A program made the translations under genes and the position numbers. A stretch of DNA of 64,000 nt from Sulfobacillus thermosulfidooxidans DSM 9293. Lineage in GTDB: Bacteria > Bacillota > Sulfobacillia > Sulfobacillales > Sulfobacillaceae. How positions within the stretch are numbered: the first letter of the stretch is position 1; each line of letters opens with the position of its first letter. The stretch lies in NCBI RefSeq assembly GCF_900176145.1, contig NZ_FWWY01000001.1:2070487-2134486 (forward strand), in the 5' to 3' direction. This document shows positions 1 through 64,000 of the stretch, piece by piece. The notes beneath the pieces are model-generated. The model had not been told where the DNA came from. It made no database searches and saw only the letters and a list, made by a program, of their open reading frames with translations.

Positions 1-21
1 CTTAAAAATTTCAAAGCCATT

Positions 22-1340
22 GCGTTTCCTTGGTAGATTTGAAAGCGAGACAACTCACAAATCTTAGGAGGATGACACAATGGCTCACCATCAGATTACA
101 CTGGATGATCAAACAATCCAAGCCCTTATGGGACAAAAAGACAATGCCTTGGCTCTCTTAGTACAACAGGTCTTAAATCAGGTGTTGGAAGCGGAAGTGA
201 CGGAACATCTTCAGGCCGACCGGTATGAACGGACCGAAGACCGGCGCGGATATCGTAATGGGTCGCGGAGCCGGCACCTCACGACGCGCGTCGGCACGGT
301 GACGCTAGAGGTCCCGCGGACGCGGGACGGCGAGTTTAGTCCGACGCTCTTTGACCGCTACCAACGGCACGAAAAAGCGCTGGTGTTAACGTTGATGGAA
401 ATGGTGGTGAATGGGGTGTCGACCCGCAAAATTCGGCGGATCACCGAAGAGTTGTGTGGCACCGCGTTTTCGAAGTCCACGGTGTCGGACCTCGCGAAAG
501 GTTTAGAGGCGGCGGTCCAGCAATGGCGAACCCGATCCCTCGCAGAGACACGGTATCCCTTTCTGATTGTGGATGCCTTGGTCCTGAAAATCCGCGAGAA
601 CGGGGCCGTGCGGTCCCGGAGCGGGTGTGTGGTGACCGGCATTAATGCGGCGGGGTACCGAGAAATTCTCGGATTCTGGATCGGGGACAGTGAGTCCCAG
701 CAGACGTGGACCACCGTGTTTACCGACCTCAAGGATCGGGGCTTAACGGGCGTCGAACTCGTTGTCTCGGATAGTCACCGCGGGCTGCGGCAGGCTATCG
801 AACAGCAATTCCAAGGGGCCAGTTGGCAGCGGTGCCAAACGCATCTGACGCGAAATGTCCTCGATGCCGCCCCCAAAGCGGTGCAGGAGGAACTCCACGG
901 TCGTCTCCGTGCGCTGTTCGAAGCTCCCGACCGGACCACGGTCGAGACCTTGTGGGCCAAACTGCTCGAGGACTTTGCCGAGCGGGCTCCCCGAGCCGTG
1001 GCGATTCTGGAGAACGGGCTCGAGGACGCGCTGGCGGTGTTGCAGCTCCCCGCGTCGCTGCGCCAGCGATTACGCACGACGAATGGCGTCGAGCGGCTCA
1101 ATGCCGAGATCCGGCGTCGAGAACGGGTGATTCGGATTTTTCCGAACCGGGAGTCGGCGATCCGCCTGGTCGGCGCGCTGTTGCTCGAGCAGCATGAGGT
1201 GTGGACGACCGGCCCGCGGTACCTGAACCTCGAACCGTATTGGCAGGCGAAACGGTCTGAAGCGGCGGCGGATGGGCCGCCTCATGCGGGACCAGCGGTC
1301 GTCGCCTAACGACTCGCAAACCAAGGGAACGCTTTTACAC
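22..1340 (+). mobile_element. IS256-family insertion sequence
   Basis: The element holds one transposase gene. A 13-base match in inverted orientation (22-34 against 1320-1332, 12 of 13 identical) marks subterminal inverted repeats. The right end continues to TTTTACAC at 1333-1340, an ending I associate with this family. The expected counterpart at about 14-21 on the left does not match, so the left tip is degraded or lies partly outside the window. No target duplication could be recognised. The right end abuts the inverted repeat of the next element exactly. Confidence 0.75.
80..1309 (+). CDS. IS256-family transposase
   Basis: This is a mutator-type DDE transposase of 409 residues, the usual length for IS256 proteins. 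The candidate catalytic acids are D165 (FLIVDALVLK), D231 (VVSDSHRGLR) and E338 (NGVERLNAEI). The stretch around C252 (QRCQTHLTRN) is a characteristic family signature. The ATG is preceded by a good ribosome site (TAGGAGG at 65-71). No frameshift or internal stop is present, so the enzyme looks intact and could mobilise its own element. Base composition is more GC-rich than the neighbouring housekeeping genes, as expected for an acquired element. The gene lies between short inverted repeats and is the only gene of the element. Confidence 0.93.
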   Translation: MAHHQITLDDQTIQALMGQKDNALALLVQQVLNQVLEAEVTEHLQADRYERTEDRRGYRNGSRSRHLTTRVGTVTLEVPRTRDGEFSPTLFDRYQRHEKALVLTLMEMVVNGVSTRKIRRITEELCGTAFSKSTVSDLAKGLEAAVQQWRTRSLAETRYPFLIVDALVLKIRENGAVRSRSGCVVTGINAAGYREILGFWIGDSESQQTWTTVFTDLKDRGLTGVELVVSDSHRGLRQAIEQQFQGASWQRCQTHLTRNVLDAAPKAVQEELHGRLRALFEAPDRTTVETLWAKLLEDFAERAPRAVAILENGLEDALAVLQLPASLRQRLRTTNGVERLNAEIRRRERVIRIFPNRESAIRLVGALLLEQHEVWTTGPRYLNLEPYWQAKRSEAAADGPPHAGPAVVA

Positions 1341-1362
1341 GTATGGTGGGAGTCAAGCCCCG
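1341..1362 (+). repeat. Left inverted repeat of IS1111-type element
   Basis: A 22-base arm begins with GTATGGTGGGAGTCAAGC and is complementary, with two mismatches, to 2948-2969. It lies 3' of the transposase gene. Confidence 0.8.
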
Positions 1363-1380
1363 GGGTGAAAATTCTTGTCT

Positions 1381-1504
1381 CGGGCCGGGCTTGAGGTGTC
1401 TGACGCGGACAACCGCCCGCAGGGCCAGGCCGGCCTTAGCCGCCCGTCAGGGTCGCCTGGCCCGAGGGCGGTTGTCCGCGAGAATGAGTTCTAGGCCCGG
1501 CCCG
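1381..1504 (-). ncRNA. Candidate bridge/seek RNA region, large hairpin 3' of the IS1111-type transposase
   Basis: A nested stem is directly visible. The outer arm 1381-1390 pairs with 1495-1504. The middle arm 1404-1418 pairs perfectly over 15 bp with 1466-1480. The inner arm 1422-1429 pairs with 1456-1463. The apical loop is about 26 bases. IS1111-type elements are known to encode a structured guide RNA downstream of the transposase gene. The position and structure fit, but the guide role is inferred and transcription is unproven. The hairpin could instead only protect the element from read-through transcription. Confidence 0.35.
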
Positions 1505-1543
1505 GGCCCCCACTTAGGTCGACAAAACGGGTTGTCCCCGAGC

Positions 1544-2677
1544 CTACGTCGCCGCGCGGTCCGGAGCAGAACCTTCTGCACCGGTCAGAATCTGCCATCG
1601 GTCGGTCAACGGATACGACGGCACGGTGCGCAGGATGGCGCGAATGGCACTAAGTTTTTTCTGATACCGTCGCCGGTCGACTTCGTGGGCCAGCCGTTGC
1701 TCGTGCCACACGCGCCAGGCGGCCAGGAGAAGCTTGCGCGCTACCGCCACAATGGCTCGCCGTTTGCCGAGTCGGGGGACGACGCGGGCATAAAATGTTC
1801 GCAGGGGAGTGTCCTTCGCCCGAATCGCCCACCAAGCTGCTTCAACCAGCACTTGCCGCAGAATCGCCGGCCCTTGATGACTGATATGTCCGCGCCAATC
1901 GGCTTCGCCGGATTGATGGACGCTGGGATCCAATCCGGCATACCGCCCGACTTGGCGGGCCGACCGAAACCGCTGAGGATCGCCCAGCCAGGCCCACACC
2001 ACGGCAGCCGTCCAGGCCCCGAGGCCAGGCACGCTCCAGAGCCATGCCATCTCGGGGTACCCCGCCAAGCGCCGGAGAATCTCGCCCCGCAAGCGATCCC
2101 CTTCCTGCTGCGCCTGCTCGGCCATCGTCAGCGCACTGGTGAAAACGATTTGCAGCGTCTCGTCGAGTTCCGCCCCCTGGGCGGCGAACCACTCCCGCAA
2201 GGCCACCGTCCGCGGGACCGCATAGCCCGTACGGATCAACAGATTTCGCGCCCGGTTCCGCCACGCGGTCTCCTGCTGCTGGCAAGCGCGGACTTGGGTA
2301 ATCAACGCCCGGATTGCCCGCACCTCGGCGGGCGGCACCCACACCTGCACGGAGGTGTAGGTACCCAGCGCCATCAATTGTGCCAGACGTTCTGCGTCAA
2401 TCCGGTCCGTGTGCCGCCCGCCGCCGAGGCCCTTCAGCCCGGCCGGATGAATGACCACCACTTGACGGACGTAGTCCACCAAGCGATCATAGATTGTGAA
2501 CGCATTTCCGGTGGCTTCGATGGCGACGGCGGTCTCCGGCGTGAGTTGCGTCGCGACAAACCGGGCCCACTCGTCGGGAGTGTTGAGAAACCGGAAATGC
2601 GTGCCTTTTTGGCCTGGTTGAAACACATAGCCATGAATATAATTCTTATGCAGATCCAATCCCATGAACCGCGTCAT
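1544..2677 (-). CDS. IS110/IS1111-family DEDD transposase (recombinase)
   Basis: The protein has 377 residues from ATG at 2677, preceded by a GGGAGGAT ribosome site. A longer reading to 2746 lacks a ribosome site. The N-terminal RuvC-like domain shows the DEDD acids: D8 (GLDLHKNYIH), E54 (VAIEATGN), and D91 with D94 (HTDRIDAERL). The C-terminal transposase-20 domain has the helix-hairpin-helix-like segment SVPGLGAWTAAV and the motif GHISHQGPAILR, which holds the candidate nucleophilic serine. The gene is intact. An overlapping 461-codon frame on the other strand (1343-2728) is an artefact of the GC-rich coding sequence. Members of this family act with an element-encoded structured RNA that selects donor and target DNA. 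Confidence 0.93.
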   Translation of the reverse strand: MTRFMGLDLHKNYIHGYVFQPGQKGTHFRFLNTPDEWARFVATQLTPETAVAIEATGNAFTIYDRLVDYVRQVVVIHPAGLKGLGGGRHTDRIDAERLAQLMALGTYTSVQVWVPPAEVRAIRALITQVRACQQQETAWRNRARNLLIRTGYAVPRTVALREWFAAQGAELDETLQIVFTSALTMAEQAQQEGDRLRGEILRRLAGYPEMAWLWSVPGLGAWTAAVVWAWLGDPQRFRSARQVGRYAGLDPSVHQSGEADWRGHISHQGPAILRQVLVEAAWWAIRAKDTPLRTFYARVVPRLGKRRAIVAVARKLLLAAWRVWHEQRLAHEVDRRRYQKKLSAIRAILRTVPSYPLTDRWQILTGAEGSAPDRAAT

Positions 2678-2782
2678 GGCGCCTATCCTCCCTTTCCCAT
2701 GATCTTGTGGCTGGTGATGTCTAGATGATTCCGTGCCTGTTGGCATTCACGTATCCGAGTCTCCGGCCGAACCGGCTCATGT

Positions 2783-2895
2783 GGGCGGTGCGCGGGGCGG
2801 AACTCACTCACACACACTAAGCGAACCGCTGCATCGCGTGCAGGCCCATGTAAAATACCGAGTCGTTCCGCCCGGCGACATCGCACGGCTCGCCC
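2783..2895 (-). other. Structured 5' non-coding region of the IS1111-type element
   Basis: An interrupted long stem is visible upstream of the transposase start. The arm 2783-2803 (GGGCG, GTGCG, CGG, GGCGGAAC) pairs in order with 2865-2895, with a 6-base bulge at 2876-2881. The 61-base loop could fold further. A 10-base direct repeat AAATACCGAG occurs at 2853-2862 and 2899-2908. IS110-group elements carry their bridge RNA on this side, so this is the alternative location if the group assignment is wrong. Confidence 0.4.
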
Positions 2896-2947
2896 ACGAA
2901 ATACCGAGCAGTTCGACAGATGGCCCGCCGATTCCTGCTCCGCGTGT

Positions 2948-2969
2948 CGGGGCTTGATTCCCATCATAC
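2948..2969 (-). repeat. Right inverted repeat of IS1111-type element
   Basis: This 22-base arm is complementary to 1341-1362 with two mismatches. It lies on the 5' side of the transposase gene, about 40 bases before the next chromosomal gene. Confidence 0.8.
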
Positions 2970-3008
2970 CCACACACGATATCGGACTCTACTCCAAGGA
3001 GGCTTGAG

Positions 3009-3707
3009 GTGTTGGCAAAACCCGTAATTATTTTTGATTTGGATGGAACATTATACCGAGGCGATGCCCCGTACTGGTATTATGCTGAGCAAGTAAGCCG
3101 GTTTTTACCCCCAGAGGTGGGTCAAGCCTACTTAAAACGGGTAAAAGACCATTTGACAGGCAAACAACCCGTGGAAGCCTCCGATAATTGGGAAGCGGTC
3201 GTGCGTCTTATGGAGCCCTTTGGCGAGACATTAGATCCTGACCAGTGGCAGGAGGCGTTTATGGCTACCAGACGTTACATGCTAAGCGGGCAGTGCCCTC
3301 TGGAACTCCCGTTCGGTCTCAAGCCATTTCTTCATGATCTTAAAGGCCAGGTCATTTTGGCCGTGGCCAGTAATAGTCCTGATGAAGCGGCCTGGCCCTT
3401 ATTAGAACAGCTCGGTTTAACAGGGCTCTTCGATGTGATCAAAACCGCAGCAGGGAAGCCTGAAGGACTCGTCACGCTGGTTTCGGAAATTACCCATGAT
3501 GATTATGCACCGGACCAGATTTTTAGTATTGGGGACCATTATAATAACGATATTGTGCCAGGGATTCAGCATGGATGGATCACGGGGCATATTAGTCCTC
3601 GCCGCATTTTTCCAGGACCTGCTACCTATCAGGTTACGGCGCTAGAAGAACTGTATTCCCCCATTCAAACCTGGGTACAACGGTGTAAGGAAGGGACAAA
3701 CGGATAA
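3009..3707 (+). CDS. HAD-superfamily hydrolase
   Basis: The protein (232 residues) carries the HAD nucleophile motif FDLDGTLYRG near the N-terminus (catalytic D10 and D12). Later segments fit the family: AVASNSPDEA (motif II region), a lysine in AAGKPEGL (motif III) and SIGDHYNNDI (motif IV acids). It is probably a soluble phosphatase acting on a small phosphorylated metabolite; the substrate cannot be read from sequence. The GTG start is set by AAGGAGG seven bases upstream. The next gene starts one base after the stop, so the two form a tight operon. It is the first chromosomal gene after the IS pair, and no promoter was evident between the IS right repeat and the start. Confidence 0.85.
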   Translation: MLAKPVIIFDLDGTLYRGDAPYWYYAEQVSRFLPPEVGQAYLKRVKDHLTGKQPVEASDNWEAVVRLMEPFGETLDPDQWQEAFMATRRYMLSGQCPLELPFGLKPFLHDLKGQVILAVASNSPDEAAWPLLEQLGLTGLFDVIKTAAGKPEGLVTLVSEITHDDYAPDQIFSIGDHYNNDIVPGIQHGWITGHISPRRIFPGPATYQVTALEELYSPIQTWVQRCKEGTNG

Positions 3708-3708
3708 T

Positions 3709-4962
3709 ATGGCGACCATTCAATTTTTTGGCGGGGTCGGAGTTATTGGTTCGAGCAAAATAGTCATTGAGCAAGACGGATGGCGGGTGCTGTTAGATTT
3801 TGGTTTGGAATTTAATCCTGGTGGAGGATTGTATCGGCAGGGTATTGTACCGCGTCTTTCGCATGCGTTATCTGATCGCCTCCGAACCGGTGATGCCCCC
3901 TGGCTATCTCATATCTACGATCCCGATTTGGCCAAAGGCGTGGATGAATTAAAAGTGGGGAATGACCACAAAACGGCGGTCTTTATTACTCACGCGCACC
4001 TCGATCACATTGGCCTTACGGGTTATATCGATCCCCACATTCCCATTTGGGCATCGCCGGATACCATCGAGATCATGCGTGCAGCGCGCGAGGCAGGCGA
4101 AGCTTTTGAGGGACATTGGCCTTCCTTGCGCCCGTTAGAAGCGGAGAAACCCTTGAACTTTGGCCCCTTTACAGTCACTCGTTATGATGTTGACCACGAT
4201 ATTATTGGGGCTTCAGGATATAGCGTAGCCACAAATAGTGGGTTGGTAGCTTTTACCGGAGATATTCGTTTACACGGTAGGCATCCCGAAAAAAGTTTGG
4301 GTTTTGCGCACAAAGTTGAGGGATGTACGGCTCTTGTCATTGAAGGCACGACCCTGTCCTTTGGGTTTAAAGATCCTATCCGCACAGAATACGAGGTGGA
4401 CCAGGACTTTTCTAAGATTTTAAAGAACACACCAGGCCTTGTCCTCTTAACGGTCTATCCCCGCAATCTTGAACGCATCCAAGCTTTTATCAAGATTGCC
4501 CAGGCACATCACCGAGACATTTTATGGTCTGAGCCGACCGCAGCATTTCTTCAGGCCATGGGGCTCGATGTGCGCGCGTTTAGTGAAGAGCTTTTGCCCG
4601 ACATCACGAAAAATCCGGACCATTATGTGTTGCAACTCATCCCGAGTGATTGGCCATTGATGTTAGACCTGCCCCTAGGTCCCGGATCGGTCTTTGTGCA
4701 TGCCAATGGTGCTCCATTAGGCGCCTTTGATCCCTTATGGCCTGTATTGCAAGATTGGTTACGTTATGTCCACACATCTTTTTGGTCTATTGGCACTGGG
4801 GGTCATGCCAGTCCCGATGGTTTACGTGAGTTGCTTGAAATCATCCATCCCAAAGTGGTCTTTCCGTTGCACTCGCAAGAGCCCGATAGATTATGGCCTC
4901 CCCCAGGCACTAAACGCTGGCTGCCGGAACGAGGCCGTATCTATGATTTAGACAGCATCTGA
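3709..4962 (+). CDS. MBL-fold metallo-hydrolase, RNase J-like
   Basis: This 417-residue metallo-beta-lactamase-fold protein has the zinc motif THAHLDHIG (H95, H97, D99, H100). Further ligand candidates are the acidic segment FTGDIRLHGRH and the C-terminal histidine in VVFPLHSQEP. Its length and C-terminal histidine resemble RNase J/beta-CASP proteins, but it is shorter than typical RNase J (about 550 residues) and I could not confirm a full beta-CASP insertion. It may be a nuclease or another hydrolase. It is tightly coupled to the upstream HAD gene (one base apart). The downstream sulfoquinovose gene has its own promoter. Confidence 0.82.
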   Translation: MATIQFFGGVGVIGSSKIVIEQDGWRVLLDFGLEFNPGGGLYRQGIVPRLSHALSDRLRTGDAPWLSHIYDPDLAKGVDELKVGNDHKTAVFITHAHLDHIGLTGYIDPHIPIWASPDTIEIMRAAREAGEAFEGHWPSLRPLEAEKPLNFGPFTVTRYDVDHDIIGASGYSVATNSGLVAFTGDIRLHGRHPEKSLGFAHKVEGCTALVIEGTTLSFGFKDPIRTEYEVDQDFSKILKNTPGLVLLTVYPRNLERIQAFIKIAQAHHRDILWSEPTAAFLQAMGLDVRAFSEELLPDITKNPDHYVLQLIPSDWPLMLDLPLGPGSVFVHANGAPLGAFDPLWPVLQDWLRYVHTSFWSIGTGGHASPDGLRELLEIIHPKVVFPLHSQEPDRLWPPPGTKRWLPERGRIYDLDSI

Positions 4963-4976
4963 GCAATATTCTTTAT

Positions 4977-5005
4977 TTGGCAGGAATCAAATGTCATATT
5001 ATAAT
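4977..5005 (+). promoter_or_regulatory. Sigma-A-type promoter of sulfoquinovose synthase gene
   Basis: TTGGCA at 4977-4982 and a perfect TATAAT at 5000-5005 are separated by 17 bases. The start codon at 5054 follows about 40 bases after the predicted transcription start, with AGGAGG at 5041-5046. Confidence 0.8.
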
Positions 5006-5053
5006 GTTTTGGGCAGAATTTCGTAAATTGTTATTAACGTAGGAGGATATTGC

Positions 5054-6223
5054 GTGAGAATTTTGATTTTAGGGGGAGATGGATATTTAGGCTGGCCGAC
5101 GGCCCTCTATCTCTCACATCAAGGCCACGATATTGCTGTGGCAGACAATTTTGTTCGCCGCCAATATGACTATGAATTGGGCGCAGAAAGTCTCGTTCCC
5201 ATTGCGTCGCTCCAGCAACGGGTCAAAACGTGGAAAGACATAACCGGCCGTAAAATTAACGTGTATGTAGGCGACATGACCGATGCCGGTTTTGTATATC
5301 GCATGATTGAAGAATTTAAGCCTGACACGATAGTGCATTATGCGGAACAACGTTCCGCCCCCTATTCGATGATTGACCGTGAACATGCCGTGTACACGCA
5401 GGTTAATAATGTTGTCGGGACCCTCAACGTGATTTATGCGATTGCGGATTTAAACCCGGACATTCACTTGGTCAAGCTCGGCTCTATGGGTGAATATGGC
5501 ACACCCAATATTGATATTGAAGAAGGCTTTTTAGAAGTCGAGCATAATGGACGAAAGGACATTTTGCCCTATCCTAAGCAGCCGGGTTCTTTCTATCACC
5601 TATCGAAAGTGCATGACAGTCATAACATCCTCTTTGCGTGTAAAAACTTTGGTCTTCGCTCCACGGATTTGAACCAGGGCATTGTTTATGGGGTAGAAAC
5701 CGAACAAACCGTTCTTCATCCTGATTTAGCTACCCGTTTGGATTACGATGGGGTCTTTGGGACAGTGCTTAACCGGTTTTGTATCGAAGCGGTGTTAGGA
5801 CATCCTTTGACGGTTTACGGAGTAGGCGAACAAAAACGTGGATTATTAGATATTCGCGACACCGTTCGTTGCATTGAAATTGCTGCCGAAAACCCGCCCG
5901 AGCGCGGCGAATATCGAGTGTTTAATCAGTTTACGGAAGAATTTTCGATTAAAGAATTGGCGGAGTTAGTGGCCAAAACCTATCCGGGAGAAGTTCAGGT
6001 TGAACTGGTGGAAGATCCACGAACAGAAGCGTTAACCCATTATTTTAATGCGCGGCATACGAAATTAATTGATCTGGGTCTTGTACCCCACTTACTCTCT
6101 GATACCTTGATTCAATCATTATTTGGTGTGATTGAGAAATACAAGGACCGCGTAAACTGGGATGTCATCCGAACCTTTGTCAATTGGCGGCGCACGCGCA
6201 ATCCTTTATACAATAACGACTAA
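5054..6223 (+). CDS. sqdB: UDP-sulfoquinovose synthase
   Basis: The enzyme converts UDP-glucose and sulfite to UDP-sulfoquinovose, the head-group donor of sulfolipid (also used for archaeal glycans as Agl3). The 389-residue protein is an extended short-chain dehydrogenase with the NAD motif GGDGYLG at the N-terminus, the family signature AEQRSAPYSM (about 98-107) and the catalytic YxxxK pair Y181/K185 (FYHLSKVHDS). Length matches SQD1 and Agl3. The GTG start has a strong ribosome site. The gene is apparently monocistronic, with its own promoter and terminator. No sulfolipid glycosyltransferase is nearby. In an acidophile the product may serve membrane sulfolipid or a sulfonated surface glycan; which one is inference. 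Confidence 0.93.
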   Translation: MRILILGGDGYLGWPTALYLSHQGHDIAVADNFVRRQYDYELGAESLVPIASLQQRVKTWKDITGRKINVYVGDMTDAGFVYRMIEEFKPDTIVHYAEQRSAPYSMIDREHAVYTQVNNVVGTLNVIYAIADLNPDIHLVKLGSMGEYGTPNIDIEEGFLEVEHNGRKDILPYPKQPGSFYHLSKVHDSHNILFACKNFGLRSTDLNQGIVYGVETEQTVLHPDLATRLDYDGVFGTVLNRFCIEAVLGHPLTVYGVGEQKRGLLDIRDTVRCIEIAAENPPERGEYRVFNQFTEEFSIKELAELVAKTYPGEVQVELVEDPRTEALTHYFNARHTKLIDLGLVPHLLSDTLIQSLFGVIEKYKDRVNWDVIRTFVNWRRTRNPLYNND

Positions 6224-6242
6224 GGTTGTCTCAAACTGTTTT

Positions 6243-6280
6243 AACAAGCCGGAATGTCACCGGCTTGTTATTTTTTATTA
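6243..6280 (+). terminator. Rho-independent terminator after sqdB
   Basis: AACAAGCCGG (6243-6252) pairs perfectly with CCGGCTTGTT (6260-6269), followed by an ATTTTTTATT tract. Confidence 0.9.
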
Positions 6281-6420
6281 TGCCTAAGGCAGAGTGAAAC
6301 GAAAAAATTCACGGTAGAGAATGGCTATGATGATTTATCATTACTGAAAGAAGAGATAATGGAAATAGAGATGAGGGTGTGTGATGCGTCACCCTGATCG
6401 GTGAAGAAGGAGCGGTGCCA

Positions 6421-7071
6421 ATGAAACGTGAGTGGGGTCTTGGACTTTTAGGTGCGTTAGGATTAGGTTTTATTGCCGTGCGGGTTAATGGGAAATTGCG
6501 TCCCAAACCGATGCCAGTGCAAATTGAACAGTTTTTTCTAACCAATCCGCTGCGGGTTTCCTATTTTGGTCCCCGCGATGCCTTGCGTTTGGCAGGGAAT
6601 TTAGAGGGGTTGCGTGTCCTTGAAATAGGCACGGGTGTGGGCGTTATTTTGGAAGAAATTGCAAAACGGGTCGGGGAAGGCGGACAGGCCTTTGGGGTTG
6701 ATATTCAAAGTGATGCCGTTGCGAAAACGGAGCAGCGTCTTAGCCAACATGGATTGATGTCCAGAACGGGACTCGCCACAGCGAATGCCTTAGAGATGCC
6801 GTGGACGGATGGCAGCATGGACCGGGTCATTATGGTGGCGATGTTAGGTGAGATCCCCACTTCCCACCGGGTGGAAGCACTTAAAGAAGCGGGTCGGGTG
6901 TTAAACCGGGACGGGAAACTCGTTATTACAGAATTCTGGCCTGATCCTCATTTCATTGCTTTACCCAAAATGGTCCGTCTCTTGAGGCAAGCCGGGTTCA
7001 GTATTGTTGATGTCTATCAAAAACCGTTGTTGTATAGCATTTCTGCCAAAAAGGAGGGTCAAGTGGTATAA
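6421..7071 (+). CDS. Membrane-anchored class I SAM-dependent methyltransferase
   Basis: The protein of 216 residues has a short hydrophobic N-terminal segment (GLLGALGLGFIAV) followed by a Rossmann methyltransferase domain. Motif I is VLEIGTGVGVILEEI, the acidic residue GVDIQSDA ends strand 2, and the post-II region is NALEMPWTDGSMD. The ATG at 6421 sits about 8 bases after AAGGAG; a GTG at 6415 is too close. It resembles the UbiE/phospholipid methyltransferase branch, but the substrate is unknown. Downstream is a mannose-isomerase-like cupin in the same direction after 24 bases, probably cotranscribed. The gene upstream ends in a terminator, so a promoter in 6281-6415 is expected but was not clear. 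Confidence 0.8.
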   Translation: MKREWGLGLLGALGLGFIAVRVNGKLRPKPMPVQIEQFFLTNPLRVSYFGPRDALRLAGNLEGLRVLEIGTGVGVILEEIAKRVGEGGQAFGVDIQSDAVAKTEQRLSQHGLMSRTGLATANALEMPWTDGSMDRVIMVAMLGEIPTSHRVEALKEAGRVLNRDGKLVITEFWPDPHFIALPKMVRLLRQAGFSIVDVYQKPLLYSISAKKEGQVV

Positions 7072-7095
7072 TCGGCAAGGGCATGTGACGATAAA

Positions 7096-7452
7096 ATGAA
7101 GGTGGACGTTATGAAGCGGGTTGAAAAACCATGGGGTTACGAACTATGGTGGGCCGTTACTGACCGTTATGTGGGTAAAGTGATTCATGTGAATCAAGGA
7201 CAGTCTTTAAGTTTGCAGTATCATCATGTGAAACATGAAAGTATGTATGTTGTGGCAGGCCAGGCAGAGATTTTAATTAACGATGAGTTAAGACGCATGG
7301 GCCCAGGAGAAGCGGTTGAAGTGCCTCCTTTGACGAAACATCGTCTCACTGCGCTCACAGATCTCGAAGTGATGGAAGTCTCAACGCCGGAACTCGACGA
7401 TGTGGTGCGATTAGAAGATAACTATGGACGGGAAGGAACTTCAGCCCCCTAA
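7096..7452 (+). CDS. Cupin, mannose-6-phosphate isomerase type II-like
   Basis: The protein has 118 residues and a single cupin barrel. Metal-ligand motifs are the first cupin box LSLQYHHVKHESMYVV, with histidines and glutamate in the expected order, and the second box EVPPLTKHRL. The opening KPWGYELWW is typical of the C-terminal domain of mannose-1-phosphate guanylyltransferase/phosphomannose isomerase proteins. A start at ATG 7111, preceded by AAGGTGG, is an alternative and removes five residues. It probably interconverts fructose-6-phosphate and mannose-6-phosphate, feeding the mannose-phosphate pathway suggested by other genes in the window. A non-catalytic cupin is the alternative. Confidence 0.8.
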   Translation: MKVDVMKRVEKPWGYELWWAVTDRYVGKVIHVNQGQSLSLQYHHVKHESMYVVAGQAEILINDELRRMGPGEAVEVPPLTKHRLTALTDLEVMEVSTPELDDVVRLEDNYGREGTSAP

Positions 7453-7494
7453 ACGGTTACGACTTGGTGTGGATTGCCGAGCTGGCTAACAAGA

Positions 7495-7524
7495 AAGAAG
7501 CCGCAGGTTAACCTGCGGCTTCTT
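7495..7524. terminator. Bidirectional terminator between cupin and mrp
   Basis: A perfect 15-bp palindrome (AAGAAGCCGCAGGTT with its complement) has T-rich sequence on both sides. It overlaps the stop codon of the minus-strand gene and serves two convergent transcripts. Confidence 0.85.
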
Positions 7525-8698
7525 CTTCGATGCGGTGCTTAATGCGCGCGGCAATATCGAGAAACACGTGACTAGATAAAGACTCGGGATCAGATACGAC
7601 GACCGGCTCGCCTTCGTCTCCTCCTTCACGCACGGTAGATTCCAAGGGAATTTGACCGAGTAAGGGAACACGGAACAAATCCGCTAAGGCTTTGCCACCA
7701 CCTGAACCGAAAATATTCATGCGGTCCCCATGTGGACACAGGACATAGGACATGTTCTCAATTACACCGATAATTTCTTGATGCGCTCTTTTGGCGACAT
7801 CTCCAGCCCGGTGGGCTACATAGGTGGCAACCTCTTGGGGCGTTGTGACTAAGACTAATTTGGCTTTGCGCACTTTTTGTGCGATATCTAATGCCACATC
7901 GCCGGTACCCGGTGGCAAGTCGATGAGCAAGTAATCCAGTTCAGGCCAGGCCACATCGGTAAAAAACTGTTGCATCATTTTCCCTAACATGGGTCCACGC
8001 CAGACGATAGCCTGTCCTTCTTCCACAAACATGCCCATGGAGACTAAATAGACACCATGAACTTGCCAAGGAATGATTTTTTCTTGTTCGTTGACGCGGG
8101 CCTTGTCCTTAGCGCCAAACATGCGCCCTTGACTAAATCCATAAATATCCATGTCGATAATGCCAACGCGAGCTCCGAGCTTGTTGAGGGCCACGGCCAA
8201 ATTGGCCGTGATGGTGGATTTGCCTACTCCACCTTTACCACTGGCAATACCGATAACGACCGTCTTGTTCGCATCAGACATCATGCCTTCTGCGGGACCT
8301 TGTCCCGGTAAGGGACCAATCACCGGAGCTTGTCGGGTATTGGAAGAGGTAGTTGGAGGGGTCACATTGGGTTTTGCCGACGTGGCACCTTGTGCCCGGT
8401 TTTGTTGTGCCGATTCGAATGCCTTTTGAAAGGCTTTTTTCCGTTCTTGTTCGTTCATGACACTTAAATTGACGGCCACATCGGTGATTTCCGGATCTTG
8501 ACGTAAAACATGATTGACATCATCCGTAATTTTTTGATGCAGTGGGCAGCCTTCAACCGTGAGGGCAATATCAAGAGCCACACGGCCACTGGGTTCAATG
8601 GCGACATTGCGAACCATATTTAAGGCGACAATACTTTGATGTAACTCGGGATCATAGACATTTTCTAAAGCGCGCATTACCCGGGCTTGATCTAACAT
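7508..8698 (-). CDS. Mrp/ApbC-type P-loop ATPase, Fe-S cluster carrier
   Basis: The 396-residue protein has an N-terminal DUF59/MIP18-like domain (about 1-85, C51 in EGCPLHQKI), a low-complexity linker (about 90-140) and a C-terminal Mrp ATPase domain with deviant Walker A GKGGVGKS (154-161). Mrp proteins carry and transfer Fe-S clusters in the cytoplasm. The usual C-terminal CPHCG cluster motif is CPHGD here, leaving one cysteine (NMSYVLCPHGD). The gene lies 20 bases downstream of another DUF59 gene, forming a two-gene Fe-S maturation operon. GAGGTGAATTT gives the ribosome site for ATG 8698. Confidence 0.9.
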   Translation of the reverse strand: MLDQARVMRALENVYDPELHQSIVALNMVRNVAIEPSGRVALDIALTVEGCPLHQKITDDVNHVLRQDPEITDVAVNLSVMNEQERKKAFQKAFESAQQNRAQGATSAKPNVTPPTTSSNTRQAPVIGPLPGQGPAEGMMSDANKTVVIGIASGKGGVGKSTITANLAVALNKLGARVGIIDMDIYGFSQGRMFGAKDKARVNEQEKIIPWQVHGVYLVSMGMFVEEGQAIVWRGPMLGKMMQQFFTDVAWPELDYLLIDLPPGTGDVALDIAQKVRKAKLVLVTTPQEVATYVAHRAGDVAKRAHQEIIGVIENMSYVLCPHGDRMNIFGSGGGKALADLFRVPLLGQIPLESTVREGGDEGEPVVVSDPESLSSHVFLDIAARIKHRIEEEAAG

Positions 8699-8718
8699 AA
8701 ATTCACCTCACAAAAATT

Positions 8719-9027
8719 TTAGAAGCCAAGGAGACGACGGCCCTCATCGGTCAGCATATCAGGAGTCCATGGAGGATTCCAGACAATATCAACATGGGCT
8801 TCTTTAACTCCATCGATCGTTTCGATTGCCATTTCGGCCGTTCTAGTAATGGTGTCATGGAGCGGGCAACCTGGGGCCGTTAATGTCATTTCGACTTGAA
8901 CTACGCCGTCATCGTGCACCTCGACATTATAGACCAAACCCAAATCAACCACGTTCACGCCAATTTCCGGATCGGTGACCTCTTTGAGGACTTCTAAGAC
9001 TTGGTCTTTGGTAACCGTTGTAGCCAT
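8719..9027 (-). CDS. DUF59/MIP18-family metal-sulfur cluster assembly factor
   Basis: The protein of 102 residues is a single DUF59 domain with the family signatures DPEIGVNVVDLGLVY and TAPGCPLHD (the conserved cysteine). It ends with WNPPWTPDMLT, which is typical of SufT/PaaD-like members. It is the first gene of an operon with the Mrp ATPase, whose own N-terminus is a second copy of the same domain. It probably acts in Fe-S cluster delivery. A strong ribosome site (GAAGGAGG) precedes the ATG. Confidence 0.9.
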   Translation of the reverse strand: MATTVTKDQVLEVLKEVTDPEIGVNVVDLGLVYNVEVHDDGVVQVEMTLTAPGCPLHDTITRTAEMAIETIDGVKEAHVDIVWNPPWTPDMLTDEGRRLLGF

Positions 9028-9355
9028 TCAAAAAGCCTCCTTCGTCTGAATTCGTCTGAATTCCTGCATAATGCCTAGCAGCAGGACTTTGGGGGTTATT
9101 TCCGAGCATTTCACTAGGTATTATACCGCGTTTTCATTTTTTCTGTGAATCGAAACGCTAGCACGGGGACCTAGTGCGTTAGCAAACAACAAGTTGGCGA
9201 TGTGGAGGTTGGGGAAAAAATTTCTTGGACTGGATGCATACACCAGCATAATTTGGTCACACTACGAATAGTTATATTAGGTCTGGTTGAATCAATCCCT
9301 ATCACGGTCTCATTATCTTTCATTCATGAGAGAAAACTGATATGGGGGAGCAACC
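9028..9355. other. Divergent intergenic region with minus-strand promoter
   Basis: The region has no convincing gene. On the minus strand a TATAAT box (complement of 9120-9125) lies 18 bases downstream of TTCACA (complement of 9144-9149), a plausible promoter for the DUF59-mrp operon. A 10-base tandem repeat (TTCGTCTGAA twice) lies just upstream of the DUF59 ribosome site at about 9041-9060. The remainder must hold the promoter for the plus-strand gene at 9356, but no clear boxes were seen. Confidence 0.5.
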
Positions 9356-9763
9356 ATGAGAACCATGAAAGGACTCAAGTCGCATGCCAGTCTTTGGCGT
9401 CTAATGTGGTGGAGTTTGCGGCTTTCTTGGTCGAAAAACAAGGAAGGACGTCGCCGCGCTAGAAAACATATCTGGGCAATGCTAGAAAATCAGTGGACCA
9501 AATTAGTGCCGGAAGCTGTTCCGGGTCAAGTCTCGGGCGTGACGCATGCCGTATGGTTAGGGGCTGCGTTAGCATCGCGGTCCTTAGTGCGTTATCCGTT
9601 GTTGCCTAAACGCTTAAAGACGCGTTTGATTTGGTTGTTTCGGTTGGTCGGGCGAACGAATGGAAAAGCGTTGGTCACTGCCTATCTGGCATGGGTTTGG
9701 TTAAGCGATGTGGCTACGTCTCCAAGTCATTTGGAATCTCAAGTGACGACCGATACGGTTTAA
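9356..9763 (+). CDS. Small basic hypothetical protein
   Basis: I do not recognise this 135-residue protein. It is rich in tryptophan, arginine and leucine and strongly basic in its first 50 residues (SLWRLMWWSLRLSWSKNKEGRRRARKH). A moderately hydrophobic stretch follows (about 62-80), with a second near the C-terminus (ALVTAYLAWVWLSDV). It may associate with the membrane through its basic face. GGGGGA lies 7 bases before the ATG and supports expression. It is the first plus-strand gene before the pilus locus and faces a minus-strand secreted protein. No function is proposed. Confidence 0.6.
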   Translation: MRTMKGLKSHASLWRLMWWSLRLSWSKNKEGRRRARKHIWAMLENQWTKLVPEAVPGQVSGVTHAVWLGAALASRSLVRYPLLPKRLKTRLIWLFRLVGRTNGKALVTAYLAWVWLSDVATSPSHLESQVTTDTV

Positions 9764-9775
9764 ATAAATGGCCTG

Positions 9776-10225
9776 TTATTTTTGTTGGGGACCGGTATAA
9801 CGCTGAGCTCGGCGCCAATACCATATGGAGATTCCGAAAAAAATGACGGCAATAACCACTTTGCTGAGAAAATGTGAGGGAGCTTTGGACACTACGTAAT
9901 TTTCATAAAGCAAGGGATGATGGTGGCGATCGTCCACCGTAACAGATAAATGACCTAGAGAGCGAATGAGATAGGAGGCAGCATATTCATGCGTCGCCTC
10001 TTTTTTTAATGGCAACACGATATGGGTATGATTATCAAATTCGAGTTCGATAGTTCCAGGAATCACCTTCTGGCTCACCACAATAAACGTGGTCTCGCTA
10101 GGTGCTTGAAGAGGTTTGGGCGTTACGACCAAGCGAATGGCACTAGACGCCCAAATTGGACTGTTAAAAACGCTGAAAAACATTATCCCAGCCAATAAAA
10201 AAATGATCCCTTTGCATTTGCGCAC
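9776..10225 (-). CDS. Hypothetical secreted protein with C-terminal membrane anchor
   Basis: The protein of 149 residues starts with a signal peptide (MRKCKGIIFLLAGIMFFSVF, predicted cleavage after WAS). An all-beta-looking middle region of about 90 residues follows. Near the C-terminus is one membrane helix (about 119-136, VVIAVIFFGISIWYW) and a short basic cytoplasmic tail. The topology is that of a single-pass extracytoplasmic protein. The GTG start is preceded by GGAAGGA. I do not recognise the family. It lies immediately beside the Tad pilus locus on the opposite strand and might be a surface protein related to it, but nothing in the sequence proves that. Confidence 0.6.
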   Translation of the reverse strand: MRKCKGIIFLLAGIMFFSVFNSPIWASSAIRLVVTPKPLQAPSETTFIVVSQKVIPGTIELEFDNHTHIVLPLKKEATHEYAASYLIRSLGHLSVTVDDRHHHPLLYENYVVSKAPSHFLSKVVIAVIFFGISIWYWRRAQRYTGPQQK

Positions 10226-10390
10226 TCCGAGATGTCCTTCCGCCCCATTTTGCTTATATTCTACAGGTTTCGAGGATAAAGCACAAAGTGAAAAAAGTTT
10301 GGAGAAAATCCAGGATTTATCCTGTAAAAGATTTACAGGTGATGCATCATGTGCGTATATTCAAATAAAAGGATAGGTACGGGAGTAAAT

Positions 10391-11560
10391 ATGATGATTA
10401 TGAATACAAGGGGTTTACGGGATACCAAAGGCCAATCATTGCCCATCGTTATCCTCTTTATGGGATTAATTATTGGTGCGGCTGCTGTGACGATCGATTA
10501 TGGTAAAGTTTCTGCATTGCGTAATCAAGCACAGTCGGCTTCCAGTGCCGCTGCATTAGCTGCTGCACAAACACTGGCGACCGAAATAAATGCACAAATA
10601 TCCTCATCTAATTCGGCAACACAGGGCTATGTTGATATTTCTTTAACAAATCCTACGACATTAGCGCAAAAAATATACGAAAAGAATATAAGGACAGCGA
10701 TAGCGCATAGCAACTCCTTAAATACCTGCACAGTGACATATTACATTGGCTCTCTTAACACTCAGGATAAAGTAAGTTCCGATCTGAGCAGTATTCAGCT
10801 CACCATTAACAGTCCCATTTATGTACAAGTCACATCTTCAGGGACCACGACTATGAACTTTGGCAATGCATTAGGTGTAGGTACCGCGAAAATCACACCA
10901 AAAGCTACAGCTGAGGACGTAATTCAATTTCAAATTTCAAATGGCTTAGTGCTCCCCTTATTGCTACCCGTGAGTAATCCTTTATCTGCTACGGGAAATT
11001 GGCGAAATTATTGGAGCGATGGAGCGGTATATGCAGCATACAGAGGAGACGGTTCAGGATATGTACCGTCGTGGACCTCGGGAATTGCTTCGTCCAACGT
11101 CATTGCCTATCATAAATCTGGTAAAACTTCAGGAACCGGATGTAGCAAAAGCGGAATCTTTGGCGATGGTGGATTTGGTTGGTACAATAATAAAACATAT
11201 TCCTCGCTGCAAGTCGGTGAAATTATTAAGGGTAATTCTGGCACCAATAAGTGGAAACATGAATTACATTTCGTTACTCCAGGGCAAACTGTAGTGCTTC
11301 CCGTAGCTTATCCCTATACCTATGATCAAAATGCCAGCTCAAAGCAGAACTGTCCAAATGATAGTGCTAAAACCGTAGAGATTTACGGTTTTGTGACCGC
11401 CACGATTGATTCTGTACATGACACACACGGTGAGCCGGGCATTGGATTTAGTTTCACTATTGATCACCGTTATTCTATCAGTAGTACCGTGTCATCGGAC
11501 AATACAACCAATTTATCTTTGTCATATAGTGCCCGGCTTGTATCAAATTTTGGATCGTGA
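10391..11560 (+). CDS. TadG-like pilus-associated protein (Tad_N domain)
   Basis: The protein of 389 residues starts with the Tad-type membrane segment: a GQSLPIVILFMGLIIG helix followed by DYGKVSALRNQAQSASSAAA, the hallmark of TadG-like/putative Flp pilus assembly proteins. The remainder is an extracytoplasmic Ser/Thr/Asn-rich domain without a von Willebrand domain that I can recognise. It probably acts as a minor pilin-like or anchoring protein. ATG 10391 follows GGGAG; an in-frame ATG further upstream (10349) has no ribosome site. It opens the Tad locus but is separated from the pilin by a decayed minus-strand gene. Confidence 0.75.
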   Translation: MMIMNTRGLRDTKGQSLPIVILFMGLIIGAAAVTIDYGKVSALRNQAQSASSAAALAAAQTLATEINAQISSSNSATQGYVDISLTNPTTLAQKIYEKNIRTAIAHSNSLNTCTVTYYIGSLNTQDKVSSDLSSIQLTINSPIYVQVTSSGTTTMNFGNALGVGTAKITPKATAEDVIQFQISNGLVLPLLLPVSNPLSATGNWRNYWSDGAVYAAYRGDGSGYVPSWTSGIASSNVIAYHKSGKTSGTGCSKSGIFGDGGFGWYNNKTYSSLQVGEIIKGNSGTNKWKHELHFVTPGQTVVLPVAYPYTYDQNASSKQNCPNDSAKTVEIYGFVTATIDSVHDTHGEPGIGFSFTIDHRYSISSTVSSDNTTNLSLSYSARLVSNFGS

Positions 11561-11601
11561 ACGACAAAGTCAACGATTGTGCTCAACTATTATTTAGTTG
11601 A

Positions 11602-12411
11602 TTATTGCCACCACCATTGGTGAGTAAAAAGAATCGATCCATAAATTGCGGCACCAACCCAAAGAACGATAATGGTTCGAAGAACATATCGGTTGTTTAT
11701 ATTAGATAATCCATTGTAAACAGGAAAATCAACACTCATCAAACGAATGGTGCTATGAAAGGGTTGGTTGTCAGCATAAAAGCTTAGCGATACAACAAGA
11801 ATTGTGCCGGTAAATAGTATCAATGGTAGTCTCATGATCGGTTCGGGGGATTGATGGATTAACAATATTAATCCTAATATAAAAGGCATAGACAATAATA
11901 TCCAAAACATCATTGCAAAGACATCCTGAGTGGGAATGAGGGTAAATTGTCTCCATGGCCCAATCCATTGAAAGTGCCATGTTTTTTCACCAATCCAGAG
12001 TCCCAGCATTGTATGCCAGTGGATTAGAGAATAGACCATAAAGTTGCTCAAACCTATGATAACCCCGTTTCCCCAGATCAAATATTTGGGGTTAGAATTC
12101 CAATTTTTGGTGAGCAAGGAGTTAGTGAAAAACCTAAGCGGAACGATTCCAATTAGGGCACCGGTAGGATGTGCTAGGGATGCAAAAGCAGCAGCTATAG
12201 CGGCCCAGCAATAGGATTGGCGTTGGGCGAATATTAAGCTCAGCAGCCATAGTCCGACAAGGAGAGGTTCAGGGTAGATTGTGGAGTAGAAAACCGCTGC
12301 TGGATTTAATGCAAACAGTAACAACGCTATATCGGTCTGTTTTTCCGTTAGTTTCAGAGGAACCACAGTACCGCATGAGAAGAAAAGTTGTTCGTATGGG
12401 AAAGAAGCCAA
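11602..12411 (-). pseudogene. Decayed PIG-V-type mannosyltransferase, N-terminus lost
   Basis: The 269 codons read as a polytopic membrane protein whose start aligns with the middle of PIG-V/GT76-like transferases. FALNPAAVFYSTIYPEPLL corresponds to FPTAFFMSAAYTEGLYMF in the intact relative at 25237-26397, and ASLAHPTGALIG corresponds to its AALTRNEGAF region. The N-terminal third, including the WIRWDGLWY catalytic-region motif, is absent. The only available start is a TTG with no ribosome site. A GTG with GAGGAGA (complement of about 12518) opens a different frame. This fits deletion plus frameshift. It sits inside the pilus locus on the opposite strand, so an old glycosylation gene has probably decayed there. 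Confidence 0.6.
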
Positions 12412-12720
12412 AGGGATGAATGAGGGTACGGTATCAGAGCGGTTCGCAGTACCAACAATTCGTGGAGTGAAAAAATCAACAAAATATTCTTTACATGTTC
12501 AGGTAATTTGGGCACGATATTCTCCTCACATAATTGCTAACACTTGATTCGGTATTTTTAAAAAACCCTTTAAAAAGTCAGCGAAAACGCAAAAAGTGGG
12601 ATGAATAAAGAAGGAATCAGGAATTTTGCGTCGAATGTTGAAATTAAGCAGGAAAATATTGTCTCTTGCTAAGTGGCGTTGAAGTTCTACGAAAAGTTTA
12701 CGAGAAATGGGAGGATTATT
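12412..12720. other. Intergenic region between PIG-V remnant and flp
   Basis: The minus strand holds an orphan ribosome site and GTG (about 12509-12530) that would start a transferase reading frame now out of phase with the remnant. The plus strand is A/T-rich and must hold the promoter of the pilin operon, but no good -35/-10 pair was seen. An upstream GTG (12673) in the pilin frame has no ribosome site. Confidence 0.4.
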
Positions 12721-12848
12721 TTGGCAAATTTACAGGCGTTTTTGATGGCTCTTTTCACGCGATTTAAAGATAAAGATGGGCAGGCTCTTGTCGAGTATGC
12801 TTTAATCTTAGCCCTTATTGCCGTGGTTGTAATCGTAGCATTACACTT

Positions 12849-12866
12849 GAGGGTTTTTCATAACTC
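12849..12866 (+). repeat. Left terminal inverted repeat of the pilin IS
   Basis: This 18-bp arm matches the complement of 14356-14373 at 17 of 18 positions. The target duplication ACTT lies directly outside at 12845-12848. Confidence 0.92.
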
Positions 12867-13001
12867 AAAACCCGCGACTCCCAAGGGGTCTGTAGCCTGA
12901 GAGAAAATATTTCCCCCTGAATCGGACGCAAAAAGGAGTTCCTACCATCCCTGGCGAAGTTTTAGTTACCCAACCAAACAAGCCAAGAGGAGGAACTCAC
13001 C

Positions 13002-14192
13002 ATGTACTCTATTCGCCAAGCATCGTTCTTTTCCCTGCAGGATTGGATAAAAGATACCGAATGGGATGACCAGTTGCAGCGAATTTTAGATCAGGTACCC
13101 CTCAGCCCCGCATTGGCGGCATTACCACCACCGGCCCGCACGGGCCGCCCGGAACAGCATGATCGACCGACCATGATCCGCGCTTATATAGCGAAAGCGG
13201 TGGAGCAAATTCCCACCACCGAAGCCTTACGGGCTCGCCTGCGCCGCGATCCCGTGTTCCGCTGGATTGTCGGCTATCGCGGGAAATCCGATGTCCCCTC
13301 GGCGGCGACCTTCTCGCGTCTGTTTAACCAATTGAGTCGCTGTACGAGCCTTCAAGTCATCCATGCCCAACTCGTTGAGACGGCACGGGAACGCCATCTC
13401 GTACCGGATGACGTGGCGGCGTATGATGCGTCCGACATCCCCGCCTATGAGAAAACGCGTCGGCATGCCGACGCGCAAGATCTCGAGCGGGCTAGTTGGG
13501 GGATGAAGACCGGGCCCAAGGGCCAGAAATATCGGTGGTTCGGCTACAAGTTGCATCTGTCGGTGGCGGCCGGGAGCCTCTTTCCGTTGGCTGCGCTGAC
13601 CACGACAGCCATGGTGCATGACGTGAACATGGCCCGACCGCTGGTCCAGATCACCACCGACCGGAACATGGGGCAGCAGGTGGCGATTTTCGATGCCGGG
13701 TACGATCAGGCGACCCTGTATCAGGATCTCCATGCGCAAGGACTGATTCCCATTATCCCGCTCAATCGCCACGGGGGTGAGGCACCCGAGGGTCGCAACA
13801 CCCTGGGGCGTCCAACCTGTTCCATGGGTTACCCGCTGACGTTAGCGGGCTATGATGCGACCACGGAGACCCAAAAGTTTCGATGTCCCCATGCGACAGG
13901 ACATGTCGAGTGTCCCATGGGCATGGCATGGTGTTCCCCCTCGAACTATGGCTATGTCCAGAAAATGGCGATTGCTGACAATCCCCGCGAAGTGGGGCGC
14001 ATCGTGCGCGGAACGGCGACATGGGATGCCCTCTATAACTTGCGGACGAGCGTGGAACGGGCCTTCAGCTACCTGAAGGAACAACTGAATCTCCGCACCG
14101 TCCGCGTGCGCGGACGACGAAAGGTGCATACCCATCATCTCTTCGCAGTCATTGCCTTGGCCGCGACGGTGCTGGCTTCCACCGTTTCATAG
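13002..14192 (+). CDS. IS4/IS5-superfamily DDE transposase
   Basis: The 396-residue protein has an N-terminal DNA-binding domain and an RNase H-like DDE core. Candidate catalytic acids are D142 (AAYDASDIPAY), D231 (VAIFDAGYDQ) and E352 (TSVERAFSYLKEQL), with the family context YxxxK/R after the glutamate. A cysteine-containing insertion (FRCPHATGHVECPMG) lies between the second D and E. ATG 13002 is preceded by AGAGGAGG. No stops or frameshifts are present, so it is probably active. The 4-bp duplication is compatible with IS5-like chemistry, but I cannot fix the subgroup by eye. Confidence 0.9.
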   Translation: MYSIRQASFFSLQDWIKDTEWDDQLQRILDQVPLSPALAALPPPARTGRPEQHDRPTMIRAYIAKAVEQIPTTEALRARLRRDPVFRWIVGYRGKSDVPSAATFSRLFNQLSRCTSLQVIHAQLVETARERHLVPDDVAAYDASDIPAYEKTRRHADAQDLERASWGMKTGPKGQKYRWFGYKLHLSVAAGSLFPLAALTTTAMVHDVNMARPLVQITTDRNMGQQVAIFDAGYDQATLYQDLHAQGLIPIIPLNRHGGEAPEGRNTLGRPTCSMGYPLTLAGYDATTETQKFRCPHATGHVECPMGMAWCSPSNYGYVQKMAIADNPREVGRIVRGTATWDALYNLRTSVERAFSYLKEQLNLRTVRVRGRRKVHTHHLFAVIALAATVLASTVS

Positions 14193-14355
14193 CATTCCGC
14201 TCCTATCACGCCTCGGCGGTGAGGCGAGCGATCCGGGGTCGTTCGCCGGGCATCGTATTGCCATGGCGCGAGAATCATCCTTTCCGAACCCGTGTCAGAA
14301 CGTTGAGAAGGGTGTCATCATTGGAAGGGACAGTTATCCACAGTCGTGCTTCGTC

Positions 14356-14373
14356 GAGTTATGAAAAATCCTC
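14356..14373 (-). repeat. Right terminal inverted repeat of the pilin IS
   Basis: The sequence GAGTTATGAAAAATCCTC is complementary to the left arm with one mismatch. ACTT follows at 14374-14377, and the pilin frame resumes after it. Confidence 0.92.
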
Positions 14374-14447
14374 ACTTCTTAGGCAGTTCTGTAAAACATC
14401 AATTAAACAACATTGCTAATAATATTACGAATGCCTCATAGTTTTGC

Positions 14448-14489
14448 GAGGTGCGACTAAATGAATGATATTCACGATAGTCGCACCTC
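14448..14489 (+). terminator. Intercistronic hairpin between flp and cpaB
   Basis: GAGGTGCGACTA (14448-14459) pairs perfectly with TAGTCGCACCTC (14478-14489). It starts 7 bases after the original pilin stop. There is no strong T tract, so it is more likely an attenuator or mRNA-stabilising stem that lets pilin be made in excess over the assembly proteins. Confidence 0.65.
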
Positions 14490-14519
14490 CTTGTATGTGA
14501 CGATGTAGGAGGATCCAAA

Positions 14520-15260
14520 ATGGCTATAGCAAAGCGGATGGGAACGTTTTTTCGGATAAATCGTTGGCTGCTAGCGGGCATTGTGATTATTGGCATAGCG
14601 GCCTATGTTTCGGCACGTTACGTCCAAATAGCCATTCAACAGGCCAATGCGAAAACTCACGTTCCTACCGTGCAAGTTCTTGTGGCATCTCAAACTATTC
14701 CGGCTTATGAACCCATTACGTCAGCGCTGGTCACAGTGAAAACGTATCCGGCTTCTGCAGTACCTGCGGGGTCTTATTCGTCTCTTCAGGCTCTGAATGG
14801 AGCGTGGACAACCGAAGCGATATCACCGGGAGTTCCTCTAGTTTCCAGCGAAGTATTTTTCCCTAAAACAGCCAATGTTTTAGCCGCCCGCATAAATCCT
14901 CAAGATATGGCCGTAGATGTTCCCTTGTCGTCAACCAATGCGGTCGATGGTTTAATTATGCCAGGCGATAACATTGCTTTATTTATTACGATTACCGAGA
15001 AAAATGGGCAAAAAGTTATTGAAGATTTTATGAACCACGTCAAAGTGTTAGCGGTGAACGGTTCTATGACCCCGCCATCGGCTCCTATGATCGGGCAAAG
15101 CCCCAATTTGATTGTCGCAATGACACCTTCTCGTATTGAATCTCTATTATTTGCTGAACAAAATTCATCGGGCTTTACCGCAGCTCTAGAGTCTCCGCAT
15201 ACTAAGGCGCAACGTCCCACTCCTTATGGATTAAATAATCTTGATACGCCAGTTCCCTAA
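14520..15260 (+). CDS. cpaB: Flp pilus assembly protein CpaB/RcpC
   Basis: The protein of 246 residues has an N-terminal membrane helix (about 16-32, LLAGIVIIGIAAYVSA). An extracytoplasmic SAF/beta-clip domain follows (VQVLVASQTIPAYEPITSAL onward, about 51-115) and then the CpaB core (DMAVDVPLSSTNAVDGLIMPGD). In diderms CpaB works with the secretin; in Gram-positive Tad systems it is kept without one, and its role is less clear. A strong ribosome site (TAGGAGG) precedes the ATG. It is the first intact gene after the disrupted pilin, and the hairpin upstream may reduce its expression relative to the pilin. Confidence 0.9.
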   Translation: MAIAKRMGTFFRINRWLLAGIVIIGIAAYVSARYVQIAIQQANAKTHVPTVQVLVASQTIPAYEPITSALVTVKTYPASAVPAGSYSSLQALNGAWTTEAISPGVPLVSSEVFFPKTANVLAARINPQDMAVDVPLSSTNAVDGLIMPGDNIALFITITEKNGQKVIEDFMNHVKVLAVNGSMTPPSAPMIGQSPNLIVAMTPSRIESLLFAEQNSSGFTAALESPHTKAQRPTPYGLNNLDTPVP

Positions 15261-15282
15261 TTTGTTGTAAGGATGTGTGGTG

Positions 15283-16422
15283 ATGGTCAGCGTACTCGTG
15301 GCCGCGATTTCTCCTGTTATGGAATCGATCGATTTTATGTTGCGACAACTGTCGTTCGTTAATATCGCGGGCTCTACGGAAAGCATCCGGGAAGCAGTGG
15401 ATATTGCCAGCGTTGAACCGGTGGATGCAATGATTGTTGATGAAAGTCTCTTGAGTGACAGTTGGGGCCTTCAAGATCGTCTGGCCCGTGAGCCGTTTCC
15501 TTTGATTTTAATCATTCATACGCCGAGCGTAGAGTCTACTCGTCGGGCCCTAGCTATTCATGCGGCCGATGTGATAACGCAGGAGGCTATCCCTTCTTTG
15601 TTACCTCCGTTGTTGAAATCCTTGAATAAATCGGAAGAACATCCTATGTCTTTACATCGCATTATTGGGGTATATTCAGCCAAGGGAGGAGTCGGGAAGA
15701 CAACGTTGGCAGTCAATCTGGCTTGGAGTTTAGCGCTTTTATCTGAACGACCGACCGCGTTGGTCGACTTAGATTTACAATTTGGCGACATAGGTCCAAT
15801 GGTTCACGATAGTCCAGATGTGACGATTCGTGAACTTGTTGAAGGTTCACCAAAAGAGGTTGAGGAAGACAAGTTGTCGCGTTCACTCATAGCTGTCGAT
15901 GGATTGCCGTTAAATTTGCTATTGGCACCTTTGCATCCGCAATATGCGGACTTAGTGGAATCACATCACGTCAAGGATATACTTCAGCATCTTAAGGCAA
16001 CTCATGTTTTTACCGTGTGTGATTTATCGGCTGCCTTGTCTGATCAAAATTTGTCGGCTATGGATCTTGTCGATGTCTTAATGATGGTAGCAACGCCAGA
16101 AATGATCACTTTGCGTAACGTAGCCCGATCACTAAAAGTATTGCAAACATTATATCCAGAACAAGGTAGGATTCGCGTGGTAATCAACCGGGCAGGTACT
16201 GGTATGACATCTGATCAAATTAGTCAGGTATTACCAATTCCCGTATCTTATTGGATGCCGAGTGGAGGAGTGACACCTGTTCGGTCCGCTAACACGGGGA
16301 AACCTTTGGTCGTTGTCGATCCATCTAATCCTCTTGCAATATCCATTGAAAATATTGCGAAGACTCTACTGGAAGAATTTGAAGGCGCGAGCCGTAGAAC
16401 GGTTCGCAAAGATGTGTTGTGA
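15283..16422 (+). CDS. TadZ/CpaE-like pilus localisation ATPase
   Basis: The protein has an N-terminal receiver-like domain without a clear phosphorylation site (about 1-110), followed by a ParA/MinD-type ATPase domain with deviant Walker A KGGVGKT (about 134-140) and ADLDLQFGD-like switch sequence VDLDLQFGDIGPM. TadZ proteins place the Tad machine in the cell. The ATG at 15283 has AAGGA nine bases upstream; a GTG at 15277 is also possible. A paralogue lies at 20863-22044 in the same locus. The gene lies 22 bases after cpaB and 38 before tadA, in one operon. Confidence 0.88.
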   Translation: MVSVLVAAISPVMESIDFMLRQLSFVNIAGSTESIREAVDIASVEPVDAMIVDESLLSDSWGLQDRLAREPFPLILIIHTPSVESTRRALAIHAADVITQEAIPSLLPPLLKSLNKSEEHPMSLHRIIGVYSAKGGVGKTTLAVNLAWSLALLSERPTALVDLDLQFGDIGPMVHDSPDVTIRELVEGSPKEVEEDKLSRSLIAVDGLPLNLLLAPLHPQYADLVESHHVKDILQHLKATHVFTVCDLSAALSDQNLSAMDLVDVLMMVATPEMITLRNVARSLKVLQTLYPEQGRIRVVINRAGTGMTSDQISQVLPIPVSYWMPSGGVTPVRSANTGKPLVVVDPSNPLAISIENIAKTLLEEFEGASRRTVRKDVL

Positions 16423-16460
16423 GATGAGAGTGGCTTTGTTGGTAAAAGGAGTAAGAGAAG

Positions 16461-17810
16461 ATGTCACTACGCAACCGGATTAATGGAATGTCTTCAGGGG
16501 CTTCACAAGCCTTTAAAGCAATAAAAACCACACAAAATAATAAAACGGGAGAATTTGATTACTTAGGAACAAATTTTCTTGCACTCAAAAGCCGTGTACA
16601 AGACGCATTATTGACTCAGGTGATGGATCCGGAGAAACTATCGCGCGATGAGTTACGGGGCATTATTTTAAACATTGTTGAAGCTGACAAGGACATTTCG
16701 CCTTTAGAAAAAGATGCGTTGGTCAGAATTTTGGTCGATGAAATTTTAGGTTATGGTCCCATCCAAGCGCTGTTAGATGACCCAGACATCTCCGAAATTA
16801 TGATTAATGGGCCGTCGCGAGTCTATATTGAACGCCATGGATCATTGATTAAAACGGATGTGACTTTTCGCGATGAAGCTCACCTACGTTCGGTATTAGA
16901 AAAAATGTTATCGTTTACGGGCCGGCGCGTTGATGAGTCAAGTCCAATGGTGGATGCAAGGCTTCCTGACGGATCCCGGCTCAATGCGATTTTACGGCCT
17001 CTCGCCGTATCAGGCGATTCGATCACGATTCGAAAATTTTCCAAGGACCCCTTTGTTCTGTCCCAGTTGGTCCAGATGGGCACGTTATCGAGCGAAATGG
17101 CCGAATTTATTCAAGCCGCTGTGCATGGCAAATTAAATATCGTGGTATCTGGTGGAACTGGTTCTGGTAAAACCACAACATTGAATGCGTTATCAGCGTT
17201 TATTCCTGAATCCGAGCGCATTGTCACGATTGAAGACGCGGCGGAACTTCAGTTACAGCAAGACCACAAAGTGACATTGGAAGCTCGCCCGGCCAATATT
17301 GAGGGACGTGGAGGAATCACGATTCGAGATCTTGTTCGCAATGCTTTGCGTATGCGTCCTGACCGCATTATTGTCGGTGAGGTTCGAGGCGGTGAGGCTT
17401 TAGATATGTTGCAAGCGATGAATACAGGTCATGAGGGAAGTTTGACGACTGTTCACGCTAATAGTCCTCGGGATTGTCTTGCCCGTATTGAAACCATGGT
17501 GCTTATGGCTGGCGCGGATTTGCCTCTGACAGCCATCAGGACACAGGTGGCCTCTGCTATTGATCTCATTATTCAACAAGCACGGCTTCTAGATGGATCT
17601 CGCCGGATTATTCGGATAACCGAAGTCGTGGGAATGGAAAGTGGGATTATCACGACGCAAGATCTTTTCCAATTCGATCAAACCGGGGTGGATGAGGACG
17701 GGCGCGTGGTGGGCGTGTTCCGGGCCAATGGCATTCGACCGAAGAATTACGACCGCATTCGTTCCCAAGGTGTCGATTTATCGCCGAGCATATTTGGGAT
17801 GGGGGTGTGA
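16461..17810 (+). CDS. tadA: Tad pilus assembly ATPase TadA/CpaF
   Basis: This 449-residue secretion ATPase of the VirB11/PilB superfamily energises pilus assembly at the cytoplasmic membrane. The N-terminal domain carries the CpaF signature GYGPIQALLDDPDISEIMIN. The ATPase domain has Walker A GGTGSGKTT (231-239), an Asp box (IVTIEDAAELQL), Walker B/His box region (RIIVGEVRGGEALDML, HEGSLTTVHANSP) and a complete C-terminus. AAAAGGAG precedes the ATG. It is followed 7 bases later by tadB. Confidence 0.95.
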   Translation: MSLRNRINGMSSGASQAFKAIKTTQNNKTGEFDYLGTNFLALKSRVQDALLTQVMDPEKLSRDELRGIILNIVEADKDISPLEKDALVRILVDEILGYGPIQALLDDPDISEIMINGPSRVYIERHGSLIKTDVTFRDEAHLRSVLEKMLSFTGRRVDESSPMVDARLPDGSRLNAILRPLAVSGDSITIRKFSKDPFVLSQLVQMGTLSSEMAEFIQAAVHGKLNIVVSGGTGSGKTTTLNALSAFIPESERIVTIEDAAELQLQQDHKVTLEARPANIEGRGGITIRDLVRNALRMRPDRIIVGEVRGGEALDMLQAMNTGHEGSLTTVHANSPRDCLARIETMVLMAGADLPLTAIRTQVASAIDLIIQQARLLDGSRRIIRITEVVGMESGIITTQDLFQFDQTGVDEDGRVVGVFRANGIRPKNYDRIRSQGVDLSPSIFGMGV

Positions 17811-17817
17811 TAGAGTC

Positions 17818-18735
17818 ATGACAGCTCTGACGTTGTGGCTAGCTGTAACATGGCCTTTAGCAGTCTTGTTGATTGTCGTGGGATATCGTTCGACTCGAGC
17901 ATATCACATTACTCAAAGACGTCTCTATGCCATGGGATCGATCGGCGTATCGACGCCGAATAAACATAGCCCTTTTGATTTGTTTTCGGCAATCCGCAAT
18001 ACATGGAGCCAAGGGCAAAATGCTGCAGCACTGAAATTGCGAATGAGCGAATATATTATTTTCCTTGTTGGAGCTTTTGCCGTTCCCGCTCTTATTGGTT
18101 TTATTGTTCGAGGACCAATTGGCGCAGCGATATTAGGGCTAATTGGTGTAGGCGGGATGCTTCTCTATTTCCGGCTTATGAAACAACGGTATTTGCATCT
18201 TGCGGAACAAAGCTTACCGGATTTTTTGCGGGGCATATCCGGAGCTTTACGAGCCGGTACGTCCTTAACTCAAGCCATGGCCTTGGTGGCTAAAGAAACG
18301 CCTGATCCGTTAGGCTCAGAAATTTCCCGAGTTCTTCGACGAGAATCCTTTGGATTTAGCCTTGAACAAACTTTGAATGAGTTGACCACCCGCATTCCAT
18401 CGAAGGATTTGGCGTTAGCGGTGATGGTAATCAATATCCAACGTGAAATTGGCGGATCTTTGGCGGACATTCTCGAAAATATCGTGCAAACTATTGTAGC
18501 CCGTCAACGACTGGCTCAAGAAGTGCGGGCATTAACGGCTCAGGGGAGGATGAGCGGATGGGTATTGACGGCATTACCGTTTATCCTAGGATTAGCCATA
18601 TGGTTCTTGGATCCGGCCTATATGGATCCTCTATTTCATACAACCACGGGACTGATTATGCTGGGTTCAGCTGCAGTGTCAGTAGCGGTGGGGGGCTTCG
18701 TGATTAACCGGCTTGTTCGTTCACCAGAGCTCTAA
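17818..18735 (+). CDS. tadB: Tad pilus inner-membrane platform protein TadB
   Basis: This 305-residue type II secretion GspF-like protein has membrane helices at the N-terminus (LTLWLAVTWPLAVLLIVVGY), in the middle (about 77-125) and a pair at the C-terminus. Between them is the cytoplasmic GspF domain (LPDFLRGISGALRAGTSL, MVINIQREIGGSLADILENI). The ATG at 17818 lies 7 bases after tadA; a longer upstream reading overlaps tadA and is rejected. It forms the membrane platform with TadC on which TadA acts. Confidence 0.93.
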   Translation: MTALTLWLAVTWPLAVLLIVVGYRSTRAYHITQRRLYAMGSIGVSTPNKHSPFDLFSAIRNTWSQGQNAAALKLRMSEYIIFLVGAFAVPALIGFIVRGPIGAAILGLIGVGGMLLYFRLMKQRYLHLAEQSLPDFLRGISGALRAGTSLTQAMALVAKETPDPLGSEISRVLRRESFGFSLEQTLNELTTRIPSKDLALAVMVINIQREIGGSLADILENIVQTIVARQRLAQEVRALTAQGRMSGWVLTALPFILGLAIWFLDPAYMDPLFHTTTGLIMLGSAAVSVAVGGFVINRLVRSPEL

Positions 18736-18767
18736 TCCACAATAGACGAGTTAGGAGTCGAGTTGGC

Positions 18768-19700
18768 ATGCTGTTTTGGTTAAACGTGACAATCGCTGCA
18801 TTATTAGCATTAGCTGTAGTTACGATCTCCTTATGGGTTCGGGATTTACGGGTGGCTAATCGGCAGAAAACATTAAATGAACGTCTGCAATCATATCAAT
18901 TAGTGAGAAAACCGCCTGCGGATGAGCTTGAAGTTCCTTTTGTTCAACGCGTTATCGCTCCTATAATGCGCAAGATGTTTTCCACGATATCCCGTGCACT
19001 GACCCCTGCAAAAGTACGAAATGAATTAGCCAGACGTCTTAGACAGGCTGGAAGTAAGCTAAGTCCGGAAATCTTTGCGTTGTACCGGTTAGCAATATCG
19101 GGATTATTATTAGCGTTGGGTATTTTTTTAGTGAGGTTAAATTCTGGTGCGCCGCAGTGGCAACAGATTGCGATTCCCTTAGGTATGGCGGGGTTAGGCT
19201 ATGTTTTCATGGGCGTTCGGGTTAATACACAAGCTCAAAATCGTTTAAAGGCCTTAGAACGCTCGTTACCTGAAGTTTTTGATTTACTGAGTGTGAGTGT
19301 TGAAGCGGGATTAGCATTTGATGCGGCCATGCGCAAATTGGTCACGAATATCGATAATGGGCCTGCCAAAGAAGAGTTTACCCGGGTGATGTCAGATATT
19401 CAGTTAGGGATGACACGCGCTGAAGCGTTGGCTGCGTTGGCGGAACGCACCAAATCCCGTGAACTGAAGCGTTTTGCTGGTCTTGTTGCACAATCTGATA
19501 GAACGGGGAGCGGAATAGCAGGAGCCTTACGGGTCCAAGCCCGTGACATTAAAGAGGCACGCGCAGCACAGGCCAGGGAAAAAGCCGCGTTGATACCGGT
19601 GAAAATCATTTTCCCGATGGTCTTCTTCATTTTCCCAGCTATTTTCGTTGTGATTTTAGGTCCAGCGATGCTCTCAATTGTTCATCTCTTTCATGGATAA
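18768..19700 (+). CDS. tadC: Tad pilus inner-membrane platform protein TadC
   Basis: The 310-residue GspF-domain protein pairs with TadB. It has an N-terminal helix (VTIAALLALAVVTISLWV), two further helices around 108-150, the conserved cytoplasmic segment LPEVFDLLSVSVEAGLAFDA with RFAGLVAQSDRTGSGIA, and a C-terminal helix (FPMVFFIFPAIFVVILGPA). TAGGAG precedes the ATG. Gene order tadZ-tadA-tadB-tadC is standard for monoderm Tad loci. The downstream DUF192 gene begins 2 bases after the stop. Confidence 0.93.
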   Translation: MLFWLNVTIAALLALAVVTISLWVRDLRVANRQKTLNERLQSYQLVRKPPADELEVPFVQRVIAPIMRKMFSTISRALTPAKVRNELARRLRQAGSKLSPEIFALYRLAISGLLLALGIFLVRLNSGAPQWQQIAIPLGMAGLGYVFMGVRVNTQAQNRLKALERSLPEVFDLLSVSVEAGLAFDAAMRKLVTNIDNGPAKEEFTRVMSDIQLGMTRAEALAALAERTKSRELKRFAGLVAQSDRTGSGIAGALRVQARDIKEARAAQAREKAALIPVKIIFPMVFFIFPAIFVVILGPAMLSIVHLFHG

Positions 19701-19702
19701 GC

Positions 19703-20080
19703 ATGAGAATGGACAAGAATATTTTTCTTTCACGAGAGGTTTCCATAAGTAATATGCGTAGTGGGGAAGTTATCGGTTCTCACGTGATTGTGGCCCGATC
19801 ATTCTGGCAGAGATTCAAAGGCCTTATGGGTACTACATCACTCGCAATAGGTCATGGGATGTTATTTCCACATACAAATTCGGTGCATATGTTTTTTATG
19901 CGGTACCCCTTGTGTGTGGTTTATTTAAACAAGGATTTTGTGGTACTGCGTTGTGTTGTGCTTAGACCATGGACGATTGGTCCGGTAGTCCGGGGAACAT
20001 ATTGGGTACTGGAACTGCCGGAGAGCGTCGCTCAACAAATTTCGGTCAATGATTCTTTGGATGTCATGAAGGTGCACTAA
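19703..20080 (+). CDS. DUF192-family protein in the Tad operon
   Basis: The 125-residue protein carries DUF192 signatures: RFKGLMGTTSLAIGHGMLF, the MFFMRYPLCVVYLN segment and late VLELPESVAQQ. DUF192 proteins are small beta-rich domains of unknown biochemical role, usually exported, but this one has no signal peptide. It starts 2 bases after tadC, so it is translationally coupled and probably functions with the pilus or its regulation. Its function is not known. Confidence 0.82.
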   Translation: MRMDKNIFLSREVSISNMRSGEVIGSHVIVARSFWQRFKGLMGTTSLAIGHGMLFPHTNSVHMFFMRYPLCVVYLNKDFVVLRCVVLRPWTIGPVVRGTYWVLELPESVAQQISVNDSLDVMKVH

Positions 20081-20090
20081 CGAGAGAGAC

Positions 20091-20660
20091 TTAGGAACAT
20101 GACGAAGGTGGCAGTGTCTTTGAAAACGATCCTGATTCCGTAGCTGTGGAATTTCCCCCTTCCTGAATCATTGTGTAGTGCTGATTCATCAACACTGATG
20201 ATCCAAACCCTGGTAATTTAATTAATAAAGGATATGATGTTGATACGTTAACTTCGACGGTAGGTAAAGATGTAGAGGGAGATGGTGAGGGCGATGAAGA
20301 TGAAGATGAAGATGAAGATGAAGATGAAGATGAGGAAGAGTTAGAAGATGATGCCGGTGAAGATGAATTTGCGTTACTACTATAAAAATTTGCTGTCCAC
20401 TTTACCACGGCGTTATTGGGAAACAATCCAGAGTTGATTTGACTATAAATCGCACAGCCGATTTGTGTCGAGTTCTCGCCTAAAGATGCTGCCCGGACGC
20501 CAGCACGAGCACCTTGTTCAATGGAAATAAAGCCGCTAAAGATAAAACCCATTTGGATTATGGCAAATAGAAACAGCAGTAAGAGAGGTGCCACGAGTGC
20601 AAATTCGACAAGAGCCTGACCTTGATGATCATGGCCGATACGCTTCCACGACTTTTTCAT
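20091..20660 (-). CDS. TadE-like pseudopilin with polyserine tract
   Basis: The 189-residue protein has the TadE signature GQALVEFALVAPLLLLFLFAI, a class IVb-like N-terminal helix with a glutamate at the +5-type position, and the following EQGARAGVRAASLG. The extracytoplasmic part contains about 20 consecutive serines interrupted once, followed by SPSPSPS, then a beta-rich end. The serine run is encoded by a hexanucleotide microsatellite. The gene is on the opposite strand to the rest of the operon, converging on DUF192, with its own promoter expected in 20661-20862. It is probably a minor pilin. Confidence 0.85.
   Translation of the reverse strand: MKKSWKRIGHDHQGQALVEFALVAPLLLLFLFAIIQMGFIFSGFISIEQGARAGVRAASLGENSTQIGCAIYSQINSGLFPNNAVVKWTANFYSSNANSSSPASSSNSSSSSSSSSSSSSSSSPSPSPSTSLPTVEVNVSTSYPLLIKLPGFGSSVLMNQHYTMIQEGGNSTATESGSFSKTLPPSSCS
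20293..20334. repeat. GATGAA hexanucleotide microsatellite in tadE-like gene
   Basis: Six perfect GATGAA units (20293-20328) and one variant unit lie within the coding region and encode Ser-Ser pairs on the minus strand. Unit gain or loss would change tract length in steps of two serines without a frameshift. Confidence 0.95.
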
Positions 20661-20862
20661 GTAAATTGCAATCTCCTATTCTTAGGAAACGGTGCTAGTG
20701 GAATGACAATCAAAATGCGTTAATATTTATGGAATTAAATATAGTGTACGAACGAATTGTTTCTATGTAAATAATTTCCTTGGGATAAAAAGAATTATCT
20801 CCCATAATTGTGTAGTATTCAGTAGAATAAATCAGGAGTTTTGGTGATAGGGGGGATAAGTA

Positions 20863-22044
20863 TTGTTCACAGTGTATGTGGCAAGTCAGGAGGGACTGCG
20901 TGCCAAATTGGTAGGGGCGGTGAAGAATATTCCCGGGGCCGTACTGGATGGCAGCTCGACCGACTTGCGACAAGCACTGGATGAATGCGCTACAGAAAAT
21001 CCGGGTGTCCTACTCATCGACGATGAGCTGTTAATACAAAATGTAGGGCTTTTCGAACAAATTGCGAGCCTCCCCTATCCGATTGTTGTACTAGCTTCTC
21101 CGACGGATGCTGGAGCTGCCCGCCGTGCTTTGGCGATTAAAGCCAAAGACTTTATCAGCCTCGACAGTTGGCAGCAAGATTTAGCAGCCATTTTGTCACG
21201 GGTGGCCACGCCACTCGAAGGGGAAGTGCACCATGATGGGCGTGTTATTGTGGTGTTTTCGTCTAAAGGGGGCGTTGGCAAGACAACACTGAGTGTGAAC
21301 TTAGCTATTGCCCTCGCCAAAGCCAGTCGTCAACCTGTCGCCATCGTGGATTTGGACATTCAATTTGGGGATGTGGCGCCCATGGTCGGGGACGCGCCCC
21401 TAGTGACCTTATATGATTTGGTTAAGGGAACAACCCACATTGAAGCGGATATGGTGAAACGGGCGCTCAAACGCGTGGCCAATAATGTGTACATTTTGGC
21501 CGCACCCAATAATCCCGAAGAAGCGGACGATATTCGGGCCGATCACATTGTGCAAGTTCTGCAATTATTACGCGAAACTCATGCCTACGTGGTTGTTGAC
21601 ACCGCACCGGGTTACACCGATATTAATGTCGCGGCTTTTGATTTTTCTGATACGATTTTAACGGTTTGTACTCCGGATGTGGTAACGTTGCGCACAGTTG
21701 GACAAGCGCTTCAGGTTTTTTACGACGGGTTTCATTACGCTAAGGACAAAGTGCGGATTGTTCTCAACCGTAGCGGATCGAAAACAGGAGTCGAAACCAC
21801 CGATATTGCCCAGGTGCTCCAAAGTGCCGTCAGTTATCAATTACCCAGTGATGGCGCCTATCCCGTCCGCGCAGCCAATGAAGGACAGCCGCTCATGTTA
21901 CAGTTTCCGGAGTCGGCGTTGGCGCGAGCCATCCAAAATATTGCGAATGATATTGTTCAAGAAACGGAAGGCCGTCAACGTACAGTCGCCAAAAAACCGG
22001 GCAGACTTCCCTTCTTTTCCCGATTACTGCGAAAACCTGATTAA
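20863..22044 (+). CDS. Second TadZ/CpaE-like ATPase
   Basis: This 393-residue paralogue of 15283-16422 has the same architecture: a degenerate receiver domain (1-115, LLIDDELLIQ in place of a standard phosphoacceptor site) and a ParA/MinD-like ATPase with KGGVGKT (135-141) and VDLDIQFGDVAPM. The C-terminus is basic (KKPGRLPFFSRLLRK), possibly a membrane-binding amphipathic helix, which the first copy lacks. The TTG start follows GGGGGAT. It lies after the divergent tadE-like gene with its own upstream region, so it is expressed separately from the main operon. Confidence 0.87.
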   Translation: MFTVYVASQEGLRAKLVGAVKNIPGAVLDGSSTDLRQALDECATENPGVLLIDDELLIQNVGLFEQIASLPYPIVVLASPTDAGAARRALAIKAKDFISLDSWQQDLAAILSRVATPLEGEVHHDGRVIVVFSSKGGVGKTTLSVNLAIALAKASRQPVAIVDLDIQFGDVAPMVGDAPLVTLYDLVKGTTHIEADMVKRALKRVANNVYILAAPNNPEEADDIRADHIVQVLQLLRETHAYVVVDTAPGYTDINVAAFDFSDTILTVCTPDVVTLRTVGQALQVFYDGFHYAKDKVRIVLNRSGSKTGVETTDIAQVLQSAVSYQLPSDGAYPVRAANEGQPLMLQFPESALARAIQNIANDIVQETEGRQRTVAKKPGRLPFFSRLLRKPD

Positions 22045-22209
22045 CCGTGTTCCGGATGTCCGGACTATTTTCTATTCTCTTTCCGCCTTATTTCTGCCTA
22101 CGCTCTATTCATTGTGATGAAACATGTCATGTTATGAAGAATTATGTTACAGTGCACAATAATGTGAGTGTGCCCAAAATCATGACACAATGGAAGAGGA
22201 GCGAATGGC

Positions 22210-23931
22210 ATGAGCCAAAGAGGATACTGGGGAATAGGAATTATAGCAATAATTATCGCATCCGGTGTAGGATACGCTATAGCTAAGGCGCAGGACGTGC
22301 CGCCCAAACCGACGACAAATATCGGTCCCCAGTCCTTTACCAAATATGCAATGAATTCTCGCAATAACGCGGTGTACGAAACGGCAAATGTGAAAAATTG
22401 GACGGCTAACTGGACTTTTACGGCTAAAGAACCATTGCAGCAGGCTTCTATCGCGAATGGCATTGTCTATATTTCAGGAGACGGCGGTAATTTGGCCTAT
22501 CGCCATAACGATTTAATTTATGCGGTGGATGCCCAAACCGGGCAAAAATTATGGACGACTCAGCTTAATAATATGTCGATGACGACGCCCGTTGTCGCTC
22601 ATGGTATGGTGTTCGTAGGCAGTGGCACGCAAGGATTTAATCCCAAGGAGCAAGCCCTTGTCAATCATTTGCATACGCGTCATATTATTCGCGGAACCGG
22701 GCCTAATGCCATTTATGCCCTTAACAGCCTAACAGGCCAGGTAATCTGGAAATATAACACGCCGGGAGAAAATATGCCCACGTTTGTTTACCACCAAGGC
22801 ACTCTTTATGTCGCCAATGGAAATGGCAAGGTCTATGCCTTTAACGCCAAGTCCGGCACCTTGTTATGGACGGTGAATATTGGATCATATGTCAGTATGT
22901 CTTCTCCGGTGCTAGATGGGCATTTTCTCTATATCTCTGGGGCTCATCCCTATGCCTTGTATGCGGTCAATATCCAAACGCACCGGATTCAATGGAAAAC
23001 ACCTGTGCCAGCAGTCTTTGCTGGATCGGATGACTGTTCTTTGGCCCTGTGGCATCACCGGCTCTTTTTAGAGGGGACGGCGGGCACGTGGCACCACCCG
23101 CGTTCGGTATTATTTGCTTTTGACAGTCAAGATGGGCGCTTACTGTGGAAAAGGCGTTTAGGTGGGGGATTGTTGCCCACCAACATTGAAGTTTCGGCTC
23201 CCGTGATGGATCATGGTACGGTTTTTATTGGCTCGCCGATTACCCATAAAGAATATGCATTTAATGCCCGAACCGGTCATCTGGATTGGTCGTTTAAGGC
23301 CGCAGCCCCCATTGCCGAATCACCTGCCATCTTTGATCATCACCTCTTTGTGGGAGATACGATGGGAATGTTCTATGTTTTAAATAGTACAACTGGCAAG
23401 GAAATTGCCGCGCGCTATCTAGCTGGAGCTTTTGCTGCCGACTATCCCTTAATTGTCGGAAAAACCCTGTATCAACCGAATCAAAATGGGCAAATGTTAG
23501 CGATACCCTTAACCACCTTGATGGACTCTAACAAAAATGCTTTCGTCAGTTTAGCTGTACCTTCCGGCGCGTTGGGAGCTGATATATTGCAAGGAGAAAA
23601 AATTTTTATGAGCCCCGCGTTGTCATCCCGGGGTCTAACTTGCAACTCCTGTCATGTGGATCAAGGCACGACCACGACGTATGCTAGGGGGCACATTATT
23701 CCGACACTGATTGGCGCCGCTTCGGCATTTCCTCTCGTAAGAAATGGTCACGTGAGAACGTTAGATGGACAAATTAATCATTGCATCGCTGCAATGGGGG
23801 GAAACCGATTATCCTCGTCAAGCCGGACAATGAAGTATTTAAATTTGTATTTGCATTGGCTATCTAGTGGGTTTTCTGACCATCTTACACCCAGCGCCGC
23901 ACACCAAACGATTACGGGAGGCTGCAATTAA
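22210..23931 (+). CDS. PQQ-like beta-propeller fused to SoxA/TsdA-like cytochrome c domain
   Basis: The 573-residue exported protein has an N-terminal membrane or signal segment (about 5-26). A beta-propeller follows with at least seven blade signatures, such as AVDAQTGQKLW, ALNSLTGQVIW, AFNAKSGTLLW, AFDSQDGRLLW and AFNARTGHLDW. The C-terminal c-type haem domain has C478-N-S-C-H482. Its end, GHVRTLDGQINHCIAAMGG and then LHWLSSG, resembles the SoxA/thiosulfate dehydrogenase type (IN-x-C motif, C525). Tetrathionate hydrolases of acidophiles are PQQ-like propellers, so an oxidoreductase of sulfur compounds is plausible; a quinoprotein dehydrogenase is the alternative. The next gene is a small cytochrome c overlapping by one base, likely its electron acceptor. 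Confidence 0.8.
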   Translation: MSQRGYWGIGIIAIIIASGVGYAIAKAQDVPPKPTTNIGPQSFTKYAMNSRNNAVYETANVKNWTANWTFTAKEPLQQASIANGIVYISGDGGNLAYRHNDLIYAVDAQTGQKLWTTQLNNMSMTTPVVAHGMVFVGSGTQGFNPKEQALVNHLHTRHIIRGTGPNAIYALNSLTGQVIWKYNTPGENMPTFVYHQGTLYVANGNGKVYAFNAKSGTLLWTVNIGSYVSMSSPVLDGHFLYISGAHPYALYAVNIQTHRIQWKTPVPAVFAGSDDCSLALWHHRLFLEGTAGTWHHPRSVLFAFDSQDGRLLWKRRLGGGLLPTNIEVSAPVMDHGTVFIGSPITHKEYAFNARTGHLDWSFKAAAPIAESPAIFDHHLFVGDTMGMFYVLNSTTGKEIAARYLAGAFAADYPLIVGKTLYQPNQNGQMLAIPLTTLMDSNKNAFVSLAVPSGALGADILQGEKIFMSPALSSRGLTCNSCHVDQGTTTTYARGHIIPTLIGAASAFPLVRNGHVRTLDGQINHCIAAMGGNRLSSSSRTMKYLNLYLHWLSSGFSDHLTPSAAHQTITGGCN

Positions 23932-24287
23932 TGAACATCACGCAAAAAATAACGGCTTTAGCCTTTGCGGCACTGATGGTGGGGATAGGGAGCTATATGC
24001 TGACCACACGAGATCTGGTCATCAAAGCGCAGCAAGTGAGTCAAGAGCAGGCGGGCAGAGTGCTGTTTGCGAATTTATGCGCAACATGCCATGGTCCGGG
24101 TGGAGATGGATCAGGAGGAGCGCCTAATTTGAGCGACGGGCGTGTCTTACAAAAATATCCGACATCACAAGCCTTAGGCACGTTTATTCAACAACGCATG
24201 CCCGCAAGTGCCCCGGGGACTTTGAATCCTGACGAAACGCGCGATTTAGTATTATATATTCAAAGGTTAAACCGTGGCCCATCATAA
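23931..24287 (+). CDS. Membrane-anchored small cytochrome c
   Basis: The 118-residue protein has an N-terminal membrane helix (about 7-24) and a single class I cytochrome c domain: C50-A-T-C53-H54 binds haem, and M90 (QQRMPAS) is the probable sixth ligand. GPGGDGSGGAPNLSDGR follows the haem motif, as in short-chain cytochromes. The ATG overlaps the stop of the propeller-cytochrome gene by one base, so the two are translationally coupled. Electrons probably pass from the propeller protein through this cytochrome to a terminal oxidase. The active side is extracytoplasmic. Confidence 0.92.
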   Translation: MNITQKITALAFAALMVGIGSYMLTTRDLVIKAQQVSQEQAGRVLFANLCATCHGPGGDGSGGAPNLSDGRVLQKYPTSQALGTFIQQRMPASAPGTLNPDETRDLVLYIQRLNRGPS

Positions 24288-24299
24288 AAGGCTTGCTAG

Positions 24300-24328
24300 T
24301 TGAAGTCCATGCAGTGTAACGCTACAAT
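24300..24328 (+). promoter_or_regulatory. Sigma-A-type promoter of GNAT-mannosyltransferase-ThrE operon
   Basis: TTGAAG (24300-24305) and TACAAT (24323-24328) are 17 bases apart. The TTG start at 24359 follows with AAGGGAGGG between them. Confidence 0.75.
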
Positions 24329-24358
24329 GGGGACATGGTGTGAAAGGGAGGGCCACGT

Positions 24359-25240
24359 TTGTTAAGGTATGTCCGTGCCTCATTAGAGGATCAGGCGAAG
24401 GTTGAAGAGTTTTTACGGAGTATTCAAGATGAGGGTTTACTGAAGGAAGTGAGTACACTTCTCAGTCTCACGCAAGGTGGTTTGTATTTAGCAATTGATG
24501 ATCATGATGCAATTGTCGGGACAGCAGTCATTACGTTGCCGAAAAGGCACGAGGCATATCTTGGTCATGTCAGACTGGCATCCCCCAATCAGGATCGGGA
24601 GACATTAAAAGACTTTGCATCCTTCCAACTCGAAGAAGCGCGAAAATTGGGTGCTCATGTCGTACGGGCGCTGGCCAGTGAAAACGACCAATTGTGGGCT
24701 ACTGTCTTGCAGGAGGAATCCGAGTTTAAACCGGTGGAAAAATGGGTCGTGGGAACCTTTGAAGGATTTCAAGCTCCTGATGTTCCTCCCCTCGAAGCGG
24801 GACCAGCCTGGGCGGTGGATAAAGAACGTATTCGAGAATTTATGGATCAAGTGACGAATCCCCTATGGGCCGAGAATGATCTACATATTCCGAGTTCCCT
24901 TGAACCGCAAGATTTAGAGAATCAATTTGAAGTGGGCGGCGTTGCGGTGGCCCCTCAAGATGGACGGTTGACGGTGGACTCTTTAGCGCTCTACCGGGTG
25001 CGCAACACGGATGCGATTGATATTAAATATTTTCGGAGCCATGGCCATTATATTCGTCAACTTCTTGATTATTTGTGGCTGGAAGCCCGTGCCTGGGGCG
25101 TTTCTAAAATGCGCTTTGGGTTGAATGAACAAACAGCATCCCAAATTGCTGATACATTACAAATTCCCATTCAGGTGGAATGGGCGGGGAGTATTTTGGT
25201 CCATTATATTAATCATGGACTGCAAGCGGCATCTGTATGA
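24359..25240 (+). CDS. GNAT-family acetyltransferase-like protein
   Basis: The 293-residue protein appears to contain two GNAT-like halves. The N-terminal half (about 1-135) has a recognisable fold: ALIDDHDAIVG-like strand (YLAIDDHDAIVGTAVITLP) and YLGHVRLASPNQDRETLKDF in the acetyl-CoA-binding region. The C-terminal half (about 165-290) is more divergent. The acetyl-CoA loop Q/RxxGxG/A is not clearly conserved, so activity is uncertain. The TTG start has a good ribosome site. The stop overlaps the start of the PIG-V-like gene by four bases, tying it to glycan synthesis. Confidence 0.65.
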   Translation: MLRYVRASLEDQAKVEEFLRSIQDEGLLKEVSTLLSLTQGGLYLAIDDHDAIVGTAVITLPKRHEAYLGHVRLASPNQDRETLKDFASFQLEEARKLGAHVVRALASENDQLWATVLQEESEFKPVEKWVVGTFEGFQAPDVPPLEAGPAWAVDKERIREFMDQVTNPLWAENDLHIPSSLEPQDLENQFEVGGVAVAPQDGRLTVDSLALYRVRNTDAIDIKYFRSHGHYIRQLLDYLWLEARAWGVSKMRFGLNEQTASQIADTLQIPIQVEWAGSILVHYINHGLQAASV

Positions 25241-26397
25241 TTCTTAATCGGTTTCAGGGATGGAAAGAGGCTTGGTGGCCCGACAAAGAGTCGGCTAAAG
25301 AGCTGTTTCAAATCTTAGTATTTAGCCGTATAGCGTTAATCGTGGCGGGGTGGATAGGACTGGCCCGGCTACCGTGGAAGTACTATTCTCCCACGTTTAA
25401 CGTCACGACCAATCCTATTCTTTTGATGTGGATTCGGTGGGATGGCTTATGGTATACAGGTATTGCGATCCACGGTTACTGGTTTCAAGCTCTGGCCTTT
25501 TTCCCCCTCTATCCGCTTCTCACGGCGATATTACATTGGATGACATTTCTCCCGGTTTATGTCACCGCCTTGATCGTATCGAATTTGGGACTGATTGGTT
25601 TTACGATAAGCTTTTACGGATTGGTTCGCGATCTCTACGGCGAGGACTTGGCGAAACGAGCGGTGTGGATTGCGATTATGTTTCCCACTGCTTTTTTTAT
25701 GTCGGCGGCGTATACCGAAGGCCTTTACATGTTTTTGAGTACGACCGTGTTTTGGTTGGCCTACCGTAAAAAATTTTGGGCTGCAGGAATCTTTGGCATG
25801 TTAGCGGCTTTAACCCGCAATGAAGGCGCATTTACAGTTATTCCGATTTTATGGTCCTATTATCAAAGTTATGGGTGGACCATTAAAAAATCCCTGTGGA
25901 GTGTGCTTTTGGTTCCAGCGGGGATTGTAGCGTTCATGATCTACCAATGGCGGGATTTTGGCTCGCCGCTAGCATTTATCGCTGCGCAGTCCTATTGGGG
26001 CCGTCAAATCACTTGGCCATGGGTCGGAATATTTTTGGCAATAAAGACCATTTGGCACGGTAGTCCATTGCAGCCGAGCACAATTCTCAGTATGATAGAT
26101 TTATGTGCCGCGCTTATTTTTATGATTTTATGGATTTTCGCGTGGCGGCGAAAGTTTCCTGTTGACTGGTTAGCATATTGGGGTATCCTGTTGCTGATTG
26201 ATATTTCAGCACCGGATATTCACGGGAGAAGTCCGTTATTATCGATGTCGAGGCTTGTGCTGATATTGTTTCCCGGTTTTGTGATGCTGGGTATACTAGC
26301 AAAGCATGAGAGTTGGAATCGATTTTTTCAGTGGCTTCTCCCCATGTTGCAGGTGACATTCTTTTTGATCTTTGCAACATGGCATTGGATTGCATAA
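25237..26397 (+). CDS. PIG-V-type polyprenol-phosphate-mannose-dependent mannosyltransferase
   Basis: The 386-residue protein has about nine membrane helices. Near the N-terminus is WIRWDGLWYTGIAIHGYW, the conserved first-loop motif of PIG-V/GT76-like transferases whose aspartate is thought catalytic. The later segments FFPLYPLL and FPTAFFMSAAYTEGLYMF are also family signatures. Such enzymes transfer mannose from a lipid-phosphate donor on the outer face of the membrane. The next gene makes that type of donor. A decayed relative lies at 11602-12411. The substrate (protein, lipid or polymer) is not visible. Confidence 0.82.
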   Translation: MILNRFQGWKEAWWPDKESAKELFQILVFSRIALIVAGWIGLARLPWKYYSPTFNVTTNPILLMWIRWDGLWYTGIAIHGYWFQALAFFPLYPLLTAILHWMTFLPVYVTALIVSNLGLIGFTISFYGLVRDLYGEDLAKRAVWIAIMFPTAFFMSAAYTEGLYMFLSTTVFWLAYRKKFWAAGIFGMLAALTRNEGAFTVIPILWSYYQSYGWTIKKSLWSVLLVPAGIVAFMIYQWRDFGSPLAFIAAQSYWGRQITWPWVGIFLAIKTIWHGSPLQPSTILSMIDLCAALIFMILWIFAWRRKFPVDWLAYWGILLLIDISAPDIHGRSPLLSMSRLVLILFPGFVMLGILAKHESWNRFFQWLLPMLQVTFFLIFATWHWIA

Positions 26398-26416
26398 TAC
26401 TCAAGGAGGCTAATGC

Positions 26417-27166
26417 ATGCATGCCTTAGTGATTCTTCCCACCTACAATGAGTTGGGAAATCTCGGACCGTTGGTAGATTCGATCATCGAACAAGGTGAG
26501 ATGTTTGATGTCTTGATTATTGATGACGGGTCTCCAGATGGCACGGGATTATTAGCCGATCACTTGAAAACGGTTTATCCCAACCGTGTGGAAGTGATTC
26601 ACCGTCAAGGCAAGCTGGGTTTGGCGACGGCGTATCTTACGGGATTTCGATTTGGTTTAAACAAGGGATATGACTATATGTTCGAAATGGACGCGGATTT
26701 TTCCCATAACCCGCGTTACCTTCCCGAATTTATCGAGACCATGTTGCGTGAAAAAGCCGACGTGGTCTTAGGCTCGCGTTATGTTCAAGGAGGCGGCGTT
26801 ACGCGGTGGCCGTGGTACCGCAAGCTGATTTCCCGCGGGGGATCACTTTATGCGGGGTTAGTGCTGGGAGTCAACGTGAAGGATTTAACCGGAGGTTTTA
26901 AATGCTTTAGTCGGCGCGTTCTGGAATCCATTAATCTAGAGACCATTGAATCGACGGGTTATGGGTTTCAAATTGAAATGACCTACCGGGCCCTTAAAGC
27001 AGGATTCAAGGTTGTGGAGATGCCGATTATTTTTGAAGAGCGTCGGGAAGGCAAGAGCAAGATGTCTCCCGCTATTTTTATGGAAGCGTTATGGATGGTG
27101 GGAAAGTTACGCATTCAAAGTGGTCTTGAAGGGGAGCATCATCCAGCGGGAGAACGGCTGCGTTAA
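26417..27166 (+). CDS. Polyprenol-phosphate mannose synthase (GT2)
   Basis: The 249-residue GT-A-fold enzyme has LPTYNELGNLGPLV at the N-terminus, IIDDGSPDGTGLLAD and the metal-binding acidic motif EMDADFSHNPRYLP, all characteristic of dolichol/polyprenol-phosphate mannose synthases. It probably transfers mannose from GDP-mannose to a polyprenyl phosphate at the inner face of the membrane. It lacks C-terminal membrane helices. The GtrA protein encoded 5 bases downstream may supply the membrane part, as in some two-piece systems. AAGGAGG precedes the ATG. Confidence 0.9.
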   Translation: MHALVILPTYNELGNLGPLVDSIIEQGEMFDVLIIDDGSPDGTGLLADHLKTVYPNRVEVIHRQGKLGLATAYLTGFRFGLNKGYDYMFEMDADFSHNPRYLPEFIETMLREKADVVLGSRYVQGGGVTRWPWYRKLISRGGSLYAGLVLGVNVKDLTGGFKCFSRRVLESINLETIESTGYGFQIEMTYRALKAGFKVVEMPIIFEERREGKSKMSPAIFMEALWMVGKLRIQSGLEGEHHPAGERLR

Positions 27167-27171
27167 GCTCT

Positions 27172-27645
27172 ATGATAATGAAATATCGGCAGTTAATTGA
27201 CCGGATGCTTCGATATGGCATCATAGGAGTGAGTGGTGTTGGCGTCAATCTCGGTGTATTGACGATTTTACACCACCTTTGGCCGTTACAAGCAACCTTG
27301 ACTTATGTGATAGCCGTAGAAGCGTCCATTATTAGCAATTATGTGTTGAATGCGTGGTTTACATTCAAAGCACGGGTCCATTTCGCTGGGTTGATGCGGT
27401 ACAATGTGGTATCGGCTGGTGGGTTAATTGTTCAAACAGCGATCTACAAATTGTTATTATTGCAACACCTGAATTATATTGTGGCGGATTTAATTGCGAT
27501 TCCTTTTGGAACAATCATTGGCTTTATCTTATCGAATGTCTGGGTTTTTCGGGGACGGGAGGGCTCATCCTCACATGACCAAGTCAACAACCCGGTTACC
27601 GGGGCCCCAGCCAGCCCCCCTGGACGCCCTGGAGGCCGTCGTTGA
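27172..27645 (+). CDS. GtrA-family membrane protein
   Basis: The 157-residue protein has four predicted membrane helices and GtrA signatures: LRYGIIGVSGVGVNLGVL at the N-terminus, EASIISNYVLNAWFTFK and the C-terminal FGTIIGFILSNVWVFR. GtrA proteins are proposed flippases of lipid-linked sugars. Its position directly after the mannose synthase suggests it flips polyprenol-phosphate mannose to the outside or anchors the synthase. The start may be ATG 27172 or 27178. The last 24 codons are low-complexity Pro/Gly/Arg-rich and overlap the next gene (27575). Confidence 0.87.
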   Translation: MIMKYRQLIDRMLRYGIIGVSGVGVNLGVLTILHHLWPLQATLTYVIAVEASIISNYVLNAWFTFKARVHFAGLMRYNVVSAGGLIVQTAIYKLLLLQHLNYIVADLIAIPFGTIIGFILSNVWVFRGREGSSSHDQVNNPVTGAPASPPGRPGGRR

Positions 27646-28366
27646 GGCGGGGCTCGCGATGCTAACCAGTGGTGCTGAAGTGTCTCGTGTAGAAGACACG
27701 ATGGTGCGCCTGGCGCAGGCCTACCGAATTGAGCCGGTCGACGTCGTGGCAATGCCGACGGCATTATTCGTGGCGGGGCCGGATGGCCGTAGCCTCGTGA
27801 AACGGGTGCGGCGGCGTTCCGTCAATTTGGCCGTTGTCGCGGAAATTAACCAGTTGTCACGGGACGTGGCGAAAAATCCGATTCCGCTCAACGAATTTCG
27901 TGAACAACTAGAAAAGGCCAAGCAACGAGCGATTTACCCACCCTGGTCGAGTATTTTGTTTGCGGCCGGAGCCGCGGGCCTTATTAGCCAGTTAATGGGG
28001 GGGCACTTGGTTGACGTGTTGCCCGCTGCGGTCAGTGGTGGGCTAACTCAGCTGACCCGGCGCACCTTGTTCAAAACCCAAATTCCTGGCAGTCTGAGTG
28101 ACTTATTGTCGGCGGCCGTAGCTACACTTCCTGCCTTATTTCTCGCCCGCTTTCATACATTTCAACCCGGGGCCATTCTTGTCGGTGGCATTATGGTCTT
28201 GACGCCGGGATTACTCTTTACGACGGCGGTGCGTGATGGGATTACGGGAGATTTAGTGTCAGCCGTGAGCCGCTTGCTGGAAGCCTTGCTTATTGGCGGA
28301 GCGGTGGCGGCAGGGGCGAGTTTGCCTTTATATATTTATTTGCACTTAGGAGGGCGCTGGCCGTGA
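27575..28366 (+). CDS. Threonine/serine exporter ThrE, large subunit (DUF1212)
   Basis: The 263-residue protein has the DUF1212 signature near its start (LAMLTSGAEVSRVEDTMVRL). An amphipathic cytoplasmic region follows, then about five membrane helices from residue 125. ATG 27575 has GGGAGGG upstream; a longer reading to 27494 runs back into gtrA. It overlaps gtrA by 71 bases in another frame. The stop overlaps the next gene by four bases. Together the two proteins equal one full-length ThrE, which exports threonine and serine. Confidence 0.88.
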   Translation: MTKSTTRLPGPQPAPLDALEAVVEAGLAMLTSGAEVSRVEDTMVRLAQAYRIEPVDVVAMPTALFVAGPDGRSLVKRVRRRSVNLAVVAEINQLSRDVAKNPIPLNEFREQLEKAKQRAIYPPWSSILFAAGAAGLISQLMGGHLVDVLPAAVSGGLTQLTRRTLFKTQIPGSLSDLLSAAVATLPALFLARFHTFQPGAILVGGIMVLTPGLLFTTAVRDGITGDLVSAVSRLLEALLIGGAVAAGASLPLYIYLHLGGRWP

Positions 28367-28803
28367 TTCAACAAGCCCTATTTGCGGCGTTGACCACGAT
28401 GGCCTTTGGCTTTTTGTATCAGGTGCGGACGTCCTTGTTATGGATTGCGGGAGTGATTGGGGCTTTAGCCTGGATGGCTTCGCTTACGGTGAGCCTCATC
28501 CCTGGGGCGGGTCTTTTGGGAGACTTCGTCGGCGCTTTTGTGGTAGGCAGCTTGGCCGAAGTCGCAGCATTGTGGAAAAAGCAGCCGGTAACCATTTTTG
28601 TGGTGCCCGCAATTATTTCTTTTGTGCCTGGTTATATGGTTTATGAAAGTATGGTGGCATTTCTCAAAAACCATTTTAATCAAGGACTACGTTTTGGTCT
28701 TACCGCAATTTTTTCAGCGGCGGCGTTGTCATTAGGCCTGGCGCTCGCAACCGCCCTCTTACGGCCATTACTGCGTCCCCGCCATCCCTTTAGTTCTCAT
28801 TAG
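28363..28803 (+). CDS. Threonine/serine exporter ThrE, small subunit (DUF3815)
   Basis: The 146-residue protein has four or five membrane helices and the DUF3815 signatures GAFVVGSLAEVAALW and FVVPAIISFVPGYMVYES. It completes the split ThrE exporter. The GTG start overlaps the stop of the first half. Its 3' end overlaps the convergent fur-type gene by 14 bases. Confidence 0.87.
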   Translation: MIQQALFAALTTMAFGFLYQVRTSLLWIAGVIGALAWMASLTVSLIPGAGLLGDFVGAFVVGSLAEVAALWKKQPVTIFVVPAIISFVPGYMVYESMVAFLKNHFNQGLRFGLTAIFSAAALSLGLALATALLRPLLRPRHPFSSH

Positions 28804-29245
28804 GCGCATTGTCCTTCTCTTTGGCTTGACAGTCCGGGCATAACCCATGAATCTCCAAGTCATGATAAAGAATCTTATACCCATAAGGTTCCACAATTTC
28901 ATCCACGCGTTGTTCCAAACGACAGTTATTTAAATCCACGACTTGATTACAGCCGACGCAGACGAGATGGTGATGGTGGTGGCGAAACGGCGGAATCAAT
29001 TCATAACCGACAGATCCATGGCCAATCAGTACAGGATGGACGATACCGATCGCTGTAAACAATTCAAGAATCCGGTAAACCGTGGTTTGGTTGATGCCAG
29101 TAGATTGGATTTCCTCAACAACCGTCGATATGGGCAAAGGAAATGGACTGGATTCCAGTAACCGGTAGACATGCAAACGGTCGGGAGTTACCCGGAATCC
29201 TCGCTCCCGCAAGGTTTCTTGGAACAATTCTTCGTGATTTGCCAT
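28790..29245 (-). CDS. Fur-family transcriptional regulator
   Basis: The 151-residue metalloregulator has a winged helix (GFRVTPDRLHVYRLLE, recognition helix around QTTVYRILELF) and a dimerisation domain with HHHHHLVCVGCNQV and a second CPDC pair, forming the structural Cys4 zinc site. Whether it senses iron, zinc or peroxide cannot be told by eye. The start ATG 29245 has GGAGG upstream; a longer reading to 29296 is unlikely. The convergent overlap with thrE is 14 bases. No Fur box was identified nearby. Confidence 0.9.
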   Translation of the reverse strand: MANHEELFQETLRERGFRVTPDRLHVYRLLESSPFPLPISTVVEEIQSTGINQTTVYRILELFTAIGIVHPVLIGHGSVGYELIPPFRHHHHHLVCVGCNQVVDLNNCRLEQRVDEIVEPYGYKILYHDLEIHGLCPDCQAKEKDNAPNEN

Positions 29246-29307
29246 GCTGGCCTCCATATCTTTCAATATTATGTTCGCTTTTTGAGTAAAAGGCAAGGAA
29301 GATATGG

Positions 29308-29601
29308 CTATTCCTTCTTGGGGAGAAATCCTTGGTGTTGCAAGGCTTCTAACACTTGATCCGGTTGTTGGCTAATAACAAAAATCTCTTGGGCGGCGCC
29401 ACTGGAACGACCGATTAATTTTAACCCACTTGGGGTAAAGTACTGAAATGACAACCCCATCTGACTGCCTGATTTGGGTTTAATAGTCCCGGGAATGACA
29501 CCATCAACCGAGGGGAGGGACGACAAAAAGCGTAAGTGAGGCTCCAGTTCCCGAAGAACGTGGTGCTGCCGTTTCACTTTGGATTGTCGATATTTAGCCA
29601 T
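29308..29601 (-). CDS. Small conserved protein, DUF2103-like
   Basis: The 97-residue basic protein starts MAKYRQSKVKRQHHVLRELE and contains SVDGVIPGTIKPKSGSQMG, resembling the small DUF2103 proteins described as predicted metal-binding; I assign this from memory only. It shows no membrane segment. ATG 29601 is chosen because GGGCAGGA lies upstream, and a longer frame to 29664 has no ribosome site. It lies between fur and the divergent Nudix gene. The function is unknown. Confidence 0.6.
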   Translation of the reverse strand: MAKYRQSKVKRQHHVLRELEPHLRFLSSLPSVDGVIPGTIKPKSGSQMGLSFQYFTPSGLKLIGRSSGAAQEIFVISQQPDQVLEALQHQGFLPKKE

Positions 29602-29680
29602 ATAAAATCCTGCCCTTCTTAATACCCTCAATGGTATCAAATTCGTGCAGTGAATCCAAATCAAGAATCATATCCCGGAT

Positions 29681-30256
29681 GTGGGAAAATTGCATCAAAA
29701 GCATGAAAAGGAGAGATGGATCATTCGTCCCCATTATTGCAGTTACTGTCAAGGTGTATTGCAGTGGATGCGGCTCGATCACAAACCCCGTTTAGTCTGT
29801 CAACAATGTGGCCGCGTGCATTATCTGGATCCCCGGTTGGCGGTTGCCATCTTGTTATACGAGCCAAAGCATGTCGTCTACTTAGCCAAACGCCTTGTGG
29901 AACCGGGATGGGGACAATGGATCATGCCTGGAGGGTATGTGGAACCGGGAGAGGATTTAAGGGATGCCTGTTTACGGGAACTGAAAGAAGAACTACATCT
30001 TTCGGCAGGACCATTGCGCTTAATGGGGATTTACTTAGATCGTCCGAACACTTTTACCGCCGTGTTTAGTTCCCCATTAATCCGCGGTGTAAAATCCTCC
30101 GGCAGTCCTGAGCTTTCCGCCCTGCACCCTTTTGCATGGCCAGATATCCCGTGGAACCATCTCTATTTTCAGTCGACGCATCTGGCAATCAGGGATTTTA
30201 TGGCTGAAACTTTGTGGCAGGAACAGCTCGAAAATGCAAAACCCCCGGCGCTTTGA
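29681..30256 (+). CDS. Nudix hydrolase with N-terminal zinc ribbon
   Basis: The 191-residue protein begins with a zinc ribbon (HYCSYC and VCQQCG, two CxxC pairs around residues 20-44). A Nudix domain follows with box GGYVEPGEDLRDACLRELKE, continued by EL, which matches GX5EX7REUXEE. The ribbon-Nudix arrangement is typical of NudC/YjaD-like and ADP-ribose-type hydrolases; the substrate is unknown. The GTG at 29681 lacks a strong ribosome site, so a later TTG could be used. The gene diverges from the DUF2103-like gene. Confidence 0.85.
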   Translation: MGKLHQKHEKERWIIRPHYCSYCQGVLQWMRLDHKPRLVCQQCGRVHYLDPRLAVAILLYEPKHVVYLAKRLVEPGWGQWIMPGGYVEPGEDLRDACLRELKEELHLSAGPLRLMGIYLDRPNTFTAVFSSPLIRGVKSSGSPELSALHPFAWPDIPWNHLYFQSTHLAIRDFMAETLWQEQLENAKPPAL

Positions 30257-30271
30257 CGTATGACGCCGGGG
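30242..30271. terminator. Hairpin between convergent nudix and minC genes
   Basis: CCCCCGGCG (30242-30250) pairs with CGCCGGGG (30264-30271) over 8 bp, with a 13-base loop containing the Nudix stop codon. T tracts are short, so it is likely but not ideal as a terminator. Confidence 0.55.
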
Positions 30272-30289
30272 TCGTCCTAATTTCAGATG

Positions 30290-30955
30290 TTAATGAGATA
30301 AATGCGAAGCGCGGCGCTCAATTCGCCGATTTTTGGATTCCTGGGTCACGACTTCGGGTAAGCGGACATCATCCCAGCGTTGGACCACAACCGTGCCCTC
30401 TTCAATATGGGCATATTCGGGTTGTTCGCCGTGGCCATCGCCTAGCGCAATCACATCGCCAATTTTAATTTGGGCTGGCTGCAAACGGAGAGCATAAATA
30501 TGCCGGGCCCGGTCCCCCGGTTGACCTGCGTATACCGTTCCCCGGAGCCATCCAAATACCATGACGTCTCCCGATGCGATAATGGTTGCGCCCGGATTGA
30601 CATCGCCAATCACGATGATATCGCCTTGATGCATAATTTGTTGTCCAGAACGAACCGTATGGCGCACAATGAGTGGCGGCGACGGCGGTTTTTTTGCTTC
30701 CAGTGGAATCACGCTGGAGGGATCGGTTTGGATAATGCCTTTCAGTGTTAGATTGGGAAATATGGAAAAAACTTCGGCGACACGCTGGAACAACGAAGGG
30801 GTGAGGGGCAAATTGACTTCCAAATAAATGGCCGCTGTGCCGAGAAATTTATGACGCGCATTTAACGTTTTGACAAGATCATCCACGAGTCCGTCCTCAT
30901 TGCTTAAATCCGTGGCTAAAAGATGAAGTCCCCGGCGATCGCCCTTCAGTTCCAT
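30290..30955 (-). CDS. minC: Septum site-determining protein MinC
   Basis: The 221-residue protein matches MinC: a variable N-terminal domain (about 1-95) and a C-terminal beta-helix domain with VRSGQQIMHQGDIIVIGDVN, GATIIASGDVMVFGWLRG and HIYALRLQPAQIKIGD. MinC inhibits FtsZ ring formation away from mid-cell and needs MinD. No minD is adjacent, which is unusual. The start ATG 30955 is set by GGAGGG seven bases upstream, so the hydrophobic longer reading to 31012 is rejected. Confidence 0.92.
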   Translation of the reverse strand: MELKGDRRGLHLLATDLSNEDGLVDDLVKTLNARHKFLGTAAIYLEVNLPLTPSLFQRVAEVFSIFPNLTLKGIIQTDPSSVIPLEAKKPPSPPLIVRHTVRSGQQIMHQGDIIVIGDVNPGATIIASGDVMVFGWLRGTVYAGQPGDRARHIYALRLQPAQIKIGDVIALGDGHGEQPEYAHIEEGTVVVQRWDDVRLPEVVTQESKNRRIERRASHLSH

Positions 30956-31266
30956 ACATTTTCCCTCCATGAGAAAAATAAGAAAAATAAACAAAAATAC
31001 CGTGCAAATCATTATTTAACGTTCAAATGAAACGGTCCCATTTCCGAAAAGATCTGGGTATTTTCCTGTCTTGTATACCGATTTTGCACGATTCGTCATG
31101 ATGCATGTTTTTGGACAACACGTTCCGAGTCAGAGCCGGATTCTTTGCCCGGTAATGATCAATAATCATCACATTCCACTTTGACTCGGCAAAATCCTGC
31201 CTCTTTATCCTATAATTTTTCGACAGGGAGAACAATGTCAGCATCAGCGAATTTCTTATCCTATCC
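30956..31266. other. Intergenic region upstream of minC
   Basis: No convincing gene is present. A 73-codon minus-strand frame at 31023-31244 has neither ribosome site nor recognisable features. The A/T-rich part near 30970-31020 probably holds the minC promoter. Confidence 0.5.
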
Positions 31267-31884
31267 CTAAAATCCTTTGGGCTTAGGCGAAAGATAGTAG
31301 ATCATGCCGTCCGTTGTAATTTCTTTAGCCCCAATAATCCACCCCTGTTCCAACTTGATCTGCGCCTCAGGTGGGCTTATGGGCTGATGATTCGACAAAA
31401 GATAATAATGGTGTCTGACTGTCCTTGGCTGTTGCTCGACTGATGAGGCAGAAAAGGCAACAGAGGACCAGTAAGGCACATTGGACTCTATCTCGTCGAT
31501 ACCACAGAGGTACCAGGAGCATGGTAATTGGTATTGGCTGATCCACGCCTGCAGTCGTTTTAAGCGAAGGGGGCCGCCGGTGGCGATAATCCAGAGCGCA
31601 AAATGGGGATTGGTTACGGCTTCCAAACGGTAGGCTGTTAATTTAGTCCGCCACTGTTTGGCTGTTTCTTTTCCCGTATCCATTTCCAATAACACCGGAT
31701 GAGGATAAAGGGGTAGCTGGATGACGGCATCCGGGTAGAGACGGTAATAACTACCAGCAAATTGCCATGACGCGATCCACGGATATAACCGGATATACGT
31801 TTCACTCACTAATTGCCTATGGCGTTCATGGGCGCCGCGGTGAAACCGGGTGGGTTGGTTGCCAGAGGGCACCATGAAAGACAA
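31267..31884 (-). pseudogene. Replication-relaxation family protein, C-terminal part (frameshifted)
   Basis: The 205-codon frame contains the conserved C-terminal part of replication-relaxation proteins: RLYPDAVIQLPL followed by VLLEMDTGKETAKQWRTKL, and then WIIATGGPLRLKRL. The N-terminal winged-helix part is in the overlapping frame at 31826-32038. Removing one C from the CCC run near 31848 would join the two as ...ALWQPTH-RFHRGAHERHR..., which reads as continuous protein. The first codons of the downstream frame lack a ribosome site. Either the gene is broken, a sequencing error is present, or a +1 frameshift is used. Confidence 0.6.
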
Positions 31885-32038
31885 TTAAGTCTTGAGGAAT
31901 TGTTTCATTGATCAAAACCAGCCCAAAATGACGCTTGGCCTGTTCGAACGATAAATAGCCAGTATTTTCAATCACCCGTTGCCAGGTTAGGGGCTCTTTA
32001 ACAGAAGAGACGGGCGGTGTTGTCCCGGGCTTTGTCAT
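31826..32038 (-). pseudogene. Replication-relaxation family protein, N-terminal part
   Basis: The 70-codon frame starts 4 bases inside the stop region of the coupling-protein gene (ATGA-type overlap). It encodes a helix-turn-helix-like segment (LTWQRVIENTGYLSFEQAKR). It then runs out of frame at PTHPVSPRRP, while the continuation is found in the overlapping frame. It is best read as the 5' part of one gene with 31267-31884. Confidence 0.55.
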
Positions 32039-33516
32039 GGGTGAACTCTTTCTTCCGCCAGCGGAATATGAGATAGCTGGAGCCGTTTTGGAGACTGTAA
32101 GCGTCCATTTTGAGTCAGCTGGGCATAAGCTGTGCCCCTCGGAAGATAGCGTAAATCGGGAGGCAAGTCGTAAGGCTGGGCCAGACGAGAAAATATCGCG
32201 GCATCATCAGCGTGAATCCCCCCGAAAATAATCCGCTGGCGGGCATTGGCCAATAAGGCTTCTTTGAGGGGAAGCGTTAACTGCCCAAGATCTTGATGTG
32301 ACAAGATAATTCCGACTGAATAACCACGGGCTAAAGCCAAATAATCCCCCAAATCTGGTGTGACATATTGATGAAACTCATCGAGATACAGGAAGTAGGG
32401 ATGGACTGTGCTCGCTTTAAGCCGGCGATAAGTGGCCATGGCTAATCCATGCCATAAAAGTGTTCCCAGAACTTTGGCAGACTCTCCTAAGCGGGCCAGC
32501 GACAAAGGACAAATGACACTAATGTCGTCTTTGAGCACGCTATCCCAGTCGAAATCACCGGGTCCAGATAGGACCCGGCGCACATCAGGGTTAACCAAAA
32601 GCAATTCTAAACGGTTCAGTAAGCCTTGACGCTGTTCTTGGGCAGTTCGGGCACCAATTTGTTTCATTTGTTCGCGAAAATAGGCCAGGATCCGGACATC
32701 TTCTGTTTGGGCAAGAACATCTTCTCGAAAAGATTCGGCGCGAAGAAAATCTAAAACATGATGCAGGTCGGCGGCGTCGCCTAAGGCTTCTTTGACCGCC
32801 ATCACGCTATACATTAATAAGACACGAGAGGTGACAGCATAAAAGGGATGGCCCGCTTCGGTAATTTGGTTAAGCGCCCAGGACAGTCCTTCAGCCGCAA
32901 CATCGGCGGGCCCATTTAAGGGATTATAATGGGCACAATTGGGTTTGTGCGGGTCAAAATAAATCAAGGTTGCATGACAGGACAGGGCGGTTTGATAAGC
33001 GGTATAACTGAGATCTCCTTTCGGTTCAATCAGCGTGATACCGCGCTTGGCTTCTAAATCTTGCCGAATTAAGGGCATTAAAATACTTGAGGATTTGCCT
33101 GAACCCGTGGGCCCAATAATATGCATGTGCATAAACCGGTCCCTACTGTGGATTTGAATGGGCCAATGCGTTATCGGCCGATAACCCACCGTGATGGCCT
33201 GTTGCGGCGAACTTTTATCGGCCCTGTGTTTCCATAAGAAAAAACCGGCAGCAATAGACAGCAGGACAGCGTTGGGGATGATGTCCACCATCCACCATGT
33301 GGCCAAAAAAGCTAAAGCCATCCATTTACGCCGCGAAGCATTAATGGCAAGCAACAGAACCGAAATGACGCCCATCATTAACATATCCCAGGGATGAATA
33401 AAGTGAGCATAGCCGAACAGATGGGAGAAAAGAGCGTCCAGAATAGCCATAAGACTCCAAAAACCTATGACAACCCAATATAATGCCGACAAGACCGATT
33501 TTAGTCGAGAACCCAT
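32035..33516 (-). CDS. Type IV coupling protein-like ATPase (TraG/VirD4 family)
   Basis: The 493-residue protein has N-terminal membrane helices (about 10-30, 44-58, 66-95). A large cytoplasmic ATPase domain follows with Walker A GPTGSGKS (135-142), the family segment LIEPKGDLSY and Walker B FLYLDEFHQY (D379, E380), then motif RQRIIFGGIHADDAAIFSRL. Coupling proteins deliver DNA-protein substrates to conjugation channels. Here no relaxase, VirB4 or channel gene is nearby, only a replication-relaxation gene overlapping by four bases. AAGGAGGT sets the start at ATG 33516. It may be an ICE remnant or a separate DNA-translocating system. Confidence 0.87.
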   Translation of the reverse strand: MGSRLKSVLSALYWVVIGFWSLMAILDALFSHLFGYAHFIHPWDMLMMGVISVLLLAINASRRKWMALAFLATWWMVDIIPNAVLLSIAAGFFLWKHRADKSSPQQAITVGYRPITHWPIQIHSRDRFMHMHIIGPTGSGKSSSILMPLIRQDLEAKRGITLIEPKGDLSYTAYQTALSCHATLIYFDPHKPNCAHYNPLNGPADVAAEGLSWALNQITEAGHPFYAVTSRVLLMYSVMAVKEALGDAADLHHVLDFLRAESFREDVLAQTEDVRILAYFREQMKQIGARTAQEQRQGLLNRLELLLVNPDVRRVLSGPGDFDWDSVLKDDISVICPLSLARLGESAKVLGTLLWHGLAMATYRRLKASTVHPYFLYLDEFHQYVTPDLGDYLALARGYSVGIILSHQDLGQLTLPLKEALLANARQRIIFGGIHADDAAIFSRLAQPYDLPPDLRYLPRGTAYAQLTQNGRLQSPKRLQLSHIPLAEERVHP

Positions 33517-33678
33517 GATGACCACACCTCCTTAAGTCGACAAAATTCGACAAAGAGAGGAGAAATCCTCTATTCTCTTTTAACTGTTTTCCCGGGTATT
33601 ATCGTCGTTGTCGTGAGAGTAAAAATTATTTGGTCATAGGGAAGATGATGATTCGCGCAATGCGTTGGAAAAGAGAAA

Positions 33679-33706
33679 AAGTCCCCCGTAAGCCAACGGG
33701 GGACTT
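33679..33706 (-). terminator. Terminator of phosphomannomutase gene
   Basis: GTCCCCCGT (33681-33689) pairs with ACGGGGGAC (33696-33704). Read on the minus strand, a TTTTTC tract follows. Confidence 0.88.
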
Positions 33707-33727
33707 TGAAATGAGTAAAGACCAAGA

Positions 33728-35125
33728 TTAGTTGCCTGACCAGTCAATGTGAGAGATAAACGGGAATGAGGTTAAGGCGTGTTCGAGATCGTGAATGATC
33801 GTCTGTAAGTGTTCGGGCGTATCGGCTTCTGCCCGGGCGACTAAAGCGGGTTGGGTATTAGATGCTCGCACCAATCCCCAGCCGTAAGGGAAAACCACGC
33901 GGACTCCATCGACATCGATCACCGATACATCACTTCGGTTTTGATAGGCATTCCGTAACGCGTTGACGACTTCCATCTTTTTATCATCGGGACAATCAAT
34001 GCGCACTTCGGGAGTTGACGGCTTCATCGGGACATCTTGGAGTAATTGGGATAGCGGGCGATCGGAATGTGAGAGGATCCTTAAAAGGCGTCCGGTTGCA
34101 TAAAAGGCATCATCAAATCCATAATACTCATCCGCGAAAAACATATGTCCTGACATTTCCCCGGTAAAGACGGCGCCAATTTCTCGCATGCGGGCTTTAA
34201 TCAGTGAATGCCCCGTCTTGAAGAATTCGGGTTGGCCTCCTAAGCGTACGATTTCATCCACCAAGGTTTGGGAGCACTTCACTTCGACAATGGCTTTTGC
34301 CCGCGGATGACGGGCTAGGATCTCTCGCCAGTAAAGGACCATGAGACGGTCTCCCCAAATAATTTCTCCTTGATCATCCACGACCCCAATCCGGTCTCCA
34401 TCCCCATCAAAGGCCACACCCAAGTCCGCCCCAGTTTCTTTGACTCGTGCAATAAGATCTTGCAGATTCTTGGCTACGACGGGATCGGGATGATGATTGG
34501 GAAAAGTGGGGTCGGGCTCGCAAAACAGGAATTCCGCATTTTCCACACCAAAGGCTTTCATGACATCGCGCGCAAAAAGACTCGGCGTCCCATTCCCGCA
34601 GTCAACAATCACATGGAGGGCTTTGGGGCCCAACTGAATTTTTTCATGGAGCATGGCAAGATAAGCGGGCACGGGATTGGCGGTTGTCCGTTTACCGGCT
34701 CCCTGGTGAAAGGATCCGCTTTCTAAGATGGCCCGAACTTTTTGAATTTCCTCCCCGTAAATCGTGGCAGGGCCTAACGCTAACTTAAAGCCATTATATT
34801 CAGCGGGGTTGTGCGAAGCGGTAATCATGACTCCGCCATCGATATTGAAATGGATGCGAGCAAAATAAAAAATGGGGGTGGTAACCTGACCAATATCAAT
34901 CACATCTACACCGGTAGACAACAACCCTTCGGTCATGGCATCGCGAAATGCCGGAGAGGAACTGCGAGAATCCCATCCCAGAAGCGCTTGAGATACGCCA
35001 TGATCTAACAAATATGTTCCAAAAGCCTTGCCTAATTGGCTCACACCTTCTAAGGTAAAATCTTGGTCCACTAATCCGCGGATATCATATTCGCGAAACA
35101 CGGTGGGATTTATGCTTGATGACAT
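33728..35125 (-). CDS. Phosphomannomutase/phosphoglucomutase
   Basis: The 465-residue alpha-D-phosphohexomutase has the N-terminal FREYDIRGL, the phosphoserine loop ITASHNPAEYNGFK (catalytic serine in ASHNP), the metal loop VAFDGDGDRIGVVD and the sugar loop FTGEMSGHMFF. The phosphate-binding C-terminal segment is GLVRASNTQPALVARAEA. It interconverts mannose-6-P/mannose-1-P or the glucose equivalents, feeding GDP-mannose and the mannosyl-lipid genes at 25237-27166. The ATG at 35125 is preceded by GGAAAGGA; the longer GTG reading is rejected. It is monocistronic with its own terminator. Confidence 0.93.
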   Translation of the reverse strand: MSSSINPTVFREYDIRGLVDQDFTLEGVSQLGKAFGTYLLDHGVSQALLGWDSRSSSPAFRDAMTEGLLSTGVDVIDIGQVTTPIFYFARIHFNIDGGVMITASHNPAEYNGFKLALGPATIYGEEIQKVRAILESGSFHQGAGKRTTANPVPAYLAMLHEKIQLGPKALHVIVDCGNGTPSLFARDVMKAFGVENAEFLFCEPDPTFPNHHPDPVVAKNLQDLIARVKETGADLGVAFDGDGDRIGVVDDQGEIIWGDRLMVLYWREILARHPRAKAIVEVKCSQTLVDEIVRLGGQPEFFKTGHSLIKARMREIGAVFTGEMSGHMFFADEYYGFDDAFYATGRLLRILSHSDRPLSQLLQDVPMKPSTPEVRIDCPDDKKMEVVNALRNAYQNRSDVSVIDVDGVRVVFPYGWGLVRASNTQPALVARAEADTPEHLQTIIHDLEHALTSFPFISHIDWSGN

Positions 35126-35432
35126 GCGCACGATCCTTTCCTTTCTCGTTTCTGGTCTCTTTTTGCTCTTTGGCTTGTTCTTAAGGCGACGACGTACGAT
35201 TTTTATGAACTGATGAATTGTGCACGTCTTTCAAGATCATGTACCTCATGGGCTTCATCATACCGCTTGTCTTTGCGAGCGTCTACGCCAGGGCAAGATA
35301 AGAATTTTAACATAAACTGGCAGCATATTTTTTTGTGCTACTAACCAAATTTGTTGACGGGTTCCGAACATTTTTATAAAATTTTTTCGGAATCGTTCGG
35401 ATTATATTGTCCCACACTATGGGCGGAGGTGT
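35126..35432. other. Divergent intergenic region between mutase and permease
   Basis: This region holds the permease promoter (35354-35382) and an inverted repeat TTCCGAA/TTCGGAA (35362-35368 and 35386-35392) around its -10 box. A 33-codon plus-strand frame at 35112-35213 encodes one hydrophobic helix followed by RRRR; it is possibly a micro-protein but unsupported otherwise. Confidence 0.5.
35354..35382 (+). promoter_or_regulatory. Promoter and possible operator of NCS1 permease
   Basis: TTGACG (35354-35359) and TAAAAT (35377-35382) lie 17 bases apart. TTCCGAA within the spacer and TTCGGAA just after the -10 form an inverted repeat that could bind a repressor. Confidence 0.7.
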
Positions 35433-36815
35433 ATGATGGCGGCAACCAAGAAAGCCAGCCAGTATGGTGATGAAGTGGCTCGCATTGAGCCCATTGGGAT
35501 TGAACACATTGAAGAAACAGAACGGCACGGGCACGTGTCCTCTGTCTTCACCTTGTGGTTTGGAGCTAACGTAGAACTGGCCACGTTAACTACGGGAACA
35601 GCGGCGGTGGCGCTCTTTGGATTAAATTTTGAGCAAGCCGCCATTGGACTGATTTTAGGGAATATTCTCGGTGTAATTTTATTGGGTTTGGTGTCCACCT
35701 TTGGTCCCCGTTTGGGTGTGCCGCAAATGGTTCATTCGCGGGCGCCCTTTGGATTTTATGGAAACTTCATTCCTGGCGCCCTCAATGCGGTTGCGGGGGT
35801 CATGTGGTTTGCTGTCAACACGGTATTGGGATCATTTGCGTTTGAAGCCTTGTTCCATACCAATTTCGTTGTGGCCCTGGTGATTATGGCGCTGGTCCAG
35901 GTGATTGTAGCCGTTTATGGATATAATATGATCCATGCTGTCGAACGGTTTATGGCCATTATTTTAACCTTAGTATTTATTGGAGTATCGATTTTTGCAT
36001 TTGCTCACGCTAATTATGCCTTGCCCTTTGATGCGAAATCCCCGTTAGGGCAATATACGGGAATTCGTGGGGGCATTATTGAAGCTGTCGGTTTGGCTCT
36101 ATCGTACTTGTTAGGCTGGACCGTTTTTGGATCGGACTATACCCGGTATTTACCGGCGGACACGAAGCCGTCAAAAGTGTTTTTTAATGCGGCTTCCGCC
36201 AACTTCATTGCGGGGGTCTGGTTGGAATTAGTGGGTGTGGCACTCGCCACAATTTTCCCGCAAGCGGCTTCTAGTCCCAACCCCATTAGTTTATTAACAG
36301 GGATTGAGCCGCATTGGATGGTTCCCGTGGCTCTATTTGCCGTGATCATTGGTACCGTCACAGCTGATGTGTTAAATATTTATTCGGGTTCGTTGTCGGC
36401 CTTGGTTATTAATATTCCCGTTAAACGGTGGATGGCGGCGATTTTAGTCGGCATTATCGGGGCAATTTTAGCCTATATTGCCAGGAAGTCTTACTATTTG
36501 GATTTTGAAAACTTCTTGTTTTTGCTTGCCTATTGGTTGGCGCCGTGGACAGCTGTGGTATTGGTGGACTTCTTTGTAATCCGCAAAGAACGTTATCATA
36601 CGGGTCTGTTTTATGATCCTAGACGGTTTGTCCGCTCAGGACTTTGGGCGTGGATTATTGCGATTGTGGTCTCTATTCCCTTTTTCAATCAGGCTTTATA
36701 TGTCGGAAGCTTTGCTTACCATCATCCTCATATGGGTGATATATCCTATTACGTGAGTTTCTTTGTGGCGGCCCTGGTCTATTTCTTCTTAGGCCAGCGT
36801 ACGGCACGGGATTAA
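35433..36815 (+). CDS. NCS1-family purine/cytosine permease-like transporter
   Basis: The 460-residue membrane protein has about twelve helices. NCS1 signatures include the N-terminal FTLWFGANVELATLTTGT, FGPRLGVPQMVHSRAPFGFYG and the later GSDYTRYLPAD. The family imports cytosine, purines, hydantoins or thiamine by cation symport; the exact substrate is not visible. GGAGG precedes ATG 35433 (or 35436). It is a single-gene unit with its own promoter and a shared terminator with the convergent permease at 36874-38289. Confidence 0.88.
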   Translation: MMAATKKASQYGDEVARIEPIGIEHIEETERHGHVSSVFTLWFGANVELATLTTGTAAVALFGLNFEQAAIGLILGNILGVILLGLVSTFGPRLGVPQMVHSRAPFGFYGNFIPGALNAVAGVMWFAVNTVLGSFAFEALFHTNFVVALVIMALVQVIVAVYGYNMIHAVERFMAIILTLVFIGVSIFAFAHANYALPFDAKSPLGQYTGIRGGIIEAVGLALSYLLGWTVFGSDYTRYLPADTKPSKVFFNAASANFIAGVWLELVGVALATIFPQAASSPNPISLLTGIEPHWMVPVALFAVIIGTVTADVLNIYSGSLSALVINIPVKRWMAAILVGIIGAILAYIARKSYYLDFENFLFLLAYWLAPWTAVVLVDFFVIRKERYHTGLFYDPRRFVRSGLWAWIIAIVVSIPFFNQALYVGSFAYHHPHMGDISYYVSFFVAALVYFFLGQRTARD

Positions 36816-36825
36816 CCGGATACTG

Positions 36826-36863
36826 ACAAGGACCGAACTCTCAGAGAAGGGTTCGGTCCTTGT
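36826..36863. terminator. Bidirectional terminator between two permease genes
   Basis: A 13-bp stem, ACAAGGACCGAAC (36826-36838) with GTTCGGTCCTTGT (36851-36863), is followed by TTTATT. It serves convergent transcripts. Confidence 0.85.
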
Positions 36864-36873
36864 TTATTGACCG

Positions 36874-38289
36874 TTATTTGTCCGGAGATTCGACTTCGAT
36901 GAAGTCTGCCGGATCAAACACATAAAACGGTTGAGTACCACGGTGTTGTAGGGCAAAGAATCCAGCGAACAGCACAATTCCGCCCACGATCCAGTCAATA
37001 CTGGACCCCATGAGTCCCGGGGCTAGAACAAGAAAGAGTCCTAACAGCCCGAACAAGAGACTCGATGTCAAATAGGAGAGTATGCGCAAGGGAAGATGTT
37101 GGTGATCACCCGCATGCGGCCATTGGTGACGATGGATTTTGGTTAGGAACCACGAGGCGCTTAAACTATCTAAAAAGAATTCTAACGTCAGGAAAAATCC
37201 CGCCGAGGATAAGACGACTTGAAATAAATGGTCGAGAGAGGGAACCCACAATTCCAAAGAGACAATCAACAGAGCGAGGCTTAAAGGGAGAATAATGGCG
37301 AGATAGGGAGATTTCCGGGTATTCATCTGCGTGAAATGTTGTGGCAGTAACCGGTCGCGGCCCAAGGCAAAGAGAACTCGGCTTAAAATATAGGTGGTCA
37401 GCCACAGGGATCCAGCGGTGGAGGCTAAAATGGGAATTAAAATAATCCAATGGGCAGAGGGAAATATGCGAAATGCCCAAGCGCTCAATGGATCGGGACT
37501 ATTTGAGATCAAACGCAAGGGGGTTTCGTGCAAAATTAACGGAAAAAGGATGGCGTAGGTTCCGAAAGCAAATAACGCGCCCAAGATACCCGATAAACCG
37601 GGGTCTTTAGTGGGTGCTTTGGCTTCTTCTGCCGCGTAACTATCAATTTCCCAGCCATCCATGATGGTCGAGGCTACCACGGCGGCGATAAATATCCCGG
37701 TCCAGGGAATATGGGGTTCAGCGAAAACCTTGACATGTAAGAGCGGAAAGCGCCATAGGGCTGTGATCATTAAAATAACTAGGGAGAATACTTCAATACC
37801 CAAAAACAGTTCAGTAAATCGGGCGGTCGGTTTTGATCCCATTAGCAAAGGAATCATGGCAAAGGTCACCCAAAAGGCACTGATCATAAACAGTGCTAAG
37901 ACCGGCGCATTCTGATTGGGAAAAAATAAGGCCCAAGTGTATTGTGCGGCGGGCATGACTATCGGAGGAAGGGAAGAAAAATAGGCGACAATCACCACGA
38001 TTGCTTGAAACCGGGCGTAACGGGCGCCCATGACTTGCCTTCCCCAATGATAGGATGCCCCAGCATTGGGAAAATGTTGATTCAGTAACCGAAAGATAAA
38101 CGCACTCGCTAATAACGGTATGGCAATGATGAGAATAGCCCACATGACGTCCGAGCCGGCTAACTCAATCATGACGCCTCCCGCTGCTGCAATACTAAAT
38201 AACGGACCGACGCTGGAGATCGAGAGGGAGGTTAAATCCGTTAAATGAAAGACTTGACGAAATCTTGATGATGACAAATTTTTCAACAA
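36874..38289 (-). CDS. APC-superfamily amino-acid/polyamine permease
   Basis: The 471-residue protein has about twelve to fourteen helices. The first helix region SISSVGPLFSIAAAGGVMI and the following FPNAGASYHWGRQVMG are typical APC features. A central segment SYAAEEAKAPTKDPGLSG matches the conserved EE-containing cytoplasmic loop. It is a proton- or sodium-coupled importer of amino acids or amines with unknown substrate. The TTG start follows GAGGTG. It converges with the NCS1 gene and has no operon partners. Confidence 0.85.
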   Translation of the reverse strand: MLKNLSSSRFRQVFHLTDLTSLSISSVGPLFSIAAAGGVMIELAGSDVMWAILIIAIPLLASAFIFRLLNQHFPNAGASYHWGRQVMGARYARFQAIVVIVAYFSSLPPIVMPAAQYTWALFFPNQNAPVLALFMISAFWVTFAMIPLLMGSKPTARFTELFLGIEVFSLVILMITALWRFPLLHVKVFAEPHIPWTGIFIAAVVASTIMDGWEIDSYAAEEAKAPTKDPGLSGILGALFAFGTYAILFPLILHETPLRLISNSPDPLSAWAFRIFPSAHWIILIPILASTAGSLWLTTYILSRVLFALGRDRLLPQHFTQMNTRKSPYLAIILPLSLALLIVSLELWVPSLDHLFQVVLSSAGFFLTLEFFLDSLSASWFLTKIHRHQWPHAGDHQHLPLRILSYLTSSLLFGLLGLFLVLAPGLMGSSIDWIVGGIVLFAGFFALQHRGTQPFYVFDPADFIEVESPDK

Positions 38290-38443
38290 CTGGCACCTCG
38301 ATTCTGCAGTGAACAGACACTGTCATCATACATGAGAACGCGGGTTTCTCACTAGCCCGTTTGAAGAGTAGTCAGCAGGATTTTATTGCCGAAAGAACGA
38401 AATGTTTCATAAAATGAAATCGAACCTGAAGAGAGGCGAAGGT

Positions 38444-38893
38444 ATGCAAATTCGACCATATCGTCCACAACAAGATTATCGCGACGTGCTAAATGCGCAA
38501 TGTGACCTGTACAAAATTAATTTTCCGAAGTTTGTGTGTACGCCGGCATTTTTGGCCGACCAAGCTCAGCGTCTTCGGGCAGCAGCGCGTAGACCTTTTG
38601 AAAACGGCATTTTTGTTTTAGAAGATGGCTTGGACTTTGCGGGATTTGTATGGGTGGCATTGCGGATGGATTTACAGGGGACTTACGGTTCGATTGATCA
38701 AGTATATTTACGAGAACCTTACCGCAGGCGGGGATTCGGCAAGCTTTTGATGCAGGCCGCCCATGATTTTATTCGTAAGCAAGGGATTACCACGGCACGG
38801 CTGTATGTCACAGCGGATAACACGGATGCGGTTCATCTCTATGAGCGGGAAGGTTACCATACCACACGGCTCGAAATGGAACGGACGTTGTAA
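38444..38893 (+). CDS. GNAT-family N-acetyltransferase
   Basis: The 149-residue protein has a complete GNAT domain: the N-terminal strand IRPYRPQQDYRDVL, DQVYLREPYRRRGFGKLLMQ (the acetyl-CoA pyrophosphate loop RRRGFG) and the late ARLYVTADNTDAVHLYEREGY. It probably acetylates an amine or protein N-terminus. ATG 38444 follows GAGGCGAAGG; an upstream in-frame ATG at 38402 lacks a site. It converges with htrA and shares its terminator. Confidence 0.9.
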   Translation: MQIRPYRPQQDYRDVLNAQCDLYKINFPKFVCTPAFLADQAQRLRAAARRPFENGIFVLEDGLDFAGFVWVALRMDLQGTYGSIDQVYLREPYRRRGFGKLLMQAAHDFIRKQGITTARLYVTADNTDAVHLYEREGYHTTRLEMERTL

Positions 38894-38910
38894 GCATAAA
38901 CCATAACATG

Positions 38911-38939
38911 AACACCGCTGCCTCTCTAGCAGCGGTGTT
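38911..38939. terminator. Bidirectional terminator between GNAT and htrA
   Basis: AACACCGCTGC (38911-38921) pairs perfectly with GCAGCGGTGTT (38929-38939), with T-rich flanks on both strands. Confidence 0.88.
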
Positions 38940-38947
38940 TGTTCAAC

Positions 38948-40156
38948 TTAGAAGCTCGGAACTGTGGAAGGCTCGGTAATCGGACCATTAGGTTCTTGGC
39001 CGATGGTGACATTTCTTGTCACAATGCGTCCTTGATCATTAACCGTGATGGTAATATGTTGCCCGACATGGGTTTTATCAATAATGCTCTTGAGCTGACT
39101 TGCCGACGTGACGGATTGGCCATTGACTGCCGTAATGACTTCCCCAGCGTATAATCCTGCATTTTGCGCGGGGCTATTCGGTTCCACATAAGCAATCACG
39201 ACGCCTGTGCTGGTGGGCAAGCCATATTGTTGAGCCAAACTCTTGGAATCTGTGCCAATAAAGACACCGAGCCAAGGACGAATGACATGGCCATATTTCA
39301 TCAGTTGCGGCAAAATTTCTTCCACGGTTGACGTCGGAATGGCAAAGCCAATCCCTTGTCCTTGCGTTGAGACCGCCGTGTTGATACCCACGACCTGTCC
39401 GGCTAAGTTGAGTAAGGGTCCGCCGCTGTTGCCAGGATTAATCGCGGCTGAGGTTTGAAGTAAGTTTCGGTAATGACGGTTGCCAATCGTCAAGGGACGC
39501 CCTTTAGCACTAATCACTCCTACGGTGACCGTATGACTGAGATCATAGGGATTACCAATGGCAATCGCCCAGGCACCCACAGGGGTTTGGTTTGAATTGC
39601 CTAACACCAGATACGGTAACGGTTTGGGAGCAGAAATTTTCAACACCGCGAGATCGGTGGCATAATCTGTCCCCACTCTTGTGGCGTTAAAGGGTTTGGA
39701 ATATCCCGGTACATAAACTTGAATTTTGGTAGCCCCATGAATGACATGGTCGTTGGTCAGAAGATACCCCCGGCTGTTAATAAAGAATCCCGATCCAATA
39801 TCTGTTTGAACCTCCGTTTGCGGAGTCATGGGGATGTTATTCCCAAAAATGGATCCAAAAAAAGGATTAAAGAAGGGTGATGAAGAAATCGATACAGACT
39901 GGGGCACTGTGGCGACGATTTTGACGACGGCCGGCCCGTCACGTTTGACCACATTGGAAATCGTATCCGGCCCTAAAGGTAATGTGGGTGGCGTGTAAGA
40001 GGCTACCGTGGCATAGGGTGTTTGGACTTTGGATTTAGAAATGATGGCGTTTGACGGATTCAGATGATCATAAGCGATGAGTCCGCCACTCACGGCCCCA
40101 GCACCAACAGCAAATCCAATCACGGCAGCGCTCAAGGTGCGTGCGATAGGGCGCAT
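38948..40156 (-). CDS. HtrA/DegP-family serine protease
   Basis: The 402-residue protein has an N-terminal membrane anchor (about 8-28). A trypsin-like protease domain follows with the triad H137 (LLTNDHVIHG), D168 (YATDLAVLK) and S244 (INPGNSGGPLLN), then one PDZ domain (about 300-390, STGVVIAYVEPNSPAQNAGL). It degrades misfolded extracytoplasmic proteins, relevant in acid. ATG 40156 is chosen because AAGGAGG lies 7 bases upstream, rather than ATG 40162. Upstream are tandem TTTTGTAAC repeats overlapping the probable -35 region, suggesting control by an OmpR-family activator. Confidence 0.93.
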   Translation of the reverse strand: MRPIARTLSAAVIGFAVGAGAVSGGLIAYDHLNPSNAIISKSKVQTPYATVASYTPPTLPLGPDTISNVVKRDGPAVVKIVATVPQSVSISSSPFFNPFFGSIFGNNIPMTPQTEVQTDIGSGFFINSRGYLLTNDHVIHGATKIQVYVPGYSKPFNATRVGTDYATDLAVLKISAPKPLPYLVLGNSNQTPVGAWAIAIGNPYDLSHTVTVGVISAKGRPLTIGNRHYRNLLQTSAAINPGNSGGPLLNLAGQVVGINTAVSTQGQGIGFAIPTSTVEEILPQLMKYGHVIRPWLGVFIGTDSKSLAQQYGLPTSTGVVIAYVEPNSPAQNAGLYAGEVITAVNGQSVTSASQLKSIIDKTHVGQHITITVNDQGRIVTRNVTIGQEPNGPITEPSTVPSF

Positions 40157-40228
40157 GATCATTCCTCCTTCACATGTTCCGTAAAGATCGCGAGTGATGT
40201 CTTTTCATGAGTAGTGTATCCAGCACTT

Positions 40229-40248
40229 GTTACAAAACCGTTACAAAA
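40229..40248 (-). promoter_or_regulatory. Tandem operator-like repeats upstream of htrA
   Basis: On the minus strand TTTTGTAAC occurs twice, 11 bases apart start to start, one helical turn. TACACT (complement of about 40209-40214) lies about 15 bases downstream and could be the -10 box. The geometry is that of OmpR/PhoB-type direct-repeat sites. Confidence 0.5.
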
Positions 40249-40334
40249 TCTGGATGAGTTGACGTTTTCGGCAGGAATTTCTGTACTCGAAGACGAAGTC
40301 TTGAAATATTTCGATGGTGGTAGGTGAATGCTAG

Positions 40335-40688
40335 GTGAATATCTGGATCATTGACGACAATAAGGCTTTACTGGAATTGTTAATGTCGTCACTCGAAGAC
40401 ATGATGTGGCATCTCTATTCATTTTCTTGCGGTCAGGAAGTTCTAACTTTTCCATACCAGCCGATGAGTGCCCCCGATGTGGTGATTTTAGATTGGACCT
40501 TACCGGACTTACCCGCATCGATTGTTCTAGAACATATCAAGGCTCATTACCAGCACGTGCAAATCATTGTGATGTCCGGCAACTGGGATATCGAAGAACA
40601 ATTGCCACCCTCTGCTCGCTGGTTGGGTAAACCTTTTCGTCTCACGACATTTCGGCAAATGGTGGCAGACGTTGCTTCTTCCGTCTAA
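40335..40688 (+). CDS. Single-domain response regulator
   Basis: The 117-residue receiver domain has the acidic pair D7/D8 (IWIIDDNKAL), the phosphoacceptor aspartate in VVILDWTLPDLP (about D53), a switch serine in IIVMSGNWD and the lysine in RWLGKPFRL. No output domain follows, so it signals through protein contacts. The GTG start overlaps a short direct repeat CTAGGTGAAT. No histidine kinase is adjacent. It is divergent from htrA. Confidence 0.8.
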   Translation: MNIWIIDDNKALLELLMSSLEDMMWHLYSFSCGQEVLTFPYQPMSAPDVVILDWTLPDLPASIVLEHIKAHYQHVQIIVMSGNWDIEEQLPPSARWLGKPFRLTTFRQMVADVASSV

Positions 40689-40978
40689 TCATAGTAATCA
40701 TAAAAAATTCATAATATTGTAAGCCAAACCTTGCCAATTGAACGGTTTTTGTGGTAGGATACGACCGCATCCAAAAAAATTTTTGGTGGCTAATTTCTGA
40801 AATAGTGGTTACAATATTACTGATGACTTCAGGAATTCCTTTTCCGGAAGTTTGCACCCAAACTACCAATTTCCGGACCGCCAAACATAAATCTAACTCT
40901 CTTCGCGAGATAAATACGTGATTCTTCGAATGTTCCCAATTGGTTTTCGTAGAAATCTATGGATAATGGAGGCATACA
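40689..40978. other. Leader region upstream of glpX
   Basis: About 290 bases without a gene. A self-complementary CCAAAAA/TTTTTGG stretch lies at about 40772-40787, with weak promoter-like boxes before it (TTGCCA near 40733). Several short inverted repeats (CCGGAA/TTCCGG) occur at 40840-40880. A long 5' leader for glpX is possible, but no known riboswitch was recognised. Confidence 0.4.
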
Positions 40979-41935
40979 ATGGAGCGCGAACTGGCGCTAG
41001 AATTTGTGCGAGTGACTGAAGCCGCAGCTCTTGCGTCCGGTCACTTAATCGGACGCGGGGATAAAAACGGAGCTGATCAATTAGCTGTTGATGCCATGCG
41101 TTCTGTCTTGGACACGGTTCATATTCGGGGGACGGTGGTCATCGGCGAAGGCGAAATGGACGAAGCTCCCATGTTATATATCGGAGAACAAGTGGGGGCC
41201 GGTGATGGGGAAGAAGTCGACATTGCGGTCGATCCCTTGGAAGGCACCAATCTTGTTGCTAAAGGTATCCCGGGGGCTATTGCTGTCATGGCGGTGGCTA
41301 AGAAAGGTCATCTGCTTCATGCCCCGGATATGTATATGGAAAAAATCGTAGCTGGACCTGATGGGGTTGGCGTTGTACACTTGGATGCGCCGATTGAAGA
41401 AAATTTGCGTGAGCTCGCAAAAGCATCCGGTCGTGATGTGCGGGACTTGACCGTGGTTCTCTTGGATCGCGAACGCCACCAAGAAAAAATTCGCCGGATA
41501 CGAGAAGCCGGTGCTCGCGTCAAATTAATTTCCGATGGGGATGTCTCCCCGGCCATAGCCGCCTGTCTCCCGCACTCGGGCGTTGATATGCTTGTGGGCA
41601 GCGGAGGAGCGCCTGAAGGCGTGATTGCCGCGGCGGCGGTGAAGTGTCTTGGAGGGACAATGCAAGGGCGTTTAATCCCTGAGGATGATGCGCAGCTCAA
41701 ACGCTTGCATCAAATGGGTGTGACAGATGCCCAGCATGTTTTAACCTTGGATGATCTTGTCCGAGGTGATGACGCTTTTTATGTAGCCACAGGGATAACT
41801 GACGGAGATTTATTAAAGGGCGTGCAGTATGGAAAACGCTATGCAACGACCTATTCCGTCGTGATGCGTCTGAAGACAGGAACAGTGCGCTACATTACGA
41901 CTCAACATCGAATGGACCGAATGGCTTCCAAATAA
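40979..41935 (+). CDS. glpX: Fructose-1,6-bisphosphatase class II
   Basis: The 318-residue enzyme of gluconeogenesis and the Calvin-type pathway removes the 1-phosphate from fructose-1,6-bisphosphate. Signatures are GRGDKNGADQLAVDAMR near the start, the metal-binding VIGEGEMDEAPMLYIGE, the VDPLEGTNLVAKG motif and the MLVGSGGAPEGVIAAAA segment. Length is normal. GGAGG lies 5 bases before the ATG. Rho follows 35 bases downstream in the same direction, possibly cotranscribed. Confidence 0.95.
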   Translation: MERELALEFVRVTEAAALASGHLIGRGDKNGADQLAVDAMRSVLDTVHIRGTVVIGEGEMDEAPMLYIGEQVGAGDGEEVDIAVDPLEGTNLVAKGIPGAIAVMAVAKKGHLLHAPDMYMEKIVAGPDGVGVVHLDAPIEENLRELAKASGRDVRDLTVVLLDRERHQEKIRRIREAGARVKLISDGDVSPAIAACLPHSGVDMLVGSGGAPEGVIAAAAVKCLGGTMQGRLIPEDDAQLKRLHQMGVTDAQHVLTLDDLVRGDDAFYVATGITDGDLLKGVQYGKRYATTYSVVMRLKTGTVRYITTQHRMDRMASK

Positions 41936-41970
41936 GCCATTCTTTAATAATGAGGAGGACAGACTGATTC

Positions 41971-44271
41971 ATGGTCGGTGAAGGAACTCAAGAAGGCATG
42001 GTCACAGAACAGAGCAAGCCAAAGCGGCGTAGTTCACGTACAAAAAAGGCCGCGGTGGCTCAAGAAAGCACCACGACAACGGCTGAATCCGGGACCCCGA
42101 GTGTTGTCGCGGATGAGGCACAAGAGATAACCACAGAAAAAGCAAAAGCACCCAAGAAATCGCGCAAGAAAAAGACGGAGGCGTCTAGTTCTGTACCAGA
42201 GCCTGAGTCTTCATCCGTGCCCATTTCGGCGGCTCAGACGGCAGAGTCTACGACAAAGACTGAGGCAGAAGCAGCAAAGGGAACGAAATCGCGTTCCAAG
42301 CGTTCGACATCTAAGGCGAAAGCCGCCGAATCTGCCTCCGATCAAAACACCTCTGTCACGAGTCAGGAAGAAGAAGAGGTAAAACCCAAAAAGCGTACAC
42401 GTAAGAAAACAACGACTACGCAAGCCGAAACTGATGCGGTAGAAAGCGCAACTACCGAAGCGGACAAGGCTATCGAGCCGACTATGGTTCCTTCTGCTGA
42501 AACCCCAGACAATCGTGATGGTAGCCAGCCGGAATCCGTGGAAACGGTCGAAGGTGACCAAGTTAAGGAAAATACGTTAAAGCAGGGCACGCTGGCACCT
42601 GAAGAACCTCTGGGAGAAGTAGCCAATGAGGCTCCGGCGTCTGCTCCAGCAGTGGCTAGCCCCTCTGAGCAGGTATCTGAGCAGGTAGTCGAAGAGAAAA
42701 AACCAGCGATTGAAGCTCAAGAGGCTGAGAAACAGGATATCGCGGAGGTATCCCCTGATCAAAGTTCCGCAAGTAATGTGCCCGCTGTAACGCCCCCTCC
42801 AGTTATTGTGAGTGAGAAACTCCCATTGACTGAAGTGACTGAAGAAGCGACTAAGGCCCCAGAGACGGTACCACAACCACCGACAACAGCGAATGGAGCA
42901 GCGGCACCCAATGGCAAAGCCGTCCAGACGTCCCGGGAAACACGACCGCGTAATGTTCCGGGCGGACAACCGTCGTCGCGTCGCGATTTGCCGCGTCCGA
43001 CGAGGGAAAATCAACTTTCTATGGCTCAACTTGATGCCATGACTTTATTAGACCTCTATAAACTGGCTCGGTCTCTCAACGTCGAGAATTTCCGCTCTTA
43101 TCGCAAGGGCGAGCTGATTTGGGAAATTCTTCGGGCCCGAACCCACAAAGACGGCTTCATTTTTGCTGAGGGTCTCTTGGATATCGTGGGTGATTACGGC
43201 TTTTTGCGGCCAACCGACTTTCAGCGGTCTCGCGAAGATGTGTATGTGTCCGCGTCTCAGATTCGCCGTTTTGATCTTCGATCGGGAGATAAAGTGTCAG
43301 GTCAAGCCCGTCCGCCCAAAGATGGCGAGCGTTACTTTGCCCTTTTGCGCGTGGAAGCCGTCAACGGGATGTCTCCGGAAAAGGCTTCGGAACGGCCGGA
43401 TTTCGATGGGTTGACCCCGATTTTTCCGCAGCCTCGTTTTCATTTAGAAACCCAGCGGGATGACTTAGCATGCCGTTTAGTGGATATTGTGGCACCAATC
43501 GGTAAAGGACAACGTGGTTTGATTGTGGCACCGCCTAAGGCCGGTAAAACGGTATTATTGAAAAAATTAGCCAATGCCATTGCCACGAACCATCCCGATA
43601 CGCATCTTATGGTGTTGTTGATCGATGAAAGGCCGGAAGAAGTGACCGATATGCAGCGCTCGGTAAAGGCCGAAGTCGCTAGCTCAACCTTTGACGAACC
43701 GCCAGAAGATCATATTCGCGTGGCAGAGATGGTATTGGAACGAGCAAAACGGTTAGTGGAGATGGGACAAGATGTCGTCATCTTCTTGGATTCCATTACC
43801 CGGTTAGCGCGGGCGTATAACCTCACCATTCCCGCTTCGGGTCGTACGTTGTCAGGAGGCATGGACCCCGCGGCATTGCACAAACCCAAACGGTTCTTTG
43901 GCGCGGCAAGAAAGGTCGAAGAAGGCGGCAGCTTGACAATCTTGGCCACGGCATTAGTCGATACCGGTTCCCGCATGGACGATGTGATTTATGAAGAATT
44001 CAAGGGCACCGGCAATATGGAACTGCATCTCGATCGCAAATTGGCTGAAAGACGCACGTTCCCTGCTGTTGACATCAAACGCTCTGGTACCCGGCGTGAA
44101 GACTTGTTGTTAACGCCTGAAGAACTTGATGTGGTGTGGTTATTGCGTAAGGCGACGCATAATCTTAAGGATATTGAAGCGACCGAACTGTTATTGCAAA
44201 ATTTGCGAAGAACCAAATCGAATGCGGAATTTTTCCGCATGTTTGCGGCCACTCAAGGAGGATCGAATTAA
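41971..44271 (+). CDS. rho: Transcription termination factor Rho with long low-complexity N-terminus
   Basis: The 766-residue protein is far longer than the usual 420. Residues 1 to about 345 are a low-complexity, Ala/Glu/Lys/Thr/Ser-rich region alternating basic KKSRKKK-type clusters and acidic stretches, predicted disordered. Then come the Rho N-domain ([20 protein letters not shown]), the RNA-binding cold-shock-like domain ([14 protein letters not shown]), Walker A ([12 protein letters not shown]) and Walker B ([17 protein letters not shown]) of the hexameric helicase. It ends transcription of untranslated RNA. The extension may bind RNA or drive condensate formation; that is inference. 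A two-component operon follows directly. Confidence 0.95.
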
Positions 44272-44994
44272 GTGGACACGGGAGCCGAACATAAATCGGT
44301 AATTTTGCTGGTCGATGATGAGGATCACATTCGCGAGTTATGCCGCCTCTACCTTCAAAGTGCGGGATTTGAGGTGACAGAAGCGCAAGATGGGCCAAGC
44401 GCTCTTCAAAAACTCGAACAGCAAGACGTCGATTTAGTCGTTCTGGATATTATGTTACCGGGTATTGATGGATTTGAGGTATTAAAAACCATCCGGTCTC
44501 GGCAAGTTTGGCTCCCTGTGGTGATGTTGACCGCTGTCGGCGACGAAGAAGATCGCATTGCAGGACTGGAGCAAGGAGCCGATGATTATCTAATTAAGCC
44601 CTTTAGTCCTAAGGAATTGGTGGCCCGCGTTAAAGCCGTACTGCGCCGGGCTCAAAGTCCTATAGCCCCCGAAGAGATGGATGTCATTCGTTTTCCGGGG
44701 CTTATGCTTGATGCATCTCAGCGTTTGGCGACCGCGGGAGGTGAAGAACTCACATTGACCCCGAGAGAATTTGATTTATTGTGGTTTCTCGCGAGTCATC
44801 CCCAACAAGTTTTCAGCCGGGACCAATTACTCGATCGTGTCTGGGGATTTGATTTTGAGGGAGACGGCCGAACAGTTGATGTGCATATCACGCGCCTTCG
44901 GCAGAAATTATTGAAAACCCCGTCTCCTTATCAATATGTAGAAACCGTTTGGGGTCAAGGATACCGGTTTAAACCCCAGCCGCGTGAACAGTAG
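44272..44994 (+). CDS. OmpR-family response regulator
   Basis: The 240-residue protein has a receiver domain (D15, D16, phosphoacceptor D59 in LVVLDIMLPGIDG, lysine in DDYLIKPFSPKE) and a C-terminal winged-helix DNA-binding domain (LTPREFDLLWFLASHP, VWGFDFEGDGRTVDVHITRLR). The GTG begins directly after the Rho stop (AGGAGGATCGAATTAA before it), so it is coupled to rho. Its stop overlaps the kinase start by one base. It is a candidate regulator for the TTTTGTAAC repeats upstream of htrA; this is inference. Confidence 0.94.
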   Translation: MDTGAEHKSVILLVDDEDHIRELCRLYLQSAGFEVTEAQDGPSALQKLEQQDVDLVVLDIMLPGIDGFEVLKTIRSRQVWLPVVMLTAVGDEEDRIAGLEQGADDYLIKPFSPKELVARVKAVLRRAQSPIAPEEMDVIRFPGLMLDASQRLATAGGEELTLTPREFDLLWFLASHPQQVFSRDQLLDRVWGFDFEGDGRTVDVHITRLRQKLLKTPSPYQYVETVWGQGYRFKPQPREQ

Positions 44995-46445
44995 TGTTTA
45001 GACGACTGTGGTCCCGGACGCAAAAGAGCTTATCATCTCGCCTCATCTTTAGTCATGTGGCGGTCACGATTATGGTCCTCGCTATTGCCTTGGGGATTTC
45101 CAATATTACGTTTCGTAATTATTTGGTGGGGTCTCAAATAAAAAGCCTGGCGCAGCAAGGTCAAACCTTATCCCGCGTGATGCAAGGCTATTTTTCGGGC
45201 ACGTTATATGGACCGGAAGCCGCTTATTTAATTCATGTCGTCCAAGGGACATTAAATGACCGGGTTTATGTTTTGGATAACACAGGACAGATCTTGTTGG
45301 AAACGGGCAATAATCAATTGCCTCAAGCTCCGTGGTCGCAAAATGTGTTGGCTCATGTGCTGATTAATGGTCAAGAGTTCCAGGGGATTTTAGAGGGTGG
45401 CAATCGTCGGCCAGAAGCCACAGCGGGTATCCCGGTGATTGTGCATGGACAAGTGGTGGGGGGCGTATTCCTTGAAGCGCCCCTCAGTAATTCCAATAAG
45501 ACGGCGGCGTCATTAACCGGATTATTGCTGGTGGGAGAACTCGCCTCGATTGTCATGGCTGGAATTTTAGCTTATGGCTTCTCGAAACGGCTCACGAGTC
45601 CCTTAATTGCTCTACGGCAAACCGTATCCCAAATGGGCCGGGGAAATGACCAAGAAGAGATGCATGCTAAGATTGAGGGTCCCCAGGAAGTGCGTGATCT
45701 CGCTCAAGAATTCAACCGGATGAGCGACCGGATCCACCTGCAAATGATGCAACTGCGCAAAGAAGCTGAAGTGCGTGATACGCTATTAGCGCATGTCGCC
45801 CACGATTTGCGGACGCCCTTGACGTCCATTCGCGGATTTCTCGAAGCAATTCGCGACCATATGGTAGAGGGACCGGGTCTAGACCGGGCTGTCGAAGTGG
45901 CATGGGAAGAAACGCTTCGGTTAAAACGCCTCGTGGACCGGCTTCTAGCCGCGACTCGCATCCAAAGTGGAATTGGCAATAAAAGTCCTGTGCACGTGTC
46001 CACCTGGATTGAAACAACGTTAGAACGTGTAACCCCGTTGGCTCAAGAAACCCATCATCCTTTGATTTGGCGCCGACGTGATGATGCCGTCATTTTGGCG
46101 GTTGAGGATTACCTGGTGGAAGCCTTAATCAATGTCATTGATAATGCGGCGAAATGGGGACCAGCTGACACGCCGATTATTATCGACACGGTGCGAGACC
46201 AGGAGGAGCAGACGATTCATGTTTCGGTCAAAGATCAGGGTCCCGGGATTCCAGAAGAGATGTTAGACCATGTTTTCGAGCGTTTTGTTACGGGCGATAA
46301 GGCCCGGCGGGGATCGAGTGGGCTTGGTTTGTCGATCGTTTACGAAGTTATGCAACAACATGGGGGCCGGGTTCGAGCCCTAAACGATGCCGAGGGAGGA
46401 GCACTCATTATCATGACGTTACCCGTGCTCCCTGAAAGAGCATAA
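44994..46445 (+). CDS. Sensor histidine kinase
   Basis: The 483-residue kinase has two membrane helices (about 19-41 and 173-195) enclosing an extracytoplasmic sensor domain of about 130 residues. HAMP, HisKA with H270 (LAHVAHDLRTPLTSIRG) and HATPase domains follow (N box INVIDNAAKWG, G boxes DQGPGIPEE and GSSGLGLSIVYEV). It is cotranscribed with the response regulator and shares one base with it. The domain layout resembles envelope-stress or phosphate sensors, but the signal is unknown. A terminator follows. Confidence 0.94.
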   Translation: MFRRLWSRTQKSLSSRLIFSHVAVTIMVLAIALGISNITFRNYLVGSQIKSLAQQGQTLSRVMQGYFSGTLYGPEAAYLIHVVQGTLNDRVYVLDNTGQILLETGNNQLPQAPWSQNVLAHVLINGQEFQGILEGGNRRPEATAGIPVIVHGQVVGGVFLEAPLSNSNKTAASLTGLLLVGELASIVMAGILAYGFSKRLTSPLIALRQTVSQMGRGNDQEEMHAKIEGPQEVRDLAQEFNRMSDRIHLQMMQLRKEAEVRDTLLAHVAHDLRTPLTSIRGFLEAIRDHMVEGPGLDRAVEVAWEETLRLKRLVDRLLAATRIQSGIGNKSPVHVSTWIETTLERVTPLAQETHHPLIWRRRDDAVILAVEDYLVEALINVIDNAAKWGPADTPIIIDTVRDQEEQTIHVSVKDQGPGIPEEMLDHVFERFVTGDKARRGSSGLGLSIVYEVMQQHGGRVRALNDAEGGALIIMTLPVLPERA

Positions 46446-46450
46446 AGAAT

Positions 46451-46479
46451 CAAAGGCCCCCCGTTAAGGAGGGCCTTTG
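46451..46479. terminator. Bidirectional terminator after the sensor kinase
   Basis: CAAAGGCCC (46451-46459) pairs with GGGCCTTTG (46471-46479). It separates the plus-strand operon from the convergent sulfur operon. Confidence 0.85.
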
Positions 46480-46498
46480 ATCATGGCAATCTTAGAAT

Positions 46499-47509
46499 TT
46501 ACGACGTCGTTGATTCAAGAACAGTCGGCAACCTCCGGAGCAAGCCAAAAAGCGTCTTCAAACTGACTTGAATCTCGGGTTCTTTGAGCATGCGTAACAT
46601 ACTTCCCAGCGTGACCTTACGCGAATCGGTTTGAGCCTCGGCAAATGCGTCCGTCAATTGCGCAAAAAGGTCCAGCCCGAGGTCTAAAAGGCCCGATGTT
46701 AAGGCTTGATTCAAAGCGTTCCCGGCTTGTTGGGCTACGGTGGCGAGACGCTCAATCATCACCGGGTTTAACGAATCTTTGATGGCCTTAGCGGTCGACG
46801 TTAACTCCACCAATGCGTTCCACGTTCCGTTTTTCTGCCACACGATAAGTTGATCCATCATGGTTAATAAGACGTGTTGGTTATCTAAGAGATGGTCAAT
46901 CGCATGAAGCGCGTCGGAGTCCGTGGCCTTAGCGGCTAATGTGCCGAATTGGGACATTAACGTGCCAACCCTCTCCGCCATGGCGGGGGTAGCCGAATTT
47001 TTCACGGCGGTTAAGAGGGCTGTAAATTCGGTCAGCGCCTTCCAGGTCCCGTCTTGGTGCCATTGACCCAGCTGTGCTAGCATGTCGGTTAACGCAGCAC
47101 TGTGGTCAAATGTTTCGGTTACGAGTGCTTTGGCATCGGGATCCGTCAATAGGGTAGCCAGATCCCCAGAATTTGCGAGTAAGGTACCTAGACGTTCGGC
47201 CATAGCGGGGGTAGCCGAATTTTTCACGGCAGTTAAAAGGGCCGTAAATTCGGTGAGCGCCTTCCACGTGCCATCTTGTTGCCACTGGGCTAACTGGTCT
47301 AGAGAGGTTTTGATTGTGTCGTGCCTTTCGATGACGGTATCTAACGCGTCCAGTGCCCCTGGCTCAGCCGCCCGTTGCGTTAACTGGCCTAAAGAGTTCA
47401 GCATATTGCCGATGCGCTCGGCCATGGCCGGCGTGGCACTATCTCTTAAGGCAGTCAGTAAGGCTGTCCATTCTCCGAGCGTTTCATTCGAAACCTGTAT
47501 GGTTGCCAT
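46499..47509 (-). CDS. DUF1641-like repeat protein of the sulfur operon
   Basis: The 336-residue mostly helical protein is built of four related units of about 74 residues. Each unit carries a version of FTALLTAVKNSATPAMAER followed later by W-x-x-DGTWKAL. Units two and three are nearly identical at DNA level over parts. DUF1641 proteins are often found beside sulfide:quinone oxidoreductases, as here 30 bases downstream of sqr; their role is unknown, perhaps membrane or quinone-enzyme scaffolding. It has no membrane helix. AAGGAGG precedes the ATG. Confidence 0.8.
   Translation of the reverse strand: MATIQVSNETLGEWTALLTALRDSATPAMAERIGNMLNSLGQLTQRAAEPGALDALDTVIERHDTIKTSLDQLAQWQQDGTWKALTEFTALLTAVKNSATPAMAERLGTLLANSGDLATLLTDPDAKALVTETFDHSAALTDMLAQLGQWHQDGTWKALTEFTALLTAVKNSATPAMAERVGTLMSQFGTLAAKATDSDALHAIDHLLDNQHVLLTMMDQLIVWQKNGTWNALVELTSTAKAIKDSLNPVMIERLATVAQQAGNALNQALTSGLLDLGLDLFAQLTDAFAEAQTDSRKVTLGSMLRMLKEPEIQVSLKTLFGLLRRLPTVLESTTS
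46993..47264. repeat. 222-bp internal direct repeat in DUF1641-like gene
   Basis: CCGAATTTTTCACGGC and about 35 following bases occur at 46993 and again at 47215, exactly 222 bp (74 codons) apart, with few differences. This reflects recent tandem duplication of a repeat unit. Confidence 0.85.
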
Positions 47510-47539
47510 AGCTGGCCTCCTTATATTGCCACTGTGACG

Positions 47540-48679
47540 TTACAGAAGACCCGCGGGAGTTAACCAGTACATCCGGTTATAAGCGAGTTTGTACATGTGA
47601 ATCATTTCTGTCGGCTCCGGCGGGTTAGGCGGATTGTTGTAATCAAAGGTAATGTATGTGGCGGATTTTAGACCGGTTTCAATGAAGCAGAAGACCTTAC
47701 CATCATAGCGGATGGATCCCAGTCCTCCGCGAAGAAGATTAACTAGGTTGGCAGCTACAACGTCTGCTTCAAAGTGCGCGGTGGATCCCGCTTTACTAAT
47801 GGGCAGATTGGTCGCATCTCCTAAAACAAAGATGTCGTCTGCGCCTTCCATGCGTAAGGTGTGGCGGTTAGTGGGAATCCACTTGCCGGCATCGCCGATT
47901 TCGGACCGTCCAATAACGTCTTGCCCGGTGTGCGGCGGAATCGCAACGAGAAGATCATAATCGAGGGTTTCGCCTTCGATGCTGGTAATCGTTTTGTTTT
48001 TAGGATCGACTTTTTCGGGGTTAAAAAACACATGGGATTCAATATGCCGTTCCTCAAATACTGGGGCTGCCCATTTCGCCACCGGTTCTAATGAGTGCAA
48101 CCGGCCAATGGGATAGGTATAAACGACTTCGGTCTTGTCGCCGATGCCTTTGGCTTTGGCCCATTCTTGCACCATGAACGTGAACTCTAAGGGAGCCACG
48201 GGGCATTTGTGCGGCACGCCAACGGTTACAACAATGCGACCACCGTTGAAGTCGTGCAACGCTTGACGGAGTTTCAGTGCGCCTTCTTCCGTGTAAAAAA
48301 TATGTCCGCCTTCGGGAAGTCCAGCAATTTGTTCTGGGGCAGGACGGCTACCTGTGGCAATGACTAGATAGTCATACGGGATCTTACTGCCATCAGCCAT
48401 AATGACGGCTTTGCCATCGCGATCGATGCGATCGGCGGAGCCATGAACCAGTTTAACATGCCGATCCAAAATCTCGCGTTCGGGTTTCTTGGCTTCTGAG
48501 GGAACAACTTGGTCAAACGCCATATATAAAAACATGGGTTGATAGACGTGCTCTGCAGATTCGGAAATCACCGTAATTTCCACATCACCATGCTTCAATT
48601 CGGAACCCATTTGTCTGGCAACCTGGTTAGCCACGATCGTGCCACCAACGCCACCGCCTAAAATAACGACTTTCTGCAT
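47540..48679 (-). CDS. sqr: Sulfide:quinone oxidoreductase
   Basis: This 379-residue flavoprotein of the disulfide-reductase fold oxidises sulfide to sulfur/polysulfide and passes electrons to quinone at the membrane. The FAD motif VVILGGGVGGTIVANQV is at the start, ATGSRP at 108-113 and FVLGDATNLP (284-293) near the C-terminus. Redox cysteines are C159 (VPHKCPVAPLE) and C331 (KVFCFIETG); the third cysteine of classic enzymes is missing, as in other SQR types. A C-terminal amphipathic region (MYKLAYNRMYWLTP) may bind the membrane. GGGGAG precedes the ATG. It sits with tusA, dsrE and DUF1641. Confidence 0.92.
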   Translation of the reverse strand: MQKVVILGGGVGGTIVANQVARQMGSELKHGDVEITVISESAEHVYQPMFLYMAFDQVVPSEAKKPEREILDRHVKLVHGSADRIDRDGKAVIMADGSKIPYDYLVIATGSRPAPEQIAGLPEGGHIFYTEEGALKLRQALHDFNGGRIVVTVGVPHKCPVAPLEFTFMVQEWAKAKGIGDKTEVVYTYPIGRLHSLEPVAKWAAPVFEERHIESHVFFNPEKVDPKNKTITSIEGETLDYDLLVAIPPHTGQDVIGRSEIGDAGKWIPTNRHTLRMEGADDIFVLGDATNLPISKAGSTAHFEADVVAANLVNLLRGGLGSIRYDGKVFCFIETGLKSATYITFDYNNPPNPPEPTEMIHMYKLAYNRMYWLTPAGLL

Positions 48680-48791
48680 TGTTTTCTCCCCTTATTCCGA
48701 AGATTTGTAATAATTCGCCCAAAAACGGTTTGCGGGACAAGCGAGCTCTCTCACTTTATCGAATTGGAACAATGCGTTGGATCATGGACAC

Positions 48792-49025
48792 TTAACGTAG
48801 TTTCTTGACTTGCACTTTATAAATGCCGCCATCTTCAATATTTTTCACGACTTCATGTCCGGCGCGCCCTACCCAGTCTGGAATATCCTTGGCGGAACCG
48901 GCATCTGAGGACCAAACTTCAAATATCGTTCCGACCGGTTCTTGGCGGATGCCCTTAATCAGTTCCATTAAGGGACCGGGACAGAAAGAACCGCGAGCAT
49001 CAACAATCTTTACTTCATCAGCCAT
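48792..49025 (-). CDS. tusA: TusA-family sulfur carrier protein
   Basis: The 77-residue protein has the TusA active-site motif FCPGPLMEL with the sulfur-carrying cysteine C15. It carries persulfide sulfur between enzymes of the sulfur-oxidation pathway. It is located between dsrE and sqr, the arrangement of dissimilatory sulfur metabolism rather than tRNA thiolation. GGGAGCACATA precedes the ATG. Confidence 0.93.
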   Translation of the reverse strand: MADEVKIVDARGSFCPGPLMELIKGIRQEPVGTIFEVWSSDAGSAKDIPDWVGRAGHEVVKNIEDGGIYKVQVKKLR

Positions 49026-49063
49026 TATGTGCTCCCACCTTTTTTGTGCTGTGTTGATAATGT

Positions 49064-49462
49064 CTAAAAGGTATAAGTCGCTTCGCCTTCGACCTTAGCA
49101 AGAAATCCGGCGACACCAAGGGTTTCATCAAAAATATCGACGAGGTCGTCCAATTTCCAGTGATAGACATCCATTACTAGACCACAGGCATAAAGAATGA
49201 CCTCACCGAAATCTTTAGCTTGTCGAAATAAATCAATGAAGGAATCTCCGCCGGTCTCAATAATAGTTCGAGCCACAGGGCCCTTAGTAATTTGAGAAGC
49301 GATTGCGGGATCCTTGTGAAAAGCGGGCAGTGCTTCCATGCTCACGAAGATTTTTACGGGTTTGCCGTAACTCGCGGCAACAGCTGTTAACATAGCGGCT
49401 GCTTGTAATTTGGCATAATCGCCAGACAGTAACATGATATTTATGGCTTGCGGATCAGCCAT
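49064..49462 (-). CDS. DsrE-family sulfur-transfer protein
   Basis: The 132-residue protein has a DsrE/F-like fold (INIMLLSGDYAKLQAAAML start, KPVKIFVSMEAL) and the conserved cysteine in VILYACGLVMDVY. It is probably a persulfide carrier or scaffold that exchanges sulfur with TusA. It is the first gene of the minus-strand sulfur operon. The ATG has AGGAAGGAGG upstream. It is of the DsrE2/3-like small type without membrane helices. Confidence 0.88.
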   Translation of the reverse strand: MADPQAINIMLLSGDYAKLQAAAMLTAVAASYGKPVKIFVSMEALPAFHKDPAIASQITKGPVARTIIETGGDSFIDLFRQAKDFGEVILYACGLVMDVYHWKLDDLVDIFDETLGVAGFLAKVEGEATYTF

Positions 49463-50080
49463 GCCTAATTCCTCCTTCCTGTATAGTCAATTCCTACAGG
49501 TTATATTGTATCATGCCATCTCCTCTAATTTAAACGATGAATATCGCGATTTTACCGGTTAATAATAACTTTGTCTAAATTTATTTTGTATGGATGATAA
49601 CTTTACATGAATAGTCAAGTATTATTTAACGAGCATATAGCGAGTAGGGATCGGTGGACGAAATTAGTAAAATTGTGCACAAAATATATAAATGGGAAGA
49701 AAAAATCGTTCTCTGGAAGGATGCGTATTGCATAGGTTATGAAATGGTTCCATGAATAGATGACTCAAGATAACTATAAATATCCATCCGTAAGATCTTA
49801 TATTCCTTAAACTATCCAAAAAGCCTTCACCTATTTTTTCGCTTTGCTCGGTATCTATATCATCATTATGATGAGCTCGTTTTCTTCTAATCTAAATGGT
49901 ATGAGACGATCTATTTCCGCCGAGGTCGTTTAAAAAACGGTCTTTTATTCAGCCGCAATCACGAGAGATGGCGAGGGGTGACAGTCACCGGCGTCATATG
50001 CCAGTTTTGAATAACTCCCCTACGCCATCATGTGATAAGTCAGGACGGGACAAAATCCGGTTGTCGTTGACGTTGATCCC
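49463..50080. other. A/T-rich gene-free region between sulfur operon and propeller gene
   Basis: Both flanking genes are on the minus strand; the right part (49463-49560) must contain the dsrE promoter. A 13-bp palindrome GGTGACAGTCACC is at 49977-49989, in a GC-richer patch ending CAGTTTTGAATAACTCCCC that looks like an IS end but has no partner. The rest shows no reading frame or RNA that I can support. Confidence 0.5.
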
Positions 50081-51874
50081 TTAACGGGTTAAGACATTGA
50101 CCGTATTGGTATTATCGTTGGTGAAATAAACGAGCAGTTCCCCGTTATTGTCTAAGGCTACATACACGCCAAAGAGTGCGGATCCTGCTCCGGTGACAGG
50201 GTTGACTGGTGTTTTATCGAGTAGTCGTGCCGAAACGAGTTGCCCGGTGCGGGGATTGATTTCAATGGCTCGGTTATCGCCTTGGTTCACGGCGATTAGG
50301 TTTCCATTTTCGGGATTAAACCCGAGTCCTGCAGGCTTATTTAAGGGCGGCCCTTGATAAATTTTCAGTCCTGAACCGAGATCCGTTTGCGCTGTGCTCA
50401 CGGGAGCCAATACGGAAATACTGTTGTCGGCGCCGTCGGCAATATACAGGGCATCGCCCATGGGAAGCCAAATCATGCCTTGAGGGCCAAATACGGTATT
50501 GATATTGGTCCCAACATGGGCAAAACCTGACCCAATTTGGAGGGTGACGGAATCCTCGTTGAAGTCAGGCGGGTGGAACTCGGTGAATCGGTCGATAGTA
50601 CCGGACAGGACGTTGGTGGAAAAGAATGCAACCGGGAGCCCATAAAATTCGCCAAAGTTAAATTGCATGCCCCACGGACCATCAAAAAGATCACGATGAA
50701 TATCTCCGCCTGAAAATAGGGTTCCATTGGGAGAAATGACCTGTACCAGGCCTTGACTGCCATCGGTGGCAAAGCCGTAGTCAGCAATCCACGTAGCGCC
50801 GAGATTGGAGGTCGAGATCGCAATGGGGGCCATGGCACCCGCAAAAAAACGTTCTGGACGGCCATTAACAATCCGTTCCAAGGTGCTTCCAAGCCCCATC
50901 ACGCCGTTGGCGTTGTTGATATTGGATACCAAGAGGTCGCCGTGTTTCAGTATCGTGTTGGTATCATCAAAGGTATTGGGGGCCAATAACACGCCATAAG
51001 GATTTTGATCACCATTGACGGGATCAATGGTCGATGAAATGACCTGAATATGGGAGAGACTTCCGATTCGTCCCCGGGGAAAAGCGTCAGCGGAATACCA
51101 AAATACCGGATTAGAACGTCCTAGCGCGTAAAAGGTTTGAGGGCCGCAAATGCCATCGGCGGTAATGCCAAATGCCTCTTGGAAGTGTTTAACGGCATGA
51201 CGGGTGACGGATCCAAAATAGCCATCGATGCGTCCAGAATAAAATCCAAGATTTTGCAAGATCACTTGCAGTCCGGCGGTGTCAAATCCGTTGATGCCTT
51301 CGTGTAATGTTCTGCCTCCGGTGATAGCCGTAATCCACAAGATATCAAACGTATCGGGTCCGACATTGCCATCAAACGCAATATCCCAGTGCCGATAGAC
51401 AATATTGTCTCCTTGAAACGCCAGCACCGCTTTGGAGGTCGGCGTATCAAAATCGCCTGTCGCGGCTTGGTTGAGAATGGTAGCATAGCGAAGACAATTG
51501 AGGCGATTTTGAAGAACGATGACGTCGCCTCCTGTGATCGGGGCTGCAAGACTGCGCGAGCCAAAGGCGGGGCCGCCATACGCACGATTGTCTTGACCCA
51601 TGACTCGGTAAGTTTGTGGTCCCACAATGCCGTCGACACAAATTCCAAAATAACTTTGTATATTCGCTGCTGCCTTTTGACTTTCGCGGTCAAAAACTCC
51701 TGTGATGGGAATTGGGGAACCCATGGGCCCATTGGGAGGGTTCATCAGCTCTAACAAGGTATTATAAAGGCGCTGAAACACTTTGACATCGGTTCCTGTC
51801 AAGAGGGGTCTTTTTAGCCGTAGTACACGAGAACCAAAGGGTACACGCGGCAACTGACCCGCAAAATTTCCCAT
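50081..51874 (-). CDS. Three peptidoglycan-binding domains fused to a beta-propeller
   Basis: The 597-residue protein has three PG_binding_1-type repeats in its first half (about 16-95, 105-180, 190-255; markers CVDGIVGPQTYRVMG, FDGNVGPDTFDILW, GRIDGYFGSVTRHAVKHFQ, ADGICGPQTFYALG). An NHL/TIGR03118-like beta-propeller region follows (about 275-595, with repeated NPENGNLIAVNQGDN- and ADGADNSISVLAP-type strands). No signal peptide or membrane helix is visible at the N-terminus, so its route to the cell wall is unclear. GAAGGAGG precedes the ATG. It is monocistronic and its function is unknown; it may be a wall-bound surface protein. Confidence 0.8.
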   Translation of the reverse strand: MGNFAGQLPRVPFGSRVLRLKRPLLTGTDVKVFQRLYNTLLELMNPPNGPMGSPIPITGVFDRESQKAAANIQSYFGICVDGIVGPQTYRVMGQDNRAYGGPAFGSRSLAAPITGGDVIVLQNRLNCLRYATILNQAATGDFDTPTSKAVLAFQGDNIVYRHWDIAFDGNVGPDTFDILWITAITGGRTLHEGINGFDTAGLQVILQNLGFYSGRIDGYFGSVTRHAVKHFQEAFGITADGICGPQTFYALGRSNPVFWYSADAFPRGRIGSLSHIQVISSTIDPVNGDQNPYGVLLAPNTFDDTNTILKHGDLLVSNINNANGVMGLGSTLERIVNGRPERFFAGAMAPIAISTSNLGATWIADYGFATDGSQGLVQVISPNGTLFSGGDIHRDLFDGPWGMQFNFGEFYGLPVAFFSTNVLSGTIDRFTEFHPPDFNEDSVTLQIGSGFAHVGTNINTVFGPQGMIWLPMGDALYIADGADNSISVLAPVSTAQTDLGSGLKIYQGPPLNKPAGLGFNPENGNLIAVNQGDNRAIEINPRTGQLVSARLLDKTPVNPVTGAGSALFGVYVALDNNGELLVYFTNDNTNTVNVLTR

Positions 51875-51975
51875 AAGCTATTCCTCCTTCGGCTTTTTTA
51901 GCCTTCGGTGGAATAATATGGTGAATGAGGGAAAATGTGATAAAATCATCCAGAAATCATGAACGAGTTGTCATC

Positions 51976-52004
51976 TTGTCTTTATTCGCGAATTTTGTTA
52001 GAAT
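51976..52004 (+). promoter_or_regulatory. Sigma-A-type promoter of rpmE
   Basis: TTGTCT (51976-51981) and TAGAAT (51999-52004) are 17 bases apart, with start codon 52045 downstream. Confidence 0.78.
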
Positions 52005-52044
52005 ATCCCGTGCATTTGGAGTGGTCCGGGAAGAAGGTGAGAGC

Positions 52045-52245
52045 ATGAAGGATGGAATTCACCCGGCGTATCAGCGAACCACAGTGACTTGTGCTTGTGG
52101 GGCCGTTTATCATGTCGGATCAACGAAAACGAACTTACGTATTGAAATTTGTGGACAGTGCCACCCTCTATATACCGGGAAGCAGCGAATTGTCGACACC
52201 GGCGGACGTGTCGAGCGCTTCAAGAAGCGTTATGGTATGAAATAA
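52045..52245 (+). CDS. rpmE: 50S ribosomal protein L31
   Basis: The 66-residue protein is the zinc-binding (C+) form, with CACG and CGQCH pairs. It begins [10 protein letters not shown] and ends [10 protein letters not shown] as in L31 proteins. The start at 52045 follows GAAGGTGAGAG; the longer upstream reading is not supported. It has its own promoter and a strong terminator. Confidence 0.96.
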
Positions 52246-52252
52246 TCCCCGA

Positions 52253-52277
52253 ACAGAGCCGGTGGCTCTGTTTTTTT
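52253..52277 (+). terminator. Rho-independent terminator of rpmE
   Basis: ACAGAGCC (52253-52260) pairs with GGCTCTGT (52264-52271), followed by a run of seven T. Confidence 0.93.
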
Positions 52278-52333
52278 GTGCGTGATAAGCAACCCAAGAC
52301 ATTGGGATAGATTTATAGAAAGAAGGTGGAAGG

Positions 52334-53407
52334 ATGGATGATACGACGCGGGCGCGATTAGAGGCAGCCAAGGCGCATTATCATGAAGTCCAAGAAGTTT
52401 TGTCAGATCCTCAAGTCGCGTCGAATCCCGAGCTGTTACGGAAGTATGCTCAGGAATTAGCGGAATGGGAGGATGTCGTCAATCATTACGCGTCTTATTT
52501 ATCGCTAAGCGAGGAGCTGGAAACTCTGAAGGAAATGGCGCGTGAAGAAACCGATGAACGGGGTTGGTTGGAACAGGAAATGGATAAGACCCGCCAACAA
52601 TTGGATCGCGTCGAACAAGAGATTCAGCGCCTCTTAACACCTTCTGATCCCAACGATTCCAAAAATGTCATTATGGAAATCCGGGCCGGCGCGGGAGGCG
52701 AAGAAGCGGCGTTATTTGCCGCGGATTTATTTCGCCTTTATGTCCGGTATGCGGAGCGTCATGGATGGAAAACCGAATTATTGTCGGTCAATGAGACAGA
52801 TATCGGTGGCTATAAAGAAATTATCTTTATGATTGAAGGAACTGGAGCCTATAGCCATCTTAAATTTGAACGCGGTGTGCACCGTGTTCAACGCGTTCCG
52901 GTCACCGAAGCCGGTGGACGCATTCATACCTCAACGGTGACGGTTGCTGTTTTGCCAGAAGTTGAGGAAGTCGAAGTGAACATTGATCCCGATGATTTGC
53001 GTATCGATACAATGCGTTCAAGTGGAGCGGGTGGACAGCATGTGAACAAGACCGAGTCGGCGGTGCGGATTACTCATATTCCCACCGGTATCGTTGTCTC
53101 TTGCCAAGACGAAAAATCGCAATTGAAAAACCGGGATAAGGCGATGAAGGTTTTGCGGGCCCGTCTGAAGAACCTCTATGATTCGACACAAGCTAAAGAA
53201 ATCGCGGATGAGAGACGTCAGCAAGTAGGGACTGGCGATCGCTCTGAACGGATTCGCACCTATAATTTTCCTCAAGGTCGCGTGACCGATCACCGCGTAG
53301 GAATTACCTTGCACCAGCTTGAAGAGGTTTTAGATGGCGACATCGAAGAAATTATTTCAGCTTTACAAGCTCAAGAACAAGAAGAACGGTTACAGCACGA
53401 ATCATGA
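52334..53407 (+). CDS. prfA: Peptide chain release factor 1
   Basis: The 357-residue protein recognises UAA and UAG. It has the GGQ motif at 233-235 ([14 protein letters not shown]) and the PxT anticodon-like tripeptide P189-V-T191, typical of RF1 rather than RF2 (SPF). Domain order and length are normal. AAGGTGGAAGG precedes the ATG. The stop overlaps prmC by four bases, and prmC methylates the GGQ glutamine. Confidence 0.97.
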
Positions 53408-54264
53408 AAGACGATTGGAAAGTCCTAGTAAGAGAAGCCGCTCGTGAACTGCAAAAGGCGGGGATTGACGAACCTTATGCCGAAGCGGAGCAACTATGGT
53501 ATCAGGTTTCGGGAACCACTATGACCGAGTGGCTACTAGGGCGGGGACAAATTACTCAAAGTCTTTTGCAAAAATATCATGCCGCCGTGAGTCGTCGGGT
53601 AAAGCGCGTGCCCTTTCACTATATTACGGGAACACGGGAATTTATGGGGCTCACGTTTCACGTTGATCCCCGGGTCCTTATTCCCCGGCCGGAAACCGAA
53701 CATCTTGTCGAACGGGTTTTGCGAGATGCCTCTCATGAATCCTTAACTATTGTTGATGTCGGCACCGGAAGTGGGGCAATTGCCGTAAGCTTAGCCCATT
53801 TTGGATCACCTTTATGGCAGATTATTGCCACAGACGTGAGCCAAGAGGCTTTGCATGTGGCCAAAGAAAACGCCAAGAAAATCCTCTCCCACGGGGAGAT
53901 TCGTTTTGTCCACAGTGATTTATTATCCGCGTTAAAGGGCCCTATCGATATTGTGGTGGCAAATTTGCCTTACGTGGCAGACACCCAGGCTCAACATCTT
54001 ATGCCGGAATTATCTTATGAGCCGGACTTAGCACTGTACGCCAGTGATCAAGGTCTTAGCATAATTCGCCGTCTCATTGAGCAATTGCCCGCAAAACTCG
54101 CGTCTTCAGGATGTGTATACTTAGAAATAGGTCAGGGACAGGCAGATGCCGTGGAAAAAATGTTCCAAGCGCAAGGACTTCGTGTTTTGCCCAGAACCCA
54201 GGATTTGGCGGGGATTGATAGGGTTGTCGCGGCTAAGAAATGGGAACCGGGCTTTGAGGCATGA
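53404..54264 (+). CDS. prmC: Release factor glutamine methyltransferase PrmC
   Basis: The 286-residue protein has a helical N-terminal domain and a Rossmann methyltransferase domain with [15 protein letters not shown] (motif I). The catalytic motif is NLPY ([10 protein letters not shown]) instead of the usual NPPY. It methylates the GGQ glutamine of release factors. ATGA overlap with prfA ensures coupling. [12 protein letters not shown] precedes motif I as in the family. Confidence 0.93.
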
Positions 54265-54314
54265 GCCGTCACAGAGGGTAAATACCGTTAAATAAGGAGA
54301 ATAGGAGGATATCC

Positions 54315-54641
54315 ATGGCCCAAGAAATCACAGCGGAAGAATTGGCGCATCGCCTAAGGCATGTTGATCCCGATCATCCCATAATTGTTATTGATGTCCG
54401 TTTAGGGCAAATTGGTGCGATTCCCGGTGCTCAGCATGTTCCCGTTACGGATTTAGAAGATCAACCCTGGGACTGGGATCCGGACGCCGAACTGGTCGTA
54501 TATTGCCAGCTGGGCAAAGGGGGCAGCGAATATGCTGCCGAGGTGCTCGAAGAACAAGGGTACCGTAAAGTTTACAAATTGGTCGGAGGCATGGAAGCCT
54601 GGGAGACGTATTTAAAGGAGCATCCGCAAGAGTCTTTCTAA
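54315..54641 (+). CDS. Rhodanese-like sulfurtransferase domain protein
   Basis: The 108-residue single rhodanese domain has IDVRLGQIGAIPGAQHVP and the active-site loop VVYCQLGKGGSEYAAE with C64. The loop of six or more residues after the cysteine is typical of sulfurtransferases. It probably moves sulfane sulfur and could assist the sulfur-oxidation proteins. AGGAGGATATCC sets the start. Confidence 0.9.
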   Translation: MAQEITAEELAHRLRHVDPDHPIIVIDVRLGQIGAIPGAQHVPVTDLEDQPWDWDPDAELVVYCQLGKGGSEYAAEVLEEQGYRKVYKLVGGMEAWETYLKEHPQESF

Positions 54642-54687
54642 CGATGAAGAGCGCTCCCAGAATCCGCCCAGGGAAAAGGGGGCAAAA

Positions 54688-55941
54688 ATGATGACGGAAG
54701 CGCAAATTTCTCTGGGGGCCCTCGCGCTATTATATGTGTTCTTGATTGGCGACTGGTTTCACCGGGCCTGGGCGGCTTTGGGGGTTGCGGTCCTTTTAGT
54801 CTTATTGCATGTCATTACTATTCGCGAAGCATTGTCCTCTATCGATATCAATACCATTAGTTTGCTTTTGGGCATGATGGTCTTGGTAGGCCTTTTAGGG
54901 CAAGCCGGATTATTTTTTCGCTTTGGGTTAAAGGCGCGCCAGATTGCCCAGGGGGAACCGCGGCGGCTTTTATGGGTCTTTTTTATTCTCACTGCGGTGA
55001 TTTCGGCGTTTTTGGATAACGTGACAACGATTCTGTTATTGTCGCCGGCTTTGTTTCGCGCCGCCGAAGGGATGGATTTGGATCCGGTTCCCTTTTTGAT
55101 GGCCATGGTGGCTGCGTCCAATTTGGGCGGACTCGGGACCCTCATTGGGGATCCGCCGAATATTCTCATTGGTACCGCAGCTAATTTATCGTTTAATGCC
55201 TTTATTGCCATGTTAGGCTTACCCGCCTTGATTTTACTGATTGGGGTCGCTGTCACTTTGCCTTGGCGTTTCAAATGGGAAAAAAACCCTCAGGGCGTGG
55301 TGGTGGATCCCTACCAAGTACCCGGCGAATTTCCTTTAGCACACCGGTTAATGCCGCTGTTGGGGGTTTTAGGGCTAGTCCTTATCGCCTTTGTACTTCA
55401 ACGTTTACTCCATGTGAGTTCAGGCCAAATAGCCATCGGCGGCGCTACACTAGGTCTTATCGTATCGGGACCCAGGGTCGGTCGATTTTGGACCATGGTG
55501 GATTGGGGAACTCTCGGCTTTTTTGTGGGCATATTTGTGTTGGTAGGTGCCTTAGAACATGGTGGAGTCATTAGTCATATTGCACGGTTTTTAGCAAGTC
55601 AGCAATTAGGAAATGGGCTTGCCCTTATTATTTTATTGGGGAGTGCTATATTGTCGGCACTGGTGGATAACGTGCCCTTGGTCGCGGCCATGATTCCTTT
55701 AATTCGAAATTTATTGCACCTCTATCCTGGGTATGGCATGGAATTATGGGTGGCTTTAGCCATGGGAGCGGCGATTGGCGGCAATGCGACCATTATTGGA
55801 GCGTCTGCGAATGTTGTGGCCCAAGGGTTGGCACAGGAACGAGGCTACTCGTTAAATTTTCGAAGGTATTTGCCTTTTGGACTACAAGTCTTTGCCGTGA
55901 CCTTAATTTTGGGAACGCTTTATATTGCCGTGGTGGCTTAG
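54688..55941 (+). CDS. Ion transporter superfamily permease (ArsB/NhaD/SLC13-like)
   Basis: The 417-residue protein has about eleven helices and two inverted-repeat halves. Each half carries the reentrant-loop pattern of the ion-transporter superfamily: FLDNVTTILLLSPA, then GTLIGDPPNILIG in the first half, and LVDNVPLVAAMIP, then GGNATIIGASANVV in the second. It may move arsenite, sodium/protons or dicarboxylates; the exact ion is not visible. Its ATG (54688 or 54691) follows GGGGG. It overlaps no neighbour and precedes the Sua5 gene. Confidence 0.85.
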   Translation: MMTEAQISLGALALLYVFLIGDWFHRAWAALGVAVLLVLLHVITIREALSSIDINTISLLLGMMVLVGLLGQAGLFFRFGLKARQIAQGEPRRLLWVFFILTAVISAFLDNVTTILLLSPALFRAAEGMDLDPVPFLMAMVAASNLGGLGTLIGDPPNILIGTAANLSFNAFIAMLGLPALILLIGVAVTLPWRFKWEKNPQGVVVDPYQVPGEFPLAHRLMPLLGVLGLVLIAFVLQRLLHVSSGQIAIGGATLGLIVSGPRVGRFWTMVDWGTLGFFVGIFVLVGALEHGGVISHIARFLASQQLGNGLALIILLGSAILSALVDNVPLVAAMIPLIRNLLHLYPGYGMELWVALAMGAAIGGNATIIGASANVVAQGLAQERGYSLNFRRYLPFGLQVFAVTLILGTLYIAVVA

Positions 55942-55990
55942 GTCAGAATTCGGACTAGAGGGTATTGGGCTTGCAAGAAAGGGGCAGATT

Positions 55991-56989
55991 ATGCAGACCG
56001 TCATGTTAACGGCAGACCAATTGGATCAAGCGATTGCGGCTTTAAAGCAGGGCGAGGTGGTGGCTTTTCCCACCGAAACCGTTTATGGTCTTGGGGCTGA
56101 TGCGACCAATGAACAAGCCTGCCAAAAAATATTTCAAGCGAAAGGGCGCCCGGCTGACAATCCTCTTATCGTTCATGTTTTAGATCAAGATGGATTAGAA
56201 GCGGTTACGGGCGGTCGTGTTCCGTCAACAGCCCGTATTCTCGTCGAAAAGTTTTGGCCAGGACCTTTAACCGTGGTGGTCGCATCCAATGATAAGATCC
56301 CCCTCTCGGTGCGAGGAGGAATGCCAACGGTGGCCGTGAGAGCCCCAAGTCATCCCATTGCCCGGAAATTGATTGAAGGGCTAGGCCGTCCCATTGCAGC
56401 ACCGAGTGCGAACCGATCGGGACGCCCCAGCCCCACGCGAGCATTAGATGTTTTTCACGATTTACAGGGACGGGTTCCTTTTATTATCGATGGGGGAGAA
56501 AGTTTTGTTGGCTTGGAATCGACGATTGTCGATTGTTCATTGCCTGAACCGGTCTTATTGCGCCCGGGATTTATTGGGCTTGAGACGTTAGAATCGGTAT
56601 TAGGGCAAAGAGTGTTATTGCCCGGGGCTCATACACCGCATAAGGCACCGGGCATGAAATACCGTCATTATGCGCCCCAAGCTCCGGTAATTTGGATTAA
56701 TATGAGAGAGGATCGTCGTATTGAGGAGACATTATCACACCTCAAACAGGAATTTGACCCGGTCGCGCTCTTAGCTCCTCAAAAATGGCAAGACTACCCG
56801 GTGTCATTCTTCCGAGTTTTGGGAGAAGGGGTAGACGAGGTGGCTCATGAGTTATTTACTGGGTTTCGAGAACTTGATAACAAGAAACCTGGGGCGATTG
56901 TGGTGATATGGCCTGAAGATGATAGCGGGGTAGGACTTGCCATCGCCAATCGTCTCGGTAAAGCTGCCTCAAGGCAGGTGAAAGAGTAA
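55991..56989 (+). CDS. Threonylcarbamoyl-AMP synthase (Sua5/YwlC)
   Basis: The 332-residue protein has the YrdC domain (VAFPTETVYGLGADATNEQAC, KGRPADNPLIVHV, SANRSGRPSPTRALDV) and the extra C-terminal Sua5 domain (about 235-330), making it the long form. It forms threonylcarbamoyl-AMP for tRNA t6A modification. The ATG at 55991 follows AAAGGGG; a longer upstream reading enters the permease gene. Its stop overlaps ywlE by one base. Confidence 0.94.
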   Translation: MQTVMLTADQLDQAIAALKQGEVVAFPTETVYGLGADATNEQACQKIFQAKGRPADNPLIVHVLDQDGLEAVTGGRVPSTARILVEKFWPGPLTVVVASNDKIPLSVRGGMPTVAVRAPSHPIARKLIEGLGRPIAAPSANRSGRPSPTRALDVFHDLQGRVPFIIDGGESFVGLESTIVDCSLPEPVLLRPGFIGLETLESVLGQRVLLPGAHTPHKAPGMKYRHYAPQAPVIWINMREDRRIEETLSHLKQEFDPVALLAPQKWQDYPVSFFRVLGEGVDEVAHELFTGFRELDNKKPGAIVVIWPEDDSGVGLAIANRLGKAASRQVKE

Positions 56990-57468
56990 TGGCTGATATT
57001 CCCAGAATCCTGTTTGTTTGTACGGGGAATACGTGCCGAAGTCCGATGGCTGAAGCATTATGGAAAGCCTTATGTCATGATCAGTGTGTGGTCGACTCGG
57101 CCGGGCTCGCGGCATGGCCTGGGCAAGCGGCTCAGGAATATGCCATAGAAGCGGTGAAACCCTATGGAGGGGACTTACAACATCATAGGTCCCAAGATCT
57201 CCGCGACGTGAGGGGAGAGTTTGACTGGATTTTTACCATGACAGGCTCACAAGCTGAGCAGTTAAAACATATGCGACCCGAATGGGAAGACAAAATTTTT
57301 GTTTTGCCACAGTTTTTAGGGGAAGAGGAAGACATCGCTGATCCCATTGGCACGAACCAGGTGTCTTATGATTCGCTGGCATGGCGGCTCTATCGCTTAC
57401 TATCAGAGTTAAAAACGCGCCTTGTCGATGAAACATCATCGGCAAAGCCAGAAGACAGGGAGGAATAA
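56989..57468 (+). CDS. Low-molecular-weight phosphatase, arginine phosphatase-like (YwlE)
   Basis: The 159-residue protein has the phosphatase loop FVCTGNTCRSPMAEAL (nucleophile C11, R17) and the acid in DPIGTN (about 117). The threonine in CTGNTCRS is the residue reported to specify phosphoarginine over phosphotyrosine, so an arginine phosphatase is likely. It is coupled to Sua5 upstream and RpiB downstream, an order found in Bacillus-type genomes. Confidence 0.92.
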   Translation: MADIPRILFVCTGNTCRSPMAEALWKALCHDQCVVDSAGLAAWPGQAAQEYAIEAVKPYGGDLQHHRSQDLRDVRGEFDWIFTMTGSQAEQLKHMRPEWEDKIFVLPQFLGEEEDIADPIGTNQVSYDSLAWRLYRLLSELKTRLVDETSSAKPEDREE

Positions 57469-57472
57469 ATAC

Positions 57473-57919
57473 ATGCGAATCGCCGTGGGTGCAGATCATG
57501 CGGGATGGCCTTTAAAAGAAACGCTTGTGAATTACTTGATCGATAAGGGATGGGATGTGGAAGATTTCGGGACGTTTGGTCCTGAATCTGTCGATTATCC
57601 CGATTATGCGAACAAGGTGGCTCTAGCTGTAGCCAATGGCGATGCCGAACGCGGGCTACTGATTTGCGGCAGTGGACAAGGCATGTGCATTGTGGCCAAC
57701 AAAACGCAAGGGGTTCGGGCATCATTAGCGCATGATGTGGTATCGGCCCGCTTGGCTCGTCAGCATAACGATGCCAATGTTTTGACCATGGGAGCTCGGT
57801 TTGTCGCGCCCGAATTGGCTGAAGAGATTTTATCGGTTTGGCTCGATACGCCGTATGAAGGGGGACGTCATGCCAGGCGCCTAGAGAAAATCGAGCAAAT
57901 TGAGCGGCGGAGTATTTAA
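57473..57919 (+). CDS. rpiB: Ribose-5-phosphate isomerase B
   Basis: The 148-residue enzyme has AVGADHAGWPLKETL, DYPDYANKVA and the active-site CGSGQGMCIVANKTQGVRA (catalytic first cysteine). It interconverts ribose-5-P and ribulose-5-P. ATG 57473 follows AGGGAGGAATAAAT; an in-frame start at 57422 would overlap ywlE. Its stop is followed by a hairpin. Confidence 0.95.
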   Translation: MRIAVGADHAGWPLKETLVNYLIDKGWDVEDFGTFGPESVDYPDYANKVALAVANGDAERGLLICGSGQGMCIVANKTQGVRASLAHDVVSARLARQHNDANVLTMGARFVAPELAEEILSVWLDTPYEGGRHARRLEKIEQIERRSI

Positions 57920-57930
57920 GGAATTTTCTA

Positions 57931-57971
57931 ACAAAAGGTTGTCGTGCAACACTCAGGCGGCAACCTTTTGT
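57931..57971 (+). terminator. Hairpin between rpiB and upp
   Basis: ACAAAAGGTTG (57931-57941) pairs perfectly with CAACCTTTTGT (57961-57971), enclosing a 19-base loop. Downstream is GAATTTG, a weak T tract, so it may be only a partial terminator. Confidence 0.65.
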
Positions 57972-58008
57972 GAATTTGATATATTTAACAAAGAAACGAG
58001 GAATTCGT

Positions 58009-58635
58009 ATGTTAGTCGTCGTCGATCACCCGCTGATTAAGGTACACATAACTGTTCTGAGAGATCATATGACGGGAACGGATGAGTTTCGTTCACGTCT
58101 CACGGCATTAACGCGATTATTGGCGTTTCCTGTGCTTCAAGATTTGGACATTGTACCAATGACAGTGACAACCCCGTTGGCGCAAACTACGGGATATAAG
58201 CTGGATAAAGTTCCCGTACTTGTCCCGGTTTTGCGTGCCGGTTTGGGGATGGTCGAAGGATTTCGTGATGTGGTTCCCAATACTGTGGTATCCCATTTGG
58301 GAATGTACCGGGATCATCACACGTTAAAGCCGATTCGGTATTACAGTAATTTCCCGACTTCGTATCATGATCATCCGGTGATCTTGCTCGATCCGATGCT
58401 GGCGACAGGAGGATCGGCGGTTGACGCGTTAGATTATTTAAAGCAAGAGGGTGCGCAAAATATTCGTGTGGTGAGTATTATCAGCGCTCCCGAAGGAATT
58501 AAGAAAGTCGACGAGTGCCATCCCGATGTCAATGTATTTACGGCTCAACTGGATGAAGGATTGAATGATCTTGGATATATCCTTCCTGGCCTGGGAGATG
58601 CGGGAGATCGTCAATTTGGTACGGTCCTCGATTAA
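58009..58635 (+). CDS. upp: Uracil phosphoribosyltransferase
   Basis: The 208-residue salvage enzyme forms UMP from uracil and PRPP. Signatures are HPLIKVHITVLRDHMTG at the start, VPVLRAGLGMVEG, the PRPP loop VILLDPMLATGGSA and GYILPGLGDAGDRQFGT at the end. The ATG at 58009 follows ACGAGGAATT. It is the last gene before the ATP synthase operon. Confidence 0.96.
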   Translation: MLVVVDHPLIKVHITVLRDHMTGTDEFRSRLTALTRLLAFPVLQDLDIVPMTVTTPLAQTTGYKLDKVPVLVPVLRAGLGMVEGFRDVVPNTVVSHLGMYRDHHTLKPIRYYSNFPTSYHDHPVILLDPMLATGGSAVDALDYLKQEGAQNIRVVSIISAPEGIKKVDECHPDVNVFTAQLDEGLNDLGYILPGLGDAGDRQFGTVLD

Positions 58636-58675
58636 TGTCGACACTTGGAATTTGATGAAACCTAGCCCGCCGTGT

Positions 58676-58915
58676 CTATTGACGGGCTATTGTGCCTGGA
58701 CTATACTTATCGATCGTGAGGGTATCACCTTCATACCCATATTGGTATCTGCCGTATACTTGCAGACTGCCATGATCTTCCCGAAATTGGCCCAATTTGG
58801 CGGTAGAGACACTGCAGTGGTTTTCGCGCATCAGTCTCTTCAGCCAAGGCACGTGGTGGGAGTCTGCCTGGCGGGATTTGATAATTATGCCGATTATGGG
58901 CAAACTTTCAACCAT
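58676..58915 (-). CDS. Small ferredoxin-fold-like protein, possible hydrogenase-regulator (TM1266) relative
   Basis: The 79-codon minus-strand frame starts ATG at 58915 and reads LPIIGIIIKSRQADSHHV, ENHCSVSTAKLGQF and HGSLQVYGR. This pattern (G-I/V-x-V-x-x-R, then C-x-V-x-T-x-LG and L-x-VYG) resembles the small TM1266-type proteins annotated as iron-only hydrogenase system regulators. No ribosome site is evident, and it overlaps the atp promoter in antisense. If real, it is a gene between upp and atpZ on the opposite strand. The alternative is a chance frame. Confidence 0.4.
   Translation of the reverse strand: MVESLPIIGIIIKSRQADSHHVPWLKRLMRENHCSVSTAKLGQFREDHGSLQVYGRYQYGYEGDTLTIDKYSPGTIARQ
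58679..58707 (+). promoter_or_regulatory. Sigma-A-type promoter of ATP synthase operon
   Basis: TTGACG (58679-58684) and TATACT (58702-58707) have a 17-base spacer. A 7-bp stem TAGCCCG/CGGGCTA (58663-58669 and 58683-58689) overlaps the -35 box. The predicted leader before atpZ is over 220 bases. Confidence 0.8.
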
Positions 58916-58938
58916 TGAATTGTCCAAGAAGAGGGTGA

Positions 58939-59175
58939 CTGACGACGGGATCAGAGAAGAACGGCAAACGTCCATTAACTGCAGCCCGCGGTATCGGAGT
59001 CGCGATGGCGCTGTCGATTCAACTGGTCTTTTCCGTCATCATCGGAGTGCTTCTCGGGCAATGGCTTGATAGGGTGCTGCACACTGCGCCACTTTTTACA
59101 GTGCTGGGTGTCCTCTTAGGTATAGGAGCTGGTATGTATGGAGTTTACCACCTGGCTCGGGTTCTCCTAAAGTGA
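58939..59175 (+). CDS. AtpZ/AtpI-type small membrane protein
   Basis: A short frame reads GIGVAMALSIQLVFSVIIG, then LLGQWLDRVL and LLGIGAGMYGVYHLAR. These are two membrane helices joined by the conserved GxWLD motif of AtpZ-like proteins found at the head of ATP synthase operons. In-frame starts are a CTG at 58939 (after an in-frame stop and a GAGGGTGA site, 78 residues) or ATG 59005 (56 residues, which cuts into the first helix region). It overlaps the next gene by four bases. It may help ion supply or assembly of the enzyme. Confidence 0.75.
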   Translation: MTTGSEKNGKRPLTAARGIGVAMALSIQLVFSVIIGVLLGQWLDRVLHTAPLFTVLGVLLGIGAGMYGVYHLARVLLK

Positions 59176-59551
59176 ACGAATTTTCAGCGCTTTGGCGAAA
59201 ATCGGCTGCAGCGTCTCTAAGCCTCGCTTTGGTATTCGTGCTCATTGGATTGCTAGTGGCTTCGGGAAGGATGGTGTTTTGGAGCATTGCGGCAGGGATT
59301 CTCCCCGGTGTTGTGGATGTCGTAGGTCTCGGTCTTCGGTTGCCACTGTGGGCCCGGCTAAATGGACGAGCTGCGGTGGCCAGCATAAATTTAAGACTGC
59401 TGTCCAGACTGGTCCTCCTAGGGGTGTTTTTCTATGTGCTGCAGCATTATACGAGATTAGACCTTAGGTGGGCATTAGCGGGAATCTTTGTGCCTTACGC
59501 GATTTATCTAATTGGAGCGATTGTTAGCTCGCGGCACAAGGGGGTGAATGG

Positions 59552-59555
<4 letters not shown>
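59172..59555 (+). CDS. ATP synthase protein I-like membrane protein
   Basis: The 127-residue protein has four predicted helices (about 13-31, 33-52, 77-92, 96-118), the arrangement of AtpI (ATP synthase I superfamily), a chaperone for c-ring assembly. The GTG overlaps the atpZ stop (AAGTGA), and its stop overlaps atpB by four bases. Order atpZ-atpI-atpB-atpE is typical for Gram-positives. Confidence 0.82.
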
Positions 59556-60551
<996 letters not shown>

Positions 60552-60613
60552 AAAGACTCGGAACCACTCAATCCTCATTTGAGGGGATATGACAGGGAGA
60601 AGGGAGCGAAACC

Positions 60614-61108
60614 GTGTCTAGCACATCTCTAACCTTAGGCAACATGGTCGCCGGAGTTCTGCAATGGGTTATTTTGTTGATTCTCTTGCGCCTGTATGTC
60701 TACAAGCCGCTTTTGGCCGCGATGCAAAAACGTCGGGATACCATCGCCAAACAAATCAATGATGCCAATAGCTTGCGTGAAGAAGCGGAAAAACTTCATC
60801 AAGAACAAGAAGCCTTGTTGAAACAAGCGCGCGAAGATGCCAAGACTTTAATTGCTCAGGCGCGCCGCGAAGGCGAGGAAGAAGCCCGGAAAATCGTCGA
60901 ACAGGCCCAGCGGGAAGCGCAATACCGTCAAAAGGCGGCACTTGAAGAAATTCAGCATGAGCGAGATGAAGCCCTAAAGGCTATTCGTGCCCAAGTTGCT
61001 GATCTCGTCTTGATGGCTACCAGTAAATTGTTGGAACGCAATCTCGATGACAAAGATCAAGAGCGTTATCTTGATCAAATTCTACAAGATGCGGGGCAAT
61101 TACAATGA
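60614..61108 (+). CDS. atpF: ATP synthase subunit b
   Basis: The 164-residue stalk protein has one N-terminal membrane helix (about 10-28, VLQWVILLILLRLYVY). A long charged coiled coil follows (EEAEKLHQEQEALLKQARED and on). It connects the membrane part to F1. GTG 60614 follows GGGAGCG. Its stop overlaps atpH by four bases. Confidence 0.95.
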   Translation: MSSTSLTLGNMVAGVLQWVILLILLRLYVYKPLLAAMQKRRDTIAKQINDANSLREEAEKLHQEQEALLKQAREDAKTLIAQARREGEEEARKIVEQAQREAQYRQKAALEEIQHERDEALKAIRAQVADLVLMATSKLLERNLDDKDQERYLDQILQDAGQLQ

Positions 61109-61668
61109 CCGATCAACGTGCCGTCAAACCCTATGCCAAAGCGTTGTTTGAGCTCGCTAAGGACAACCAGTTAGTGGATACGATCCAAACCGACTTGGAG
61201 TTTGTGATTCAAACGATTGAAGGCTCAAAGGATTTGCAAGGGTTCTTGTATCATCCCCAAGTCTCTCATGAAGCCAAACGAGAAACACTGAAACGGATCT
61301 TTGGGGAGAGTGTCCACCCATTGGTTCTTCAATTTCTCCAACTGGTCATGGACAAGGGACGCGAGCATCTTTTGGCGGGAATTTGTGACGAATTTAACAA
61401 ACTCGTAGAAACCGATCACGGCATTGTGGAAGCGCACGTAGAAAGCGCGGTCCCACTCACAGCGGAACAACAAGCCCAATTTGCAGAACGTCTTGGGCAC
61501 ACTATGGGTAAAAAGATTAAGATTATAGCCCATGTGAATCCGGCATTGATTGGCGGTGCGGTAATCCGCGTTGGTGACCGGGTGTTGGACGGCAGTGTTC
61601 TAAGGCGTATGGAGATCCTGGGAGAGCGCCTGCGAGGAAACGGAGGAGGGGTAGTCCTTGAGCATTAA
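61105..61668 (+). CDS. atpH: ATP synthase subunit delta
   Basis: The 187-residue protein has the OSCP/delta signatures ([16 protein letters not shown] at the start, [21 protein letters not shown], and [21 protein letters not shown] near the end). It caps F1 and binds the b stalk. It is translationally coupled to atpF and overlaps atpA by 11 bases. Confidence 0.95.
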
Positions 61669-63166
61669 GCCTGAGGAAATCAGCGCGATTTTAAAAGAAG
61701 AGATTCAAAAATATGATGTGGAAACAGAGTTGTCCGAATCCGGCGTCGTTCTCACCGTTGGTGACGGCATAGCCAGAATTTATGGTTTAGCCAATTGTAT
61801 GGCTGGTGAGATGCTGGAATTCGATAATGGTGTCTTTGGGATGGCATTGAACCTCGAAGAAGACAATGTTGGTTGTGTGGTGCTTGGTAGTGATGTCGGC
61901 ATCACTGAGGGCATGCGGGTCAAGCGCACGGGAAAAATGGTCGAAGTTCCCGCAGGGGAAGCGCTCATTGGGCGTGTCGTCAATGCCTTGGGGGAACCCA
62001 TTGATGGCAAGGGACCCATTGAGACCAATATCCGTCGACCCGTTGAATATCCCGCCCCCGGTATTATCATGCGCGAGCCGGTGAACCGCCCGTTACAAAC
62101 CGGAATTAAAGCCATCGACGCCATGATTCCGATTGGTCGGGGACAGCGTGAGTTAATTATCGGTGACCGGCAAACCGGAAAGACCGCTATTGCCATCGAC
62201 ACAATTTTGAATCAAAAAGGTCAAAATGTGATTTGTGTCTATGTTGGCATCGGGCAAAAAGAATCGACGATTGCTGGCTTAGTGCGGAATTTAGAAGAAC
62301 GAGGCGCCATGGAATATACCATCGTGCTCTCGGCGTCCGCAGCTGAAGCCGCTCCACTTCAATATTTAGCTCCCTATGCGGGTTGTGCAATGGCTGAGGA
62401 ATTTCGGGATAACGGCAAGGATGTCTTGATTGTTTATGACGACTTGTCCAAGCATGCTGTTGCTTACCGTGCGATGTCCTTGCTACTGAGGCGTCCACCC
62501 GGTCGGGAAGCCTATCCCGGAGATGTCTTTTATCTTCACTCCCGTCTTTTGGAGCGTGCGGCCAACCTCAACAAAGAATACGGCGGCGGCAGTTTGACCG
62601 CTCTCCCGATTATCGAAACCTTGGCTGGTGACATTTCCGCATACATTCCGACCAACGTGATTTCCATCACCGACGGACAGATCTTCCTTGAAAGCGATTT
62701 ATTCTTCTCAGGTGTCCGGCCTGCGGTAAACGTGGGATCCTCGGTATCCCGGGTGGGATCTGCGGCTCAAATCAAGGCTATGAAACAAGTGGCTGGGACG
62801 ATGCGTTTAGACCTTGCCCAGTACCGGGAATTAGCCGCGTTCGCCCAGTTCGGTTCTGATTTGGATAAAGCGACCCAAGCCCGTATCGCCCGTGGTAACC
62901 GAACGGTCGAAATTTTGAAGCAGCCCCAATATTCACCCATGCCTGTTGAGGAACAAGTCGTATCCATATTCGCGGTCACCCGGGGATTCCTCGACGATAT
63001 TCCCGTTGAACAGGTTCGGACCTTTGAAGCGGGACTGCACCGGTTTTTGCACGAGAAACACGAAAACATTTACGAGGCGCTCCGCAAAGACAAAGCGTTT
63101 AGTGACGAAACCATCAAACTTTTGACGAACGCCATTGAGGAATATAAGAAAACGGCGGTGTTATAA
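61658..63166 (+). CDS. atpA: ATP synthase subunit alpha
   Basis: The 502-residue non-catalytic nucleotide-binding subunit has Walker [10 protein letters not shown] ([19 protein letters not shown]), the visit-DYDDLS-like [14 protein letters not shown] and the [18 protein letters not shown] signature containing the arginine finger. Length is normal. The TTG start has GGAGGAGGGG upstream. The atpG ATG begins directly after the stop. Confidence 0.97.
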
Positions 63167-64000
63167 ATGGCTGGAGGCGGACTTAAAGAAGTTGACCGGC
63201 GCATTAAAAGCGTCAAGAACACGCAGCAAATAACGCGGGCCATGAAAATGGTGGCGGCTGCGAAATTGCGCAAGGCCGAGTTTCGGGCGAAACAAGCTCG
63301 GGCTTATGCCAATGAGATTCGCGCCATAACTCGGCGCGCCGTCAGCAAAGGTACAGGGCATCCGCTATTAGAGAAACGCGATGTGAACCGTGTGGGATTT
63401 GTGGTTATCACCTCGGCACGGGGCTTGGCAGGACCTTATAATGCCAACATCTTGCGGCATGCCAGTAACTACATGCGTGAAGTGGGCGGAAAAAATCCTG
63501 CCGTGTTTGCTGTGGGTCGCAAAGGCCGTGACTATTTTCTGCACCGGAATGTGCCGATATTACGGGAATTTCTCGGTGTCGGCGATGACCCTACGTTTCA
63601 TCAGGCGCGGGCCATAGCCCGGGAAATCATGCAACACTATTTGGATCATGACGTCGATGAAGTCTTTTTGAGCTATACCAAGTTCATCAATCCTTTGACC
63701 CATCAGGCCGAGACAATTCGCCTGCTGCCTGTCGAAGAACCCCCAGAAGATGATCCAAGTTTGCAGCGAAGCTATGTGTTTGAACCGGATACACAAACCG
63801 TGTTTAATGATCTGCTCCCGCGCTATATTGAGGTTTTAATTTATAGTGCGTTATTGGAATCCAAAGCGAGTGAGCAAGGAGCCCGGATGACGGCCATGGA
63901 TTCCGCAAGTAAGAACGCGGATGAACTCATTCGCAAGATGATATTAATGCGTAACCGTTTACGGCAAGCTGCTATTACGAAAGAAATTGCGGAACTCGTG
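63167..64000 (+). CDS. atpG: ATP synthase subunit gamma, partial at window edge
   Basis: The frame starts ATG 63167 one codon position after atpA and reads MAGGGLKEVDRRIKSVKNTQ, then QITRAMKMVAAAKLRKA, the N-terminal helix of the rotor shaft. At least 278 codons are present. It stays open to the end of the window, reaching the conserved C-terminal segment (AMDSASKNADELIRKM and RNRLRQAAITKEIAEL), so only the last few residues are missing. It links F1 to the c-ring. Confidence 0.95.
   Translation, partial: MAGGGLKEVDRRIKSVKNTQQITRAMKMVAAAKLRKAEFRAKQARAYANEIRAITRRAVSKGTGHPLLEKRDVNRVGFVVITSARGLAGPYNANILRHASNYMREVGGKNPAVFAVGRKGRDYFLHRNVPILREFLGVGDDPTFHQARAIAREIMQHYLDHDVDEVFLSYTKFINPLTHQAETIRLLPVEEPPEDDPSLQRSYVFEPDTQTVFNDLLPRYIEVLIYSALLESKASEQGARMTAMDSASKNADELIRKMILMRNRLRQAAITKEIAELV

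Follow-up and report, generated by a model that had tools for sequence, protein, structure and literature searches.

The systems closest to the locus described here are tetrathionate hydrolase (TetH, or TTH), the thiosulfate dehydrogenase TsdA, and the Sox system. TetH has an eight-bladed fold (PMC10859504) with a pocket lined by three Met residues (PMC11818568), while TsdA and SoxA have in common an Arg with a role in substrate interaction (PMC4423706). The SoxAX-SoxY-SoxB pathway yields 2 electrons per thiosulfate without SoxCD (PMC5336275), and the GGCGG tail of SoxY carries sulfur on its Cys (PMC6067878, PMC5336275). DsrC likewise carries sulfur on a penultimate Cys (PMC3397948), and in the acidophile Metallosphaera, tetrathionate converts protein Cys to a Cys-S-thiosulfonate (PMC4175335). 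A comparative genomic study of Sulfobacillus described TetH homologues from uncharacterized families, without SoxA, TsdA, or PQQ terms (PMC4378227), and in another study Sb. thermosulfidooxidans was listed with three tth genes and without sox genes (PMC5023260). Cytochrome goes unmentioned in a 2024 review of TetH (PMC10859504), and the enzyme of a 2025 TTH paper has no cytochrome domain (PMC11818568). A full-text search of the open-licence literature returned nothing relevant to a TetH-heme fusion, nor did the open-licence literature searched contain an enzyme that by itself couples the hydrolysis of tetrathionate to electron transport.

The window analyzed here is a 64,000-nucleotide stretch of the 3.86-Mb genome of Sulfobacillus thermosulfidooxidans DSM 9293. 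A sequence-only reading had placed at 22210-24287 a PQQ-like propeller of at least seven blades fused to a SoxA/TsdA-like heme domain and followed by a cytochrome c. These coordinates are right, and they hold two ORFs of 573 and 118 aa in which the stop codon of the fusion and the start codon of the cytochrome gene overlap as TAATG (Table 1). Because of this overlap, and because the GGAGG ribosome site of the cytochrome gene sits within the final Gly codons of the preceding gene, the nucleotide sequence suggests that translation of the cytochrome c is probably coupled to that of the fusion. A Pfam scan identified the downstream protein as a c-type cytochrome with a CATCH motif, and it is the likely electron acceptor of the fusion. 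Since c-type heme requires an extracytoplasmic location, we infer that the fusion protein is extracytoplasmic.

Table 1. Features of the fusion gene and the adjacent cytochrome c gene (positions in the window)
Feature	Position	Strand	Basis or remark
Fusion protein ORF	22210..23931 (stop included)	+	573 aa
N-terminal hydrophobic helix (residues 4-25), signal or membrane anchor	22219..22284	+	Sequence; AF2 helix 4-25
TetH-like beta-propeller (about residues 60-440)	22387..23529	+	Pfam, PDB sequence match, AF2 fold
Met124, first pocket Met	22579..22581	+	Aligned to TetH Met; invariant in 14 fusions
Met189, pocket Met	22774-22776	+	Aligned to TetH Met; invariant in 14 fusions
Met230, pocket Met	22897-22899	+	Aligned to TetH Met; invariant in 14 fusions
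Asp275, equivalent of TetH catalytic Asp325	23032..23034	+	Alignment; invariant in 14 fusions
SoxA/TsdA-type single-heme domain (about residues 450-555)	23557..23874	+	Pfam, PDB, profile, Foldseek
CNSCH heme-binding motif (residues 478-482)	23641..23655	+	Cys/Cys/His invariant in 14 fusions
Gln521, replaces Arg invariant in TsdA/SoxA	23770..23772	+	Alignment
Cys525, distal heme ligand, equivalent of AvTsdA Cys96	23782..23784	+	Alignment; invariant in fusions
Variable, disordered linker (residues 556-569)	23875..23916	+	Identity 0.195; pLDDT 20-40
C-terminal Gly-Gly-Cys (Cys572), proposed carrier/swinging-arm Cys	23917..23925	+	Gly571-Cys572 invariant in 14 fusions
One-heme cytochrome c ORF	23931..24287	+	118 aa, anchored
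CATCH heme motif of cytochrome c	24078..24092	+	Sequence

The propeller matches PQQ_2 in Pfam (E 1.9e-39), and its best PDB match is the tetrathionate hydrolase of Acidithiobacillus ferrooxidans (AfTTH; 6l8a, E 4.8e-43), followed by BamB (1e-14) and PQQ alcohol dehydrogenase (1.5e-8). The same structure was the top Foldseek match (E 1.9e-35, TM(target) 0.77) of an AF2 model of the fusion (mean pLDDT 67), and the eight-bladed TetH fold fits the seven or more blades originally counted. Asp275 occupies the TetH position that is Asn in the inactive mutant 7cqy. Together with the three pocket Met residues, it is present in 14 of the 14 distinct fusions on which all residue comparisons are based, as well as in most paralogues. 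The identity of the propeller as TetH-like is well supported. With AfTTH (6l8a/7cqy) the fusion shares the propeller fold, the catalytic Asp, the three pocket Met residues, and an acidophile host, but the propellers are only about 30% identical, and TTH has no heme domain, terminal Cys arm, or cytochrome partner, whereas the fusion has all three. In a tree with AfTTH and L052, a canonical TetH from the same Sulfobacillus genome that is 56% identical to AfTTH over the compared part, fusion propellers (mean pairwise identity, 0.57) group in a separate clade (support, 0.99) outside the characterized TTH clade. The genome holds ten further TetH-like propeller matches (G000:C1, L002-L008, L049-L057), L052 among them, an unusual expansion of the fold; most keep the catalytic Asp or Glu and the pocket Met residues, and some have a stop inside the match.

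Might the protein instead be a PQQ-dependent alcohol dehydrogenase with a cytochrome tail? The propeller does show weak matches to PF01011 (Pfam; 44.8 bits) and TIGR03075 (NCBIfam; 56 bits against a cutoff of 480). The TetH match is far stronger, however, with an E value better than those of quinoproteins by >30 orders of magnitude, and the vicinal Cys pair is missing, so we rejected this reading as extremely improbable. The sequence-only reading had itself named alcohol dehydrogenase as the competing case, and neither end of the protein points that way, the propeller being TetH-like and the heme domain of the SoxA/TsdA type rather than akin to PQQ-alcohol-dehydrogenase cytochromes.

Residues 436 to 573, scanned alone, match PF21342 (SoxA-TsdA) at 28.6 bits, above the cutoff of 27 bits, and PF21342 has no second match in the genome. 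Its nearest solved relative is TsdA (4wq7, E 4e-7 with the single sequence), and a profile search returned TsdA at 1e-12 and SoxA at 6e-9. The SoxA model TIGR04484 gave 46.8 to 62.3 bits, under its equivalog cutoff of 110 bits. Confidence in the heme domain was only moderate to low in both AF2 models (mean pLDDT of 57 for the domain alone, which is low); used as a Foldseek query, the domain model had TsdA or TsdBA as its best nine matches, with SoxAX next. The CNSCH heme site is where it had been read, and TLDGQINHC, which had been likened to the end of SoxA/TsdA domains, aligns with the distal heme ligand Cys96 of TsdA from Allochromatium vinosum (AvTsdA). The assignment to the SoxA/TsdA type is well supported.

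Within this domain (mean pairwise identity among fusions, 0.52), one substitution sets the fusions apart. The Arg to which a substrate role is assigned in TsdA (R92 in the mature protein, R119 in the precursor) is absent from every fusion, with Gln at its position in 13 of 14 and Glu in 1 of 14. It is kept in all eight aligned TsdA/SoxA references, including the two-heme TsdA-like proteins L044, L042, and L094 of the same phylum. Because this replacement occurs in every fusion, the heme site, as judged by alignment, cannot bind thiosulfate in the known way, which argues against simple TsdA or SoxA chemistry. The position of the TsdA-specific Ser100 is variable (Ala, Gly, Ser, or His), and the fusions have one residue fewer than TsdA in the loop following Cys525, matching aligned SoxA; that side of the pocket has been linked to the SoxY arm (PMC4423706). 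L044 (6853-7647, G006) comes from a genome that also encodes a fusion. The closest nonfusion relative of the heme domain is a free-standing one-heme SoxA/TsdA-like lipoprotein from another family (L043:8248-8832, G017) with His at the Arg position, and neither a cytochrome nor a propeller gene was found nearby.

These residues bear on the possibility of a bifunctional enzyme, in which the heme domain would oxidize two thiosulfates to tetrathionate and the propeller, receiving it by diffusion or channeling, would hydrolyze it to thiosulfate, sulfur, and sulfate; Cys572 would then be no carrier. Such a chain would unite both halves of the S4-intermediate pathway, the TetH Asp and the Cys-ligated heme are kept, and TsdA is the closest solved relative of the heme domain. 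Like TsdA (4wq7/4v2k) and TsdBA (5lo9), the fusion has the heme fold, CxxCH, a distal Cys ligand, and a paired one-heme cytochrome domain; TsdA carries its two heme domains in one chain, whereas at all loci the second heme of the fusion lies in the adjacent gene, whose product resembles the second heme domain of L044. However, the fusion differs from TsdA in the change of Arg to Gln, the loss of Ser, the attached TetH propeller, and the terminal Cys. The Arg and Ser that bind thiosulfate in TsdA (PMC4423706) are not conserved, a diffusible tetrathionate leaves the invariant Cys unexplained, and the genome already has a DoxD-type TQO component as well as canonical TetH (L052). We therefore consider this explanation rather unlikely.

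The C terminus was overlooked in the sequence-only reading. All fusions end in Gly-Cys plus zero or one residue (GGCN, GGCK, GGCQ, GGC, or AGC), and exactly four Cys residues are invariant among them: the CxxCH pair, Cys525, and Cys572. The tail, disordered in the AF2 prediction, follows a 14-residue linker that differs in length and sequence between fusions and has a mean pairwise identity of only 0.195 (19.5%), compared with the values above for the heme domain and propeller. Among the compared sequences, no such tail occurs in heme-less TetH paralogues or in L043, the free domain. Since the two Gly codons double as the Shine-Dalgarno sequence of the cytochrome gene, conservation of Gly is confounded, and the Gly-Gly of GGC may be kept partly for that role. 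The same cannot be said of the Cys, because its codon alternates between TGC (11) and TGT (5) across 16 loci while the residue is invariant; it is also kept where the Shine-Dalgarno sequence differs, and we rejected an artefact of this kind.

The terminal Cys might also form a structural disulfide, such as one across a dimer, with the heme domain acting as a tetrathionate reductase or as a mere electron-transfer or regulatory module beside an ordinary TetH. TsdA enzymes can work in reverse (PMC5146829, PMC6879331), AfTTH is dimeric (PMC10859504), and SoxY forms disulfide dimers (PMC5336275). Nevertheless, the strict conservation of Cys525 and CxxCH, the variability of the linker in length and sequence, and the lack of any Cys beyond the heme pair in the cytochrome c partner at most loci all speak against this arrangement, which seems to us quite improbable.

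Intact, full-length fusions were found in 15 of 42 genomes of the order, spanning eight genera and two families, including Sulfobacillus, and the cytochrome c gene directly follows the fusion in all 14 distinct loci. Its apparent absence at L086 and L088-L092 was rejected as an artefact of ORF listing, the gene being present in each once all frames were read. Every distinct homologue examined combines both folds in one polypeptide next to a cytochrome c, as had been proposed from the window, and such recurrence of architecture and gene order goes far beyond chance. This gene pair arose a single time and is conserved order-wide. In a 398-genome sample of the phylum, the same heme domain occurred only in fusions of this family, with TsdA-like proteins elsewhere, and a plasmid collection searched with the whole fusion returned propellers only and no fusion outside the order. 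The core domain readings made from the window stand, while the Gly-Cys tail, the Arg loss, and the single origin of an order-wide module had been missed.

Propeller-only duplicates in genus g57 (L073-L078) form long branches, and because they nest inside the fusion clade, they indicate secondary loss of the heme domain and Cys tail after duplication. At L093:5309-6996 (G085), the fusion gene is split into two ORFs and the downstream cytochrome c is intact. Genes downstream of the cytochrome c are syntenic in most loci (a 293-aa protein at 24359, a membrane protein at 25237, a family 2 glycosyltransferase, and GtrA) and look unrelated to sulfur. Just upstream of the fusion is an apparent Tad pilus cluster flanked by two similar ParA/CpaE-like ATPases (15277-16422 and 20863-22044), and a predicted membrane-anchored protein, a candidate TadE-type pseudopilin with a long Ser and then Ser-Pro run, lies at 20091-20660.

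As had been suggested from the window, the fusion is most likely a sulfur-compound oxidoreductase. Our tentative proposal, in which we place somewhat less than even confidence, is a membrane-anchored extracytoplasmic enzyme with Cys572 as carrier between the heme domain and the propeller; its substrate, its direction, and the carrier role of Cys572 are as we infer them. The TetH-type propeller would hydrolyze S-SO3 bonds, the SoxA/TsdA-type domain with its Cys-ligated heme would make S-S bonds by oxidation, and electrons would pass from the heme domain to the adjacent cytochrome c. Cys572, held on a flexible linker, would move a sulfur intermediate from site to site, much as SoxY uses its Cys to connect SoxAX with SoxB. 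At the heme domain, Cys572-S(n)-H and thiosulfate would give Cys572-S(n)-S-SO3(-) + 2e-, which at the propeller would react with H2O to give Cys572-S(n+1)(-) and sulfate, so that thiosulfate would be converted overall to bound or zero-valent sulfur, sulfate, and 2e-. Direct loading of Cys572 by tetrathionate would also be possible.

This carrier model is supported by the invariance of Cys572 despite the divergent linker and alternating codons, by the SoxA-like loop length after Cys525 and failure to keep the TsdA-specific Ser, by the cytochrome c adjacent to every distinct fusion, by the precedents of SoxY, DsrC, and the Metallosphaera proteins, and by the occurrence of a single PF21342 domain in a species described as lacking sox genes (PMC5023260). 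Most weighty against it is the loss of the Arg, although this tells just as much against a plain TsdA enzyme. To our knowledge, moreover, TetH acts on small soluble tetrathionate and not on protein conjugates, which also counts against the model. Alternatively, a tetrathionate hydrolase might oxidize its own product, with disulfane monosulfonate caught by Cys572 or Cys525 and oxidized at the heme, avoiding sulfur deposition. In its favor, tetrathionate has the greater stability under acidic conditions (PMC4378227), disulfane monosulfonate is what TetH chemistry yields (PMC10859504), the absence of the thiosulfate-binding Arg suggests another substrate for the heme, and the terminal Cys would be accounted for. 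However, this explanation is purely inferential, and since we know of no enzyme that oxidizes disulfane monosulfonate at a SoxA-type heme, we regard it as unlikely.

A carrier function for Cys572 invites comparison with the Sox system. Both have a SoxA-type domain with a Cys ligand, a one-heme partner, and the same loop length after the distal Cys, and with a Gly-Cys tail that is carrier-like as in SoxY and a hydrolase for S-SO3, all three functions are represented. The module is nonetheless one chain plus one cytochrome, unlike the multiprotein SoxAX/SoxY/SoxB; its hydrolase is a TetH propeller where Sox uses the metallophosphatase SoxB, it lacks the SoxA Arg, and its tail is GC(K/N/Q) or GC instead of GGCGG. 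DsrC and LbpA, each with a Cys close to the C terminus that is a known or presumed sulfur carrier (PMC3397948, PMC6067878), resemble the proposed Cys572 but are separate cytoplasmic proteins, whereas the Cys tail of the fusion is joined to the enzyme. A SoxY search (PF13501) matched none of the 42 genomes and gave no true positive in any control genome. A SoxB-like metallophosphatase lies a few kilobases from a TetH-like paralogue (L102:5073-6608; G000:C1 about 3254084-3255403); we set it aside, as it reached 293 of 550 bits, below the cutoff, and has no clear signal peptide. It is possible, if doubtful, that the fusion is by itself a complete Sox-like machine, whose SoxA-type domain would load thiosulfate onto the protein's own Cys arm and whose TetH propeller would hydrolyze the conjugate in place of SoxB. 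If so, a carrier-bound thiosulfate pathway would have been invented independently in acidophilic Gram-positive bacteria without sox genes.

Sulfobacillus and its relatives drive metal-sulfide leaching and acid mine drainage. The fusion is built from known domains, and there is a real chance that its mechanism is new. It offers a one-protein system in which to study how sulfur is handed over between sites, a question common to TetH and Sox. Such a conserved union of hydrolase, Cys-ligated heme oxidase, and carrier-like Cys, paired with a cytochrome c, would close a gap in Sb. thermosulfidooxidans, which has been described as lacking sox genes, and, if the proposal is true, would represent a new all-in-one route to energy from sulfur compounds.

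Follow-up and report, generated by a model that had tools for sequence, protein, structure and literature searches.

The gene at positions 50081..51874 (stop codon included) on the reverse strand of the 64,000-nucleotide stretch of Sulfobacillus thermosulfidooxidans DNA analysed in this study (the window) encodes a 597-aa protein in which three peptidoglycan-binding domains (PGBDs, PG_binding_1) are joined to a beta-propeller, and for which the upstream codons and the N-terminal hydropathy indicated no signal peptide. Comparison of this protein and its control region with those of its relatives suggests that it is quite probably a late, sigma-K-controlled mother-cell protein of the spore surface, anchored on peptidoglycan by its PGBDs and carrying the propeller as cargo.

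The Pfam scan confirmed the three repeats reported in the preliminary description, with PG_binding_1 (PF01471) matching three stretches of the protein (E 3.4e-37, 126.9 bits, cut-off 23); neither a LysM match at E<=1 nor a hydrolase domain was found in the same scan. The repeats make up an N-terminal module (residues 1-256; 51107..51874, reverse strand) that is common to many signal-less proteins of the class. The remaining 341 residues (257-597; 50084..51106, reverse strand) had no propeller match, Pfam NHL included, at E<=1 in Pfam or NCBIfam, and were modelled from a 27-row alignment with a mean pLDDT of 92.1 and a pTM of 0.91. The closest PDB structures among the matches listed were NHL, SMP-30/lactonase and phytase propellers and the Pizza6 design, and Z ranged from 27.0 to 28.7 across the best 50 matches listed, which included NHL, Pizza6 and lactonase chains. 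The domain is thus confidently modelled as an NHL/SMP-30-type beta-propeller, probably with six blades, a number taken from the structural alignments rather than counted. Pfam NHL did match a propeller relative (L052; 38.1 bits, cut-off 20). The propeller had earlier been labelled TIGR03118/NHL-like; the NHL-like part of that label agrees with the structure model, while TIGR03118 was dropped, as it had no NCBIfam match at E<=1 in the protein and none in six further proteins, namely five propeller-only relatives and a fused paralogue. The model of the full-length protein was poor (pLDDT 59.9) and does not define how the domains are packed.

A missed upstream start with a signal peptide was ruled out. 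The ATG at 51874 is preceded by the ribosome-binding site AAGGAGG (51889-51883, reverse strand), and the in-frame codons directly 5' of it are CTT and, before that, TAG. With this stop two codons upstream and an open frame of only 598 codons, the frame leaves no room for an extended product that would carry a signal peptide. Residues 1-26 have low hydropathy (best 12-residue mean 0.22), and the signal peptide expected of a Sec-exported wall protein was not found. Signal-peptide calls rested on inspection of N-termini by eye and on 12-residue hydropathy, rather than on a dedicated predictor. By eye, signal peptides were absent from 34 PGBD-only proteins and from nine of ten proteins with both parts, the tenth (L087) having its start missing. 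Within the first 26 residues, the 12-residue hydropathy of 44 PGBD proteins (with L077 and without L087) reached at most 1.16, whereas 16 of 19 propeller-only proteins scored 1.66 or higher, with signal-peptide-like starts, and the other three (L041, L044 and L046) scored low. The first 45 residues separated the two sets badly (0.33-2.23 versus 1.90-3.22), probably because a stretch of this length takes in the first PGBD helix. L056 was scored among the 16 from another start; its likely start gives a protein of 668 aa with a signal-peptide-like N-terminus and no sigma-K-type site upstream. The absence of an export signal that had been noted at the outset is thus conserved in the relatives.

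The sigma-K consensus in B. subtilis is AC-N16/17-CATAnnnTA. Upstream of the window gene, a sigma-K-type promoter-like site (51912..51938, reverse strand) consists of AC (51938-51937), 16 nt and CATATTATT (51920-51912), the last base of which departs from the strict consensus. A sigma-70-like 9/12 match overlaps this site, in a scan that gave 9 sites in 3 kb versus 5.6 in shuffled sequence. A short GGCT/AGCC inverted repeat (51891-51903) lies between the promoter site and the ribosome-binding site.

In order to compare the control regions of the family, 120 nt upstream of each gene were scanned (140 nt for dpaA-like genes), with relaxed patterns that were chosen after the family sites had been seen. 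Of the 43 signal-less PGBD genes, 31, the window gene among them, had the form AC-N16/17-CATAnnnT, and 12 did not. The 31 comprised 8 of 10 genes with both module and propeller (shuffle mean 0.13; 2 on the reverse strand) and 23 of the remaining 33 (shuffle mean 0.18; 0 on the reverse strand). The same form was found at none of 19 propeller-only genes (2 on the reverse strand) and at none of the 24 other window ORFs. When T[AG] was demanded at the end, the counts were 3 of 10 and 23 of 33, and with the strict AC-N16/17-CATAnnnTA they were 0 of 10 and 5 of 33. An earlier count with T[AG] at the end had given 26 of 44 module genes. Among 42 ORFs in eight loci around family genes, this TR form matched only three, all of them family genes. 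Four proteins (L037, L078, L079 and L077) had been set aside before the counts. Two of them have other domains and starts that resemble signal peptides, one is a fragment, and L077 is an ORF of 252 aa that consists of the module only and had no sigma-K-type site. L023, which has no upstream DNA, was excluded, and L087, which lacks its first residues, was scored as a miss. The loci counted are related and hence not independent events, and they include near-identical pairs such as L001/L083, L049/L050, L066/L067 and L186/L187.

Distant homologues from the phylum, which were fetched later, carry the most weight as evidence, since the strict form had not been fitted to Sulfobacillus sequences. After exclusion of L196, which has a signal-peptide-like start and another domain, 10 of 18 genes had the strict form (shuffle mean 0.125; 1 on the reverse strand) and 14 had the T[AG] form (shuffle mean 0.2), near-identical pairs being included; the sigma-E form was present in 1 of 18 (shuffle mean 0.53).

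B. subtilis dpaA is a sigma-K gene, and dpaA-like genes were used along with spoIVA genes of the same genomes for comparison (21 of 30 and 27 of 30 fetched loci, respectively). The unwidened sigma-K form was present in 1 of 21 dpaA-like genes, and a wider form chosen after reading their sequences, AC-N16/17-C[AG]TAnnnTR, in 15 of 21; the naming of these genes is weak, as in all 41 of 41 genomes they scored under the cut-off curated for the family. The sigma-K form was found at none of the 27 spoIVA genes. A sigma-E form (ATAY-N14/16-CATA), set after reading the spoIVA sequences, was present in 14 of those 27 and at none of the 43 PGBD genes, so that control of the family by sigma-E was rejected. 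According to PMC517825, sigma-K and sigma-E promoters of B. subtilis have their -10 element in common and differ in the -35 element (C versus T).

The genome itself has an intact sigK copy scoring above the cut-off. In one relative (G011), sigK is represented by half matches at two places on the same strand, separated by about 2.7 kb (C1:1558456-1558773 and 1561443-1561790), and half matches also occur in several other relatives, as if the gene were interrupted by a skin-like element. Of the 59 class genomes with the module, 58 have SpoIVA, versus 78 of the 92 without the module (Fisher p 0.005, kinship ignored), a weak test because most of the class (136 of 151) has SpoIVA; in the sole module-bearing genome without it (G107), the module lies at the end of a contig and is only partial. 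SpoIVA-positive relatives without the module exist (e.g. G006 and G010), indicating that the module is not a core spore gene.

Among 151 genomes drawn from the class, at least 59 contained the module (E<=1e-30, at most 17 candidates scored per genome), as did at least 20 of 398 drawn from the phylum (E<=1e-20, at most 6 candidates scored per genome), one of the latter (G193) having a signal-peptide protein of another kind. The propeller was found in 18 of the 151 and 2 of the 398. When the module and propeller searches were combined, both parts occurred in a single frame in 10 of the 151 class genomes (G000, G003, G004, G015, G017, G023, G026, G100, G120 and G145; the G100 frame meets the end of its contig and is partial). 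The analysis supports the earlier view that the pairing is unusual, and the pairing is conserved in relatives. No published description of such a triple-PGBD/propeller protein or family was found among the literature titles and beginnings of abstracts that were listed. The genome of the window gene also encodes a full-length paralogue (67% identical) and two propeller relatives without PGBDs (L051 and L052, 45-48% identical). Some propeller relatives (L041, L042, L043, L044 and L046) come from records labelled Acidobacteria bacterium, Chthonomonadaceae bacterium, bacterium and Dictyobacter.

The first 87 loci gave 67 unique ORFs, of which 10 had both parts, 38 only PGBDs and 19 only the propeller. 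Most of the 38 PGBD-only ORFs encode about 400 aa, with a MALFxxTFxPYxPFGSR-like start and a C-terminal domain of about 140 aa, and a few end shortly past the module. An Rv2525c glycoside-hydrolase-like domain is present in two triple-PGBD proteins without signal peptides, L062 (2082-3938) and L075 (3477-5465). Among the distant homologues, four with triple PGBDs (L188, L189, L190 and L199) are 634-660 aa long; in the two that were scanned with Pfam, L188 and L189, two LysM stretches were found, along with a further C-terminal part that had no match at E<=1.

The sigma-K-type sites suggest that the protein is synthesised by the mother cell that surrounds the forespore, a setting in which coat proteins have no need of Sec export. 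We infer the time and place of synthesis, the localisation on the spore, the binding to the cortex and any function of the propeller as follows. The protein would be synthesised late, under sigma-K, in the cytoplasm of the mother cell, with no signal peptide, and would then be recruited to the forespore surface. There its three PGBDs may anchor it on peptidoglycan, most likely at the cortex or the cortex-coat interface, and the propeller, as cargo, may have a structural role, bind a ligand or act as an enzyme. From preliminary data, PMC517825 states that the products of many newly found sigma-K genes are associated with the coat.

In other proteins, PGBDs attach to the peptidoglycan of the wall, and the preliminary description had proposed an adhesin or enzyme that is bound to the wall and leaves the cell by an unknown route. 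Such a vegetative wall protein, reaching the surface independently of a signal, would fit the sigma-70-like site that overlaps the promoter and the propeller relatives with signal-peptide-like N-termini in the same genome. The sigma-K-type sites that were found recur across the family, however, and signal peptides are absent from the PGBD family while most propeller-only relatives have one, which makes this reading improbable and argues against it as the main one. Mother-cell synthesis, as suggested by the control regions of the window gene and its relatives, would remove the need for an unknown export route. A mother-cell protein could also be freed at lysis and act outside on debris or released spores, for example in lysis or germination, in the manner of a lysin partner. 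The timing of sigma-K and the absent signal are consistent with this, as is the Rv2525c-like domain of L062 and L075, but no hydrolase domain was found in the window protein or by domain scan in two ordinary 400-aa members (L057 and L059), and we regard such a role as unlikely.

PGBD folds may have other ligands, so that the protein might stay in the cytoplasm and bind something other than peptidoglycan; this appears very improbable, given that L188 and L189 pair their PGBDs with LysM, another peptidoglycan-binding module. Endolysins have PGBDs and no signals, and a phage endolysin was considered and set aside, as the neighbouring genes in the ORF list, judged by eye, resemble housekeeping genes.

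The spore-surface role favoured here recasts what looked like an export puzzle as a hypothesis of spore assembly that can be tested. It also brings to light, in acidophilic spore formers that have received little study, a family in which a single anchor is combined with different cargos. On a broader proposal our judgement is evenly balanced: the triple-PGBD module may be an old and so far undescribed Firmicutes spore-surface anchor outside the LysM-based SafA/SpoVID system, sigma-K-controlled and not Sec-exported, that docks swappable cargo (the small C-terminal domain, the propeller, the Rv2525c-like hydrolase, or LysM with a further C-terminal part), and the Sulfobacillus form may have taken its propeller from a secreted family to the spore surface.

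Among the systems available for comparison, L051 and L052 of the same genome belong to the same propeller family as the window protein but differ in having a signal-peptide-like N-terminus, no PGBD and no sigma-K-type site. The PGBD part resembles that of the spore cortex-lytic enzyme SleB, matching TIGR02869 with 88 bits; this is below the equivalog cut-off of 236.5 bits, with the best stretch in the PGBD part only, and the protein differs from SleB in having neither a hydrolase domain nor a signal peptide. The LysM fold differs from the PGBD fold, and to our knowledge SafA and SpoVID have no propeller. The window protein, with three PGBDs in place of LysM and no N-terminal LysM, falls outside the SafA family proper. 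In its peptidoglycan-binding module and its lack of a secretion signal it resembles SafA and SpoVID, the LysM-containing coat morphogenetic proteins of B. subtilis, which are described as mother-cell products with no known secretion signal that end at the cortex or the cortex/coat interface (PMC6282716), the origin and site proposed here. The safA and spoVID genes are reported to be under sigma-E (PMC517825), in contrast to the sigma-K-type site of the window gene. YaaH/SleL is a coat protein with two LysM and a likely peptidoglycan hydrolase (PMC6282716). As in the window protein, its peptidoglycan-binding modules are N-terminal and joined to a C-terminal cargo domain, which in YaaH/SleL is the likely hydrolase. 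How SafA and SpoVID cross to the cortex region is called unclear by the authors of PMC6282716, and the protein described here bears on this question of the route by which signal-less peptidoglycan-binding coat proteins reach the cortex region.
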